From the IMG/VR virus record IMGVR_UViG_3300033552_000028, positions 1 to 38,657 of that record: 38,657 bases of DNA; one strand, given 5' to 3'. A program made the position numbers and the translations under genes. The notes below the pieces were generated by a model. That model saw only the letters and a program-made list of their open reading frames with translations, did no database searches and was not told the origin of the DNA. Positions 1-38,657 of the stretch are shown here, piece by piece; positions within the stretch are counted from its first letter, which is position 1; every line of letters starts with the position of its first letter. Source of the DNA: a virus.

Positions 1-2064
1 TTGTGGGGCAGGGCGATTCATCGCCTCATAGTCCTTGCGCTGCTGCTCACGGTTGGCAATAGCCTCTTTCAAGGCCAGTTCGCCCTGTTTGATCTGTAGC
101 TCGACACCCTTGATTTGCAGGTCAAGCTGCTTCATCTCCTTGTCGGCCGCGATCTTCTCGCGTTGGCCTTGGAGCTTGATCATCTCCACCTCTTTCGTCG
201 CCTCGGCAATGATCTGCTCGGGCGGCATCTGAGGCGGAGCAGGGGGGGCAGGGGGAATCTTCGACGGGTCGTTAAAGAACAGGTCGATACCCTTGATGCC
301 CATCGCCTTGAGCAAGTTGCGGTAAGCGTTGTACAGCTTCGACGCATCAGCCATCGGGGAGGCGGTCGCCATCAGTTGCTTCTGCTCGTTGATGACCATT
401 TGCAGGTTCATGATCGTTTCTGACTTGTCGCCAGTACCGAGACCCACATTCACACTTGCGTCCATCTCGTGCGACCACGAGCGCGGATCGAACTCGACCC
501 ACTCGTTACGCAAGCGGATCGTTGCGGCCTTGTCCTGGTTCTTGCAGACGAGTTTCAGGATCAGCTTGAACAGATCCTTGACGCCGGTTTCGCCGAAGAT
601 GCGAGCGGTCATCTGCGTGCGCTGCTGTGCGGCGCCCATGATCTTGCTGATGCCAGTAGCGGTTTGGTTCAGCGTGTCAGCTTCCAAGCCTTGACCGTAG
701 CGCGTGATACCTGTGCGGATTTCCCGGCGCGTATCCATGAACTCGATGCCGCCCAACGCCTCAGACGCCACGATGTTCGTTTGCAGCGGGCCAGCCATGC
801 CAGGCTGCTTCATGCGAACCACGCCACCAATGCGGTTGTTCAGCAGGTCTTCGAGATTGACTTGGCCTTCGACAGCGTACGAGCGCGGGTTGTTAGCCAG
901 GTACAGCGAGTCGAAGTATTGGCGCTGCAAAGCCGTGTTCATCGACTGGATCGGCGCGGTAATGTCAGCGTAAGAGAAGCCGTGTACCCGGTGCGGGATA
1001 GGAATAGGCGTAATCAGGCAGTAATCGTGATTGTCGGCTTCCTCGTTCTTGAGCGTGATATTCCCGCGCAGGACATAGCGCCACTCAGCGATACCATCGC
1101 CGTCATGGTCGCACTGGATATAGCCCTCGAACAGCCACACTTCCTCCATCGACTTATCGAGCGTGCTATCGTCGTCCAGCACATCGGAGCTATCGTCAGC
1201 CAATGCCTTAAGCGAGTTGTCGTCGCGCAGCAAGGCAACTTCGTAGCTCTGCACCGCGTATGCCTTGGCCTTCGGGATGCCCATTTCGACCAGATCGGAG
1301 CGACGGAACGACTTGTGCTCGCCCACCAATGCGGCTTCGTAGATCGAACATGCACGGCGCGAGACAATGAAGCTCTCGGGGCGCACGTTCTGAATGGAGA
1401 CTTGCCCCTTCTTCTTCGTTACCTTGACCGTCACATCGCACAGCATGGCTTCGGGCTGCATAAGCATTTGCTGCACTTGCATAGCCTGCTCGGGCGACAT
1501 GGCATTGATCGCACCGGCCATCTGCTCACGCTTAGCCGTGTCCTCTGGATCGACATAGAATGCCTGCTCGATGACCTCGACACCCTCCTGTTGCAGCATC
1601 ATCGTCAGCTGCATTTCATTGAGGCCGGTGTATTCCTCGCGCGTTACCTTGTCCGAGTCATTCCAGAACGCGCGCACGACGCCTACCTTGGCAATCAGCG
1701 CATCCTTGAACCACGTATTGAAGATCAGGAAGCCGGGATTCTGCTTCTTGATGATGTGATTGATGTAGTCAGTCGCCTGCTGCGCGAACTGTTCATCTTC
1801 CATGCCCGTAGGCTCAAACTCGCCGATGTTGTCACCGGACAGGAAGATATCGAGGAACTGCGGCAGGGCTGATTCGATGACCTCGAATACGTCCCAGCTG
1901 ATAATCTGCGAGCGCCCCTCAACCTCGTTACCATCGGGCAGGCCGAGATAATAGGCGTAGTTGCGCTCACGGTCGGGATTGATGGCATGCTGCTGCCACG
2001 CCGTCGCCTGCTCGATCTCGTGATCTAGCAGCGCGTCGAAAGTGTCGTCGCTAATTTTCGCCAT
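1..2064 (-). CDS. Portal protein (truncated by window start; continues at 38657)
   Basis: Open minus-strand frame from ATG at 2064 to the first base of the window with no stop, 688 codons. The start overlaps the terminase stop region (CCATTAAACG). The protein begins MAKISDDTFDALLDHEIEQ, contains a long central region rich in acidic and aromatic residues (for example YVLRGNITLKNEEADNHDYC and NRIGGVVRMKQPGMAGPLQT), and ends in a charged, Gln/Lys-rich helical tail (KGVELQIKQGELALKEAIAN) that may form a coiled coil. Size and position directly after TerL fit a podovirus portal, the dodecameric ring through which DNA is packaged and ejected. The combination with a DUF5309-type capsid suggests the SU10-like portal group. 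If the window is circular the protein is 695 residues. Confidence 0.85.
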   Translation of the reverse strand, partial: MAKISDDTFDALLDHEIEQATAWQQHAINPDRERNYAYYLGLPDGNEVEGRSQIISWDVFEVIESALPQFLDIFLSGDNIGEFEPTGMEDEQFAQQATDYINHIIKKQNPGFLIFNTWFKDALIAKVGVVRAFWNDSDKVTREEYTGLNEMQLTMMLQQEGVEVIEQAFYVDPEDTAKREQMAGAINAMSPEQAMQVQQMLMQPEAMLCDVTVKVTKKKGQVSIQNVRPESFIVSRRACSIYEAALVGEHKSFRRSDLVEMGIPKAKAYAVQSYEVALLRDDNSLKALADDSSDVLDDDSTLDKSMEEVWLFEGYIQCDHDGDGIAEWRYVLRGNITLKNEEADNHDYCLITPIPIPHRVHGFSYADITAPIQSMNTALQRQYFDSLYLANNPRSYAVEGQVNLEDLLNNRIGGVVRMKQPGMAGPLQTNIVASEALGGIEFMDTRREIRTGITRYGQGLEADTLNQTATGISKIMGAAQQRTQMTARIFGETGVKDLFKLILKLVCKNQDKAATIRLRNEWVEFDPRSWSHEMDASVNVGLGTGDKSETIMNLQMVINEQKQLMATASPMADASKLYNAYRNLLKAMGIKGIDLFFNDPSKIPPAPPAPPQMPPEQIIAEATKEVEMIKLQGQREKIAADKEMKQLDLQIKGVELQIKQGELALKEAIANREQQRKDYEAMNRPAPQ

Positions 2065-3362
2065 TAAACGATTCCCATTGGTTTGTAGTTGAGGCTCCCG
2101 CCCCAGTCTTCATTTCCGAACTGCTCCGCGTTGATGCAGAGGTAGCGGAAGTCGTCCGCGCCGTGGCTCCACTCGTCATGCAGCGGTGCGCCTGGCTCAT
2201 TGGTTTGCTGATTGATAGAACGCCTGTAGCGCTTTAAGCACTGAATCAAGCGTTCGGTCTTGGTCTTGTCGAAATAGATGCGGCCGAAGGTCATACGGGC
2301 CGTCCTGATGCCATCCTCGATGCTCATGGACGGCGTAATACCTACTGACCAGCCGAGTGCGGTCATAATCTGTTCTGCGCTCTGCCCGGTCTTGAAATCC
2401 TTGTTGCGGCCATCGTGCGGAAGCCACACCTTGCCCCAGTTGAGCCGCTTATCCTTCAACATGGCCGAGTAGTGGTCCAGCGTCTTGTGGCTGTCCTCGA
2501 TGTACTCGATCACACGTAGCTCTGACGACTGGCGCTGCACCAGGCTGATTGCCATCGCATCGTTCCAGCCAAGGTCGAACACCACATGAACCTTAAGCAT
2601 CGGGTCATACGGCACGTTGCAAATGCGCTTGTCTTCCTCGCACTTGGCCACTTCGTCGTAGTAGATCGCGCCGGCCACCGCAGGCTTGCACTTGCCGAGC
2701 CAGATGTTGTCGTAGTCCTTCGGCGTGCGGATCAGACAGCGCATGCGCTCCTTTTCCAGCACTTCGGGGAACCACGGATTGTCCGTGTAGTTCATTTCGA
2801 CTACGGTCGTGTCGTCGTCGCTCTCAAGAAAGCGTTGATGGGTCTCGTCAGTCTCTAGCTCGGGGTTGTACGCTACCCATATCTCTGACCCGTTCTTGCG
2901 GATCGTCGGTATCAGTACGTCCCATGAGCGTTTCTTGACTGCGTGGCCTTCTTCGACCCAAACCCGGTCGCAGCCCTCGAAAGACTTGATCGTGTCAATC
3001 GTGTGGCTTGCAAGGCCAGCAAAGACAAACGATGTGCCGTTAGCCCCGCGAATCTCAGTTTCTAATATCTCGTAGAACGATTCCAGCCCAAGCGCGGCGA
3101 TTTGATCAGCCAGCAACCGGTGAACGGAATCCTTGATCGACTTCTGCACCTCACGCGTACAGAGGATGCGAAGCTTGCTTGCCCTGCCTTGAATGAGTAA
3201 CGCCCTGGCAAAGCCCCATGACTTTGCCGAACCTCGCCCACCTCTGACAATCTTGTAACGCTTAGGCTTGAACAGAAAGCCCAGCTTGGCCGGGAAGTTA
3301 GCTTCCACTTGGCTCAATGAGCTTGATGGTGATGGTGTTGTCAGTCTGGATCGCGCCGCCAC
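2064..3362 (-). CDS. terL: Terminase large subunit (packaging ATPase/nuclease)
   Basis: A 432-residue terminase of the PBSX/T4-like fold. The N-terminal ATPase has Walker A GGRGSAKS (residues 41-48), Walker B RVWVEEG (133-139) and a coupling motif IWVAYNP (161-167). The C-terminal RNase H-like nuclease has acidic positions in FDLGWNDAMA (D263, D268), PHDGRNKD (D317) and HGADDFRY (403-404). It cuts and pumps phage DNA into proheads through the portal encoded next door. The listed start is a GTG that overlaps the small subunit by 65 nt. A second in-frame GTG at 3308, only 11 nt before the small-subunit stop, is an equally plausible start and would remove 18 low-complexity residues (Ser/Pro/Thr-rich). 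The stop overlaps the portal start. Confidence 0.95.
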   Translation of the reverse strand: MAARSRLTTPSPSSSLSQVEANFPAKLGFLFKPKRYKIVRGGRGSAKSWGFARALLIQGRASKLRILCTREVQKSIKDSVHRLLADQIAALGLESFYEILETEIRGANGTSFVFAGLASHTIDTIKSFEGCDRVWVEEGHAVKKRSWDVLIPTIRKNGSEIWVAYNPELETDETHQRFLESDDDTTVVEMNYTDNPWFPEVLEKERMRCLIRTPKDYDNIWLGKCKPAVAGAIYYDEVAKCEEDKRICNVPYDPMLKVHVVFDLGWNDAMAISLVQRQSSELRVIEYIEDSHKTLDHYSAMLKDKRLNWGKVWLPHDGRNKDFKTGQSAEQIMTALGWSVGITPSMSIEDGIRTARMTFGRIYFDKTKTERLIQCLKRYRRSINQQTNEPGAPLHDEWSHGADDFRYLCINAEQFGNEDWGGSLNYKPMGIV

Positions 3363-3588
3363 CTTCGCCTGTCAATTGCAGTGGCAAGAGCTTCGGGTAG
3401 ATCGTTCCCCAAAATACGCGCTCGTTCGCAGGATCTTCCTTGGCCCACTCGACCAAGCGAGCGGCGCCACCTAACGCTTCCGCTGCCTGCGCGATGGCAT
3501 CCTTGGCTGCAGTCGTCGTCTTATTTGTGGCACCTTTCGGCTTACCGGGGTTCCCCTTGCCGAATTTGCCCGTATTTTTCGGCTCCAT
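3298..3588 (-). CDS. terS: Putative terminase small subunit
   Basis: A 96-residue protein starting MEPKNTGKFGKGNPGKPKGA, with a basic Gly/Lys-rich N-terminus of the KGNPGKPKGATNK type often seen in small terminase-like phage proteins, then a helical segment (TAAKDAIAQAAEALGGAARL) and a more polar C-terminus. It would recognise the packaging start site and recruit TerL. The assignment rests mainly on position immediately upstream of, and overlapping, terL. It is short for a TerS, so a TerS-like DNA-binding protein with only part of the usual function is possible. The Shine-Dalgarno is weak. Confidence 0.6.
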   Translation of the reverse strand: MEPKNTGKFGKGNPGKPKGATNKTTTAAKDAIAQAAEALGGAARLVEWAKEDPANERVFWGTIYPKLLPLQLTGEGGGAIQTDNTITIKLIEPSGS

Positions 3589-3590
3589 CG

Positions 3591-3866
3591 TCAGCTTTGA
3601 ATGCCGCCGCTTGTGAACTCAGGCGAGTGGCGCACCGACCCATCGGCATGGATGTACATTCCGGCCAAAGAGCCAGGACCGATGATCTTGCCCTGCATGA
3701 ACGCGTTGAAGTGAGTCGGCGGCTTGGGGGTTGGTTGACGCGACTCAACCACAGCCTTAAATGCCGTTATGTACGCGGCTGCTATCCCTGCTGCCGTGTC
3801 GCTGCTTAGCTTCGCTGCAACCATTGCTACTTCGTGCGCGTGTAGGATATTTAGTTCGTTGCTCAT
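3591..3866 (-). CDS. Hypothetical protein upstream of terminase
   Basis: A 91-residue protein (start MSNELNILHAHEVAMVAAKL) with an Ala-rich N-terminal helix and a Pro-rich centre (RQPTPKPPTHF). The ATG is preceded by GGAAACCAAT, a fair ribosome site. It is the first gene after the terminator at 3909-3935, so it heads the packaging genes. I do not recognise a family. Confidence 0.6.
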   Translation of the reverse strand: MSNELNILHAHEVAMVAAKLSSDTAAGIAAAYITAFKAVVESRQPTPKPPTHFNAFMQGKIIGPGSLAGMYIHADGSVRHSPEFTSGGIQS

Positions 3867-3908
3867 ATTGGTTTCCGAGTTCCTTGCGGATTGTTCGGCC
3901 TATAGAAT

Positions 3909-3935
3909 AAAAAAGCCCCGCTGACCTTTCGGGGC
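3909..3935 (-). terminator. Rho-independent terminator (minus strand)
   Basis: On the minus strand a GCCCCG / CGGGGC stem with a 9-nt loop is followed directly by a run of six T (plus-strand A-run 3909-3914). It lies between the small gene at 3992-4204 and the terminase block, so late transcripts must read through it. Confidence 0.85.
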
Positions 3936-3991
3936 GGGGCGAAGTCCATCGCGTTAGCGAGAGAGGGGGGAGAACTGGTGTTGGTCGGCGG

Positions 3992-4204
3992 CTACGCTGC
4001 GCACTCTTGGCATTTCCAGCCTTTACTAGCCTTTAGTGTTCGGTCGCATGGTTTTGCCTTGCTGCACGTCTCGCAGAACCGTAAGCTTCTACTGCTGAAC
4101 GTGAACGTACTTACTGGAGCATCGCGCAACCGTGCAATGTGATTGCCACCACCATCATTGTCATAGCGAGTACCGATGCCGCGCACTCTGTTTAATGCGG
4201 TCAT
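3992..4204 (-). CDS. Small Cys-rich (zinc-ribbon-like) protein
   Basis: A 70-residue protein with a C-terminal pair of cysteine knuckles (CETC and CQEC, about 22 residues apart) that could hold one zinc ion. It has a good ribosome site (GAGGATT, 6 nt before ATG). Basic overall, so nucleic acid binding is possible. It sits between the Q-like regulator and the terminase genes. No specific family recognised. Confidence 0.6.
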   Translation of the reverse strand: MTALNRVRGIGTRYDNDGGGNHIARLRDAPVSTFTFSSRSLRFCETCSKAKPCDRTLKASKGWKCQECAA

Positions 4205-4227
4205 TTGCTAATCCTCGGAGAGTTGGC

Positions 4228-4401
4228 TTAATCTGGCACCCCCGGCCCATCCCCGTTATGGGGCAGGAGCCACCAGCCGAGTGAGCGGAGTATGTCGTCG
4301 TCCGTTTCAGGCTGGCTTTCTTCGGGGACCGCTACGGCTGCGGGCTTGTCACGCCGCTCTGCTTCTTTGCGCCGGTGGAATTCAGCGTTACGATGCGCCA
4401 T
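4228..4401 (-). CDS. Small hypothetical protein
   Basis: A 57-residue protein (MAHRNAEFHRRKEAERRDKP...) with a basic Arg/Lys-rich N-terminal helix and an acidic middle (ESQPETDDDILRSLGWWLLP). The frame stays open farther upstream, but the ATG at 4401 is the natural start because the extension crosses the terminator at 4429-4462 and the Q-like gene. The first gene after that terminator. Confidence 0.55.
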   Translation of the reverse strand: MAHRNAEFHRRKEAERRDKPAAVAVPEESQPETDDDILRSLGWWLLPHNGDGPGVPD

Positions 4402-4428
4402 AGGACCCCCGTTAGGTGTCAGAGAATG

Positions 4429-4462
4429 CAAAAAAGCCAGCGATCCGTTAGGAGGCTGGCTT
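4429..4462 (-). terminator. Intrinsic terminator just downstream of the Q-like gene (tR'-like)
   Basis: AGCCAGC / GCTGGCT stem (4435-4441 and 4455-4461) with a 13-nt loop. On the minus strand it is followed by six T. On the plus strand the stem is followed by TATTTTT, so it may work weakly in both directions. It lies about 30-60 nt downstream of the promoter-like site at 4493-4521, like the λ pR'-tR' arrangement. Confidence 0.8.
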
Positions 4463-4492
4463 ATTTTTGGGCGCAGAACGCCCGATGCGCGT

Positions 4493-4521
4493 AGATTGAC
4501 AGAAATCATTCCAATTGTCAA
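4493..4521 (-). promoter_or_regulatory. Candidate late promoter (pR'-like) with inverted repeat
   Basis: Minus strand: a perfect -35 TTGACA (4516-4521), 17-bp spacer and a weak -10 (CAATCT, 4493-4498). TTGACA and TGTCAA also form an inverted repeat (4496-4501 / 4516-4521), so the site could bind a dimeric regulator. It begins 6 nt after the Q-like stop codon. A weak -10 behind a consensus -35 could reflect regulation, but the call is tentative. Confidence 0.45.
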
Positions 4522-4526
4522 TATGT

Positions 4527-4862
4527 TTAGCATGAAATCTTGCCGCGCAGACTGTTGTACAGGCTTTCGATAGCCAGATCGAACACTACATCGAACTGCA
4601 CGCGCCATACGTTCCGCGTTATCCCGTAGTGCATCATCACTACCTGGCGCTCGACTACGGGCAGATCCCATACGGCCGCGTTGACGGTTCGGACGACTCG
4701 CTTGTTGTCCTCTATCTCCATATCCTCGAAGCTGTGTATGCGAGCGTCGGGCGCTCCTAGGCATTGGCGGGGCGCTCCGTCTGCGATAGGCTCGCCGGTA
4801 GCTGCCCACTCTGCCCAGCGGTCTAGGAGCACCTTTACACGGTCGTATTGGTCGGTTTGCAT
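4527..4862 (-). CDS. Putative Q-like late antiterminator / late gene regulator
   Basis: A 111-residue protein. The ATG at 4862 shares its A with the TGA of the preceding gene (TGATG). The C-terminal half (AVWDLPVVERQVVMMHYGIT, then NVWRVQFDVVFDLAIESLY) has the look of the helix-turn-helix in sigma region 4 and in Q/ArpU-type phage regulators, where an 'LP-x-x-x-R-x-V-x-x-x-x-Y' helix is followed by a short DNA-reading helix. Q proteins bind at the late promoter and let RNA polymerase ignore terminators. Position supports this: last gene of the early leftward block, followed at once by a promoter-like site and a terminator, with several more terminators in the late genes. Family assignment is from pattern only. 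Confidence 0.55.
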   Translation of the reverse strand: MQTDQYDRVKVLLDRWAEWAATGEPIADGAPRQCLGAPDARIHSFEDMEIEDNKRVVRTVNAAVWDLPVVERQVVMMHYGITRNVWRVQFDVVFDLAIESLYNSLRGKISC

Positions 4863-4990
4863 CACTGGCCCTTAACGGTAAGTTCTGCCATCACCTTCGC
4901 GTGCAGCTTGTCCCATATGTCGGGCGTGCCCTGGAACAGGAAGATGCAGAGGAACACGAAGCCCCAAAATGCCAAGTCACGGCGGCTCAT
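4862..4990 (-). CDS. 42-residue membrane protein
   Basis: MSRRDLAFWGFVFLCIFLFQ then a soluble tail ending TVKGQ. One clear transmembrane helix (residues 7-20) after a basic N-terminus, so the tail is probably periplasmic. The ATG overlaps the preceding stop (ATGA) and the stop overlaps the Q-like start (TGATG), which supports expression by translational coupling. Function unknown. Confidence 0.6.
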   Translation of the reverse strand: MSRRDLAFWGFVFLCIFLFQGTPDIWDKLHAKVMAELTVKGQ

Positions 4991-5187
4991 TTGCGGTCCC
5001 ACTTTGTAATGAAGGCATCGCCCATCCTTATCACTTCACGGACTTGGGCCATTGCTGCGCAAGCGCTAGGTGTCGCGGCTCGCTCCTCAAGCTCTGCTAG
5101 GCGGCAAAACAGGTATGCCTGTTGAAACTTAATGCGCTCCATGTCGCGGTCAGCGCCACGCCGAAACCATGCCATCAAGCGGGCCAT
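4987..5187 (-). CDS. Hypothetical helical protein, 66 residues
   Basis: Starts MARLMAWFRRGADRDMERIK; strongly helical with many Glu/Arg pairs, no membrane segment. Start chosen because ATG 5187 overlaps the upstream stop as TGATG. Its stop overlaps the next ATG as ATGA. No family recognised. Confidence 0.55.
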   Translation of the reverse strand: MARLMAWFRRGADRDMERIKFQQAYLFCRLAELEERAATPSACAAMAQVREVIRMGDAFITKWDRK

Positions 5188-5297
5188 CACAGATACCCCT
5201 CGTCCGATTCGTCCATGTCCTCGCCTAGTACATAGAACAGGGTCAGCGCAACAAGGGTGATGCCTCCTACAATGAAACCGGCGATAAATGCAATCAT
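5187..5297 (-). CDS. 36-residue single-pass membrane protein
   Basis: MIAFIAGFIVGGITLVALTL is an almost uninterrupted hydrophobic helix, followed by an acidic tail (EDMDESDEGYL). A GGGAG ribosome site 9 nt upstream of ATG 5297 sets the start. Resembles small phage membrane proteins of unknown role. Confidence 0.6.
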   Translation of the reverse strand: MIAFIAGFIVGGITLVALTLFYVLGEDMDESDEGYL

Positions 5298-5299
5298 GG

Positions 5300-5428
5300 C
5301 TATTTCTCCCATGAGGCAACTACATCTTCGGCAAGGCGCCACCCGGCACCCAAGCCTAAGAAGGCCAGGCTCGCAAGCCAGCCAGTTACAATAAACGGCA
5401 CGAGGCACAGGGAAATAATGGTCTTCAT
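5300..5428 (-). CDS. 42-residue membrane protein
   Basis: MKTIISLCLVPFIVTGWLAS then LAFLGLGAGWRLAEDVVASW. One long or two short hydrophobic helices. ATG 5428 overlaps the ninG stop (ATGA) and has GGACAGCAGCA upstream. It is one of three tiny membrane proteins packed between ninG and the late regulator; function unknown. Confidence 0.6.
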   Translation of the reverse strand: MKTIISLCLVPFIVTGWLASLAFLGLGAGWRLAEDVVASWEK

Positions 5429-6033
5429 TGCTGCTGTCCTTTCAGGGTTTTAGTTTTGGCGCGGTAGTGGGCTTTGATTTCTTGCAGTTCTTCGATGGTC
5501 CAGCGGCGCGGCTCTTGGTCGCATTCCAGCGCTTCCACAGCAGCCAATCCGATGCGAGCTATCAGGCCAAGCCGGTAGTCAACCGCGTTACCAGCCTTAT
5601 ATCGGTTCTCCTGCTTGCTCTGCGCGTGTACGTTGTTCTCGTTGAAGCGAAGGTGTGGAGCGCTGCCACGGCTCCTGTAATGGCCTGCATCGACGTTGTT
5701 ACCGGACCAGTCCAACGGCTTACCGCTTGAAATGCACGGATGGCTGGCCAATTGGTCGCGCAGACGTATGAACGCGTTGAAGGCAACTTGCGCCTCTGCG
5801 ATGTGGTCAGCCTTGCGCTTGAGTGCGCGCAATCCCTCTTGTCTTTCGCTGCGCTCCTTCCTGGCACGCTCGGACATGATCCAGTCATGCTCGCAGACGA
5901 TTGAGCAGCAAGGCTGTATCGAGCGGTAAGGGGTGAACTCCTTGCGGCATGATTTGACCTTGCAAAGCCGGATGCGGGCTTTGCGCTCCCGGGTGGGGAG
6001 GGCGCGCTTAAACTCGGTGCGTTGGAGCGTCAT
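5425..6033 (-). CDS. ninG: NinG-family recombination protein (Rap-like)
   Basis: A 202-residue NinG family protein. A Cys-rich N-terminal zinc site (LCKVKSCRKEF, CCSIVCEHDW) is followed by a coiled-coil region rich in Arg/Glu and the conserved core around PCISSG, NNVDAGHYRSRG and NNVHAQSKQENRYKAGN. In λ, NinG (Rap) is a structure-specific endonuclease acting on D-loops and Holliday junctions in Red recombination. Here it is encoded on the leftward early transcript, while its probable partners (ERF annealase, SSB, NinB) are on the rightward one. Confidence 0.9.
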   Translation of the reverse strand: MTLQRTEFKRALPTRERKARIRLCKVKSCRKEFTPYRSIQPCCSIVCEHDWIMSERARKERSERQEGLRALKRKADHIAEAQVAFNAFIRLRDQLASHPCISSGKPLDWSGNNVDAGHYRSRGSAPHLRFNENNVHAQSKQENRYKAGNAVDYRLGLIARIGLAAVEALECDQEPRRWTIEELQEIKAHYRAKTKTLKGQQQ

Positions 6034-6215
6034 ACAATCCCACCCCTACGCCATCCAGCAGGCATCGGCTTGCAGGTAACGCAAATGCCGCAATTGACCG
6101 GGAATTGACCAATGCTGAATCGGCGCTGGCAGCTGGTGCATGCCTGGCGCTTCGTCACCGGGTCCGGCTGGTCGCGCATGTGGTCGCGGTTAATGCTGGT
6201 GCCGGCGTTGTTCAT
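6030..6215 (-). CDS. Small Cys-rich protein
   Basis: A 61-residue protein with two possible zinc knuckles, CTSC (about residue 26) and CGICVTC (about 42-48), in a basic context. The ATG at 6215 overlaps the methyltransferase stop (ATGA) and its stop overlaps the ninG start. Probably a zinc-binding nucleic-acid protein; no family recognised. Confidence 0.55.
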   Translation of the reverse strand: MNNAGTSINRDHMRDQPDPVTKRQACTSCQRRFSIGQFPVNCGICVTCKPMPAGWRRGGIV

Positions 6216-6871
6216 GCTGGCTCCGCGAAAATAGATGCCTGCTCTTGCTTGGCTGGCTCTGGGGCGAAAAGCTGACCTTGGGCTACAGCTTGTTCAATGC
6301 GCTTGCAGGCGATCTCAAAATAGGCGGGGTCGCGCTCGATACCAATGAACTTGCGGCCAAGCTGAATCGCCGCAACGCCGGTTGTCCCACTGCCCATGAA
6401 AGGATCGAGGATGGTTTGCACTTTCCCGGCCTGCTCGAGACACCAAAGCATGACTTTCAAGGGCTTTTGGGTGGGGTGCGCCTTTTCCTCCCCCGACCAG
6501 TGGTGCGATAAATGGCGAGTTTGCTTACCAAAGTTCGTCCATGCCATTTCACACTCGGAGAAACTGCGCCCGTCATTCAACTTGTGCCAAATTAGCCAGT
6601 CATTAGTTGGGGGGAGCTGTGCCGAAAAATAGTTTCCTCCCCAAAAGCAGGTGATCGGCGCTGCTGCAATGCACAGATCAAGGCTCGGCACGGATTCATC
6701 CCAGTCGCCACCACGGCTAAATTCCTTCTTGCCTTTGCCAAGCGTTTGCTTATTGGCGCTAATCCCATAAGGCGGGTCTGTAATCACCGCATCAACCTTG
6801 CCAAGAGTCGGCAGAATGTCCATGCAGTCGCCCAGGTAAAGCGTGGCGTCGCCAATGATTACCTTTGTCAT
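6212..6871 (-). CDS. Orphan DNA methyltransferase (N6-adenine/N4-cytosine type, β order)
   Basis: A 219-residue SAM-dependent amino-methyltransferase. The catalytic motif TDPPYG (31-36) comes before the SAM-binding motif DPFMGSGTTG (156-165), the order of β-class enzymes. HPTQKP (132-137) is also typical. The variable part in between (about 40-120) should hold the target recognition surface. No cognate endonuclease is visible, so it probably protects phage DNA or regulates replication/expression. Target sequence cannot be read from the protein. It overlaps neighbours on both sides by 4 nt. Confidence 0.9.
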   Translation of the reverse strand: MTKVIIGDATLYLGDCMDILPTLGKVDAVITDPPYGISANKQTLGKGKKEFSRGGDWDESVPSLDLCIAAAPITCFWGGNYFSAQLPPTNDWLIWHKLNDGRSFSECEMAWTNFGKQTRHLSHHWSGEEKAHPTQKPLKVMLWCLEQAGKVQTILDPFMGSGTTGVAAIQLGRKFIGIERDPAYFEIACKRIEQAVAQGQLFAPEPAKQEQASIFAEPA

Positions 6872-7047
6872 GCCGTCACCTCGTCTTTAATGTCCATTGC
6901 CATCTTTGCGAATCTCACCTGAATTGCGAGCAGCGACTTGTCGCCTTGTTCCTCGCGCCACAGGATGCGTTTTGCCCATGCTTTGTGGTCTACGTGACCA
7001 TAGGGATAGCGTGCTCGCGCCTCCCGCTCAATCTCTACGTCACTCAT
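6868..7047 (-). CDS. Small hypothetical protein, 59 residues
   Basis: Starts MSDVEIEREARARYPYGHVD; charged and helical, with no cysteines. Strong ribosome site AGGAGG 6 nt before ATG 7047, and overlaps with the upstream (DnaC-like) and downstream (methyltransferase) genes by 4 nt, so it is very likely expressed. No family recognised. Confidence 0.65.
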   Translation of the reverse strand: MSDVEIEREARARYPYGHVDHKAWAKRILWREEQGDKSLLAIQVRFAKMAMDIKDEVTA

Positions 7048-7823
7048 GGTTCGCCTCCTGATGGGTTGCCGATTCGTCGGAAGTCACCCCAGCCAAACGC
7101 GCAGGAGAAGGCGTTTTCATGCAGTCGGCTATGCACGCGCTCACCAACGTATTTCGCCAGGTTGTCGAATGGCTGATTGCTGATGCAGATGACCGGCTTG
7201 TTCTCGTTGTAGCGACGGTTGATGATTTCGGTCAGCAGCAGCGAGGCGTTGTCTTTGGCTGGGAGTGCGTCAAGCTCGTCCAGAATCAGAACGTCATACT
7301 GAGCAAAGCGCATAATTTCGCCTTCCTCGCTCTTACCTTCGCGCCCGTAGCTGGCCTGAATCTCGCCAATCATTCCCTTGGCCGTGATGTACCGGACAGA
7401 CTTGGACGCCTTTTTGATGAGCGATTGGGCGAACTCGCAAGCAAGCAGGGTCTTGCCTGTGCCAGTGATGCCGACCATGATGAGCGCCGCCCAAGTTGGC
7501 TCCCGCAGGATGAAATCACGGAAGGTGCGGACGTTCTCACGTACGATGCGATGCTCTGGCGTAGTGGCCACGAACCGCTGCCCGATGTACTTCTTAGGGA
7601 TGGTCGCGCTGTCCATCAGCGATGCGTTGCGCTCGGCAAGCCACACCTCCTTTGATTCCTCTGCCATCCGTGCCTCAAGGCAGCGCGGGCAGTGCCAGGC
7701 CGCACCAGCACGCACCAGAACGCGGGCAGTGCCGTGCTGCTCACACTCGCCATCAAGTTGCTCCATGCGCAGACCTAGGCACTGAACGAAACTCCCAGCG
7801 CTCGCCATAGTCGAGTCATTCAT
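7044..7823 (-). CDS. DnaC-like helicase loader ATPase
   Basis: A 259-residue AAA+ protein of the DnaC/IstB type. N-terminal zinc-finger-like motif (CEQH ... CPRC, residues 27-48), Walker A GITGTGKT (118-125), Walker B DVLILDEL (177-184), sensor 1 CISNQ (213-217) and an Arg-rich 'GERVHSRL' box (227-234) that fits the arginine finger. It should load the host DnaB helicase at the phage origin together with the initiator encoded just upstream. The pairing is the same as λ O and P, or P22 gene 18/12-type modules. Starts 4 nt inside the initiator stop (ATGA). Confidence 0.85.
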   Translation of the reverse strand: MNDSTMASAGSFVQCLGLRMEQLDGECEQHGTARVLVRAGAAWHCPRCLEARMAEESKEVWLAERNASLMDSATIPKKYIGQRFVATTPEHRIVRENVRTFRDFILREPTWAALIMVGITGTGKTLLACEFAQSLIKKASKSVRYITAKGMIGEIQASYGREGKSEEGEIMRFAQYDVLILDELDALPAKDNASLLLTEIINRRYNENKPVICISNQPFDNLAKYVGERVHSRLHENAFSCAFGWGDFRRIGNPSGGEP

Positions 7824-8686
7824 ATTTCGATTTCCTCGTCGCCCTCTGGCACGGTGACACCGTTGCGGCGCATGCTTTCCTCCATTGCGCGCTGGTCGCC
7901 AGAGCGATCAAGGTGCCCAAAGTTGTATTTCTCGTTGATGGCCGGCTGGCGGGCAGTTGAGCCCTGGTTGCGCTTCTCGGTGAGCTGGTCCCACTTGTCG
8001 CGCAGCTTGGCCGGGGAGAGGACGTTAGGACGCCAGAACGAATCGGCACGAACCCAAGTGAACAGCGAGAGCATGTCGGCATGGGATCGGTTATCGACCT
8101 CGCGCATCAAGCGGACCTCATCGGCCCACTGATCGAAGTTTGGCTTCTTCGCCCCGGCATTCCCGCTGAGGATCAAACCAAAAAGGCGGCGGGCAGTAGC
8201 TTCGTCGTCAGGGCTTGGCCTGCGCTTAGCTCGTCGGTCGGTGGAATCCTGCGCGTCGGGGCTTGGCTCCGACAAGGGTGTTACTCCTTCCCTTCCTTTC
8301 CCTTCCCTTCCTTCCTTCCCTTCCGCTTTCACGGCACTTTCACGCGTGAACGACGCGTCAACCACGCGTGCCGGAATTGTGCTTAGAGACTCCCGATTGT
8401 TGATTACTTGATGCTCAGTGAAGGTCGGAATCTCTGCATACTGCTTGCCGTTGACCGTGTAGAGAATAATCAGGCCGCGCTCTACCAGTTCGGCGCCAAG
8501 CTCGTTGATATCGCAGTTGTCAGCGGGTAGGTAGCGGGCCTTGAACGTGCCTGGCTTCCACTCAAGACGGCCCAAGCGGTCGCTTTCACACCACAGCGAC
8601 ACGTAAAAGAGGCGTGCAAGTGGCGTCATGCCGAATATGTCTTCGGACGTAAAGAACTCGGGCTTGATTGTGCGAATACGGGCCAT
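7820..8686 (-). CDS. Phage replication initiator-like protein (O/DnaD-like)
   Basis: A 288-residue protein starting MARIRTIKPEFFTSEDIFGM, the usual opening of phage helix-turn-helix replication proteins. The N-terminal domain (1-110) looks like a winged helix; then comes a low-complexity charged linker (KAEGKEGREGKGREG, about 121-135) and a C-terminal DnaD/O-like helical domain (LFGLILSGNAGAKKPNFDQW onwards) that may contact the helicase loader. The ATG at 8686 overlaps the preceding stop (TGATG); the frame is open a little farther upstream but that start is not needed. The linker DNA (8284-8369) has origin-like repeats, as in λ O. Confidence 0.75.
   Translation of the reverse strand: MARIRTIKPEFFTSEDIFGMTPLARLFYVSLWCESDRLGRLEWKPGTFKARYLPADNCDINELGAELVERGLIILYTVNGKQYAEIPTFTEHQVINNRESLSTIPARVVDASFTRESAVKAEGKEGREGKGREGVTPLSEPSPDAQDSTDRRAKRRPSPDDEATARRLFGLILSGNAGAKKPNFDQWADEVRLMREVDNRSHADMLSLFTWVRADSFWRPNVLSPAKLRDKWDQLTEKRNQGSTARQPAINEKYNFGHLDRSGDQRAMEESMRRNGVTVPEGDEEIEI
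8284..8369. repeat. Origin-like element: pyrimidine tract plus three ACGCGT boxes
   Basis: Plus strand 8284-8324 is 41 nt of C and T only. It is followed by ACGCGT at 8342-8347, 8353-8358 and 8364-8369, spaced exactly 11 bp apart, about one helical turn. The element lies in the linker-coding part of the replication initiator, the same relative place as the iterons of λ ori in gene O. A skewed homopurine/homopyrimidine tract next to iterons fits an unwinding element. Origin function is inferred. Confidence 0.5.
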
Positions 8687-8922
8687 CAGCAATGCCCCTG
8701 TTCTTGCTCAACACAGTTGCGCACTGATGGGGCATTCTGGTTGAGTGGGAGAGCGTCTAAGCGCGTCCTAGACGACTTGTTGAGCGCCATAAGGTCATAC
8801 TCAGTCAGCCAGTCATGCAGAGCAGCAGAACCGGGATTCATGCCGTGATCGTCGCGGGATTTTCCAGCCAGGAAGGCAGAGCGTGCTTTAGCGCGGATTG
8901 AGTCGCGGGATACGATGCTCAC
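8686..8922 (-). CDS. Hypothetical early protein, 78 residues
   Basis: Starts MSIVSRDSIRAKARSAFLAG; basic N-terminal helix, then a middle segment HDWLTEYDLMALNKSSRTRL and a polar tail. Overlaps both neighbours (start overlaps the stop of the gene at 8919; stop overlaps the initiator start). No family recognised. Confidence 0.6.
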   Translation of the reverse strand: MSIVSRDSIRAKARSAFLAGKSRDDHGMNPGSAALHDWLTEYDLMALNKSSRTRLDALPLNQNAPSVRNCVEQEQGHC

Positions 8923-9113
8923 TTTGGCACCTCGTAGCGCAGCAGATCGCGCACAGTCATCAAGGTGACGAGGGTTGCGCGGGCAGCGTCAATCTTGCCA
9001 GTGCATTTACTGAGCGACATACGGTGTTCTGCGATAGCACCGGGAAACGTCTTTTCCATGTGGTCGATTTGGTTCTCGACCCACTTGATTTGCGTGGTTA
9101 GCGAGATACTCAT
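8919..9113 (-). CDS. Hypothetical early protein, 64 residues
   Basis: MSISLTTQIKWVENQIDHME and onwards, predicted to be mostly two helices with heptad-like hydrophobic spacing, ending VRDLLRYEVPK. Could be a small coiled coil. Start overlaps the stop of the upstream gene (ATGA). No family recognised. Confidence 0.6.
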   Translation of the reverse strand: MSISLTTQIKWVENQIDHMEKTFPGAIAEHRMSLSKCTGKIDAARATLVTLMTVRDLLRYEVPK

Positions 9114-9286
9114 GGCTCGCCTTTCAGCTTGTCGGCAGCATCACGCAGGCAGTTGCGCATCTTGTACTCGAAGCGCTGCGCGTCACGGCTCTGACGATCT
9201 GCCAGGGCCGCACAATCAGCACGGCGCCACTGAGTCAAAACGGTCAGCGCGCATTCTTCGTTACTAGGCTTGTTCGGTTGTTCCAT
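9110..9286 (-). CDS. Hypothetical early protein, 58 residues
   Basis: Starts MEQPNKPSNEECALTVLTQW; charged helical protein with two scattered cysteines beyond the first. AAGGACC ribosome site upstream of ATG 9286 and a 4-nt overlap with the next gene. No family recognised. Confidence 0.55.
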   Translation of the reverse strand: MEQPNKPSNEECALTVLTQWRRADCAALADRQSRDAQRFEYKMRNCLRDAADKLKGEP

Positions 9287-9341
9287 CTTCGGTCCTTACG
9301 GTTGACTGCATGACTGGTCGGTTTTGCGTAACTTGAAGCCG

Positions 9342-9590
9342 TCAAACTCTCATCGGAGTTACTGCGCCGCCGCGCCTTGCCGGGAACATGGCCCGGTTCT
9401 GTACCGAAGCTGGTCGTTCCACCGGACGCCGGTCTTGCATAACATGGCGTCTTGGTGTCCAACTTCGTACCAAGTCCCTGAGAGCTTTGCTATGCGTCAG
9501 ATCGGCTTCGGCGCACTTGCGGGACAGTTCCAGGTACTCGTCAGGACTGAGTAGCGTCTTGACTACGATGTGGCGGGCATTTGGGTTCAT
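9342..9590 (-). CDS. Ribbon-helix-helix-like small protein
   Basis: An 82-residue protein. The first 45 residues (VVKTLLSPDEYLELSRKCAE, then ADLTHSKALRDLVRSW) have the strand-helix-helix pattern of Arc/MobC-type ribbon-helix-helix DNA-binding proteins. The basic C-terminal half looks disordered. The start is preceded by AGGAAAACCAA. As the second gene after the Cro-like gene it may be another early regulator. Family call is from pattern only. Confidence 0.55.
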   Translation of the reverse strand: MNPNARHIVVKTLLSPDEYLELSRKCAEADLTHSKALRDLVRSWTPRRHVMQDRRPVERPASVQNRAMFPARRGGAVTPMRV

Positions 9591-9641
9591 TTGGTTTTCC
9601 TAGGTTGTGAATCAGGCTTTCGGAGGTAAATCAGTGAGGTG

Positions 9642-9884
9642 TCAGGGCGGCGTCACTTTGGCACTGGCGCGGCGGACAGGCTTACGCACAGGCTCAGTTG
9701 AAACGTTATGAGTGTTCGCCAATCGCTCCAGGCCGCTGATGACTTTGTAGGTAGGGCGCGTGATGCCGCATTTGCCTGCCTCCATGTCACTAACGGAAGT
9801 TTGAGAGACGCCAATCGCATCACCAATTTGGGTCTGAGTTAGACCGATTTGGCGCAAGGCAGAGATAGTGAAAGATATGTCCAT
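9642..9884 (-). CDS. Cro-like XRE-family regulator
   Basis: An 80-residue protein, MDISFTISALRQIGLTQTQI..., with a clear helix-turn-helix: 'LTQTQIGDAIGVSQTSVSDM' (residues 15-34), then a third helix and a basic tail. It is the first gene of the leftward early operon and divergent from the repressor, the place of λ cro. The ATG at 9884 is only 8 nt from a perfect TATAAT, so its mRNA probably has no leader, and no Shine-Dalgarno is present. It likely represses the repressor gene and/or itself. Confidence 0.8.
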   Translation of the reverse strand: MDISFTISALRQIGLTQTQIGDAIGVSQTSVSDMEAGKCGITRPTYKVISGLERLANTHNVSTEPVRKPVRRASAKVTPP

Positions 9885-9947
9885 AGGAGCCAATTATAGG
9901 AACTCCAATTTTATAGGTCAAGCACTTTCGCTATTGGCGTACCAATT
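9883..9947. promoter_or_regulatory. Candidate operator cluster between repressor and Cro-like genes
   Basis: Repeated motifs: ATAGGA at 9883-9888 and 9896-9901, ATAGGT at 9913-9918; CCAATT at 9890-9895, 9905-9910 and 9942-9947; and an inverted repeat ATTGG-CGTA-CCAAT at 9933-9946. These cover both promoters, as OR does in λ. Which protein binds which box cannot be told from sequence. Confidence 0.5.
9893..9921 (-). promoter_or_regulatory. Leftward early promoter (PR-like) of the Cro-like gene
   Basis: Minus strand -35 TTGACC (9916-9921), 17-bp spacer and consensus -10 TATAAT (9893-9898). The start codon A is at 9884, 9 nt after the -10, so transcription should begin at or next to the ATG. 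Confidence 0.8.
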
Positions 9948-9964
9948 AACTTAGAACTTACAAT
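9934..9964 (+). promoter_or_regulatory. Repressor maintenance promoter (PRM-like)
   Basis: Plus strand -10 TACAAT at 9959-9964, six nt before the repressor ATG at 9971, with a weak -35 (TTGGCG at 9934, 19-bp spacer). A poor -35 and a leaderless transcript are also features of λ PRM. It may need activation by bound repressor. Confidence 0.55.
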
Positions 9965-9970
9965 ACCGTC

Positions 9971-10363
9971 ATGTCTATTGGATCAAGAATCAGAGAGTCT
10001 CGAAAGCGCGCGCAACTGACGCAAGGTCAACTTGCGGCCAAAGTGGGAATGAGCCAGGGCGCACTATCCGAATTGGAAACCGGCGCGTCTGAGGGGACGA
10101 CGCTTATAGCGTCCTTTGCTGCAGCGCTTGGTGTTAATGCGCTTTGGCTTGAAACAGGCAAGGGGCTGACTGCGCCTCAAGCGGGCGAAGCGCTCACTCC
10201 ACCAGTAGCCCATCGAGAGCCGCGAATGGTTCTAGCCTACGACGACGAGGAAACACTTCTAGACCTGTATCGACGCTCGGACGAGCGTGGCCGCAAAGCC
10301 ATCCTGATGCTTGCCAGGACCGAGGGCGGCATGGTTAGTGATGACGCCAGAAACTACGGATAG
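9971..10363 (+). CDS. Repressor-like XRE regulator without peptidase domain
   Basis: A 130-residue protein. N-terminal helix-turn-helix MSIGSRIRESRKRAQLTQGQ...LAAKVGMSQGALSELETG (residues 1-38) and 'LGVNALWLETG' typical of XRE repressors. The C-terminus carries DEETLLDLYRRSDERGRKAI (97-116), a helical motif common at the end of such regulators and probably used for oligomerisation. There is no S24 LexA-like autoprotease domain, so classical RecA-triggered cleavage is not expected. Its start lies 6 nt from its -10 box. The 3' end overlaps an antisense gene (10259-10498) that encodes the same C-terminal motif. Confidence 0.8.
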   Translation: MSIGSRIRESRKRAQLTQGQLAAKVGMSQGALSELETGASEGTTLIASFAAALGVNALWLETGKGLTAPQAGEALTPPVAHREPRMVLAYDDEETLLDLYRRSDERGRKAILMLARTEGGMVSDDARNYG

Positions 10364-10498
10364 CACCGGCATCGGATATTCCGCTTCGGTGTTCTTTGCA
10401 AACGTCAAGATAGAGCGCCGGCCCCTGCGGTCACTCTTTCGAAACGCGGTCAAAAGTTGAATCTCGTCTGTCGTCATATCTGTTATCAGGTTGAACAT
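10259..10498 (-). CDS. Small protein with the repressor C-terminal motif but no HTH (candidate antirepressor)
   Basis: A 79-residue frame convergent with, and overlapping by 105 nt, the repressor 3' end. Residues 8-36 (TTDEIQLLTAFRKSDRRGRR then SILTFAKNTE) match the repressor tail DEETLLDLYRRSDERGRKAI ...LARTE at the conserved D-E, LL, R, SD, RGR, IL and A positions. There is no DNA-binding domain. The ATG is 8 nt from a TATATT box and lacks a Shine-Dalgarno, the same design as the Cro-like and repressor genes. A palindrome TAGGA-N4-TCCTA lies in its promoter. The rest of the protein overlaps the repressor gene and may simply be read-through sequence, so the functional part could be the first 40 residues. 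Function (binding repressor through the shared motif) is inference. Confidence 0.5.
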   Translation of the reverse strand: MFNLITDMTTDEIQLLTAFRKSDRRGRRSILTFAKNTEAEYPMPVLSVVSGVITNHAALGPGKHQDGFAATLVRASIQV

Positions 10499-10506
10499 TT
10501 TTTAAC

Positions 10507-10536
10507 AATATAGCATGTAGGAAAAATCCTATACAA
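10507..10536 (-). promoter_or_regulatory. Promoter with embedded palindromic operator
   Basis: Minus strand -35-like TTGTAT (10531-10536), 18-bp spacer, -10 TATATT (10507-10512), ATG 8 nt further on. The spacer holds the perfect palindrome TAGGA-AAAA-TCCTA (10518-10531), so a repressor bound there would block it. Confidence 0.5.
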
Positions 10537-10695
10537 AATGAATAGAGGGCCTTTCATGCCATACTTCTTAGTCAAAAAGTCACTGATTCTCACGCTGCCT
10601 TGCTATAAATAGGGCACATCACAGGCTTAGGCTTTGGCACAAAATAGTTTCAGTAACAGGCGCAACGGCACGCCAGGATGCCGAATTGGAACGAT

Positions 10696-10965
10696 ATGAA
10701 AAAACTTTTACCTTTGCTTCTCATTACTGGTTGCGCCGCTCATTCCGGTGTAGTCACGATGGGGGCGGATACTTACTTCGTGTCGCGCCAGGCAGCGAGC
10801 GGATTTGGCGGTATGGGAACACTCAAAGCCGAAGCGCTAGGCGAGGCGGGGCAGTTCTGTAGCGCCAAAGGGAAAACAGTGCAGCTGTTGAGTGAGAAAG
10901 ACGCGCAGCCGCCGTACATCCTTGGAAATTTCCCTAAGACAGAGATAACGTTCAAATGCGTGTGA
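10696..10965 (+). CDS. Small lipoprotein, probable lysogenic-conversion (moron) gene
   Basis: An 89-residue protein with a signal peptide MKKLLPLLLITGC whose LITGC is a good lipobox; the mature protein starts at Cys13 and would be anchored in an envelope membrane. The rest is a small domain with two more Cys (QFCSAKGKT and TFKCV) that could form a disulphide. A TATAAA box at 10604-10609 lies upstream, though with no clear -35, and a strong terminator follows at 10985. The gene thus forms its own transcription unit between the switch and the early operon, the usual design of genes expressed from a prophage. An in-frame ATG 18 nt upstream is less likely because it would spoil the signal peptide. 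Confidence 0.75.
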   Translation: MKKLLPLLLITGCAAHSGVVTMGADTYFVSRQAASGFGGMGTLKAEALGEAGQFCSAKGKTVQLLSEKDAQPPYILGNFPKTEITFKCV

Positions 10966-10984
10966 CGAAGTAACTCCACCAGCG

Positions 10985-11008
10985 AACCCGCCGAGTGCGG
11001 GTTTTTTT
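10985..11008 (+). terminator. Intrinsic terminator of the lipoprotein gene
   Basis: AACCCGC / GCGGGTT stem (10985-10991 and 10997-11003) with a 5-nt loop, followed by a T-run to 11008. Confidence 0.9.
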
Positions 11009-11044
11009 ACGCCTATCGAAAGCGTGCAAAACATTTTGTCGCAT

Positions 11045-11098
11045 TCCTATAAAATAATTGGGAATCCTATTGACTTAGTATATTGGAACCCCGATAAT
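11045..11098 (+). promoter_or_regulatory. Rightward early promoter (PL-like) with operator boxes
   Basis: -35 TTGACT (11070-11075), 17-bp spacer, -10 GATAAT (11093-11098). Two TCCTAT boxes (11045-11050 and 11065-11070) flank an AATTGG, the same order of elements (TTCCTAT, ATTGG, TCCTAT) as on the minus strand at the Cro-like promoter. It should drive the long plus-strand operon that ends with integrase. Confidence 0.7.
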
Positions 11099-11146
11099 TA
11101 CTCATGCGCTGAACGAACAAAGCGCGCCACAAATGAGGATCAGACC

Positions 11147-11452
11147 ATGAACGCCATCGCCGCCAATCGCCACTTTCTCCCGCAGAGCGCAGCAGTATCC
11201 GGCGCCCTGATCCACTCGGGCTACGCGCACACCGATTCGCTGTTCCTGGACTTCTACGGTGAGCACGATGCCGACGAAGGCCGCTGGTATGTCGAGGCTG
11301 TGACCGTGTGCGGCTCGCCAGTTGATCTGACCGAACTCTTTAGCGCCAAGCAGCTTGACAACATGGGCTTGTGGCTGACGTTCAAGGATGACACGAACGA
11401 AAGCACGCGGGACAGCGCGAGTCGTCATCGCAATGCTGCCAGCCGGTTCTGA
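11147..11452 (+). CDS. Hypothetical protein, first gene of rightward operon
   Basis: A 101-residue protein, MNAIAANRHFLPQSAAVSGA..., soluble, with an acidic middle (DFYGEHDADEGRWYVEAVTV). The ATG at 11147 has GAGGA seven nt upstream; the frame is open farther upstream but includes the promoter, so the shorter form is chosen. No family recognised. As first gene behind the early promoter it is a candidate host-takeover or regulatory protein. Confidence 0.6.
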   Translation: MNAIAANRHFLPQSAAVSGALIHSGYAHTDSLFLDFYGEHDADEGRWYVEAVTVCGSPVDLTELFSAKQLDNMGLWLTFKDDTNESTRDSASRHRNAASRF

Positions 11453-11490
11453 ATTCAGTAGCACCCCACCAATAACTAGGAGAGATACCC

Positions 11491-12126
11491 ATGATCGAGA
11501 TTCGCAACCGCTGGTCCGGCAACGTCATCTACACCCACAACGTGGAGGGCGCCACGATGGCTGATGCAGTGCGGGCGGCACGCGCCAGCGATGCCGACCT
11601 GCGCGGTGCCGACCTGAGCGATGCCAACCTGCGCGGTGCCAACCTGCGCGATGCCAACCTGCGCGATGCCAACCTGCGCGGTGCCAACCTGCGCGATGCC
11701 GACCTGCGCGATGCCAACCTGCGCGATGCCAACCTGCGCGGTGCCGACCTGAGCGATGCCAACCTGCGCGATGCCAACCTGCGCGGTGCCAACCTGCTGC
11801 CAGTTCGTGATGACATTTGGGCGGTTCTCTCGTCGGCCCCGCGTGAAGTGCCTGCGCTGATCGACGCGCTGAAAGCTGGTCGTGTGGACGGTTCGACCTA
11901 CGCAGGCGAATGCTCGTGTCTGGTTGGCACGATTGCAACGGCGCGCGGAAACGTATCAGTGGACTCGCTTGGCTCGCTTAAGCCGAATAGCTCGCGCCCT
12001 GCGGAACGGTTCTTTCTGGGTATCAGCAAAGGCGATACGCCAGAGACCAGTCAGTTTTCCAAACTCGCGCTCGATTGGGTGGCTGAGTGGCACGACACGA
12101 TGACTAAGGCTTTCGCGCCGAAGTAA
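11491..12126 (+). CDS. Pentapeptide-repeat protein
   Basis: A 211-residue protein. Residues 35-102 are about thirteen A-[DN]-L-x-x repeats, which fold as a right-handed β-helix. The N-terminal 30 residues and a C-terminal domain of about 105 residues ([44 protein letters not shown], then a Trp-rich end) flank it. Longer pentapeptide proteins such as MfpA and Qnr mimic DNA and bind gyrase, but thirteen repeats make only about three coils, so that role is doubtful. Good ribosome site (AGGAGAG) upstream. Well-expressed early gene of unknown function. Confidence 0.8.
11593..11796 (+). repeat. Tandem 15-bp repeats coding for pentapeptides
   Basis: About thirteen near-identical 15-bp units (variants of GCCAACCTGCGCGAT and GCCGACCTGAGCGAT). 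Low divergence suggests recent expansion or gene conversion, and copy number may vary by slippage. Confidence 0.9.
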
Positions 12127-12139
12127 GCACCACCCACCC

Positions 12140-12154
12140 CCGCACCTAGTGCGG
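12140..12154. other. Short perfect hairpin in intergenic gap
   Basis: CCGCAC-CTA-GTGCGG between the pentapeptide gene and the next small gene. No T-run on either strand, so not a normal intrinsic terminator; could be an RNA processing or stability element. Confidence 0.35.
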
Positions 12155-12177
12155 CACAAGATAACAGGAAGAAGGAA

Positions 12178-12288
12178 ATGAGGAAATTAACTGCATGGTT
12201 CGAGCGCGAACATTGGTGGCAGCTCCTAGCCCTGCTGCTGGCAATCGGCCTCGCCGAACCGTTTGTTGACTGGCTGGTGATGCCATGA
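12178..12288 (+). CDS. 36-residue membrane protein
   Basis: MRKLTAWFEREHWWQLLALL then a hydrophobic run ending PFVDWLVMP. One transmembrane helix. Strong purine-rich ribosome site (AGGAAGAAGGAA) immediately upstream; the stop overlaps the next ATG (ATGA). Function unknown. Confidence 0.6.
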   Translation: MRKLTAWFEREHWWQLLALLLAIGLAEPFVDWLVMP

Positions 12289-12428
12289 CCCGATTTAAGA
12301 CGCATCGCAGCGTCATCGAGCGCGCAGTCACCGCCCTGATTGACGCGCTAGAGGCTAATCCCTGGCTCCTGCCGGCCGGTGTCGGCGTGCTGGTTCTGAT
12401 AGCGAATTACCCGTGGAGCACGCCATGA
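12285..12428 (+). CDS. 47-residue membrane protein
   Basis: MTRFKTHRSVIERAVTALID followed by a hydrophobic helix around PAGVGVLVLIANY. Coupled to its neighbours by ATGA overlaps at both ends. Together with the 36-residue gene before it, it forms a pair of small inner-membrane proteins of unknown role. Confidence 0.55.
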   Translation: MTRFKTHRSVIERAVTALIDALEANPWLLPAGVGVLVLIANYPWSTP

Positions 12429-12610
12429 ACACACGACTAGAGCAGCAAGCGGCCGACAGCCTGGAGGCATACGAGCGGCAGCAGCGCCACAGGCAGGGCT
12501 ACCGGGCAAAGCCAGCCGATCCGATGGGCGAGACATGGCGCCCAACCTTCACCGAGCAGCAGCAGCGAGAGCATGAGCAGTACATAAAGATCAACAATTT
12601 ACCATTCTAG
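12425..12610 (+). CDS. Small Gln/Arg-rich protein
   Basis: A 61-residue hydrophilic protein (MNTRLEQQAADSLEAYERQQ ...), helical and rich in Gln, Arg and Glu. ATG 12425 chosen for the ATGA overlap. It precedes the recombination genes. No family recognised. Confidence 0.55.
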   Translation: MNTRLEQQAADSLEAYERQQRHRQGYRAKPADPMGETWRPTFTEQQQREHEQYIKINNLPF

Positions 12611-12619
12611 GCAAAGCAC

Positions 12620-13198
12620 ATGAAAACCTCAGACAGCATCAAGCATATCGCGGGCGCATTGCTCGCAGCGCAGCAGGAAATCACTTTTGCGCACAAGGAC
12701 AGCAAGAACCCCGCGTTCAAGTCTACGTACGCCAATCTTGAATCGGTCATAGAAGCCGTCAAAGGGCCGCTGAACACGCACAGCATCGCCTTTGTGCAGT
12801 CGTTCTCCCCATCGGCTCCCGGCTTCCTGGCCCTCTCTACTCGCCTTCTGCATACCTCCGGCGAATGGATCGAGGACGAAATGACCGTACCGCTGCAAAA
12901 GAACGATGCACAGGGCTACGGCTCTGCCGCTACCTACGCCCGCCGCTACGCCCTCGCAGCCATTACCGGGCTGTACCAGGCTGATGACGATGGCAACGAA
13001 GCTGCCAAGCCAAAGGCAGAGCCTGCGCCGGCCAAGGTCGATGTGATGGCGCTCCTGTCTGCGATGGATGCCGCCGAGAGCGTAGGGGAGTTGCAAGAGA
13101 CTTTCGCTGTCGCATGGCGTGAGAGTAAGCAGGACAAGACCGTGAAAGCCCACTATGACCGCCTCAAGGCGAAACTGCTTGAAGGAGCAACAGCATGA
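12620..13198 (+). CDS. erf: ERF-family single-strand annealing protein
   Basis: A 192-residue recombinase of the ERF family. The N-terminal annealing domain has FAHKDSKNPAFKSTYANLES, SFSPSAPGFLALSTRLLHTS and the hallmark GSAATYARRYALAAITGLYQ followed by ADDDGN. The C-terminal 60 residues are a Pro/Ala linker and a helical domain. ERF proteins coat single strands and anneal homologous DNA, and in P22 this allows genome circularisation. It is followed by SSB (4-nt overlap) and NinB, a recombination cassette without a visible 5'-3' exonuclease. Confidence 0.9.
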   Translation: MKTSDSIKHIAGALLAAQQEITFAHKDSKNPAFKSTYANLESVIEAVKGPLNTHSIAFVQSFSPSAPGFLALSTRLLHTSGEWIEDEMTVPLQKNDAQGYGSAATYARRYALAAITGLYQADDDGNEAAKPKAEPAPAKVDVMALLSAMDAAESVGELQETFAVAWRESKQDKTVKAHYDRLKAKLLEGATA

Positions 13199-13554
13199 AC
13201 AACATCACTATCGCAGGGCAACTCGGCAAGGATTGCGAAAGTCGCGTTCTACCAAATGGCGATGCCGTCACGTCGTTTAGCGTGGCTGATAGCCAAGGAC
13301 GGGACAAGCCGACTATCTGGTGGAACTGCTCCCTGTTCGGAAAGCGAGCCGACTCCCTTGCCCAATATCTCACCAAAGGTCAAAGCGTGACCGTAAGCGG
13401 CCAGATCACAGAGCGCGAATACACCAACCGGGACGGCATCAAGGTCAAGGCGGTGGATATCCGCGTAGCTGATGTGGCCTTACAAGGTGGCAAGCGCGAA
13501 TCTAGCCAGGCTGCAAAACCAGCTGACGACATGGACGATTCGATTCCCTTCTAA
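13195..13554 (+). CDS. ssb: Single-stranded DNA-binding protein
   Basis: A 119-residue OB-fold protein: MNNITIAGQLGKDCESRVLP, DKPTIWWNCSLFGKRADSLA, TKGQSVTVSGQITEREYTNR, and a C-terminal acidic tip DMDDSIPF like the host SSB tip that recruits partner proteins. It protects single strands in replication and works with the ERF protein encoded just upstream. Confidence 0.95.
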   Translation: MNNITIAGQLGKDCESRVLPNGDAVTSFSVADSQGRDKPTIWWNCSLFGKRADSLAQYLTKGQSVTVSGQITEREYTNRDGIKVKAVDIRVADVALQGGKRESSQAAKPADDMDDSIPF

Positions 13555-13561
13555 TTTGGAG

Positions 13562-13580
13562 AGGCGGCTAAACACCGCCT
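13562..13580 (+). promoter_or_regulatory. Hairpin between Shine-Dalgarno and start codon
   Basis: AGGCGG (13562-13567) pairs with CCGCCT (13575-13580) across a 7-nt loop. A GGAG ribosome site ends at 13561 and the ATG begins at 13582, so the linear spacing of 20 nt is too long; folding of the hairpin would bring the site next to the start. It could also reduce translation. No T-run, so not a terminator. Confidence 0.45.
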
Positions 13581-13581
13581 G

Positions 13582-13890
13582 ATGAACATGATTGATCTTG
13601 CAACCATCCCAGCTGCAACCCTGGAAAACAGGGGCGCGTATAGCACTGTCCGTGCGGCACACGAGGATAGCAAAAAGTCGCTGCAAATGTTGTGCGGTCA
13701 GCTTTCCACCTGCGCCACGCAAGTATTGCGCAGGATGCAGCCAGATAATGACGATGTGCCTGCAAGCGTGGATGACCTGCTAAAACTGGCCCGTTCGACC
13801 ATTGACCAGATTGAAGCGTGTGTCAATCAGATTGAGTCGCTTGCAGTACAGCGGGCAGCGTTGAAGCCTTTAGCCTGGGGCGGCAAATGA
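13582..13890 (+). CDS. Hypothetical protein between ssb and ninB
   Basis: A 102-residue protein, mostly helical with probable coiled-coil (STIDQIEACVNQIESLAVQR). A second ATG six nt in is an alternative start. Translation initiation appears to involve the hairpin described upstream. The stop overlaps the ninB ATG. No family recognised. Confidence 0.6.
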   Translation: MNMIDLATIPAATLENRGAYSTVRAAHEDSKKSLQMLCGQLSTCATQVLRRMQPDNDDVPASVDDLLKLARSTIDQIEACVNQIESLAVQRAALKPLAWGGK

Positions 13891-14267
13891 CAAAGAGCAT
13901 CTTCTGCCTCGTTCACGAGACAGCCCGCAAGAACGCCGTGCAATGCGTCTTAGCGGCCCCTGATGGCTATGCAGTCACGGTTAGCGAGCCAACCCGCAAC
14001 CTCATGCAGAACGCGAAGATGTGGGCGCTCCTGGCTGATATCGCCGACCAAGTGGTGTGGCACGGTCACAAGTACTCACCGATGGACTGGAAGGACTTGC
14101 TAACGTCATCCCTGCGCAAGCAGCGGGCAGCACCAGGGATTGACGAGGGTTTCGTTGTGTTCGGCGAGCGCACCAAGACGTACACGAAGGCACAGATGGC
14201 TGAAATGATCGAACTCACGCTGTGTTTCGGCGCGCAGCACGGCGTTACCTTCGGGGGCGAGCAATGA
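13887..14267 (+). CDS. ninB: NinB-family recombination protein
   Basis: A 126-residue NinB family protein. Recognisable blocks are SEPTRNLMQNAKMWALLADI, then VVWHGHKYSPMDWKDLLTSS, and GFVVFGERTKTYTKAQMAEM with ELTLCFGAQHGVTF at the end. In λ, NinB (Orf) is a recombination mediator that binds SSB and single-stranded DNA. Its place after ssb supports this. Confidence 0.9.
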   Translation: MTKSIFCLVHETARKNAVQCVLAAPDGYAVTVSEPTRNLMQNAKMWALLADIADQVVWHGHKYSPMDWKDLLTSSLRKQRAAPGIDEGFVVFGERTKTYTKAQMAEMIELTLCFGAQHGVTFGGEQ

Positions 14268-14701
14268 GAAGCCCACCGCGCCAAACTTTCGACAGGCCGA
14301 ACAGCTTGCGCAACATTGAGCGCTTTCTTGCTTTGCTGGCTACCGGCCCAAAGACGTATCAGCAGATATCCGAAGCGCTGTACATGCACGACAGGAATAC
14401 GCGCCGTTACGTTGCTTATTTGCGCAAGGAGCCTGACAAGCGGGTGAGGGTGTCAGGATGGATCAAGGGTAGCAACCATCCGACGCCGATCTTTTCATTG
14501 GGCAGCAAGCCTGACCTTGCCTATAAGCCGCAGAGCATGAAGGTAACGAATGCCAAACAAAGGGCAGCAGTCAAAGCCGATCCAGTGAGGTCGGAGCGCT
14601 CGAAACTCTTGGCAAAAGCACGCTGGATGCTGGTGAAGGCGAAGCGACAGCCGAACACCTGGGCATCAGCACTATTTACAAATAACGAGAGGAGAGCATG
14701 A
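14264..14701 (+). CDS. Winged-helix/HTH-like DNA-binding protein
   Basis: A 145-residue basic protein. Residues about 12-60 (SLRNIERFLALLATGPKTYQ QI...) read as a winged-helix domain with 'ALYMHDRNTRRYVAYL' as recognition helix, followed by a basic tail rich in Lys/Arg. Start at 14264 by ATGA overlap with ninB. Could regulate the operon or bind phage DNA; specific function unknown. Confidence 0.6.
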   Translation: MRSPPRQTFDRPNSLRNIERFLALLATGPKTYQQISEALYMHDRNTRRYVAYLRKEPDKRVRVSGWIKGSNHPTPIFSLGSKPDLAYKPQSMKVTNAKQRAAVKADPVRSERSKLLAKARWMLVKAKRQPNTWASALFTNNERRA

Positions 14702-15237
14702 CTACTACCGACACCGCAGCGATGAAGCTGCAAGCTTACTTGACGCAGCGTGCGCAAATGAAAGGGCTGCACCAAGAGGAAATTCATAGCATGCATGTTG
14801 GCGATCCACGCGAATGCCTCCTGTGCGTATCTGACCTTGCCGCGCTTCTAGCCGACCGTGCAGCGATGGCAGAGTACCGGAAAAAGTTCGTCATCGCGCT
14901 TGAGCACATCGCCACCGAGACCGCGCACGACCCGGTTGACGAGGCGCGCAATGTTCTGATCCGGTCAGGTCTTTGGTACGAAAGCGACTTTGAGCCGCGC
15001 ACCCCTGCCCAGCACAAGGGCGGGGAGAGCGCTGCCTTGCCGAGTGAGTTACCGGAATTGCCGGAAGCTGGCTTGTGGATGACGCACGAATCACACTTTC
15101 GCCTCAAGAATGGCGGCAACCGCAAGGGATCTGTGCCAGTGCATAGCAAGCGTAGTGCAACTTCCATCATCCCAATCTTCACCGCCGACCAGATGAAAGC
15201 CTACGCCCTCGCCGCCCTGAAAGGACAAACGAAATGA
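14698..15237 (+). CDS. Hypothetical accessory protein, 179 residues
   Basis: Starts MTTTDTAAMKLQAYLTQRAQ. Helical N-terminal half, a short disordered Pro/Glu stretch (LPSELPELPEAGLW) and a conserved-looking end TADQMKAYALAALKG that recurs in phage Ead/Ea22-type accessory proteins. Overlaps neighbours by 4 nt on both sides. No defined function. Confidence 0.55.
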   Translation: MTTTDTAAMKLQAYLTQRAQMKGLHQEEIHSMHVGDPRECLLCVSDLAALLADRAAMAEYRKKFVIALEHIATETAHDPVDEARNVLIRSGLWYESDFEPRTPAQHKGGESAALPSELPELPEAGLWMTHESHFRLKNGGNRKGSVPVHSKRSATSIIPIFTADQMKAYALAALKGQTK

Positions 15238-15437
15238 TAGAGCGCGCATCGCCTGTCCAGCTTCGCAAGGCGCTTGAGGTGGCTAATCTGTTCACCAAGA
15301 TGGGCATCGGCTTTGTCCCTATGCCAGTCGCAAACAGCGCCGAGTTCGACAAGCTTGCGCAGGAAGCGATGGACAAACTCGCCGAGCTAGAAAAATCTGC
15401 TGATCAACCAGTCACGCAAGGACAAACAAATGGATAA
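15234..15437 (+). CDS. Small conserved phage protein (DUF1382-like)
   Basis: A 67-residue protein, MIERASPVQLRKALEVANLF then TKMGIGFVPMPVAN. This pattern recalls the DUF1382 family of short λ-like phage proteins, a call made from memory. Helical, soluble, function unknown. Starts inside the stop of the previous gene (ATGATAG). Confidence 0.55.
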   Translation: MIERASPVQLRKALEVANLFTKMGIGFVPMPVANSAEFDKLAQEAMDKLAELEKSADQPVTQGQTNG

Positions 15438-16272
15438 CATCAAAACTTGGCAGGAGCGCCGCAATGAATCCATGCGCTTTCCGTCATTCGATTCTTGCAT
15501 CTACAGCGACACCGATGTGATTTGCATGCAGGAGGAAATCACGGAACTGCGCGCTGCCCTCACCACCCGTACAGCGCCTGCCCCCGACGCACACGCTACG
15601 GCAAAGCGCATCGAGCACCTGCTGAACACTGGCGGGGCGCCTGCGCCGGTCAAGAGCATCGGAGAGGATGCGGAGTTTCGGATATTGGCAGTTACCTATG
15701 CCCTAGCTGAGCGCGGCGACGCAGCCGGAAAAGCATGGGATGCCGTAGTTGCCTACATCGACAGCCTGCTTGCCGCTCGCACGGTTGCTGATGCGCCTGC
15801 CGAGCCGATTATTCTTGAGGAAGATCACCCGGAAGCCGCACGTTGGTACGGCATGGGGTATTTAGATGGCACCGAGCAAGCAGCCTCCCCATCTGCCGCC
15901 CCAGTAGAACAAACAGAGCCAAGCAAAATATCACAAGAATGGCTTGAAGACACAGTTGAAGATTTGTCCGACCTAGTGGCTGAAATGCGCGAATGCGTGA
16001 CCACCAAAAATATGCCGCGTTATGGGCAGAAGTTATGGAAAGCCGAGGGTGTAATCATCACCCTTAAAGCTGCGGCAGGCTGGCGCGCAGCCTCCCCACT
16101 CCCGCAGGGAACACCAGCAGCCGAGGTGAGGGATGCGGCGCTACAAGAAGCGGCGAACGTTTGCCAGAACGAGCGGCAAGTATTTAGTGATGACGAGTGG
16201 CGTATCCGCTGCGATCTGGCCGCCGCTATCCGCGCCCTTAGCTCCCAGCCTGACCAGAAAGGTGGCAAGTGA
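15430..16272 (+). CDS. Hypothetical modular accessory protein, 280 residues
   Basis: Starts MDNIKTWQERRNESMRFPSF. Several helical blocks are joined by Ala/Pro-rich linkers (TRTAPAPDAHATAKR, AASPSAAPVEQTEPSK, SPLPQGTPAAE). The block EEITELRAAL near the N-terminus and the C-terminal DAALQEAANVCQNE...LAAAIRAL are common in mosaic Ea22-like phage proteins. It ends in SSQPDQKGGK, nearly the same ending as the next gene. Likely assembled by recombination of modules; function unknown. Confidence 0.55.
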   Translation: MDNIKTWQERRNESMRFPSFDSCIYSDTDVICMQEEITELRAALTTRTAPAPDAHATAKRIEHLLNTGGAPAPVKSIGEDAEFRILAVTYALAERGDAAGKAWDAVVAYIDSLLAARTVADAPAEPIILEEDHPEAARWYGMGYLDGTEQAASPSAAPVEQTEPSKISQEWLEDTVEDLSDLVAEMRECVTTKNMPRYGQKLWKAEGVIITLKAAAGWRAASPLPQGTPAAEVRDAALQEAANVCQNERQVFSDDEWRIRCDLAAAIRALSSQPDQKGGK

Positions 16273-16427
16273 TGGATAAGCGCAAGAGGAATGCCGAGCG
16301 AGCCGCCATGATTGCCGCCCTTGGTGATCGCATGCGATGGCTAGTTGACGCCGAAATCGAACTGATGCTGGACGGCTGGATTTTGGCTCGCTCCCAGCCT
16401 GACCAACAAGGAGATAGCAATGTCTAA
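16272..16427 (+). CDS. Small hypothetical protein, 51 residues
   Basis: MDKRKRNAERAAMIAALGDR, basic helix followed by a second helix and ending ARSQPDQQGDSNV. Its start shares one base with the previous stop (TGATG). The 16-nt sequence GCTCCCAGCCTGACCA near its end also occurs at the end of the previous gene. Confidence 0.5.
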   Translation: MDKRKRNAERAAMIAALGDRMRWLVDAEIELMLDGWILARSQPDQQGDSNV

Positions 16428-16635
16428 CATTCACAAGTTCACGATTTACAACAGCGGCATGCCAGTCCTAATCAACCTCGACAAAGCGTTGGCCATCGCA
16501 CCGAGCGAATACCAGCAAGCGCGCTGCATTATTAGCCTTGGCACAAATGGTGCTGGCGAAGACCTTGATTACTACGTGCGCGAAACGTTTGAGCATGTCC
16601 AAGGATTGATCGCACAGAAAGGATTAGCACAATGA
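16420..16635 (+). CDS. Hypothetical protein, 71 residues
   Basis: MSNIHKFTIYNSGMPVLINL, with β-strand-like segments and a C-terminal helix (YYVRETFEHVQGLIAQKG). Good ribosome site AAGGAGA at 16408 onwards within the previous gene. No family recognised. Confidence 0.55.
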   Translation: MSNIHKFTIYNSGMPVLINLDKALAIAPSEYQQARCIISLGTNGAGEDLDYYVRETFEHVQGLIAQKGLAQ

Positions 16636-17126
16636 ATAAGCCGCAACCTGATTGCACCGTCTGCGGTGACTCCGGTACTTACTGCATCGGCAATAGCGGC
16701 GATGCATCCGATGGCAACGCGCCCCTGCTTGAGCGTTGCGACTGCGAGGCTGGGCAACCCGCCACCCCAGCGCAAGCCACCGCTGCCCCGACCGACCTGA
16801 GCGCGGCGATTATGGAACTTCGGTGCGAAAAGCCCGACTACGCAAACAGCGAGGCTCGCCAAGCATACTTGTTCGGTTTCATCACAGCCAAGAAAGCTGC
16901 TGCCGATCTGGTTCGCGCATCGCTCCCAGGTGTGCCGCAAGCGGAAGATGTGGCAAAGGATGCGGCGCGTCTGGACTGGCTCGACAAGCAGCGCGTCGGC
17001 TACGGCTTCGAGGGCGAACTAGAAGGCTACGAATGGCTGATGAATGGGCCGTATGCCTCGATTCGCGCAGCTATCGACGCCGCCATGCTCGCAGCCATCC
17101 CCACCACACCGTCAGGTGAAGCATGA
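16632..17126 (+). CDS. Hypothetical protein with N-terminal zinc-finger-like motif
   Basis: A 164-residue protein. The N-terminus has CTVCGDSGTYC and ERCDCEAG, a possible small zinc knuckle. An Ala/Pro linker follows, then helices and the 'DAARLDWLDKQRVGYGFEGE' block with IRAAIDAA, frequent in Ead/Ea22-like proteins of temperate phages. Function unknown. Confidence 0.55.
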   Translation: MNKPQPDCTVCGDSGTYCIGNSGDASDGNAPLLERCDCEAGQPATPAQATAAPTDLSAAIMELRCEKPDYANSEARQAYLFGFITAKKAAADLVRASLPGVPQAEDVAKDAARLDWLDKQRVGYGFEGELEGYEWLMNGPYASIRAAIDAAMLAAIPTTPSGEA

Positions 17127-17386
17127 GCGCCGACCTGAACATCGAAGCCGAGCGCGTGGCGTTTGAGGCCGAAGCCGACAAGTTGGCCATCCCAACCAAC
17201 TCAGTCGTCGCGTTTAATCTCTGGCTTGCTGCCCGTCGCGCCCCTGTGGCGAGCGCACCAGCGCTGACGTATTTGGAGCAGCTTGCAGTCGAAGAAACGC
17301 TCGCATGCGTGCAGGAGCATTCAGGCACGCCGCTGGCAAACAAGCTCAGCGCCATCATTGCGCGCATCACTGGGGAGGGGGAATGA
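17123..17386 (+). CDS. Hypothetical protein, 87 residues
   Basis: MSADLNIEAERVAFEAEADK, soluble and helical; the 'FEAEADKLAIPTNSVVAFNL WLAARRA' block is shared by many phage accessory proteins. It overlaps the QueD-like gene by 4 nt. Function unknown. Confidence 0.5.
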   Translation: MSADLNIEAERVAFEAEADKLAIPTNSVVAFNLWLAARRAPVASAPALTYLEQLAVEETLACVQEHSGTPLANKLSAIIARITGEGE

Positions 17387-17799
17387 GCTACGAATTGAGC
17401 CAAACATTCATGTTTGACGCCGCCCATACCCTGACGCGCACCGTGCCCCTGGTCGAGTTCACGCCAAGCCGCCGCATTCACGGTCACACCTATACGGCTT
17501 GCGTGACCGTGCGGGGCGATAAGGGCGCGGACGGAATGCTGCGTTTCATTCGCCTGCCAAAGAACAAGAGCGAAACTGTGGATTTGTTCTATTTGCGCAA
17601 GGCTTTGGACGAAGTGCGCGAGCAGCTTGACCATCGTTTTCTGGATGAAGTCGAAGGGCTTGGCGCTCCGACGATGGAAAACCTGTGCGAATTCATCTTC
17701 GTTCGCCTGAATGCCAAGTTCCCGGTGTCCTCGGTGTCGGTGTCCCGCGCTACTGGCGATTGCTGCACGCTGCGAGCGCCAGGAAAGGCGGAGTCATGA
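17383..17799 (+). CDS. QueD / 6-carboxytetrahydropterin synthase-like protein, catalytic residues altered
   Basis: A 138-residue T-fold protein of the PTPS/QueD family. Zinc ligands are present: H15 in FDAAH, H33 and H35 in RIHGHTY. D83-H84 (LDHRFL) and the pterin-binding PTMENL (96-101) are also kept. In E. coli QueD the catalytic Cys sits four residues before the HGH motif; here that place is Ser29. The Glu of the 'VKET' strand is Arg122 here (SVSRATGD). Normal QueD makes 6-carboxytetrahydropterin in the preQ0/queuosine pathway. With these changes it may catalyse another step on a pterin or 7-deazaguanine, or be a binding protein. The gene after it, overlapping by 4 nt, is a TGT/DpdA-like transglycosylase, pointing to 7-deazaguanine DNA modification. 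An insertion of about 12 residues (RFIRLPKNKSE) precedes TVDLFYLRKAL. Confidence 0.8.
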   Translation: MSYELSQTFMFDAAHTLTRTVPLVEFTPSRRIHGHTYTACVTVRGDKGADGMLRFIRLPKNKSETVDLFYLRKALDEVREQLDHRFLDEVEGLGAPTMENLCEFIFVRLNAKFPVSSVSVSRATGDCCTLRAPGKAES

Positions 17800-18554
17800 T
17801 TCATTATCACGGCTTGCCGATCACGCCAGCCACGGCAGCAGTACGCGCTGTGAGTGGCGGGCATGCATTCGTGTCGTTCCGGCACTCCGACCAGTTGACC
17901 GTTGCGCTGGATTGCGCGCAGTCGTTCGCGGTAGATAACGGGGCTTTCTCAGCCTGGCGTAGCGGCAACCCTATTACCGACTGGACGCCGTTCTACCGCT
18001 GGGTTGCGGAACTCTACCGTTATCCCACGTTCGACTTTGCTGTGATCCCTGATGTGATCGACGGTGACGAGGCGGCCAATGATGCCTTGCTGGACGAATG
18101 GCCGTGGCGCCTGTCCGCCCCGCACATCGGTGCGCCTGTGTGGCACCTACACGAATCGCTAGAGCGCCTGGATCGGCTTGTATCGCAGTGGCCGCGCATT
18201 TGCCTGGGTAGCTCTGGCGAGTTTGGGCAGATCGGCACGCAAGCATGGTGGACACGCATGGCGCAGGCAATGGACGTTATCTGCGATGCACAGGGTCGCC
18301 CTTTTGCGAAGTTGCATGGCTTGCGCATGCTCGACCCTGCGATCTTTTCCCGGTTCCCATTCGCCAGCGCCGACAGCACAAACATTGGGCAGAACATCGG
18401 GATTGATTCGGCATGGCGCGGCACCTACACGCCACCGACAAAAGAAGCACGCGCTGCAATCATGCGAGAGCGCATCGAGTCGCATCAATCGCTGAACGCG
18501 TGGGTGCGCGAAGCCGCCCCGATCCAAGAACCTTTATTTATGGACGCACCATGA
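17796..18554 (+). CDS. TGT-fold transglycosylase, DpdA-like (putative 7-deazaguanine insertion into DNA)
   Basis: A 252-residue protein with features of tRNA-guanine transglycosylase relatives. 'AVDNGAFSAW' (46-54) is at the place of the substrate-binding D-S-G-G-F motif, FAVIPDVIDG (81-90) and GAPVWHLHES (112-121) follow as barrel strands, then KLHGLRML (172-179) and FASADSTNIG (189-198), whose Asp193 is a candidate nucleophile. The C-terminal Cys4-type zinc site of tRNA enzymes is missing, and it is shorter than tRNA TGTs (about 370-380 residues), as are several phage DpdA proteins, which exchange guanine in DNA for a 7-deazaguanine. The QueD-like gene next to it supports a modification pathway with preQ0-type bases supplied by the host. 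Subfamily and target sequence cannot be told from the sequence alone. Confidence 0.65.
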   Translation: MIHYHGLPITPATAAVRAVSGGHAFVSFRHSDQLTVALDCAQSFAVDNGAFSAWRSGNPITDWTPFYRWVAELYRYPTFDFAVIPDVIDGDEAANDALLDEWPWRLSAPHIGAPVWHLHESLERLDRLVSQWPRICLGSSGEFGQIGTQAWWTRMAQAMDVICDAQGRPFAKLHGLRMLDPAIFSRFPFASADSTNIGQNIGIDSAWRGTYTPPTKEARAAIMRERIESHQSLNAWVREAAPIQEPLFMDAP

Positions 18555-19807
18555 CCACCAACACAACCCTACGCGCAGCGCTGGAAACGATTCAAGATAT
18601 GACCGATAGCGGCGATATTCACGACATGTGCGCCCAGGCTCTCGCGCTCACCCAGCACGATGACGAGGGGGCGGTAGCCGAATATCAGTACCGAGCCCGC
18701 GTCGATTGGCTCACAAGTTGGAGCGATTGGCAGAGGTGCTCCGAAGCAAGCTATCAGGACTACGTGCGCGCACCTCTCGTGAGCGACTTGCACTACGAAG
18801 TACGCACGCTCTACACCCGACCGGCTGATGATCCTGTCGATACTGCCACCCTCGCGTGGCTAACGCACGAAGCAAAACAGGCAGGTTTCGACTCCGTAAT
18901 TTCCGCAATCCTCGCCCACGGCAACCGACCGGCTGAGACTGCCGGGGCAGTGGATGCGCCGACCGAAGGATGGATCACCAACCTGAACGCTCGCAAACTC
19001 GCCAACCTGAATGAGCGCGGCTACAAGCCGGTAGGCACCATTCTGTGCAATGACAAGGGCGAATACGCACTGTTTGACAGTTCTTGCCGCTGGCTCACGA
19101 CTGCGCAATACCAGCGCTTGATGCACGAGCAGGACGGCTCACTGTTCGCCACCTCTCCTGCCGAGAAGGCCGGCACGCCGGTCAAGGACCACGTTATCCG
19201 TGAAGTCGTCAACACGCTGCGCGACATTGCAATCCAGTTCCACGGCACGCAGCAGCTACGCGAGCGCATTGCATACGCCATCGAGCCATTGCTTCCGAAG
19301 AAGGCCAGCGCGGAGCAGCACCACCCCCGACCAGCAGGGGAAATCCAGCAAAAACATACACTTAGCTCAAAAGATATGGCATTTGACCAGCAGTTGAGCA
19401 CCACCCTTTCCGACCATGCCAAGCGGGTGGGGAGCGCCGATGCGTTCGGATTTGCGCTAATGGAGCACCTTGGGCCGGATGCGCTTACAGGTGGCAAGAT
19501 GACGCCGATTCGCGCGTTTGAGCTTGGATGGGAAGCCAGGGGCCAGCAAGCAGGCGATGCGCTGGATGGGCGAAACCTTGGCGCACTGCACGAAGCGATT
19601 CAGCAGGCGTGCGCCGAATTGCCCGAGAAATGGAGCGTCGATATTACGCTCGAACGCGGCTGCGGGGCAGTCTATGTAGTCCAGCCAAACGGCGACATGA
19701 TCGCAATCGACGGTGAAGGCTACTTGTCAGATGATGTAATCGAGGCATTGGGCAAGGCCAAGGACATGGCTGCTGCTCGCGCTTCGGCTGCGAAAGAGGG
19801 GGCGTGA
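18551..19807 (+). CDS. Large modular accessory protein, 418 residues
   Basis: MTTNTTLRAALETIQDMTDS... made of helical blocks with linkers; internal pieces such as ARVDWLTSWSDWQRCSEASY, VNTLRDIAIQFHGTQQLRER and SVDITLERGCGAVYVVQPNG look like separate domains. Ea22-like mosaic character. Start chosen for the ATGA overlap with the transglycosylase gene. No catalytic motif identified; the position right after the modification genes is probably coincidental in a row of accessory genes. Confidence 0.5.
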   Translation: MTTNTTLRAALETIQDMTDSGDIHDMCAQALALTQHDDEGAVAEYQYRARVDWLTSWSDWQRCSEASYQDYVRAPLVSDLHYEVRTLYTRPADDPVDTATLAWLTHEAKQAGFDSVISAILAHGNRPAETAGAVDAPTEGWITNLNARKLANLNERGYKPVGTILCNDKGEYALFDSSCRWLTTAQYQRLMHEQDGSLFATSPAEKAGTPVKDHVIREVVNTLRDIAIQFHGTQQLRERIAYAIEPLLPKKASAEQHHPRPAGEIQQKHTLSSKDMAFDQQLSTTLSDHAKRVGSADAFGFALMEHLGPDALTGGKMTPIRAFELGWEARGQQAGDALDGRNLGALHEAIQQACAELPEKWSVDITLERGCGAVYVVQPNGDMIAIDGEGYLSDDVIEALGKAKDMAAARASAAKEGA

Positions 19808-19980
19808 TGGATCGCCTACACCACGTATGGGACGACGACGCGTGCTGCGAACACTGCGGATTTGACGGCGCCGAGGAACACTGGCTGCGCTCTCAAACCC
19901 ATCCAGACGACCGCGAGCCGACACCGGATTATGCGATCTATTGCGAAGTGCGCGAGCGCAACGAAAGGAATAAGCGATGA
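19807..19980 (+). CDS. Small Cys/His-rich protein
   Basis: A 57-residue protein with CCEHCGFDGAEEHW, a possible zinc knuckle, then a helix ending in ERNERNKR. Start shares one base with the preceding stop (TGATG). Function unknown. Confidence 0.5.
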   Translation: MDRLHHVWDDDACCEHCGFDGAEEHWLRSQTHPDDREPTPDYAIYCEVRERNERNKR

Positions 19981-20150
19981 GCAAAGGATCAAACCAGCGA
20001 CCTGGCACCGGGTACTCTGAAGGATGGGCAGCTATCGACTGGTCACGCCACAACAAGCAATGTGGGCTATGTCAGAAGCCGATAGACAAGTGTGGCTGCT
20101 GTCCTACTGAGGACGGACCGGGGCAGGTTGATGAGAAGAAGGAGGATTGA
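19977..20150 (+). CDS. Small Cys-rich protein
   Basis: A 57-residue protein with CGLCQKPIDKCGCC, a clustered-cysteine motif that probably binds zinc. ATG overlaps the previous stop. The GGAGG near its 3' end serves as ribosome site for xis. Function unknown. Confidence 0.5.
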   Translation: MSKGSNQRPGTGYSEGWAAIDWSRHNKQCGLCQKPIDKCGCCPTEDGPGQVDEKKED

Positions 20151-20152
20151 GT

Positions 20153-20335
20153 ATGCAAGAGACAATTAAGCCGCGTTACATTACCCTGCCAGAGTGGGCA
20201 GCGATGATGTTCTCCAAGGTGCCGCATCAAAACACGCTGCTGCGCTGGGTCCATGAGGGAAGGATTCAGCCGCAGCCAAAGAAGATCGGGCGGGCATGGC
20301 GCGTGAAGCCGACCGCTGAATACGTGGTGGATTGA
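20153..20335 (+). CDS. xis: Excisionase
   Basis: A 60-residue protein resembling λ Xis: YITLPEWAAMMFSKVPHQNT then LLRWVHEGRIQPQPKKIGRA, a winged-helix with the R-W-x-x-E-G-R-I-x-P-x-P pattern. It would bend attachment-site DNA and bias integrase towards excision. It directly precedes integrase (1-nt gap) in the same transcript. Strong ribosome site GGAGGATTGAGT. Confidence 0.85.
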   Translation: MQETIKPRYITLPEWAAMMFSKVPHQNTLLRWVHEGRIQPQPKKIGRAWRVKPTAEYVVD

Positions 20336-20336
20336 A

Positions 20337-21440
20337 ATGGGTCGAGCACGGTTAGCAAAGAATCGAGGGTTCCCGCCGAATTTGTATCTCAATTCGGCAG
20401 GGTACTTCTATTACGTCCACCCGCACAGCAAGAAGGCGAAAGGCCTAGGCCGGGACAAGGCGCACGCTTTTGCCGAGGCAAGGGCGACCAATGCAGCGCT
20501 TGCCAACCTGAAACCGTCGTCGCTGACCGATTGGGCGATGGGCAAGAAGGATTACACGCTCGCTGAGTGGGTGCCGCTGTATAAGACCATGTGGATCGAG
20601 AAGACAGAGCCGGCCGACAACACGCTGCGCAATGCGTCTGGCTATCTCAAGCGGATCGCCGCGGCTCCGTGCGCCTGGATGCGCTTGGGCGACATTGGCA
20701 CGGCACATGCCGCGTTGTTCCTTGAGGCGATAGAGCAGGAGAGCGGGGCAGCGACCGCTATTCTCGTCCGAACACGTATGCGCGACGTTTTCCGAATGGC
20801 CGAGACTCAAGGCTTGATTGAGCAAGGCAAGAATCCGGTCAGCGCCACATACACGCCAGATCGCACCGTGAAGCGCGAGCGGCTGACCTTGGAGCAGTTT
20901 CACCTGATCCGAGCGAAAGCGCCGTCATGGCTGCGTAGCGCGATGATACTGGCATTGCTGACAGCGCAGCGCCGGGACGATATCACCAACATGCTATTTT
21001 CCGACTACAAGGACGGCTTCTTGTACATTGCACAAGGCAAGAGCGGGGGCGCGGTCAAGCTACAGCAGGACGGGCTAATCAGGTTGCAAGCGGCAGGAAT
21101 GTCCATTGCCGACGCGATTGCCGAGTGCCGGGATTCGGTCGTTAGCCGTTATATGGTGCATCACTCTGCTTACTCGGGCAAAGGGACGCCGGGGAAGAAA
21201 GTCAACAGTAATGGCATATCGACTGCCTTTACCAAGTGGGCAGAGGCGGTCGGGATCGTAGCCGAGGAAGGCAGGACGCCGCCCACGTTCCATGAGATTC
21301 GCAGCCTGTCCGAGCGGCTTTACAGGGCTGAGTACGGCGCAGAGTTTGCCCAAGCCATGTTAGGCCACAAGAATGCGAGCATGACCGCAAAGTATGACGA
21401 CATGCGCGGGCAGGGCTATCAAGTGATTGCGGCCCGCTAA
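20337..21440 (+). CDS. int: Tyrosine recombinase integrase, λ-Int-like
   Basis: A 367-residue integrase. The N-terminus (MGRARLAKNRGFPPNLYLNS) is an arm-binding domain like λ Int, followed by core-binding (about 70-175) and catalytic domains. Catalytic residues are R212, K235, H319, R322 (HEIR), H344 (LGHK) and nucleophile Y353. R212 and K235 have the same numbers as in λ Int, so the two proteins are collinear there. It recombines phage attP with a host attB. As last gene of the rightward operon it would be made mainly while that operon is active. The attP candidate begins about 70 bp after its stop. Confidence 0.95.
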   Translation: MGRARLAKNRGFPPNLYLNSAGYFYYVHPHSKKAKGLGRDKAHAFAEARATNAALANLKPSSLTDWAMGKKDYTLAEWVPLYKTMWIEKTEPADNTLRNASGYLKRIAAAPCAWMRLGDIGTAHAALFLEAIEQESGAATAILVRTRMRDVFRMAETQGLIEQGKNPVSATYTPDRTVKRERLTLEQFHLIRAKAPSWLRSAMILALLTAQRRDDITNMLFSDYKDGFLYIAQGKSGGAVKLQQDGLIRLQAAGMSIADAIAECRDSVVSRYMVHHSAYSGKGTPGKKVNSNGISTAFTKWAEAVGIVAEEGRTPPTFHEIRSLSERLYRAEYGAEFAQAMLGHKNASMTAKYDDMRGQGYQVIAAR

Positions 21441-21671
21441 TCGTTTAAAATCGCGTTGTAAGTCATTGTTTTGTAAGGGCGGTCGATAGTGGTTTATGTG
21501 GGTGTTGTATAATGCCTTATTCGCGCATAAGCGCATGATTCTATTCACAAAACAGCCAAAACATAATGCTTTCTACCGCAAAGCACAGAGCGCCGAAGTA
21601 GGCTTACAGGCTGTAGGTGAGCGCGTAAGATTTCTAGAATTCGTTGAATATTTTACTAATTGGCTTCGCCT
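21441..21671. other. Non-coding attP region between convergent operons
   Basis: About 230 bp between int and the last late gene, AT-richer than its surroundings. It holds a near-perfect inverted repeat (21512-21536) and an outer pair TGTTTTGT (21467-21474) / ACAAAACA (21547-21554), plus two TTGTAAG copies left of the core. This is the expected position of attP. No obvious intrinsic terminator was seen, although two operons converge here. Confidence 0.6.
21512..21536. other. Candidate attP core (inverted core-type sites)
   Basis: ATGCCTTAT and ATAAGCGCAT are inverted copies (one base differing in length) around TCGCGC, a 6-bp candidate overlap. Tyrosine recombinases use two inverted core sites flanking 6-8 bp. 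The host site is unknown. Confidence 0.4.
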
Positions 21672-21857
21672 TCATTCTGCCAAATTCCACCCATCTACCA
21701 CCGCCTGTTCCGTCCGCTCCCGGTCGGTCTCCTTGGTGAACATGACATACGCCCCTCGCTTGCCGCATGTGCATTCAATCTGCGCAATACTGATCCCGTT
21801 GACGTTGCGGCGAAGTAATGAGGGAATGCGGCCGCAGGGGCATGGACGGATGGTCAT
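21672..21857 (-). CDS. Lar-like zinc-ribbon protein
   Basis: A 61-residue protein with CPCG (residues 6-9) and CTCG (about 29-32), ending in TEQAVVDGWNLAE. This two-knuckle pattern and 'A-x-x-x-W-N' ending match the Lar restriction-alleviation family. Lar modulates host type I restriction, but many small Lar-like phage proteins are untested. It overlaps the phosphoesterase stop. Last gene of the late transcript. Confidence 0.65.
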   Translation of the reverse strand: MTIRPCPCGRIPSLLRRNVNGISIAQIECTCGKRGAYVMFTKETDRERTEQAVVDGWNLAE

Positions 21858-23020
21858 GCCGCCCTCAGCATGGCAACATCGCAGCGGTGGCGCTCAATCT
21901 CACCGAATTCCCGGTGCAGGACGATGCAGCGCATGTCACGACCGGCACGATAACCTTGCCCAGCGTGCCAAGCATCGCGAGCGGCAAGCGTGCGGAAGTA
22001 TTCAACGACGCAGCCAGGATATTCTTTTACGTCCTGGTGATGGATATGGCCCACCAGCCAAGTCCGGTACTTAGTGGCGCCCCACAATTCCGGCACATCA
22101 GCAGCCATCACAGCGCCCATCGCTGGACCCTTGATCGTGTCGCCATGCGTCGAGCCAATCAAGTTCTTGCCAAACTGGTAGTACCAAGCGACGGCGGGCG
22201 ACAGATCGACCGTCACGCGCGGCTCGCCATGGAAGTAGCAGGAAATCATCAGGGCGAGCGCGTAGCTCGAATGACCGTCATGGTTGCCCCGATTGATGCG
22301 GAAGATTACCTGGTCGTGCTTTTCGAGCAAGCGCCGGATGCAGTGAATTGTGGAACGTAGGCCGACCTGCTGAACTTTGGACCAGCGGCCATCAACGTCA
22401 AGCTGGTGGCCCGATTGCGACTGGTTGCGCTGATTGTCGGCATGGAACATGTCGCCAAGGTTTAGCAGCAAGGCGGTTCCGGCGTCAGGTGCGGCAGCAA
22501 TGAGGCGGTCCACCGCGCCATTGGTCAGTTCCTCGGCAATTTTCAGGTCGAAGTCCTCCCCGGCATCCTCCCACCAGGCGTGCATGCCGAAATGCGGGTC
22601 ACCGCAAGGATAGACGCACATCAAATCGTCTGCAACCGATTTTGGGGGCTTTGTAATGCGGGACAGCCCCTTAAAGCCTTGCGCCAAGTCAAGCGCGAAG
22701 TCTCGCATGATCTGCTCTGCGCGGTCGTTGTCGGGGCAGGTCTTGACCCATTGCACGACCGGCACACCGTCCTTGTAAAGCGTGCTCGTACCTTTTAATC
22801 GCTGGCCTGGCGCGGTCGCGTGATGCAAACCATGCTCAGGCGAGTAGCCGTCGAGTGCTGCACGGCTTTTTAGCGTAAGTAGAGCGTCATTCACAACACT
22901 TTTACTTACGCCCAATATCTTTGCCGCGGCCCTTCCGCTTCCGTGTTCGTTGACGGCTTCCAGGTAACGCGCTTGTGTCGGTGTTGCCCATTCGAGCAGG
23001 CGGGTATTGATGATTGACAT
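21854..23020 (-). CDS. Calcineurin-like metallophosphoesterase with N-terminal HTH
   Basis: A 388-residue protein. N-terminus (EWATPTQARYLEAVNEHGSG, AAAKILGVSKSVVNDAL) is a helix-turn-helix. The main domain has all metallophosphoesterase motifs: GDPHFG (about 140), LGDMFH, RGNHDG, HGD and GHIHH. Such enzymes hydrolyse phosphodiesters or phosphomonoesters with two metal ions; similar genes occur in many phages near lysis or structural genes. Possible roles are nucleic acid processing or DNA end metabolism. Substrate unknown. Confidence 0.85.
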   Translation of the reverse strand: MSIINTRLLEWATPTQARYLEAVNEHGSGRAAAKILGVSKSVVNDALLTLKSRAALDGYSPEHGLHHATAPGQRLKGTSTLYKDGVPVVQWVKTCPDNDRAEQIMRDFALDLAQGFKGLSRITKPPKSVADDLMCVYPCGDPHFGMHAWWEDAGEDFDLKIAEELTNGAVDRLIAAAPDAGTALLLNLGDMFHADNQRNQSQSGHQLDVDGRWSKVQQVGLRSTIHCIRRLLEKHDQVIFRINRGNHDGHSSYALALMISCYFHGEPRVTVDLSPAVAWYYQFGKNLIGSTHGDTIKGPAMGAVMAADVPELWGATKYRTWLVGHIHHQDVKEYPGCVVEYFRTLAARDAWHAGQGYRAGRDMRCIVLHREFGEIERHRCDVAMLRAA

Positions 23021-23439
23021 TATTTACCTAAGCTCATGGTTTGCACTTCGCTGCCGGTTGTGGCGTCCCATTTGGCTGCGATCTGAATCGCCTGCTTTGG
23101 AGTCGCGCCCATTTCCATTGCGCCAAGGGCTAATGCGGCCCCTGAGCCAATGGCATAACACTTGCCCTCGATTGGGATGCCGACCATTTCCGCACCCCAC
23201 CAGTACAGTTTCCCGTCTGAGGTCAGTTCGATAACTTCGATATTTGGCTGCTCGGTGAATTGTGGTTGAGCGCCAGAAGTGCGCCGCCATTCGACAAAGC
23301 GCATCGCCTGCTCTACGTTGCCAGCAATGCCGAGAAGCGACCCGCGCACGCGGAATAGCTTGGTAGTGCAGAACATTGGACCACCTGTCACGCGCTTGTC
23401 AGCGGCCATGCCGTCGAGATTGCATACGATCGTTGTCAT
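23020..23439 (-). CDS. HslV-like Ntn-hydrolase (proteasome-type peptidase)
   Basis: A 139-residue protein beginning M-T-T-I-V. As in HslV, removal of Met would expose a catalytic Thr. Further matches are AADKRVT (acidic residue near D17 of HslV), TTKLFRV with a Lys near position 27 (HslV Lys33), GIAGN, and YAIGSGAALALGAMEMGATP, equivalent to the IGSG loop-helix. It lacks about 30 residues compared with HslV. No ATPase partner is encoded nearby. Start overlaps the o-spanin stop (ATGA) and stop abuts the phosphoesterase. Possible roles: processing a virion protein, or acting with a host unfoldase. Function is inference. Confidence 0.75.
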   Translation of the reverse strand: MTTIVCNLDGMAADKRVTGGPMFCTTKLFRVRGSLLGIAGNVEQAMRFVEWRRTSGAQPQFTEQPNIEVIELTSDGKLYWWGAEMVGIPIEGKCYAIGSGAALALGAMEMGATPKQAIQIAAKWDATTGSEVQTMSLGK

Positions 23440-23669
23440 TTACCAGTCTCCTTGCGCTCTGCAAGCGCTGCGGTACGGCACTCTCGATAAATCCCGGCGA
23501 TTTCCACCAGCTTGCTAGTGGTAGCGCCGAAACTGGAATCACTCAACGGGGTCAGTTCGGGGCAACTTGCCACTACTAGCGGGCTGACTTCGTTTGCCAG
23601 TAAGTGCTTCGTTGATGAGGAGCACGCCGAGATCGTCATGCAGGCAATCCCGATAGCGAACGTCCTCAC
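23436..23669 (-). CDS. Rz1: Rz1-like outer-membrane spanin lipoprotein
   Basis: A 77-residue lipoprotein from a GTG at 23669: short signal peptide RTFAIGIACMTISAC with the ISAC lipobox, then a Ser/Pro/Thr-containing mature part. It lies largely in another frame inside Rz, the usual spanin layout. An ATG at 23732 in the same frame gives 98 residues but puts 21 extra polar residues before the signal peptide, so GTG is preferred. With Rz it fuses inner and outer membranes at lysis. Confidence 0.75.
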   Translation of the reverse strand: MRTFAIGIACMTISACSSSTKHLLANEVSPLVVASCPELTPLSDSSFGATTSKLVEIAGIYRECRTAALAERKETGK

Positions 23670-23898
23670 GAATGATTGTTTCCACTTTTCCCTGCACGGT
23701 CTTGTGGATGACCTTGAGTTGTGCGATTCCATCTGCGGCTCCTAATTGCGCTTGCTTGCGCGTATCTAATATCAGTTGTTTGTTCTCGGCTTGATTGGCT
23801 ATCTCGCCATCCTTGCCGACGCCCGAGCCGTAGAAGAATGCGCCGCCGACACTTGCGCCCCATAGGACGACGACAGCGAGGATTGCGTACGGGTTCAT
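23539..23898 (-). CDS. Rz: Rz-like inner-membrane spanin
   Basis: A 119-residue protein. MNPYAILAVVVLWGASVGGA is an N-terminal membrane anchor, followed by a periplasmic helical region (ENKQLILDTRKQAQLGAADG, then VIHKTVQGKVETIIRE) suited to a coiled coil. Start at ATG 23898 because it overlaps the endolysin stop (ATGA); an ATG 15 nt upstream is less likely. Partner of the embedded Rz1. Confidence 0.85.
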   Translation of the reverse strand: MNPYAILAVVVLWGASVGGAFFYGSGVGKDGEIANQAENKQLILDTRKQAQLGAADGIAQLKVIHKTVQGKVETIIREDVRYRDCLHDDLGVLLINEALTGKRSQPASSGKLPRTDPVE

Positions 23899-24401
23899 TG
23901 CGCCGCCATACATGCGGCATGCCGCTCAAGTTGCCGGGTCCAGACGCCAGCACAGACCTTGTTGCCTGGAATCGAGCAGTCATAGCCGCCCGAGCGCTTG
24001 TAGAGCAACAGGGCGTCGCAGGCGGGGCGGTATCTGCCTTTCAGCAGTTCGCGCCGCATGGATGACGTCGCCCACGCACCCGAGCCGAACTGATAGACCC
24101 AGCCCATGTAAATGTCGTACTCGGCTTGATGCAGTGCTACGCCGGGAATGGAAGCGCGGAACTTCGCTTCTTCCTTGCTGATATGCGCCGCCGCCAACTG
24201 GATTGCCCGAACTGGCTTGATCGTGTCGCCCATCTTGACCGGAGTGCCGTTTTCGTAGAATGTCGAGCCGAGCCCAACAGTTGGGCGGTCGTTCTTGGTC
24301 GGGACCATGGCGCGCCCCTCAAAGCCTTCCTTTTCCGCGATCCCGACGAATGCCAACATGGACAGGCTCAGTGCGGCCGCAACGATACGGGCGCGACTCA
24401 T
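23895..24401 (-). CDS. Endolysin, GH24-type lysozyme with SAR-like N-terminus
   Basis: A 168-residue muramidase. Residues 6-22 (IVAAALSLSMLAFVGIA) are weakly hydrophobic with many Ala/Ser/Gly, like a signal-arrest-release segment, so export may not need a large holin hole. E25 in EKEGFEG is the candidate catalytic acid; D38 and T41 in KNDRPTVGLGST complete a triad like E-D-T of T4-type lysozymes, though the E-D spacing is longer than in T4. The motif DIYMGWVYQFGSGAW is typical for this group. Two late cysteines (YDCSI, NKVCAG) may form a disulphide. ATG overlaps the holin stop. Confidence 0.85.
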   Translation of the reverse strand: MSRARIVAAALSLSMLAFVGIAEKEGFEGRAMVPTKNDRPTVGLGSTFYENGTPVKMGDTIKPVRAIQLAAAHISKEEAKFRASIPGVALHQAEYDIYMGWVYQFGSGAWATSSMRRELLKGRYRPACDALLLYKRSGGYDCSIPGNKVCAGVWTRQLERHAACMAAQ

Positions 24402-24784
24402 TGCCCACTCCCGTTACGAAAGGCGTACCATGCACCGACAACCGCAGCAGTCAGGCCGGCGCCCCATTTGATCGCGCTGCCGAACCACACGATAAACTTG
24501 ACGCCCGCCTTCGTAGTGCGGAAGATTTCCAGCAGTTCGGCAGTGTCAGCGCGTCCCGCCTCTTGCGTGGCCTTGATCTGCGCTTGACCGTCGCGCATGT
24601 CGATTAGTCCGTCTGCTACCTCTTTTGTCAGCGAAGTATTCGCAGCAAGGTTGCCTTTTAGCGTATGCACTTCGATGGCAAGCTTGCTAACATGGCCGAC
24701 AAGGCAGTCAAAGCGGTCCTCTGCTGTTCCAGCGCTGGCAATGTCCCTCGCTAGTGAGGGGTCGTCCTTCTCGATATTCGGCAT
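24398..24784 (-). CDS. Putative holin with C-terminal membrane helix
   Basis: A 128-residue protein. A long soluble helical part (HVSKLAIEVHTLKGNLAANT ... QEAGRADTAELLEIFRTTKA) leads to a hydrophobic helix (KFIVWFGSAIKWGAGLTAAV VGAWYAF) and a short charged end. This is the layout of XhlA/class III-like holins or pinholins. Strong AAGGAGC ribosome site. First gene of the lysis cassette, directly after the terminator at 24804-24827. Confidence 0.65.
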   Translation of the reverse strand: MPNIEKDDPSLARDIASAGTAEDRFDCLVGHVSKLAIEVHTLKGNLAANTSLTKEVADGLIDMRDGQAQIKATQEAGRADTAELLEIFRTTKAGVKFIVWFGSAIKWGAGLTAAVVGAWYAFRNGSGQ

Positions 24785-24803
24785 GCGCGCTCCTTTTGGG
24801 CGT

Positions 24804-24827
24804 TAAAAAGCCCGCATGGAACGGGCT
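24804..24827 (-). terminator. Terminator upstream of the lysis cassette (minus strand)
   Basis: AGCCCG / CGGGCT stem (24809-24814, 24822-24827), 7-nt loop, then five T on the minus strand. It separates the virion genes from the holin gene, so either lysis genes have their own promoter or antitermination passes it. Confidence 0.8.
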
Positions 24828-24838
24828 GGATTGAGGTA

Positions 24839-24844
24839 TATAAT
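24839..24844 (+). promoter_or_regulatory. Consensus -10 box for the plus-strand microprotein
   Basis: TATAAT preceded by TA, 21 nt before the ATG at 24866. No good -35 was found 16-18 bp upstream (ATGGAA at 24816-24821 is a poor match and lies in the terminator hairpin), so an activator may be needed. Confidence 0.4.
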
Positions 24845-24865
24845 GCAATTTCACCCGGAGGCGAC

Positions 24866-24958
24866 ATGGATCTTGTGGACTTTATGCTCTTGAAACTCGG
24901 CATTTTTGCAGGCCTGTGTTTCGTCGTGGGCGTACTTAAAGGGTGGTATCGCCGCTAG
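24866..24958 (+). CDS. 30-residue membrane peptide, opposite to the late operon
   Basis: MDLVDFMLLKLGIFAGLCFV followed by VGVLKGWYRR: one transmembrane helix and a basic end, so N-terminus out or in cannot be fixed, but the positive end suggests a cytoplasmic C-terminus. A CGGAGG ribosome site six nt before the ATG and a TATAAT box argue for real expression. It is convergent with the virion gene ending at 24955 (4-nt overlap) and transcribed against the late genes, so it may act in the lysogen or early, for example as a lysis inhibitor or exclusion peptide. That role is inference. Confidence 0.55.
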   Translation: MDLVDFMLLKLGIFAGLCFVVGVLKGWYRR

Positions 24959-26670
24959 TCTCCTACTACTGGCGCCGTCCGATACATCAACTGTTGCGCC
25001 TGCTGATTACTCAATAACTGCTCCAAATACCCGGGCTGGCCCGGCAGCAGTCGATTTTGAACCATCTTCGATAGCGCCATTGCCCGCGCAGCAGGGCGCG
25101 CCACAATACCGGCCATCAGCATCGGGTTTGCAGTTGCAGCACTGACCGTGCCAAGCGCGCCGAAGTCCAGCGGGCTAATTCCTGGCAAACTTCCCATCCC
25201 CTCAACTGCGCGTGACGCCTTCGGGAACGTCCGTGTAAAGTCCGCGATCTGCTTGAGTTCGCCCGTTAGCGGTCGGCCCTTGTCGGCCATTTTCGCAATC
25301 TTAGTCGGATCGACGTTGCGACTGGTGGCGTTCAATGCCTTTTCAACGTCATACAGCTTGGCAAACGTCGTGCGTGCATCGCGGAAATTCTTGAGCATGT
25401 CCGGCTGGCCTGCCTGCTGCAAATTCCGATCAATCATGTCCTCAAGGGCTGCTGAGATCTTCATTTGAGCCGAGCCTAATGCCTTCTTGGCTGGCTCCAT
25501 GCTCCCCTTATTGGCCGCGCCCTGAAAGCGGAACTGCTTGATTGCTTCAATAGTCGATTCAGAGTCGAAGCCCGGGCGGCTGGACAAACTAGCCACCAAG
25601 TCGTCAATTTCATTGTTCGCCAAGCCCGGGAAGTTCTGGCGCATGCGTTCGGACATGCCGCCAGCCGTTTTCAAGGCATTGCGGAACGTGTCGTCAGCAG
25701 CAAACGCCCCAACACCTTTAATCTGCTCGTACGCGGAACTTGCCCGGGTGCGAACAGCATCGAGAGCGGCAGGCGTCAGGTCAGGAGCATTAAGCGCCCG
25801 GGCGGCAAGCTTATTGGTGATTGGCTGATTGGCAGCGCTGGCGTTCTGCGCAGTCGTGAGCTTGCCCGCAAAGCCTTCTAGCGCCCGATTGCCTAGCGAT
25901 GGGCGGGCCTGGCTTGGCGGCATGACGTAGCCCGCCTGCCGCGCTGCTGCGATCTGTGCCGCTACTTCTGGCGTAGGGGAAGCGCCAGACATGACGCGCC
26001 CAACCGCTTGGCCCGCACGACCAGCTGCCATTGCCACACCGGGGAACGCGCCGCCGATCATCGCGCCCAGTCCTGCATCCTCAGGATTAACCATGCCAGC
26101 AGCAGTTGCACCAGCAGAAGCGCCGCCAGTGGTTCGCATCGCCATATTAGCCATAGCGTTCGTCCCGGGCGCTCCTGCACGCATGCCACTGGTTGCGAAG
26201 GCGTTGACCATTGCCGGAGCCATGCCTGCTCGAGCTGCGCCATTAGCCAAAACGCCACCTGCACCGGCTGTGCCCGCAATTTCGCCAGCCAACTTGCCGC
26301 CCTGGTACATCATCGAATCAGGTTGAGCGCCCATGTATTCCAAGCCCTGATCCATAGCGGTGCGGCGTGCGCGGTTCGACTCGAGCGAAAGCCCTTTGCC
26401 GGCCATCGCATCTTTCGCCATGTCATACGGAGCGACGACCGTTGCGCCAATCGAGCCAGCGCCACGAATGCCGCCAGCCAAAAGATTGCCAGCGCCCTGT
26501 TTGATACTGTCCATCATGGATCGGGGAGGGGGCGCGGATTGCGCTGGGTCGGCTGTTTGCCCGCCCATTTGCGCAGCCATCAAGGATTGCGCTTCTTCGG
26601 GCGTCGTCCCATCAGGAACTTGAAAGCGTGCTACCCGACCATCGGGCATCTGGAATCGTGCGATAGGCAT
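24955..26670 (-). CDS. Internal virion / DNA-ejection-type protein, 571 residues
   Basis: Begins MPIARFQMPDGRVARFQVPD GTTPEEAQSLMAAQMGG, a short β-like motif 'F-x-[MV]-P-D-G' repeated twice and seen at the start of podovirus internal or injection proteins. A large middle is Ala/Gly/Met-rich with many small-residue helices (GAASAGATAAGMVNPEDAG-like) and amphipathic character, then helical C-terminal half (YEQIKGVGAFAADDTFRNAL...). Likely ejected with DNA to help it cross the envelope. Third of three consecutive large genes with this look; the start overlaps the preceding stop (TAATG). Confidence 0.6.
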   Translation of the reverse strand: MPIARFQMPDGRVARFQVPDGTTPEEAQSLMAAQMGGQTADPAQSAPPPRSMMDSIKQGAGNLLAGGIRGAGSIGATVVAPYDMAKDAMAGKGLSLESNRARRTAMDQGLEYMGAQPDSMMYQGGKLAGEIAGTAGAGGVLANGAARAGMAPAMVNAFATSGMRAGAPGTNAMANMAMRTTGGASAGATAAGMVNPEDAGLGAMIGGAFPGVAMAAGRAGQAVGRVMSGASPTPEVAAQIAAARQAGYVMPPSQARPSLGNRALEGFAGKLTTAQNASAANQPITNKLAARALNAPDLTPAALDAVRTRASSAYEQIKGVGAFAADDTFRNALKTAGGMSERMRQNFPGLANNEIDDLVASLSSRPGFDSESTIEAIKQFRFQGAANKGSMEPAKKALGSAQMKISAALEDMIDRNLQQAGQPDMLKNFRDARTTFAKLYDVEKALNATSRNVDPTKIAKMADKGRPLTGELKQIADFTRTFPKASRAVEGMGSLPGISPLDFGALGTVSAATANPMLMAGIVARPAARAMALSKMVQNRLLPGQPGYLEQLLSNQQAQQLMYRTAPVVGD

Positions 26671-28025
26671 TATTCAAATCCTAAAAATTGAATCGAAGTA
26701 TTGCCAGCAGGCGCATTTGGTGCAGCACGGCCAGCCTGCGTGCGCCCCGCTTCGATCATAGTTTTTAGCCGCTTTTCCTTATCGCGGATCGTCGTAGAGT
26801 CGTCACCGATCTGCGGGAAGTACGACTTGCGGTAGCCCTCGAGTTGCTCGCGGGTGTAGGCGGCACCAGTTGCCAGTGTCAAGGACGAGTCGAGAATGTC
26901 GAGCTGTGCCGCTTCTACACGTTGCCGCTGAGGGCTAGTAGCCAACACGTTGGCCGCTGTATCCATGCCAAGTCCTCGGAAGCTATTGGCAACATAGCCT
27001 GGGCCTGCGGCTTTCGGATCGCCGCCCTTTTTCGGGTCGAGTGCATCGCGCATCTGCTGCTCGGAGCTTTGCAGGCGCTGCACTAAAGTAGCCGCCTTGC
27101 GTTCGCCCTCGGTCGCAACTGCGGATTTTGATGCAGGTCCGCCCGGGATTGGCTCGAGTGAAAGCAAATCTTTCGACCAGCGATAGCCAGCCGGAGCCTT
27201 GCCACCCGAGGTTGCTTGGCTCTTTTCGAAGGTAAGGCGCTCACGCGACTGCCCGAGCTGCGCGCCGTCCATGTTGTTGCGGGCAACTTCGCCCGGGGTC
27301 ATCTGCTTCTTCATAGACGAACGTACTTTGCCGGTGAACGGGTCGGTCATATCGTTACTCTGCCCGTTATCCACCGCTATCAGCTTACGCGCAACGTCCA
27401 TTGGGACAGGCTGACCGGCTGTTCCGTCATCAAAATACGGCGCGGCCATGACTTGCCCGTTTACTTCCACCTCGCGCCAATCCTTCACTTTCGACTTAAG
27501 CGCTTGCGCATCCTTAGCCACTCGCATAGCATCCTGCACCTTGCCATTCTTCTGCAAGAACTGAGCGTAAGCCATCGCATGCTCGTATTGGCCTTGTGGC
27601 GCCTGTGCCGCCTGCTGCTGCGGCTCTGGCTGCCCCATAGACGAGTTCATAGGAGTAGACCCAAGTTGCATTGGCGGCATCGGTGCGGCTTGCCCACTTG
27701 GCGCACCGCCTTGCCCCTGTGCGAAACGTCGCTGTAGTTCGTCCATTTCTGTAGCCTGCTGGCGTGCTGCGTCACGATCCTGTAAGCCGCCCTGCAAATC
27801 GCGCATTTGCAAGCCGCGCATCTGTGCAATCTGGCGCGCTTCTTCCTCCATCTGCTGCCGCTTCTTGCGCTCGGCAATCGTCCCTTGATAGCCCTGCAAG
27901 CCAGCGAGGGCCGACGCGCCGAAGTTACTTGGCTGACGCGATGGCCCACTTGCAGCCATCATGTTCAAGCCACCAGCTAACAAGCCTTCACCGTCGAGGC
28001 CATTCATAAAGTCCATGAGTCCCAT
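26670..28025 (-). CDS. Putative internal virion protein, 451 residues
   Basis: Begins MGLMDFMNGLDGEGLLAGGL, followed by a Gln/Arg-rich coiled-coil-like stretch (about 50-120) and a Pro/Gln/Met-rich region (QAAPMPPMQLGSTPMNSSMG), then a soluble domain (VKDWREVEVNGQVMAAPYFD) and a C-terminal helical domain. No enzyme motif identified. Position between two other Gly/Gln/Ala-rich virion genes suggests a role in ejection. Ribosome site GGAGAAATT. Confidence 0.55.
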   Translation of the reverse strand: MGLMDFMNGLDGEGLLAGGLNMMAASGPSRQPSNFGASALAGLQGYQGTIAERKKRQQMEEEARQIAQMRGLQMRDLQGGLQDRDAARQQATEMDELQRRFAQGQGGAPSGQAAPMPPMQLGSTPMNSSMGQPEPQQQAAQAPQGQYEHAMAYAQFLQKNGKVQDAMRVAKDAQALKSKVKDWREVEVNGQVMAAPYFDDGTAGQPVPMDVARKLIAVDNGQSNDMTDPFTGKVRSSMKKQMTPGEVARNNMDGAQLGQSRERLTFEKSQATSGGKAPAGYRWSKDLLSLEPIPGGPASKSAVATEGERKAATLVQRLQSSEQQMRDALDPKKGGDPKAAGPGYVANSFRGLGMDTAANVLATSPQRQRVEAAQLDILDSSLTLATGAAYTREQLEGYRKSYFPQIGDDSTTIRDKEKRLKTMIEAGRTQAGRAAPNAPAGNTSIQFLGFE

Positions 28026-28034
28026 AATTTCTCC

Positions 28035-29837
28035 TTAGCCGCCCGGGCGTGGTGAAGGCATACCGTTGCCCCACAAATTGTTGTACTCGGCTTGCGAGCC
28101 TGCGCCGGCCGCTGGTGGCTGCGATCCACCTCTGAACTGTTGGTACAGCCCCAGGCCCGCCATTGCGCCGCCCAACACGTTGCCCGCGGTGTTCTGGTAC
28201 AACGGCTGCGCCACAGGAGCGTTCTGCCGATTCGACAAGCTACCGACCATGCCTAGCATCTGCGCGTTCCGATTCAGCCCATAGCTATCCTGATTCTGTG
28301 CGCCCTGCAAGGCGGTCGATAACAAGCCACTGTTCGCCCCCAAGCCGCCCAACTGGTTAGCGCTGTTCAACTGATTCGTGTTCTGCTGCGACTGCTGATT
28401 AGCCAACAGGCCTTGCTGCATCAGACCGGCGTTGTACTGGTTGCCCGAGTTCGTCTGCGAGGTATTGAACTGGTTGTTCTGCTGCGTCAGGCCGGTGTTG
28501 TACTGGCTCATGTTGTTGGACTGGCCGATATTGAACTGGCTCATGCCGTTCTGCTGCCCGCTGTTGAACTGGCTGAGATTGTTGCCTTGGTTGGCGTTGA
28601 ATTGGCTGTTTGCCTGACCCAAGCCTGCATTGAACTGGCTGTTTGCCTGGCTCTGCCCCGCGTTGAACTGCGAATTGTTGTTGAGCGCGCCTTGATTGGC
28701 TAGGCCGGTTTGCTGCGTCAAGCCAGCATTAAACTGGCTATTTTGCTGGCCCAGGTTGGAATTTTGCGAGCTGGCATTTTGGTTCTGCGACGCATTGAAC
28801 ATCGAGGCCGCATTGCCCGCATTCTGATTCGCCAGGTTGGCCTGTTGCGCTTGCGCTGAGTTCTGCTGCGCTACCCCATACTGCTGCGCCCCGAGTCCTT
28901 GCGTGGCCGACAATGCCCGGTTCGAATCGCTGTCGTAGGCTTGAGCTTGAGCCGCCACCCCTGCATTGGTCGCGTTCTGGCCGAACATCGAGGCAGCGCG
29001 GGACTGCTCGCGTGCCATGTCGCCAACTGCTCGACCCTCAGCGATGCCTTGACGCGAGCCGCCGTATTGACCGGCCAGGATCGCATTGGAGCCGATACCG
29101 GGCAAGACATTCTCTTGCAGGTTGCGCGTCGAGTCGTCCAGCATCTGATTGAAGCCAAGGCGATTCATACCAATTGCGCCGTCGATACCCTGTTTCAACA
29201 TCGGGTTTTGCCCGGGTGCGCTGTTGATGAACTTGTCGTAAGCGCCGGTCAGGTTCATGCTGTTCTGTGCCGGCGCGTTGACTGCCTCGCCAGAGTTCCA
29301 CAGCACCTCGGCACCAAAAGGATTCACTTGCGCGGGTCCAGCAGCTTGTGCGGCTTGGCTCTGGAATGCCTGCGCCTGCGCGCCCATCGCTTGACCACCT
29401 TGCGACATCAGGCCGGATGCCATCGACGCTTCGCCTTGATTAAGGTTGGCCTGTGCGGCGGGTCCGTTCAGTGCGGTCTGCATCTGCGCTGACTGCATCT
29501 GCGGGGCTGCAATGTTGCTGCCCATCAGACCATTGGCCGCGCCGCGCATGGTGTTCATGTCGGTCATGCCGTTTTGGCCGATGTAGTTGCTCTGATCGGT
29601 GCCGAACTGCTTCAAGCCTTCCAGTTGGGGCGCGTTGCCGCTCGCCATGTACCGAGCGAGCAGGCCTTGGTTCTCGGGCGTGCCGTCACCCCACAGCATG
29701 CGCTCAAAGCGCGGGTCCATCTTTGCCGCTTCGATGGCTGCTTTTTGCTGTGCTGTTGCGTTCTTATCGGATTTACGTGATGAAAAAAGGCCTACGCCAG
29801 CCCCGAGTGCTGCCCCGCCAAGTGCTCCCCAAGTCAT
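28035..29837 (-). CDS. Large Q/N-rich virion protein with 11-residue repeats
   Basis: A 600-residue protein. The N-terminus MTWGALGGAALGAGVGLFSS is a Gly-rich hydrophobic segment, then a Gln/Met/Ala-rich region. Residues about 360-475 are around ten tandem 11-residue units of the form [N/L/M]-S-Q-F-N-x-G-x-x-x-x (NSQFNAGLGQA, LSQFNSGQQNG, MSQFNIGQSNN, MSQYNTGLTQQ). The C-terminal 100 residues include MLGMVGSLSNRQNAP and a Gly-rich end. Strong AGGAGAAATT ribosome site. Probably one of the ejected internal proteins; no enzymatic domain visible. Confidence 0.6.
   Translation of the reverse strand: MTWGALGGAALGAGVGLFSSRKSDKNATAQQKAAIEAAKMDPRFERMLWGDGTPENQGLLARYMASGNAPQLEGLKQFGTDQSNYIGQNGMTDMNTMRGAANGLMGSNIAAPQMQSAQMQTALNGPAAQANLNQGEASMASGLMSQGGQAMGAQAQAFQSQAAQAAGPAQVNPFGAEVLWNSGEAVNAPAQNSMNLTGAYDKFINSAPGQNPMLKQGIDGAIGMNRLGFNQMLDDSTRNLQENVLPGIGSNAILAGQYGGSRQGIAEGRAVGDMAREQSRAASMFGQNATNAGVAAQAQAYDSDSNRALSATQGLGAQQYGVAQQNSAQAQQANLANQNAGNAASMFNASQNQNASSQNSNLGQQNSQFNAGLTQQTGLANQGALNNNSQFNAGQSQANSQFNAGLGQANSQFNANQGNNLSQFNSGQQNGMSQFNIGQSNNMSQYNTGLTQQNNQFNTSQTNSGNQYNAGLMQQGLLANQQSQQNTNQLNSANQLGGLGANSGLLSTALQGAQNQDSYGLNRNAQMLGMVGSLSNRQNAPVAQPLYQNTAGNVLGGAMAGLGLYQQFRGGSQPPAAGAGSQAEYNNLWGNGMPSPRPGG
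28425..28752 (-). repeat. Hendecad (33-bp) coding repeats
   Basis: About ten tandem 33-bp units coding for 11-residue repeats with the core S-Q-F-N. The units have diverged in DNA yet hold exact spacing, so the period itself is under selection. Confidence 0.8.
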
Positions 29838-30421
29838 GTTAATTTCTCCTGTTGTCCTGCTGCTTCAATGGTGGGAAGCTCGTCATAGCTCTTGGCGATG
29901 ACGAGGCTCTCGATTTTCTGTAGGTCGGTTTCGTCGGTCACATGCACAGTTGTCCAAACGGTGTCTTCCAGCGCGAAGACAAACCGCTTAGTGCCGGGTG
30001 TGTTGACGAAGGTGTAAGGCGCGGTGATGACGGTCGGGCCGTCTTCGGTCAGGACAGCAATGCGGCCCTTGGTGATGAAGCTGAGGTGGGCGTGCTTGTG
30101 AATCTTCCCGAAGGCCCAATGACCGGCTGGAATGCTCATTTCGCGGGCGTATGCACCCGGCGCGAAGATATGGCGCAATGGCATAGTGGCGTCGAGGTCG
30201 CATGTCTCCAACTCGCCACTAGCAGCCGACTGCACTGCTGCCGCCTCCATCGCGAGGATTTGCGCGCGCAACTGCATGCGTGTCAGCGGCGTCGGACCAT
30301 GCACTCCATTAGGCGCGCCATCCGGCAGGCTGGCGGCATACTTAGCCAAGTCCATGCAAATGCTTTCGGCGTTAAAAAACCCGCTCGCGGCGGGTTCGTG
30401 TGTGGTCAGTTCATCGGTCAC
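29834..30421 (-). CDS. Cupin-like virion-associated protein
   Basis: A 195-residue protein. Residues about 70-165 look like a single cupin β-barrel (ATMPLRHIFAPGAYAREMSI, PAGHWAFGKIHKHAHLSFIT, KGRIAVLTEDGPTVITAPYT FVNTPGTKRFVFAL), with His residues in HKHAH. Cupin-like genes recur near podovirus internal-protein genes. The first codon taken here is a GTG that overlaps the preceding stop (GTGA). An intrinsic terminator lies inside the first 16 codons, so ATG 30355 (MDLAKYAASLPDG) is a real alternative start. Confidence 0.6.
   Translation of the reverse strand: MTDELTTHEPAASGFFNAESICMDLAKYAASLPDGAPNGVHGPTPLTRMQLRAQILAMEAAAVQSAASGELETCDLDATMPLRHIFAPGAYAREMSIPAGHWAFGKIHKHAHLSFITKGRIAVLTEDGPTVITAPYTFVNTPGTKRFVFALEDTVWTTVHVTDETDLQKIESLVIAKSYDELPTIEAAGQQEKLT
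30373..30396 (-). terminator. Terminator at the start of the cupin-like gene (minus strand)
   Basis: ACCCGC / GCGGGT stem (30379-30384, 30390-30395), 5-nt loop, then six T on the minus strand. It lies 22 nt past the preceding stop, inside the 5' part of the cupin-like frame if the GTG start is used. Confidence 0.75.
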
Positions 30422-30696
30422 GGTATGGCCTTAATCAGCGTGTAGACGCTCCCGTTATGCATGTACAGCCCTTTGCCCAAGCCGGGATTAAACGTGGCGC
30501 CATTGGCGTAGACCGTCAGCCCGTCCCACACCTTCGTCGGGGCGACAGCGCGCAGGGTGTACGTCTTTTCGTCTAGCGTGGTCAGCGTGGCTTGCAGCTG
30601 CACGACAAGCTCACGCAGCCAGCGCCCAAGCTCGGCCGGATCGGATGGCGGGTCGCCCGGATTGAACTGTCGCGCGCCTCTTGTTGATCCCATCAT
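30418..30696 (-). CDS. Small virion-associated protein, 92 residues
   Basis: MMGSTRGARQFNPGDPPSDP, a helix (LGRWLRELVVQLQATLTTLD), then β-rich end (TKVWDGLTVYANGATFNPGL ... YTLIKAIP). Start at ATG 30696, which overlaps the stop of the gene before it (TAATG) and has GGAGG upstream; a longer frame exists but lacks a signal. A common small gene after the P22 gp10-like protein in podoviruses. Confidence 0.6.
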   Translation of the reverse strand: MMGSTRGARQFNPGDPPSDPAELGRWLRELVVQLQATLTTLDEKTYTLRAVAPTKVWDGLTVYANGATFNPGLGKGLYMHNGSVYTLIKAIP

Positions 30697-32246
30697 TAGT
30701 AAGCCCCTCCGTCTTCCAGGAAAATGTCTATCGAGTCGAGCCGCCATTGGTAGGCAGTTCCGGTGCCGATCCAGATGGCGATGTATCTACCTGAAACGAA
30801 GCAATCGCATTGCAGCGTTGTGCCAATGATGTAAGTCATCGTCGTGTAGACCGGCTCGGAGTACGGCGTTTCCTGGCTGCCCACCTTGATAAGCACGGTC
30901 GAGCCGATGTTCCCGGTAATGCGGAGACGTATACCGGTTACGGTCTTGTAACGCTCGGGCATATCAAACGACATGCCGCGGTGTTCCGCAAATGCGGCGG
31001 GCAGAGCGCCGTTAAATGAAGCAGCTGCGTCTAACAGGAACAGCTTGGTATCGGCGCTACCCATCATCACGCGTGCGGTATCGGGCGTGAAGTCTGGACC
31101 GTCATACGAGGACAGGTCTGTATCAACAGGGTCGTTATCCTGCTGGTACGAGCCGCCCAGCGTGTTATCTACAGGGCCATAGGCTGCATGGGTCACGTTC
31201 GGCATGGACCGATGGCTAAACGTCTTGTCCACGAAGTTGTATACTAGCGCGCGGTCACAGTGAGTCGCGCCGATGCTTGGATAGCAGACGAATATCTCGT
31301 TCAGGAACGGGTTTTTAAAGCAGAACACCTTGCTTGCGTTGTTCACGTCGATGTTCTGGAAGAAGCTGCGGCGCACGCGCTTGTCACCGACTGGCGTAGC
31401 GGTATAGCCATCGTGAATCACGATATCCTGGCCGGTCACGACGAAATGAAAGCTGTCGAACTCCACGGCACAGTTACGGTTCAGGATGCCCGACATGCCG
31501 AACACTTTGCGGTTGCTGAATACGAATGCGCCGCCTACGAAGTCGATAGCGTAAGTGCCCGCCTCCTTGTAGATGATGAACTGATTCTTGAGCCCGAGCC
31601 CGTCAATGATCGGATCTTGCCCTTCACCTACATCGAACTCGCCCGCGTCCTTCGTTGCGTCAGCCTTGTCCCAAGTAGAGGGCAGCGCGCCCGGTTCGGC
31701 AGCAGATGACCACTTGATGCGGTGCGGCTTGTTCGTCGTGCCTTCGGTGATGTTCAGGGCTACGAGGAAGTTCTTGTACTGCCGAAGCACCTTGCAATAG
31801 GTCGCAGCCGGCCATGCGGGAAGGTCGATAAACTTGTTGGCTAAGACCTGATCCCAATACATTGGCGCGCGTAAAGCATCGCCATTGTTCAGCACCGGGA
31901 TACCGAAGAACACGCAGCCCGAGCCCTGATTGGCTACCCAGGTGCGCGCGGTGATGTGTGAGATATCCGTGTGCGTGGTCACGCCGCCTGCATTGCTGAC
32001 GACGAACTGCTTGGTGGCGGTCGCATAGAGCCAATAGCGCGCGCCAGCCACATTGATCGGCATGACGAATAGCGGGGCAAATGCGGGCGTGTTGTACACC
32101 TCGCCATGCCCCAAGAACTGCGCCATGTAGCCATCGAGGAACCGCACATCAAGCGCGTCAGTCCATGCGCCCAAGGGGAGTTCGTGCGGGCTCAGGTCCT
32201 TGACGACACCCAGCGCGCCGCAGTTCGGGATCGAGACCTTAGGCAT
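30696..32246 (-). CDS. P22 gp10-like tail hub / packaged-DNA stabilisation protein
   Basis: A 516-residue, β-rich protein resembling the podovirus 'DNA stabilisation' or nozzle proteins: opens with MPKVSIPNCGALGVVKDLSP HELPLGAWTDALDVRF and shows repeating propeller-like strands ('NKPHRIKWSSAAEPGALPST', 'DGLGLKNQFIIYKEAGTYAI', 'FHFVVTGQDIVIHDGYTATP', 'NEIFVCYPSIGATHCDRALV'). It would close the portal channel below the adaptor and bind the needle or fibres. Overlaps the gene at 32239 by 8 nt. Confidence 0.75.
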   Translation of the reverse strand: MPKVSIPNCGALGVVKDLSPHELPLGAWTDALDVRFLDGYMAQFLGHGEVYNTPAFAPLFVMPINVAGARYWLYATATKQFVVSNAGGVTTHTDISHITARTWVANQGSGCVFFGIPVLNNGDALRAPMYWDQVLANKFIDLPAWPAATYCKVLRQYKNFLVALNITEGTTNKPHRIKWSSAAEPGALPSTWDKADATKDAGEFDVGEGQDPIIDGLGLKNQFIIYKEAGTYAIDFVGGAFVFSNRKVFGMSGILNRNCAVEFDSFHFVVTGQDIVIHDGYTATPVGDKRVRRSFFQNIDVNNASKVFCFKNPFLNEIFVCYPSIGATHCDRALVYNFVDKTFSHRSMPNVTHAAYGPVDNTLGGSYQQDNDPVDTDLSSYDGPDFTPDTARVMMGSADTKLFLLDAAASFNGALPAAFAEHRGMSFDMPERYKTVTGIRLRITGNIGSTVLIKVGSQETPYSEPVYTTMTYIIGTTLQCDCFVSGRYIAIWIGTGTAYQWRLDSIDIFLEDGGAY

Positions 32247-32457
32247 TGAGCTTTCCAGCAGCGACGAACAGTGCGTCTACAGAACTGGCATTCATGCCCG
32301 CAGCAATGAGCGCTGCACGCAGTTGGCTTGTGGTTGGCACAGGTGCCACGACAGCAACAGGCGCATTCTTACGCGCCTCGACCTCGGCCACCTCTGCGGG
32401 CGTGGCTTCGCGCTCCTCTTGACGCTTAGTCAGAGGATTCCAGTAACAGATTTTCAT
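32239..32457 (-). CDS. Small tail-fibre-associated protein
   Basis: A 72-residue protein beginning MKICYWNPLTKRQEEREATP, with a helical Ala/Val-rich remainder. Its position just after the tail fibre gene and before the gp10-like protein suggests a fibre assembly or attachment protein. No family identified with confidence. Confidence 0.5.
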   Translation of the reverse strand: MKICYWNPLTKRQEEREATPAEVAEVEARKNAPVAVVAPVPTTSQLRAALIAAGMNASSVDALFVAAGKLNA

Positions 32458-32464
32458 GGGAGCC

Positions 32465-33637
32465 TTATGAGTTGCGGTAGCCGTACACGCGGATTACTCC
32501 TTGTGCGGCGAAGTTGGAGCCGGCGTTGAGGAAGAATCGAATCCCCGAAGCTGCGCCGCCAACGTAGGCAGTTGTGATCACTGAGCCGTTAGCGCCTGCT
32601 GCCGAGTTTTGGAAAACAGCGGTACTAGAAGCCGTCTTTAAGCCAGCCGCACTATTCACATTTTCAACATTTATCACAAATGTTGCGCCTTTTCCAGCGC
32701 TGGCGATGGCAGCAGAAATCAATCCTGATGCTTCCAATGTCGAATCAGGACTTCCGAGGTTTACCATCGAATAGTAATTCGACCCTGCGTCAACTACGCC
32801 TGCATTTGCGAAGCGATAAACCAAGCTATCATCAGCGCCTACGGCGACCGCCCCTCGAATCAGGTAGCCGTCATACTCGGAGGTGAATACGCTCAAGAAG
32901 TCGATAGTAGCGGCTACCGTAGGGACAATGGTTGCAAGCAGAACCAAAGAAGAACTTACCGCCCTGCCGCTTGCTTTCGTATAGTGGGTAACGATTGCAC
33001 CACCAGTGTCACCGCGCACCGTCAAGCGGTCATTTGCAGCGGTCGTGATGTTCGCGGCGCCAGGCAGCAGCAACGCAGCGCTATGCGTCAGCGTCAGGGT
33101 GCCGTCAAAGATCAGCGTGCGCTCTGCACCAACAGGTAAGGTGATAGCGGTAATGCCGGTCGTTCCGGTGACATGCCGGAGATCGCCATCTGGCGATGTT
33201 ATGTCGAGTGTAGCCGCGCTGGCAATGTCGCTTCCCTTGACACCGAATTCCGACCACGATGCGGCACTGCCATTTGTGCGAATGAACTTGCCTGCGTTCC
33301 CGGCCTGACCTGGCAGCGTTAGCCCTAGAATGGTGAAGTTCACCCAGTCGAGCGTGGCGTATTTCAGGCCACTGGCGCCAACAGCAGCAGTCACGCCGAA
33401 CGTGGTGGCGGGGAAGGTATGCGTCCCGGTCCAAGTCTGCCCAGCGATCAAGCCGCGATCAAGCACCGAGTTGAGTGCTTCATCAGTAGCGGTGACAGCA
33501 CCATTGATGTTTGGGAAGGTGTTCCGCAGGCACGATTTAATCAGGCGCAGATGGTCATCCATGCCGCTCTTAGGATCAGAGCCGGGCGGGTTCGTCACCA
33601 CCAGATCGCTGATGAAGGTTCCAGTTTCTAGTGCCAT
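32465..33637 (-). CDS. Tail fibre protein
   Basis: A 390-residue protein. The N-terminus 'MALETGTFISDLVVTNPPGSD' 'GMDDHLRLIKSCLRNTFPN' is a common virion-attachment domain of podovirus and siphovirus fibres. The rest is β-rich with Ala/Thr/Gly repeats (TLDITSPDGDLRHVTGTTGI, LTLTHSAALLLPGAANITTA) and a C-terminal jelly-roll-like receptor domain (SSTAVFQNSAAGANGSVITT). It recognises the host receptor. Strong GAGGTAAGCA ribosome site. Confidence 0.75.
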   Translation of the reverse strand: MALETGTFISDLVVTNPPGSDPKSGMDDHLRLIKSCLRNTFPNINGAVTATDEALNSVLDRGLIAGQTWTGTHTFPATTFGVTAAVGASGLKYATLDWVNFTILGLTLPGQAGNAGKFIRTNGSAASWSEFGVKGSDIASAATLDITSPDGDLRHVTGTTGITAITLPVGAERTLIFDGTLTLTHSAALLLPGAANITTAANDRLTVRGDTGGAIVTHYTKASGRAVSSSLVLLATIVPTVAATIDFLSVFTSEYDGYLIRGAVAVGADDSLVYRFANAGVVDAGSNYYSMVNLGSPDSTLEASGLISAAIASAGKGATFVINVENVNSAAGLKTASSTAVFQNSAAGANGSVITTAYVGGAASGIRFFLNAGSNFAAQGVIRVYGYRNS

Positions 33638-33640
33638 TGC

Positions 33641-34225
33641 TTACCTCGGGATTGTGATAGTGAGTTGAGCGCCAGAGAACCGGCTATCGTCGTCGGCCAT
33701 GCTCATTGCTGACAGCACCGAAGCGCGGCCACTAGACCAGATAGCAGGGCGCGGATCATCGAGCGCTAACTGCATGTACGGCACAGCTTCGAGCAGCGCG
33801 GAATACAGATACAGGTCGGGCGACTGAGTGAGCAGCCAATTCGTAGCGCTCGTTTGCAGCGCAGGAATCGATGCGTAGTAATCCATTGTCACGGTCGTAC
33901 TCGCCGTGATATCGCTTGCAAGGCGCAGCGTGTTACCGACGCGCGTGTAGTAGTTCCCCTCGAGGATAAAGAACTGCGTACGCACGCGAAACTCATACGG
34001 ATCATCGCTAACCTTGAGGCTCACAAGCTCAAGGAAGTCGGCCGGCAGCGCGATTGATGGCGCGCTGATCGTCGTGCTCAACGTAGAAATCATCTTTTCC
34101 ACGCGCAGATCGCGATTGAACTTTGCTTCGGCTAGAGAGATAAACGTGGGCGTGATGCTTGCCAGGTCACGGTGAAGGAAGCTTGTAACGCTCGCTACAA
34201 GCTGGTCATAGGTGGCGATGCTCAT
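33641..34225 (-). CDS. Head-tail adaptor protein (SU10-adaptor-like)
   Basis: A 194-residue protein beginning MSIATYDQLVASVTSFLHRD LASITPTFISLAEAKFNRDL. The mix of N-terminal helices and later strands (LPADFLELVSLKVSDDPYEF, MDYYASIPALQTSATNWLLT, LYLYSALLEAVPYMQLALDD) is that of phage adaptors that sit under the portal. It lies between head and tail genes. Start overlaps the stop of the 41-residue gene (ATGA). Confidence 0.7.
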   Translation of the reverse strand: MSIATYDQLVASVTSFLHRDLASITPTFISLAEAKFNRDLRVEKMISTLSTTISAPSIALPADFLELVSLKVSDDPYEFRVRTQFFILEGNYYTRVGNTLRLASDITASTTVTMDYYASIPALQTSATNWLLTQSPDLYLYSALLEAVPYMQLALDDPRPAIWSSGRASVLSAMSMADDDSRFSGAQLTITIPR

Positions 34226-34347
34226 GGCCGCCCGCCGAATTTAGTGGCGTACCAGCGGGCGAACACTTGGTCGCGCATATACTCTGCGATCTGCGCTGCA
34301 CTCACCTGGCCGCTGCGGATACATTGGGCAATTAGGTCGTAGGTCAT
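34222..34347 (-). CDS. 41-residue small protein
   Basis: MTYDLIAQCIRSGQVSAAQI... a helical protein with aromatic end (FARWYATKFGGRP). Coupled by ATGA overlaps at both ends. Resembles a helix-turn-helix half by its 'SGQVSAAQIAEYM' segment, but is too short to call. Confidence 0.5.
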   Translation of the reverse strand: MTYDLIAQCIRSGQVSAAQIAEYMRDQVFARWYATKFGGRP

Positions 34348-34523
34348 GGCTGCGCATCTGCTTCGTCGGCTTGCGGAATCGGCATTTCGATCTTCATCGT
34401 TTCCCGCTCGATGCGCGCCATGATCTGGCGCACTTCCGCGTATGGCCGCTGCCCGAGATAGCCCGCCATGGCGTCTAACAGGTCCATCGGGAGCGCATAG
34501 CGCACTTCTTTAACGTCAGACAT
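34344..34523 (-). CDS. 59-residue small protein
   Basis: MSDVKEVRYALPMDLLDAMA then GYLGQRPYAEVRQIMARIER; helical, charged. Similar small genes ('LP-x-x-L-x-x-x-x-x-YL-x-x-R-P-x-x-E-V') stand between fibre/head-fibre and adaptor genes in related phages. Overlaps the next gene by 4 nt. Confidence 0.55.
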   Translation of the reverse strand: MSDVKEVRYALPMDLLDAMAGYLGQRPYAEVRQIMARIERETMKIEMPIPQADEADAQP

Positions 34524-34532
34524 GGCTGCGCC

Positions 34533-35771
34533 TTATGCGATGGTTGCAAGCTTGCGGAATGTGCCAGCCGCGTCTTTAATGCCGACATAGCCAGTTACGG
34601 GGGCGTCCACGTTCGTCGTGAAGAACCCAAATCGCACTGTGCCAGTACCTTGCGGCGTCAACAGCAGATCAGAATTTACATCTGTGCTCTGCACTTTGAC
34701 CTGTGCAGGGCTACCAGCCAACGCACTGACCAGCCTAAGATAACTATCGGTCCCTGTGCCTTTTTCAGCAGTAGCGACAATCGACCCACCAGCCGTCATC
34801 CATACCTGGTCATTGTTGAAGATGAAGCCTGTACGTTGCGCGCTTGAGGTTACGTCGCTTCGAATAGCTGCGCCGGTAAAGCCACCCGTAACTTGCCACT
34901 CGATGACATGGCCTTTTGCCATGCTGATAGCGGTTCCTGTGCCGGTGACGCCGTCGGTGCCGGTAATGCCAAGAGCCTCAATGACGATGCCCTTGTTCCA
35001 GGTCGTCGCGTTCTTGCCGATCAGGATTGCGCACGTAGACGGGTTGGCAGGCGCACCGTTATATGACGCATCGCCACCGCCAGCGAACCAGTCGCCAATG
35101 GTCGAGCCACCGGGCAGCTTGTTGTACGGCCCGTTTGTCACATCGTTATTTCGGTTCTTGACAGCAACTTCTGTGCCGAATACAGTGCCTTGACCAGACG
35201 GCACACTTGATTGGCGATTGGCCTCGAAGTAGCCGCCCCAGCCAATCCCGGCGCCGCTTGTACGGTCATTGACGACTACGCCGACCACGCCGATTGCCGC
35301 CGTCCCGTAGTTGTGTGCGTCTTGTTCCGAGGTCCGAGAGGCTCCAACAATTCCAGACTGTCCGAAGGTGGAAACCGAAAGCGTCTGCGCACCACGCTCA
35401 AAGTAGTTATCAAGAATCGTTGTAAGCCATGTCTCGGCGGATGATGGGAATTTGTTACCCGAACTTTTAGTGCCTTCTCCAACAAACAGCCGGTCGCGAA
35501 GGCGGTGGATATTTACAGACCCTAGTTCGTTCCAATAACTCCCACCGTCAGCCACCTCGTAATAGCAATCCCTGCCCGATACCGCCAGCGTGATACTGCC
35601 TGCCTGATACGGGCCAAGCACACGATGCCCCGTAATTTCGGCAATCTTCCCAGCAGCGATGCCAAGGCCAGATACCGCAGTCACGGTTAAAACGCCCGCA
35701 GTCTGTGCGGTGATGCTGTCCGAGTCGGTTAGCGTAAGCGTGACGCTCGCACCAGCGGCGATAGATGGCAT
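34533..35771 (-). CDS. Head fibre / spike-like structural protein
   Basis: A 412-residue β-rich protein. N-terminus MPSIAAGASVTLTLTDSDSI is typical for small surface-exposed phage domains; the middle has Gly/Asn/Thr-rich β-structure (GIGWGGYFEANRQSSVPSGQ); the end 'VTGYVGIKDAAGTFRKLATIA' is a conserved terminal motif in many podovirus head fibre and spike proteins. Its place between capsid and adaptor genes favours a head fibre. No enzyme site recognised. Confidence 0.6.
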   Translation of the reverse strand: MPSIAAGASVTLTLTDSDSITAQTAGVLTVTAVSGLGIAAGKIAEITGHRVLGPYQAGSITLAVSGRDCYYEVADGGSYWNELGSVNIHRLRDRLFVGEGTKSSGNKFPSSAETWLTTILDNYFERGAQTLSVSTFGQSGIVGASRTSEQDAHNYGTAAIGVVGVVVNDRTSGAGIGWGGYFEANRQSSVPSGQGTVFGTEVAVKNRNNDVTNGPYNKLPGGSTIGDWFAGGGDASYNGAPANPSTCAILIGKNATTWNKGIVIEALGITGTDGVTGTGTAISMAKGHVIEWQVTGGFTGAAIRSDVTSSAQRTGFIFNNDQVWMTAGGSIVATAEKGTGTDSYLRLVSALAGSPAQVKVQSTDVNSDLLLTPQGTGTVRFGFFTTNVDAPVTGYVGIKDAAGTFRKLATIA

Positions 35772-35792
35772 GGTATGTCCTTTGAATGCGCG

Positions 35793-36110
35793 TCAGACAG
35801 ACGCTTTGTCGATGATGAAATAGCTGTGATCGGGGTCTTGCAGGAAGCGCGTGAATAGCGCCTGGTCGCGCATCACATCGCTGTAGGTCTTGCCGATCCG
35901 CTTGGCCCATGCGTCAAGCACGGTGATCGGGATCGAGGCCACATGACGGTCGCCCATGCCTGTACGAGTGCGGCCAGCGTTGTGCAGCGCCTTAGCGCGT
36001 TCGACTGCCTGCGTAACGTCCGCAACGGTCTCGATGGCACACTTGCCGTCCTGCTCGTCGTGCAGGTAGGTTGCTGAATTGCCGGTAATGCTGATGAGGC
36101 GTTTGCCCAT
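35793..36110 (-). CDS. Hypothetical protein downstream of capsid
   Basis: A 105-residue protein, MGKRLISITGNSATYLHDEQ, ending YFIIDKASV. The ATG sits directly behind the T-run of the terminator at 36111-36141 and has no Shine-Dalgarno. A frame extension of four residues upstream starts in the hairpin and is unlikely. Soluble, mixed α/β. Function unknown; possibly capsid-associated. Confidence 0.6.
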   Translation of the reverse strand: MGKRLISITGNSATYLHDEQDGKCAIETVADVTQAVERAKALHNAGRTRTGMGDRHVASIPITVLDAWAKRIGKTYSDVMRDQALFTRFLQDPDHSYFIIDKASV

Positions 36111-36141
36111 AAAAAAAGCCACCGAGTTGACCCCGGTGGCT
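36111..36141 (-). terminator. Terminator downstream of the major capsid gene (minus strand)
   Basis: AGCCACCG / CGGTGGCT stem (36117-36124, 36134-36141), 9-nt loop, followed by seven T. Located 21 nt after the capsid stop. Would set capsid mRNA higher than downstream genes unless read through. Confidence 0.9.
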
Positions 36142-36161
36142 CCTTAGTTACTGCTGGTTGA

Positions 36162-37097
36162 TTACGACAGATCGCGCACAGCTGCCGAAGCGGCTTCGTT
36201 CTTGCACTTGAGCGACCACTCGACGTTGATCATGCGTTTCTTGCTGTCGCCGGTCTTCGCCAAGTCCTCGCCCTTCATGGCGCGATAGGTCATCAGCGAG
36301 AACATTTCAGGATCGAGCAGGAACACATCGCGGGCGCGCTGGTGACGGCTGTTGATGATCGAATAGCGGCCATAATCGCCAACGTAGACTTCTACGGTAG
36401 CGGTCAGGGTCTTGTCTTCGGTCTTGTCGAACTTGGTCGCGCCGCCAGTGAAAGCCGACACGGTGGCACGCTGCGCCGATGGGACGAACAGCATGGAAGG
36501 GTCGCCGCCCTGATCCCATGCCAGCTTGGCTACGTCTTTCAGCATCTGCTCGGTGAAGACGCGCAGGGTGCCATCGGTAGGCGCCGTGTTGGTGATCGGG
36601 TTCGGAGCCACGCCGGTAGCGCCCAAGCTGTTGTTGGTAGCGAGCCAGCCAGGGACACCGCGAGCTTGACCAGGCACGCCAGCAGCAGCAGCGATAGCAG
36701 TGGTGTTCTGCATGGCTGAAAACTCTTGGTCGCGCTTGAGTTCGATCATCTTCTTGGTGTCTTGGTACGCGATCTCCGACTTGCGACCCGCCTTGTTTGC
36801 GGCTTCATGCGAACCGGTGATAGCGTAGGTCTTTTCCGAAATCTGCATGCGGTTGCCGACGCGGACGGTTGGCGTGATAGCCGAGAACGTGGCATCGTTA
36901 CCCTGCTCGACCTTGTTGTTCGCCGAAGCAGCGAGAACGTCGGTCTGCCATTCTTCCAGCTGGGCAGAAGCTTTCTCTTTGCCGATAGACGACAGGAACG
37001 GCGTTTCTTCTGGGTTGATGTTGTAGATAGCGTCAGCGAGCGATTCGCGCAGGCCAACAGCGCCGAACGTGGCGAGCGAGTTTGACAATTGAGGCAT
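36162..37097 (-). CDS. Major capsid protein (DUF5309 / SU10-like)
   Basis: A 311-residue HK97-fold capsid protein. The N-terminus (MPQLSNSLATFGAVGLRESL ADAIYNINPEETPFLSSIGK) with EEWQTDVLA is the signature of the DUF5309/SU10 capsid family, and 'VGNRMQISEKTYAITGSHEA' plus 'QDTKKMIELKRDQEFSAMQN' match its long helix. No separate capsid protease gene was seen nearby, consistent with a protein assembled full-length on the scaffold encoded next door. Good AGGAAATATC ribosome site. Confidence 0.9.
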   Translation of the reverse strand: MPQLSNSLATFGAVGLRESLADAIYNINPEETPFLSSIGKEKASAQLEEWQTDVLAASANNKVEQGNDATFSAITPTVRVGNRMQISEKTYAITGSHEAANKAGRKSEIAYQDTKKMIELKRDQEFSAMQNTTAIAAAAGVPGQARGVPGWLATNNSLGATGVAPNPITNTAPTDGTLRVFTEQMLKDVAKLAWDQGGDPSMLFVPSAQRATVSAFTGGATKFDKTEDKTLTATVEVYVGDYGRYSIINSRHQRARDVFLLDPEMFSLMTYRAMKGEDLAKTGDSKKRMINVEWSLKCKNEAASAAVRDLS

Positions 37098-37105
37098 GAT
37101 ATTTC

Positions 37106-38032
37106 CTATGTAAGGGTGTTCTCGTACAGCGCCGCGAAGGACTTCATATCCTTCTTGCCGGCGAACTGTCTGATCTGTTTTTGGATAGTCGAATCAGGGG
37201 CAATCGCCGCCTGTCTCGTCTGCTTTACTGGTGCGCCTTTGACCTTTTGCATCGCTTCGGGCCGCTTGGCCTGCAATGCGCGGAACTGCATGACTTCATG
37301 CAGTAAGGCTGGAAGAAGCGAGTCGGTCGTTTTCTCAAGGTGTTCTTTGGTGTACCCAAGAGCGAGCGCCGTTTCGTTGAGCTTTTGAACAAGTTCCATG
37401 GAGAAGTTGGGCAGCGACTTAACCGCGTCAATAACCCGCTGCCTGCCTGCCGCTAAACTCTGCTCTTGCTGCGCTTTGGTCTGCTGGACGAGGCCCTGCA
37501 CATGGTTAGCTAGACCATTGCGGTTCTCTTTCAGCGTTTGGAGCGTCGTTACTGCATCGAAGTAGCTAACCGGGTCGCTGTACTTGTCCATCGTTGGGAT
37601 GGCCTGTTCATACGCTGCGATCTGCTGTTCAATCGAATGCAACTGCCCGTACTCTTGGGCGAACGTCTGCACAGTCTGGAACTGCTCATTGACTTGCTTG
37701 ACAGCCTGCTCACGCTCGACAGCGAAGTTCTGCTGCTTCTGCGTGTAGTCCTGATGCCGCATGTAGCCTTGTTTCAGCTCTGCGACAGGAACTTCGAACT
37801 CGTCACCCGACGCGGTGGACCACTTGACTACTTTGTCGTCCAGCGATTCCGGCTCGCCCGGTTGTTCGCCTTCACTCTCGACAGGTTCGTCGTTGGTCTC
37901 TACCTCTGACTCACCCGCTTCTTGCTCGCCTTCGTTTTGCGCTTCCGTTTCCGGTTCTGCGTTGTCGTCGGCCTGCTCAAGTTGCGCGGCAAATTGGTCT
38001 AAGGTGGTTGGTGCTTCGTGCTGGTCTGACAT
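37106..38032 (-). CDS. Capsid scaffolding protein
   Basis: A 308-residue protein. The N-terminal 65 residues are extremely acidic and Glu/Gln-rich, then a conserved segment (VVKWSTASGDEFEVPVAELK QGYMRHQDYTQKQQNFAVER), a long coiled coil (EQAVKQVNEQFQTVQTFAQE ...) and a basic helical C-terminus (LQAKRPEAMQKVKGAPVKQT) that should bind the capsid protein. Located directly before the capsid gene, as scaffolds usually are. It assists prohead assembly and leaves before or during packaging. Confidence 0.85.
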   Translation of the reverse strand: MSDQHEAPTTLDQFAAQLEQADDNAEPETEAQNEGEQEAGESEVETNDEPVESEGEQPGEPESLDDKVVKWSTASGDEFEVPVAELKQGYMRHQDYTQKQQNFAVEREQAVKQVNEQFQTVQTFAQEYGQLHSIEQQIAAYEQAIPTMDKYSDPVSYFDAVTTLQTLKENRNGLANHVQGLVQQTKAQQEQSLAAGRQRVIDAVKSLPNFSMELVQKLNETALALGYTKEHLEKTTDSLLPALLHEVMQFRALQAKRPEAMQKVKGAPVKQTRQAAIAPDSTIQKQIRQFAGKKDMKSFAALYENTLT

Positions 38033-38065
38033 TGCAAATCCCCTTGGAGAATGTGACTCCCAAAG

Positions 38066-38087
38066 AAAAACCCGCTCGATGGCGGGT
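38066..38087 (-). terminator. Terminator upstream of the scaffold gene (minus strand)
   Basis: ACCCGC / GCGGGT stem (38070-38075, 38082-38087), 6-nt loop, then five T on the minus strand. It lies in the 110-bp gap between the small gene at 38143 and scaffold; nothing else was seen in that gap. Confidence 0.8.
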
Positions 38088-38142
38088 CTTGGGTTGGTCT
38101 TTTTCCTGTTCCGCGCTCAAGGGCGCACGGATTGCCCGTTAA

Positions 38143-38346
38143 TTAGTGTTTGCTGCCGTCGCTATACGTGGCAGATGGTAGGCCGTCGGTCAGCGGAAAG
38201 CCTGCATAGACGCCGCTGTAGGTGCGCGCAGTCTCGCCGGGGTAGGTGATTGCGGTCACGGTCAGATCAGCGGCTTGTGCCACCTTCTCGTGGCCTGCAA
38301 TGAACTGTTCCAGCGTAAGTTCGGGTGCTGCTTTAGCCTTAGCCAT
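38143..38346 (-). CDS. Small virion-associated protein, 67 residues
   Basis: MAKAKAAPELTLEQFIAGHE and a β-like end (TAITYPGETARTYSGVYAGF). Overlaps the preceding gene by 8 nt (ATGGCTAA). A Lys/Ala N-terminus and position between portal and scaffold suggest a minor head protein. Not recognised. Confidence 0.55.
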   Translation of the reverse strand: MAKAKAAPELTLEQFIAGHEKVAQAADLTVTAITYPGETARTYSGVYAGFPLTDGLPSATYSDGSKH

Positions 38347-38641
38347 AAATCTTGTCCTTGAAACGTTGGGCCAGTGTCTTGCGATCTTCCTCGATGCGCA
38401 AATCGTTAGTTGCGAACGCGCCGTTCTGGATGTGCGCCTCGAATAGCCGTTCGAACTGGCGCTTCGTTTGCAGTAGGCGGTGGAGATTTTCGCGCTCTGC
38501 TACAGCCTGGTGCGGCAAGTCCTTCCAGACGCTTACAATGCCGTCCTCGATGGCGGCAAGTGCATCCTTGACCATCGTGTCGCCCATGATCCGCTTGGCT
38601 GCATCGGCTCTGGCAATGGCAATGCGCTGTTCGTCAGTCAT
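38339..38641 (-). CDS. Hypothetical protein after portal, 100 residues
   Basis: A helical protein, MTDEQRIAIARADAAKRIMG ... WKDLPHQAVAERENLHRLLQ, with 'TKRQFERLFEAHIQNGAF'. Similar short helical genes follow portal genes in podoviruses. Its ATG overlaps the portal stop (in the joined genome the portal ends CAT GAC TGA). Confidence 0.6.
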   Translation of the reverse strand: MTDEQRIAIARADAAKRIMGDTMVKDALAAIEDGIVSVWKDLPHQAVAERENLHRLLQTKRQFERLFEAHIQNGAFATNDLRIEEDRKTLAQRFKDKIYG

Positions 38642-38657
38642 GTTGGCCTTGTGGGGG
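38634..38657 (-). CDS. Portal protein C-terminal end (partial, joins position 1)
   Basis: Reading from 38657 the codons are CCC CCA CAA GGC CAA CAT GAC TGA. They continue the portal frame that leaves the window at position 1 (…NRPAPQ + PPQGQHD), giving a Pro/Gln-rich tail and a stop overlapping the next gene. This holds if the sequence is circular. Confidence 0.7.
   Translation of the reverse strand, partial: PPQGQHD

Follow-up and report, generated by a model that had tools for sequence, protein, structure and literature searches.

We analyzed a stretch of viral DNA of 38,657 nt (the window), which spans an IMG/VR virus record (IMGVR_UViG_3300033552_000028) from end to end. In it, a queD-like gene is followed by a gene for a DpdA-like guanine transglycosylase (Table 1). 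The overlap of 4 nt reported between the two genes in a first-pass annotation was confirmed: they have an ATGA in common, in which the stop codon of one and the start codon of the other overlap. Genes flanking the pair on both sides are coupled likewise, forming a chain of five overlapping genes, and we therefore regard the chain as a single polycistronic early stretch. The window also codes for Erf, SSB, NinB, NinG, O/P-like genes, a repressor, a terminase, and capsid genes. Together with the integrase, these indicate a temperate lambda/P22-like phage, so that the earlier description of a λ-like phage carrying an orphan methyltransferase was borne out. The methyltransferase is possibly a second DNA-modifying gene of this phage.

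Table 1. Coordinates of the queD-like/dpdA-like pair and of other features of the window
Feature	Position	Strand	Details
Further upstream gene of the overlapping chain	16632-17126		
Small upstream gene (context only)	17123-17386	+	4-nt overlap with queD-like gene; no PHROG match
queD-like gene	17383-17799	+	ATG start, 138 aa; PF01242, E = 7e-23
ATGA stop/start overlap, queD-like/dpdA-like	17796-17799	+	4 nt, read from sequence
dpdA-like guanine transglycosylase gene (TGT-like, P0002)	17796-18554	+	ATG start, 252 aa; phrog_887, 3e-71
Downstream accessory gene, phrog_20174 family (context only)	18551-19807	+	4-nt overlap with dpdA-like gene
Orphan N6/N4 DNA methyltransferase	6212-6871	-	PF01555, E = 1e-22
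Lambda-type integrase with Arm-DNA-binding domain	20337-21440		

A PADLOC search of the phage for defence systems gave no match, and no tRNA genes were found in it. Burkholderiales are suggested as the host, a hint that comes from the kinship of the QueD and from one prophage-like capsid match. Elsewhere in the window, the gene at positions 11491 to 12126 contains DNA (about 11588 to 11800) that is 85 to 94% identical to Edwardsiella, Salmonella, and Bordetella phages. These phages are otherwise unlike the window phage, and some of them annotate a pentapeptide repeat protein; the segment is unusually conserved and looks mobile.

In a profile search, the window transglycosylase and the DpdA of phage 9g (2e-98) fell into the same PHROG (phrog_887), and hhalign aligned the two proteins with a probability of 95 and an E value of 1.7e-8. 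The alignment pairs D47, H174, and D193 of the window protein with the 9g motifs DSGAF, KVHGFG, and CDSS, so that H174 falls on the DpdA-type His (9g H196). All three residues are invariant among 37 relatives. They include the Asp residues of DNGAF and ADST, and the TGT-like active site proposed for this protein is therefore present. As had also been claimed, the zinc site of the tRNA enzyme is missing, with no C-terminal CxCxxC(...H) motif in the 252 residues. The common PHROG with 9g DpdA and the Asp/His/Asp signature uphold the assignment of this protein to the DpdA type rather than to the tRNA-TGT type. No Pfam or NCBIfam family was matched, including the TGT family PF01702 and the Pfam DpdA family PF23859. 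Since 9g DpdA also has no PF23859 match, this model covers another DpdA subfamily. The AF2 model (pLDDT 83, pTM 0.81) is a confident TIM barrel. Its neighbors in BFVD are phage queuine-ribosyltransferases, and its fold matches in the PDB are generic TIM barrels and the archaeosine TGT 1j2b; a PDB profile search using the alignment of the protein gave no match.

The window protein thus has the TIM-barrel superfamily in common with bacterial tRNA-guanine transglycosylases (PF01702), but the missing profile match, the missing zinc site, and the DpdA-type His rule out that it is a tRNA TGT. The pair might still serve tRNA, with QueD lifting the supply of queuosine precursors and the TGT-like enzyme modifying host or phage tRNA, thereby aiding translation or evading tRNA-cutting defences. 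We consider this very unlikely. Superfamily membership and the PHROG name (queuine tRNA-ribosyltransferase) fit such a role, but the absent C-terminal zinc site, the short length of the protein, the alignment of H174 with the His of 9g KVHGFG, and the lack of tRNA in the phage do not, and the tested relatives, 9g and MED16, modify DNA (PMC6884629, PMC8306585). Relatives of the transglycosylase occur in 109 phage records, including those of the temperate phages BTP1, SfI, and SEN1. DpdA-like genes are common in these and other temperate phages, and the temperate setting to which the first-pass annotation pointed is not the novelty. The transglycosylase is under purifying selection, with a dN/dS ratio of 0.05 for pairs with estimable dS, synonymous sites being near saturation even so. 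Prophage homologues of it were sought in 300 genomes of Burkholderiales and in 369 at class level; none appeared, but the search had no positive control, and this negative carries no weight.

The product of the upstream gene matches the PTPS family PF01242 above the cut-off and misses the cut-off of the QueD equivalog TIGR03367 (57.2 versus 89.25 bits). Its AF2 model (pLDDT 88.6) has QueD/PTPS proteins as the best PDB matches, including 2oba/4ntk, and the predicted structure matches the QueD of E. coli and P. aeruginosa. Structure prediction and family searches, recommended earlier as a check on both proteins, thus returned a QueD/PTPS fold with PF01242 for one and a TIM barrel with phrog_887 for the other. 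The zinc and pterin-binding signature ascribed to the QueD-like protein stood only in part: the zinc His residues (H15, H33, and H35) are present, as is the D83-H84 dyad, but the catalytic Cys and the pterin Glu are missing. In E. coli QueD, Cys27 is catalytic and Glu110 anchors the pterin; the corresponding residues in the window protein are S29 and R122. The three zinc His residues and the Asp-His dyad are kept in all 67 distinct relatives. The Cys position (CxxxHGH) is occupied by Ser in 63 relatives, by Tyr in 4, and by Cys in none, and the Glu position is Arg in every one. The QueD of 9g, which complements E. coli, has both Cys and Glu. Judging from these alignments, the lack of Cys and the presence of Arg in the window protein are a trait of its subfamily. 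A decayed or pseudogenized QueD was ruled out by purifying selection (dN/dS of about 0.1 to 0.16 for pairs with estimable dS, synonymous sites again being near saturation) and by the same residues in sole chromosomal QueDs.

Such chromosomal QueDs occur across the Burkholderiales (loci L167 to L246; Aquabacterium, Curvibacter, Rhodoferax, and others), and the Ser/Arg subfamily is the housekeeping QueD of many members of this order. These proteins are 45 to 60% identical to the window QueD and have Ser and Arg at the same two positions. In contrast to the phage gene, the chromosomal one adjoins queE and not dpdA, and its product is without the insertion, some 12 aa long, that marks QueDs of the window phage's clade. 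In five Burkholderiales genomes that we checked, the Ser/Arg QueD is the sole PTPS and directly adjoins queE, and the same genomes also contain QueC and tRNA TGT. As the only PTPS, placed beside queE, in queuosine-competent bacteria, the Ser/Arg type has most likely kept QueD activity in variant form, and we predict that it probably functions in the preQ0 pathway. One record labelled as phage (MT835580, a human faecal contig; L085) also has a Ser/Arg QueD, in a queE-queD-queC run of bacterial type.

Next, we considered the pairing of the two genes across viruses. IMG/VR was scanned with QueD motifs alone, so that the scan was blind to TGT. In all 80 viral contigs retrieved (many of them closely related, with 66 distinct QueD sequences in the set), a transglycosylase gene abuts queD, which rules out a chance neighbourhood. 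The order is queD first in 29 loci, of which 27 show an overlap of exactly 4 nt, and transglycosylase first in 51 loci, with the genes abutting or overlapping. QueDs that are 70 to 76% identical to that of the window are coupled to differing partners, namely those of the P0002, L002, or L003 type. The L002-type partner is about 41% identical to P0002. The L003 partner is a PF23859 DpdA (E = 7e-40), and hhalign found no detectable similarity between it and the window transglycosylase. When QueDs of phages and bacteria are placed in one tree, at least four (four to five) transitions between bacteria and phages are needed, with exact placements unsure given the few columns. The clade that holds the window QueD groups as sister to the housekeeping QueD of the Aquabacterium type, while the remaining phage lineages branch off at other points. 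By these sequence comparisons, the pair is a recurrent module that has been put together independently several times.

In two viral loci the pair is joined by queE, in the order queE-queD-dpdA (L123:3369-5073) or queE-dpdA-queD (L124:245-1970), which ties QueD to its own pathway, since QueE uses the product of QueD. Without queC, these three-gene operons would yield 7-carboxy-7-deazaguanine (CDG) unless host QueC acts. No QueC or FolE was found near any viral pair, the sole QueC being that of the bacterial-type locus L085. Seen from the transglycosylase, QueD is optional, because most close relatives are without it: 13 of the nearest 80 have an adjoining queD. Two phage records with a close TGT-like relative and no adjoining QueD (L005 and L007) have a weak, below-cut-off QueC-like PP-loop protein of about 350 aa (G780 42575-42781 and G782 43859-44065, respectively). 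The many relatives without queD, including those of BTP1 and MED16, would suit a scenario in which both genes are passengers, the transglycosylase using host preQ0 alone and QueD being a neutral capture. Nevertheless, independent captures always adjoin a transglycosylase, QueD is under purifying selection, and the translational coupling is conserved, which makes this scenario extremely improbable.

The strict one-to-one coupling with a transglycosylase also fits a different role for the QueD-like protein. It may no longer make 6-carboxytetrahydropterin and may instead act downstream, where it could bind or edit a 7-deazaguanine (e.g., decarboxylate CDG) or serve the DpdA-like enzyme as a partner subunit. 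In 67 of 67 relatives the Cys is absent and the pterin Glu is replaced by Arg, which agrees with this role, and a 2023 study reportedly predicted a phage CDG decarboxylase, DpdL, which is said to be QueD-like. We still regard a downstream role as unlikely. The Ser/Arg type is the sole PTPS beside queE in the five queuosine-competent Burkholderiales, which need a CPH4 synthase, and the exchange of partners among unrelated DpdA types argues against a dedicated protein interface. It is decidedly unlikely that the Cys-less, Arg-anchored PTPS makes no 6-carboxytetrahydropterin and that some other step (base binding, editing, or handing-over) would let DpdA-like enzymes place an undescribed 7-deazaguanine or pterin-derived base in DNA.

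Known systems offer several points of comparison. The DpdA of 9g (Nonagvirus) inserts 7-deazaguanine in plasmid DNA and does not complement the loss of tRNA TGT (PMC6884629). Its motifs correspond to those of the window enzyme (DSGAF/DNGAF, HGF/HGL, and CDSS/ADST), and 9g, too, encodes a QueD nearby. However, 9g has the full precursor pathway (FolE, QueD, QueE, and Gat-QueC) with a Cys/Glu-type QueD, whereas the window phage has QueD only, of the Ser/Arg type. The DpdA-only phages, such as Pantoea phage MED16 and Salmonella SEN1/SW9 (PMC8306585; third group in PMC6884629), have transglycosylases about 40% identical to that of the window over 90 to 98% (90% for MED16). Their precursor must come from the host, as in the window phage, and MED16 likewise carries a DNA methyltransferase, but they have no QueD. 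In virion DNA of MED16, a phage without preQ0 genes, dADG was found on about 0.13% of G, and most enzymes tested cut this DNA normally (PMC8306585). In the isolated Caulobacter phage DMCA (PQ480021; L084 5705-6726), which grows on the laboratory strain C. vibrioides CB15 and is therefore readily open to experiment, a short PTPS-family gene overlaps a transglycosylase gene whose product is 37% identical to that of the window. The DMCA PTPS similarly lacks the Cys and has the Arg, and FolE, QueC, and QueE were not found in DMCA. It differs from the window QueD in being shorter (98 aa), divergent, and barely above the Pfam cut-off, and the hosts of the two phages differ.

We think it likely that the pair in the window is a minimal 7-deazaguanine DNA-modification module. 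QueD stands at the branch point of the dihydroneopterin triphosphate pool, between folate and preQ0. Dihydroneopterin triphosphate would be made by host FolE, and the phage QueD would divert it from folate synthesis to 6-carboxytetrahydropterin, which host QueE and QueC would convert to CDG and then to preQ0. By bringing QueD alone, the phage would increase the flux into the host QueE and QueC steps. Early in infection, the DpdA-like enzyme would then swap the 7-deazaguanine into particular guanines of phage DNA. A later conversion of the inserted base may follow (e.g., to dADG as in MED16), and the outcome would be phage DNA shielded from some guanine-sensitive nucleases. Searches of the whole window for QueC, QueE, and FolE gave no match for any, in agreement with the first-pass annotation, and because the phage has none of them, it would rely on the host pathway. 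Given the low modification level in MED16, we argue that target sites are few, and we caution against expecting resistance to restriction in general, since the sparse modification of MED16 gave little protection.

In support of this module are the homology of both proteins, the signatures of their active sites, the coupling of the two genes and its recurrence across viruses, and the absence of the other pathway genes from the phage together with their presence in likely hosts. From these we infer catalysis by QueD, DNA as the substrate, which base is inserted, and the gain for the phage. Counting against it are the loss of Cys and pterin Glu in the whole set of QueD relatives when the complementing 9g QueD has both, the mostly queD-less closest relatives of the transglycosylase, and the sparseness of the MED16 modification.

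Phages with 7-deazaguanine genes have been grouped into those with DpdA and the full pathway, those with DpdA alone, and those with pathway genes and no DpdA (PMC6884629). A class with DpdA and only QueD is absent from these three groups. Full-pathway and DpdA-only phages were already known (PMC6884629), and what is new relative to that grouping is the DpdA-QueD module, in which a Cys-less QueD has repeatedly been combined with DpdAs of differing type. That this combination arose several times independently suggests that the branch-point step of QueD limits precursor supply during infection. A QueD subfamily that is the only QueD in some Burkholderiales apparently works without the supposed catalytic residues, which poses a puzzle for enzymology.
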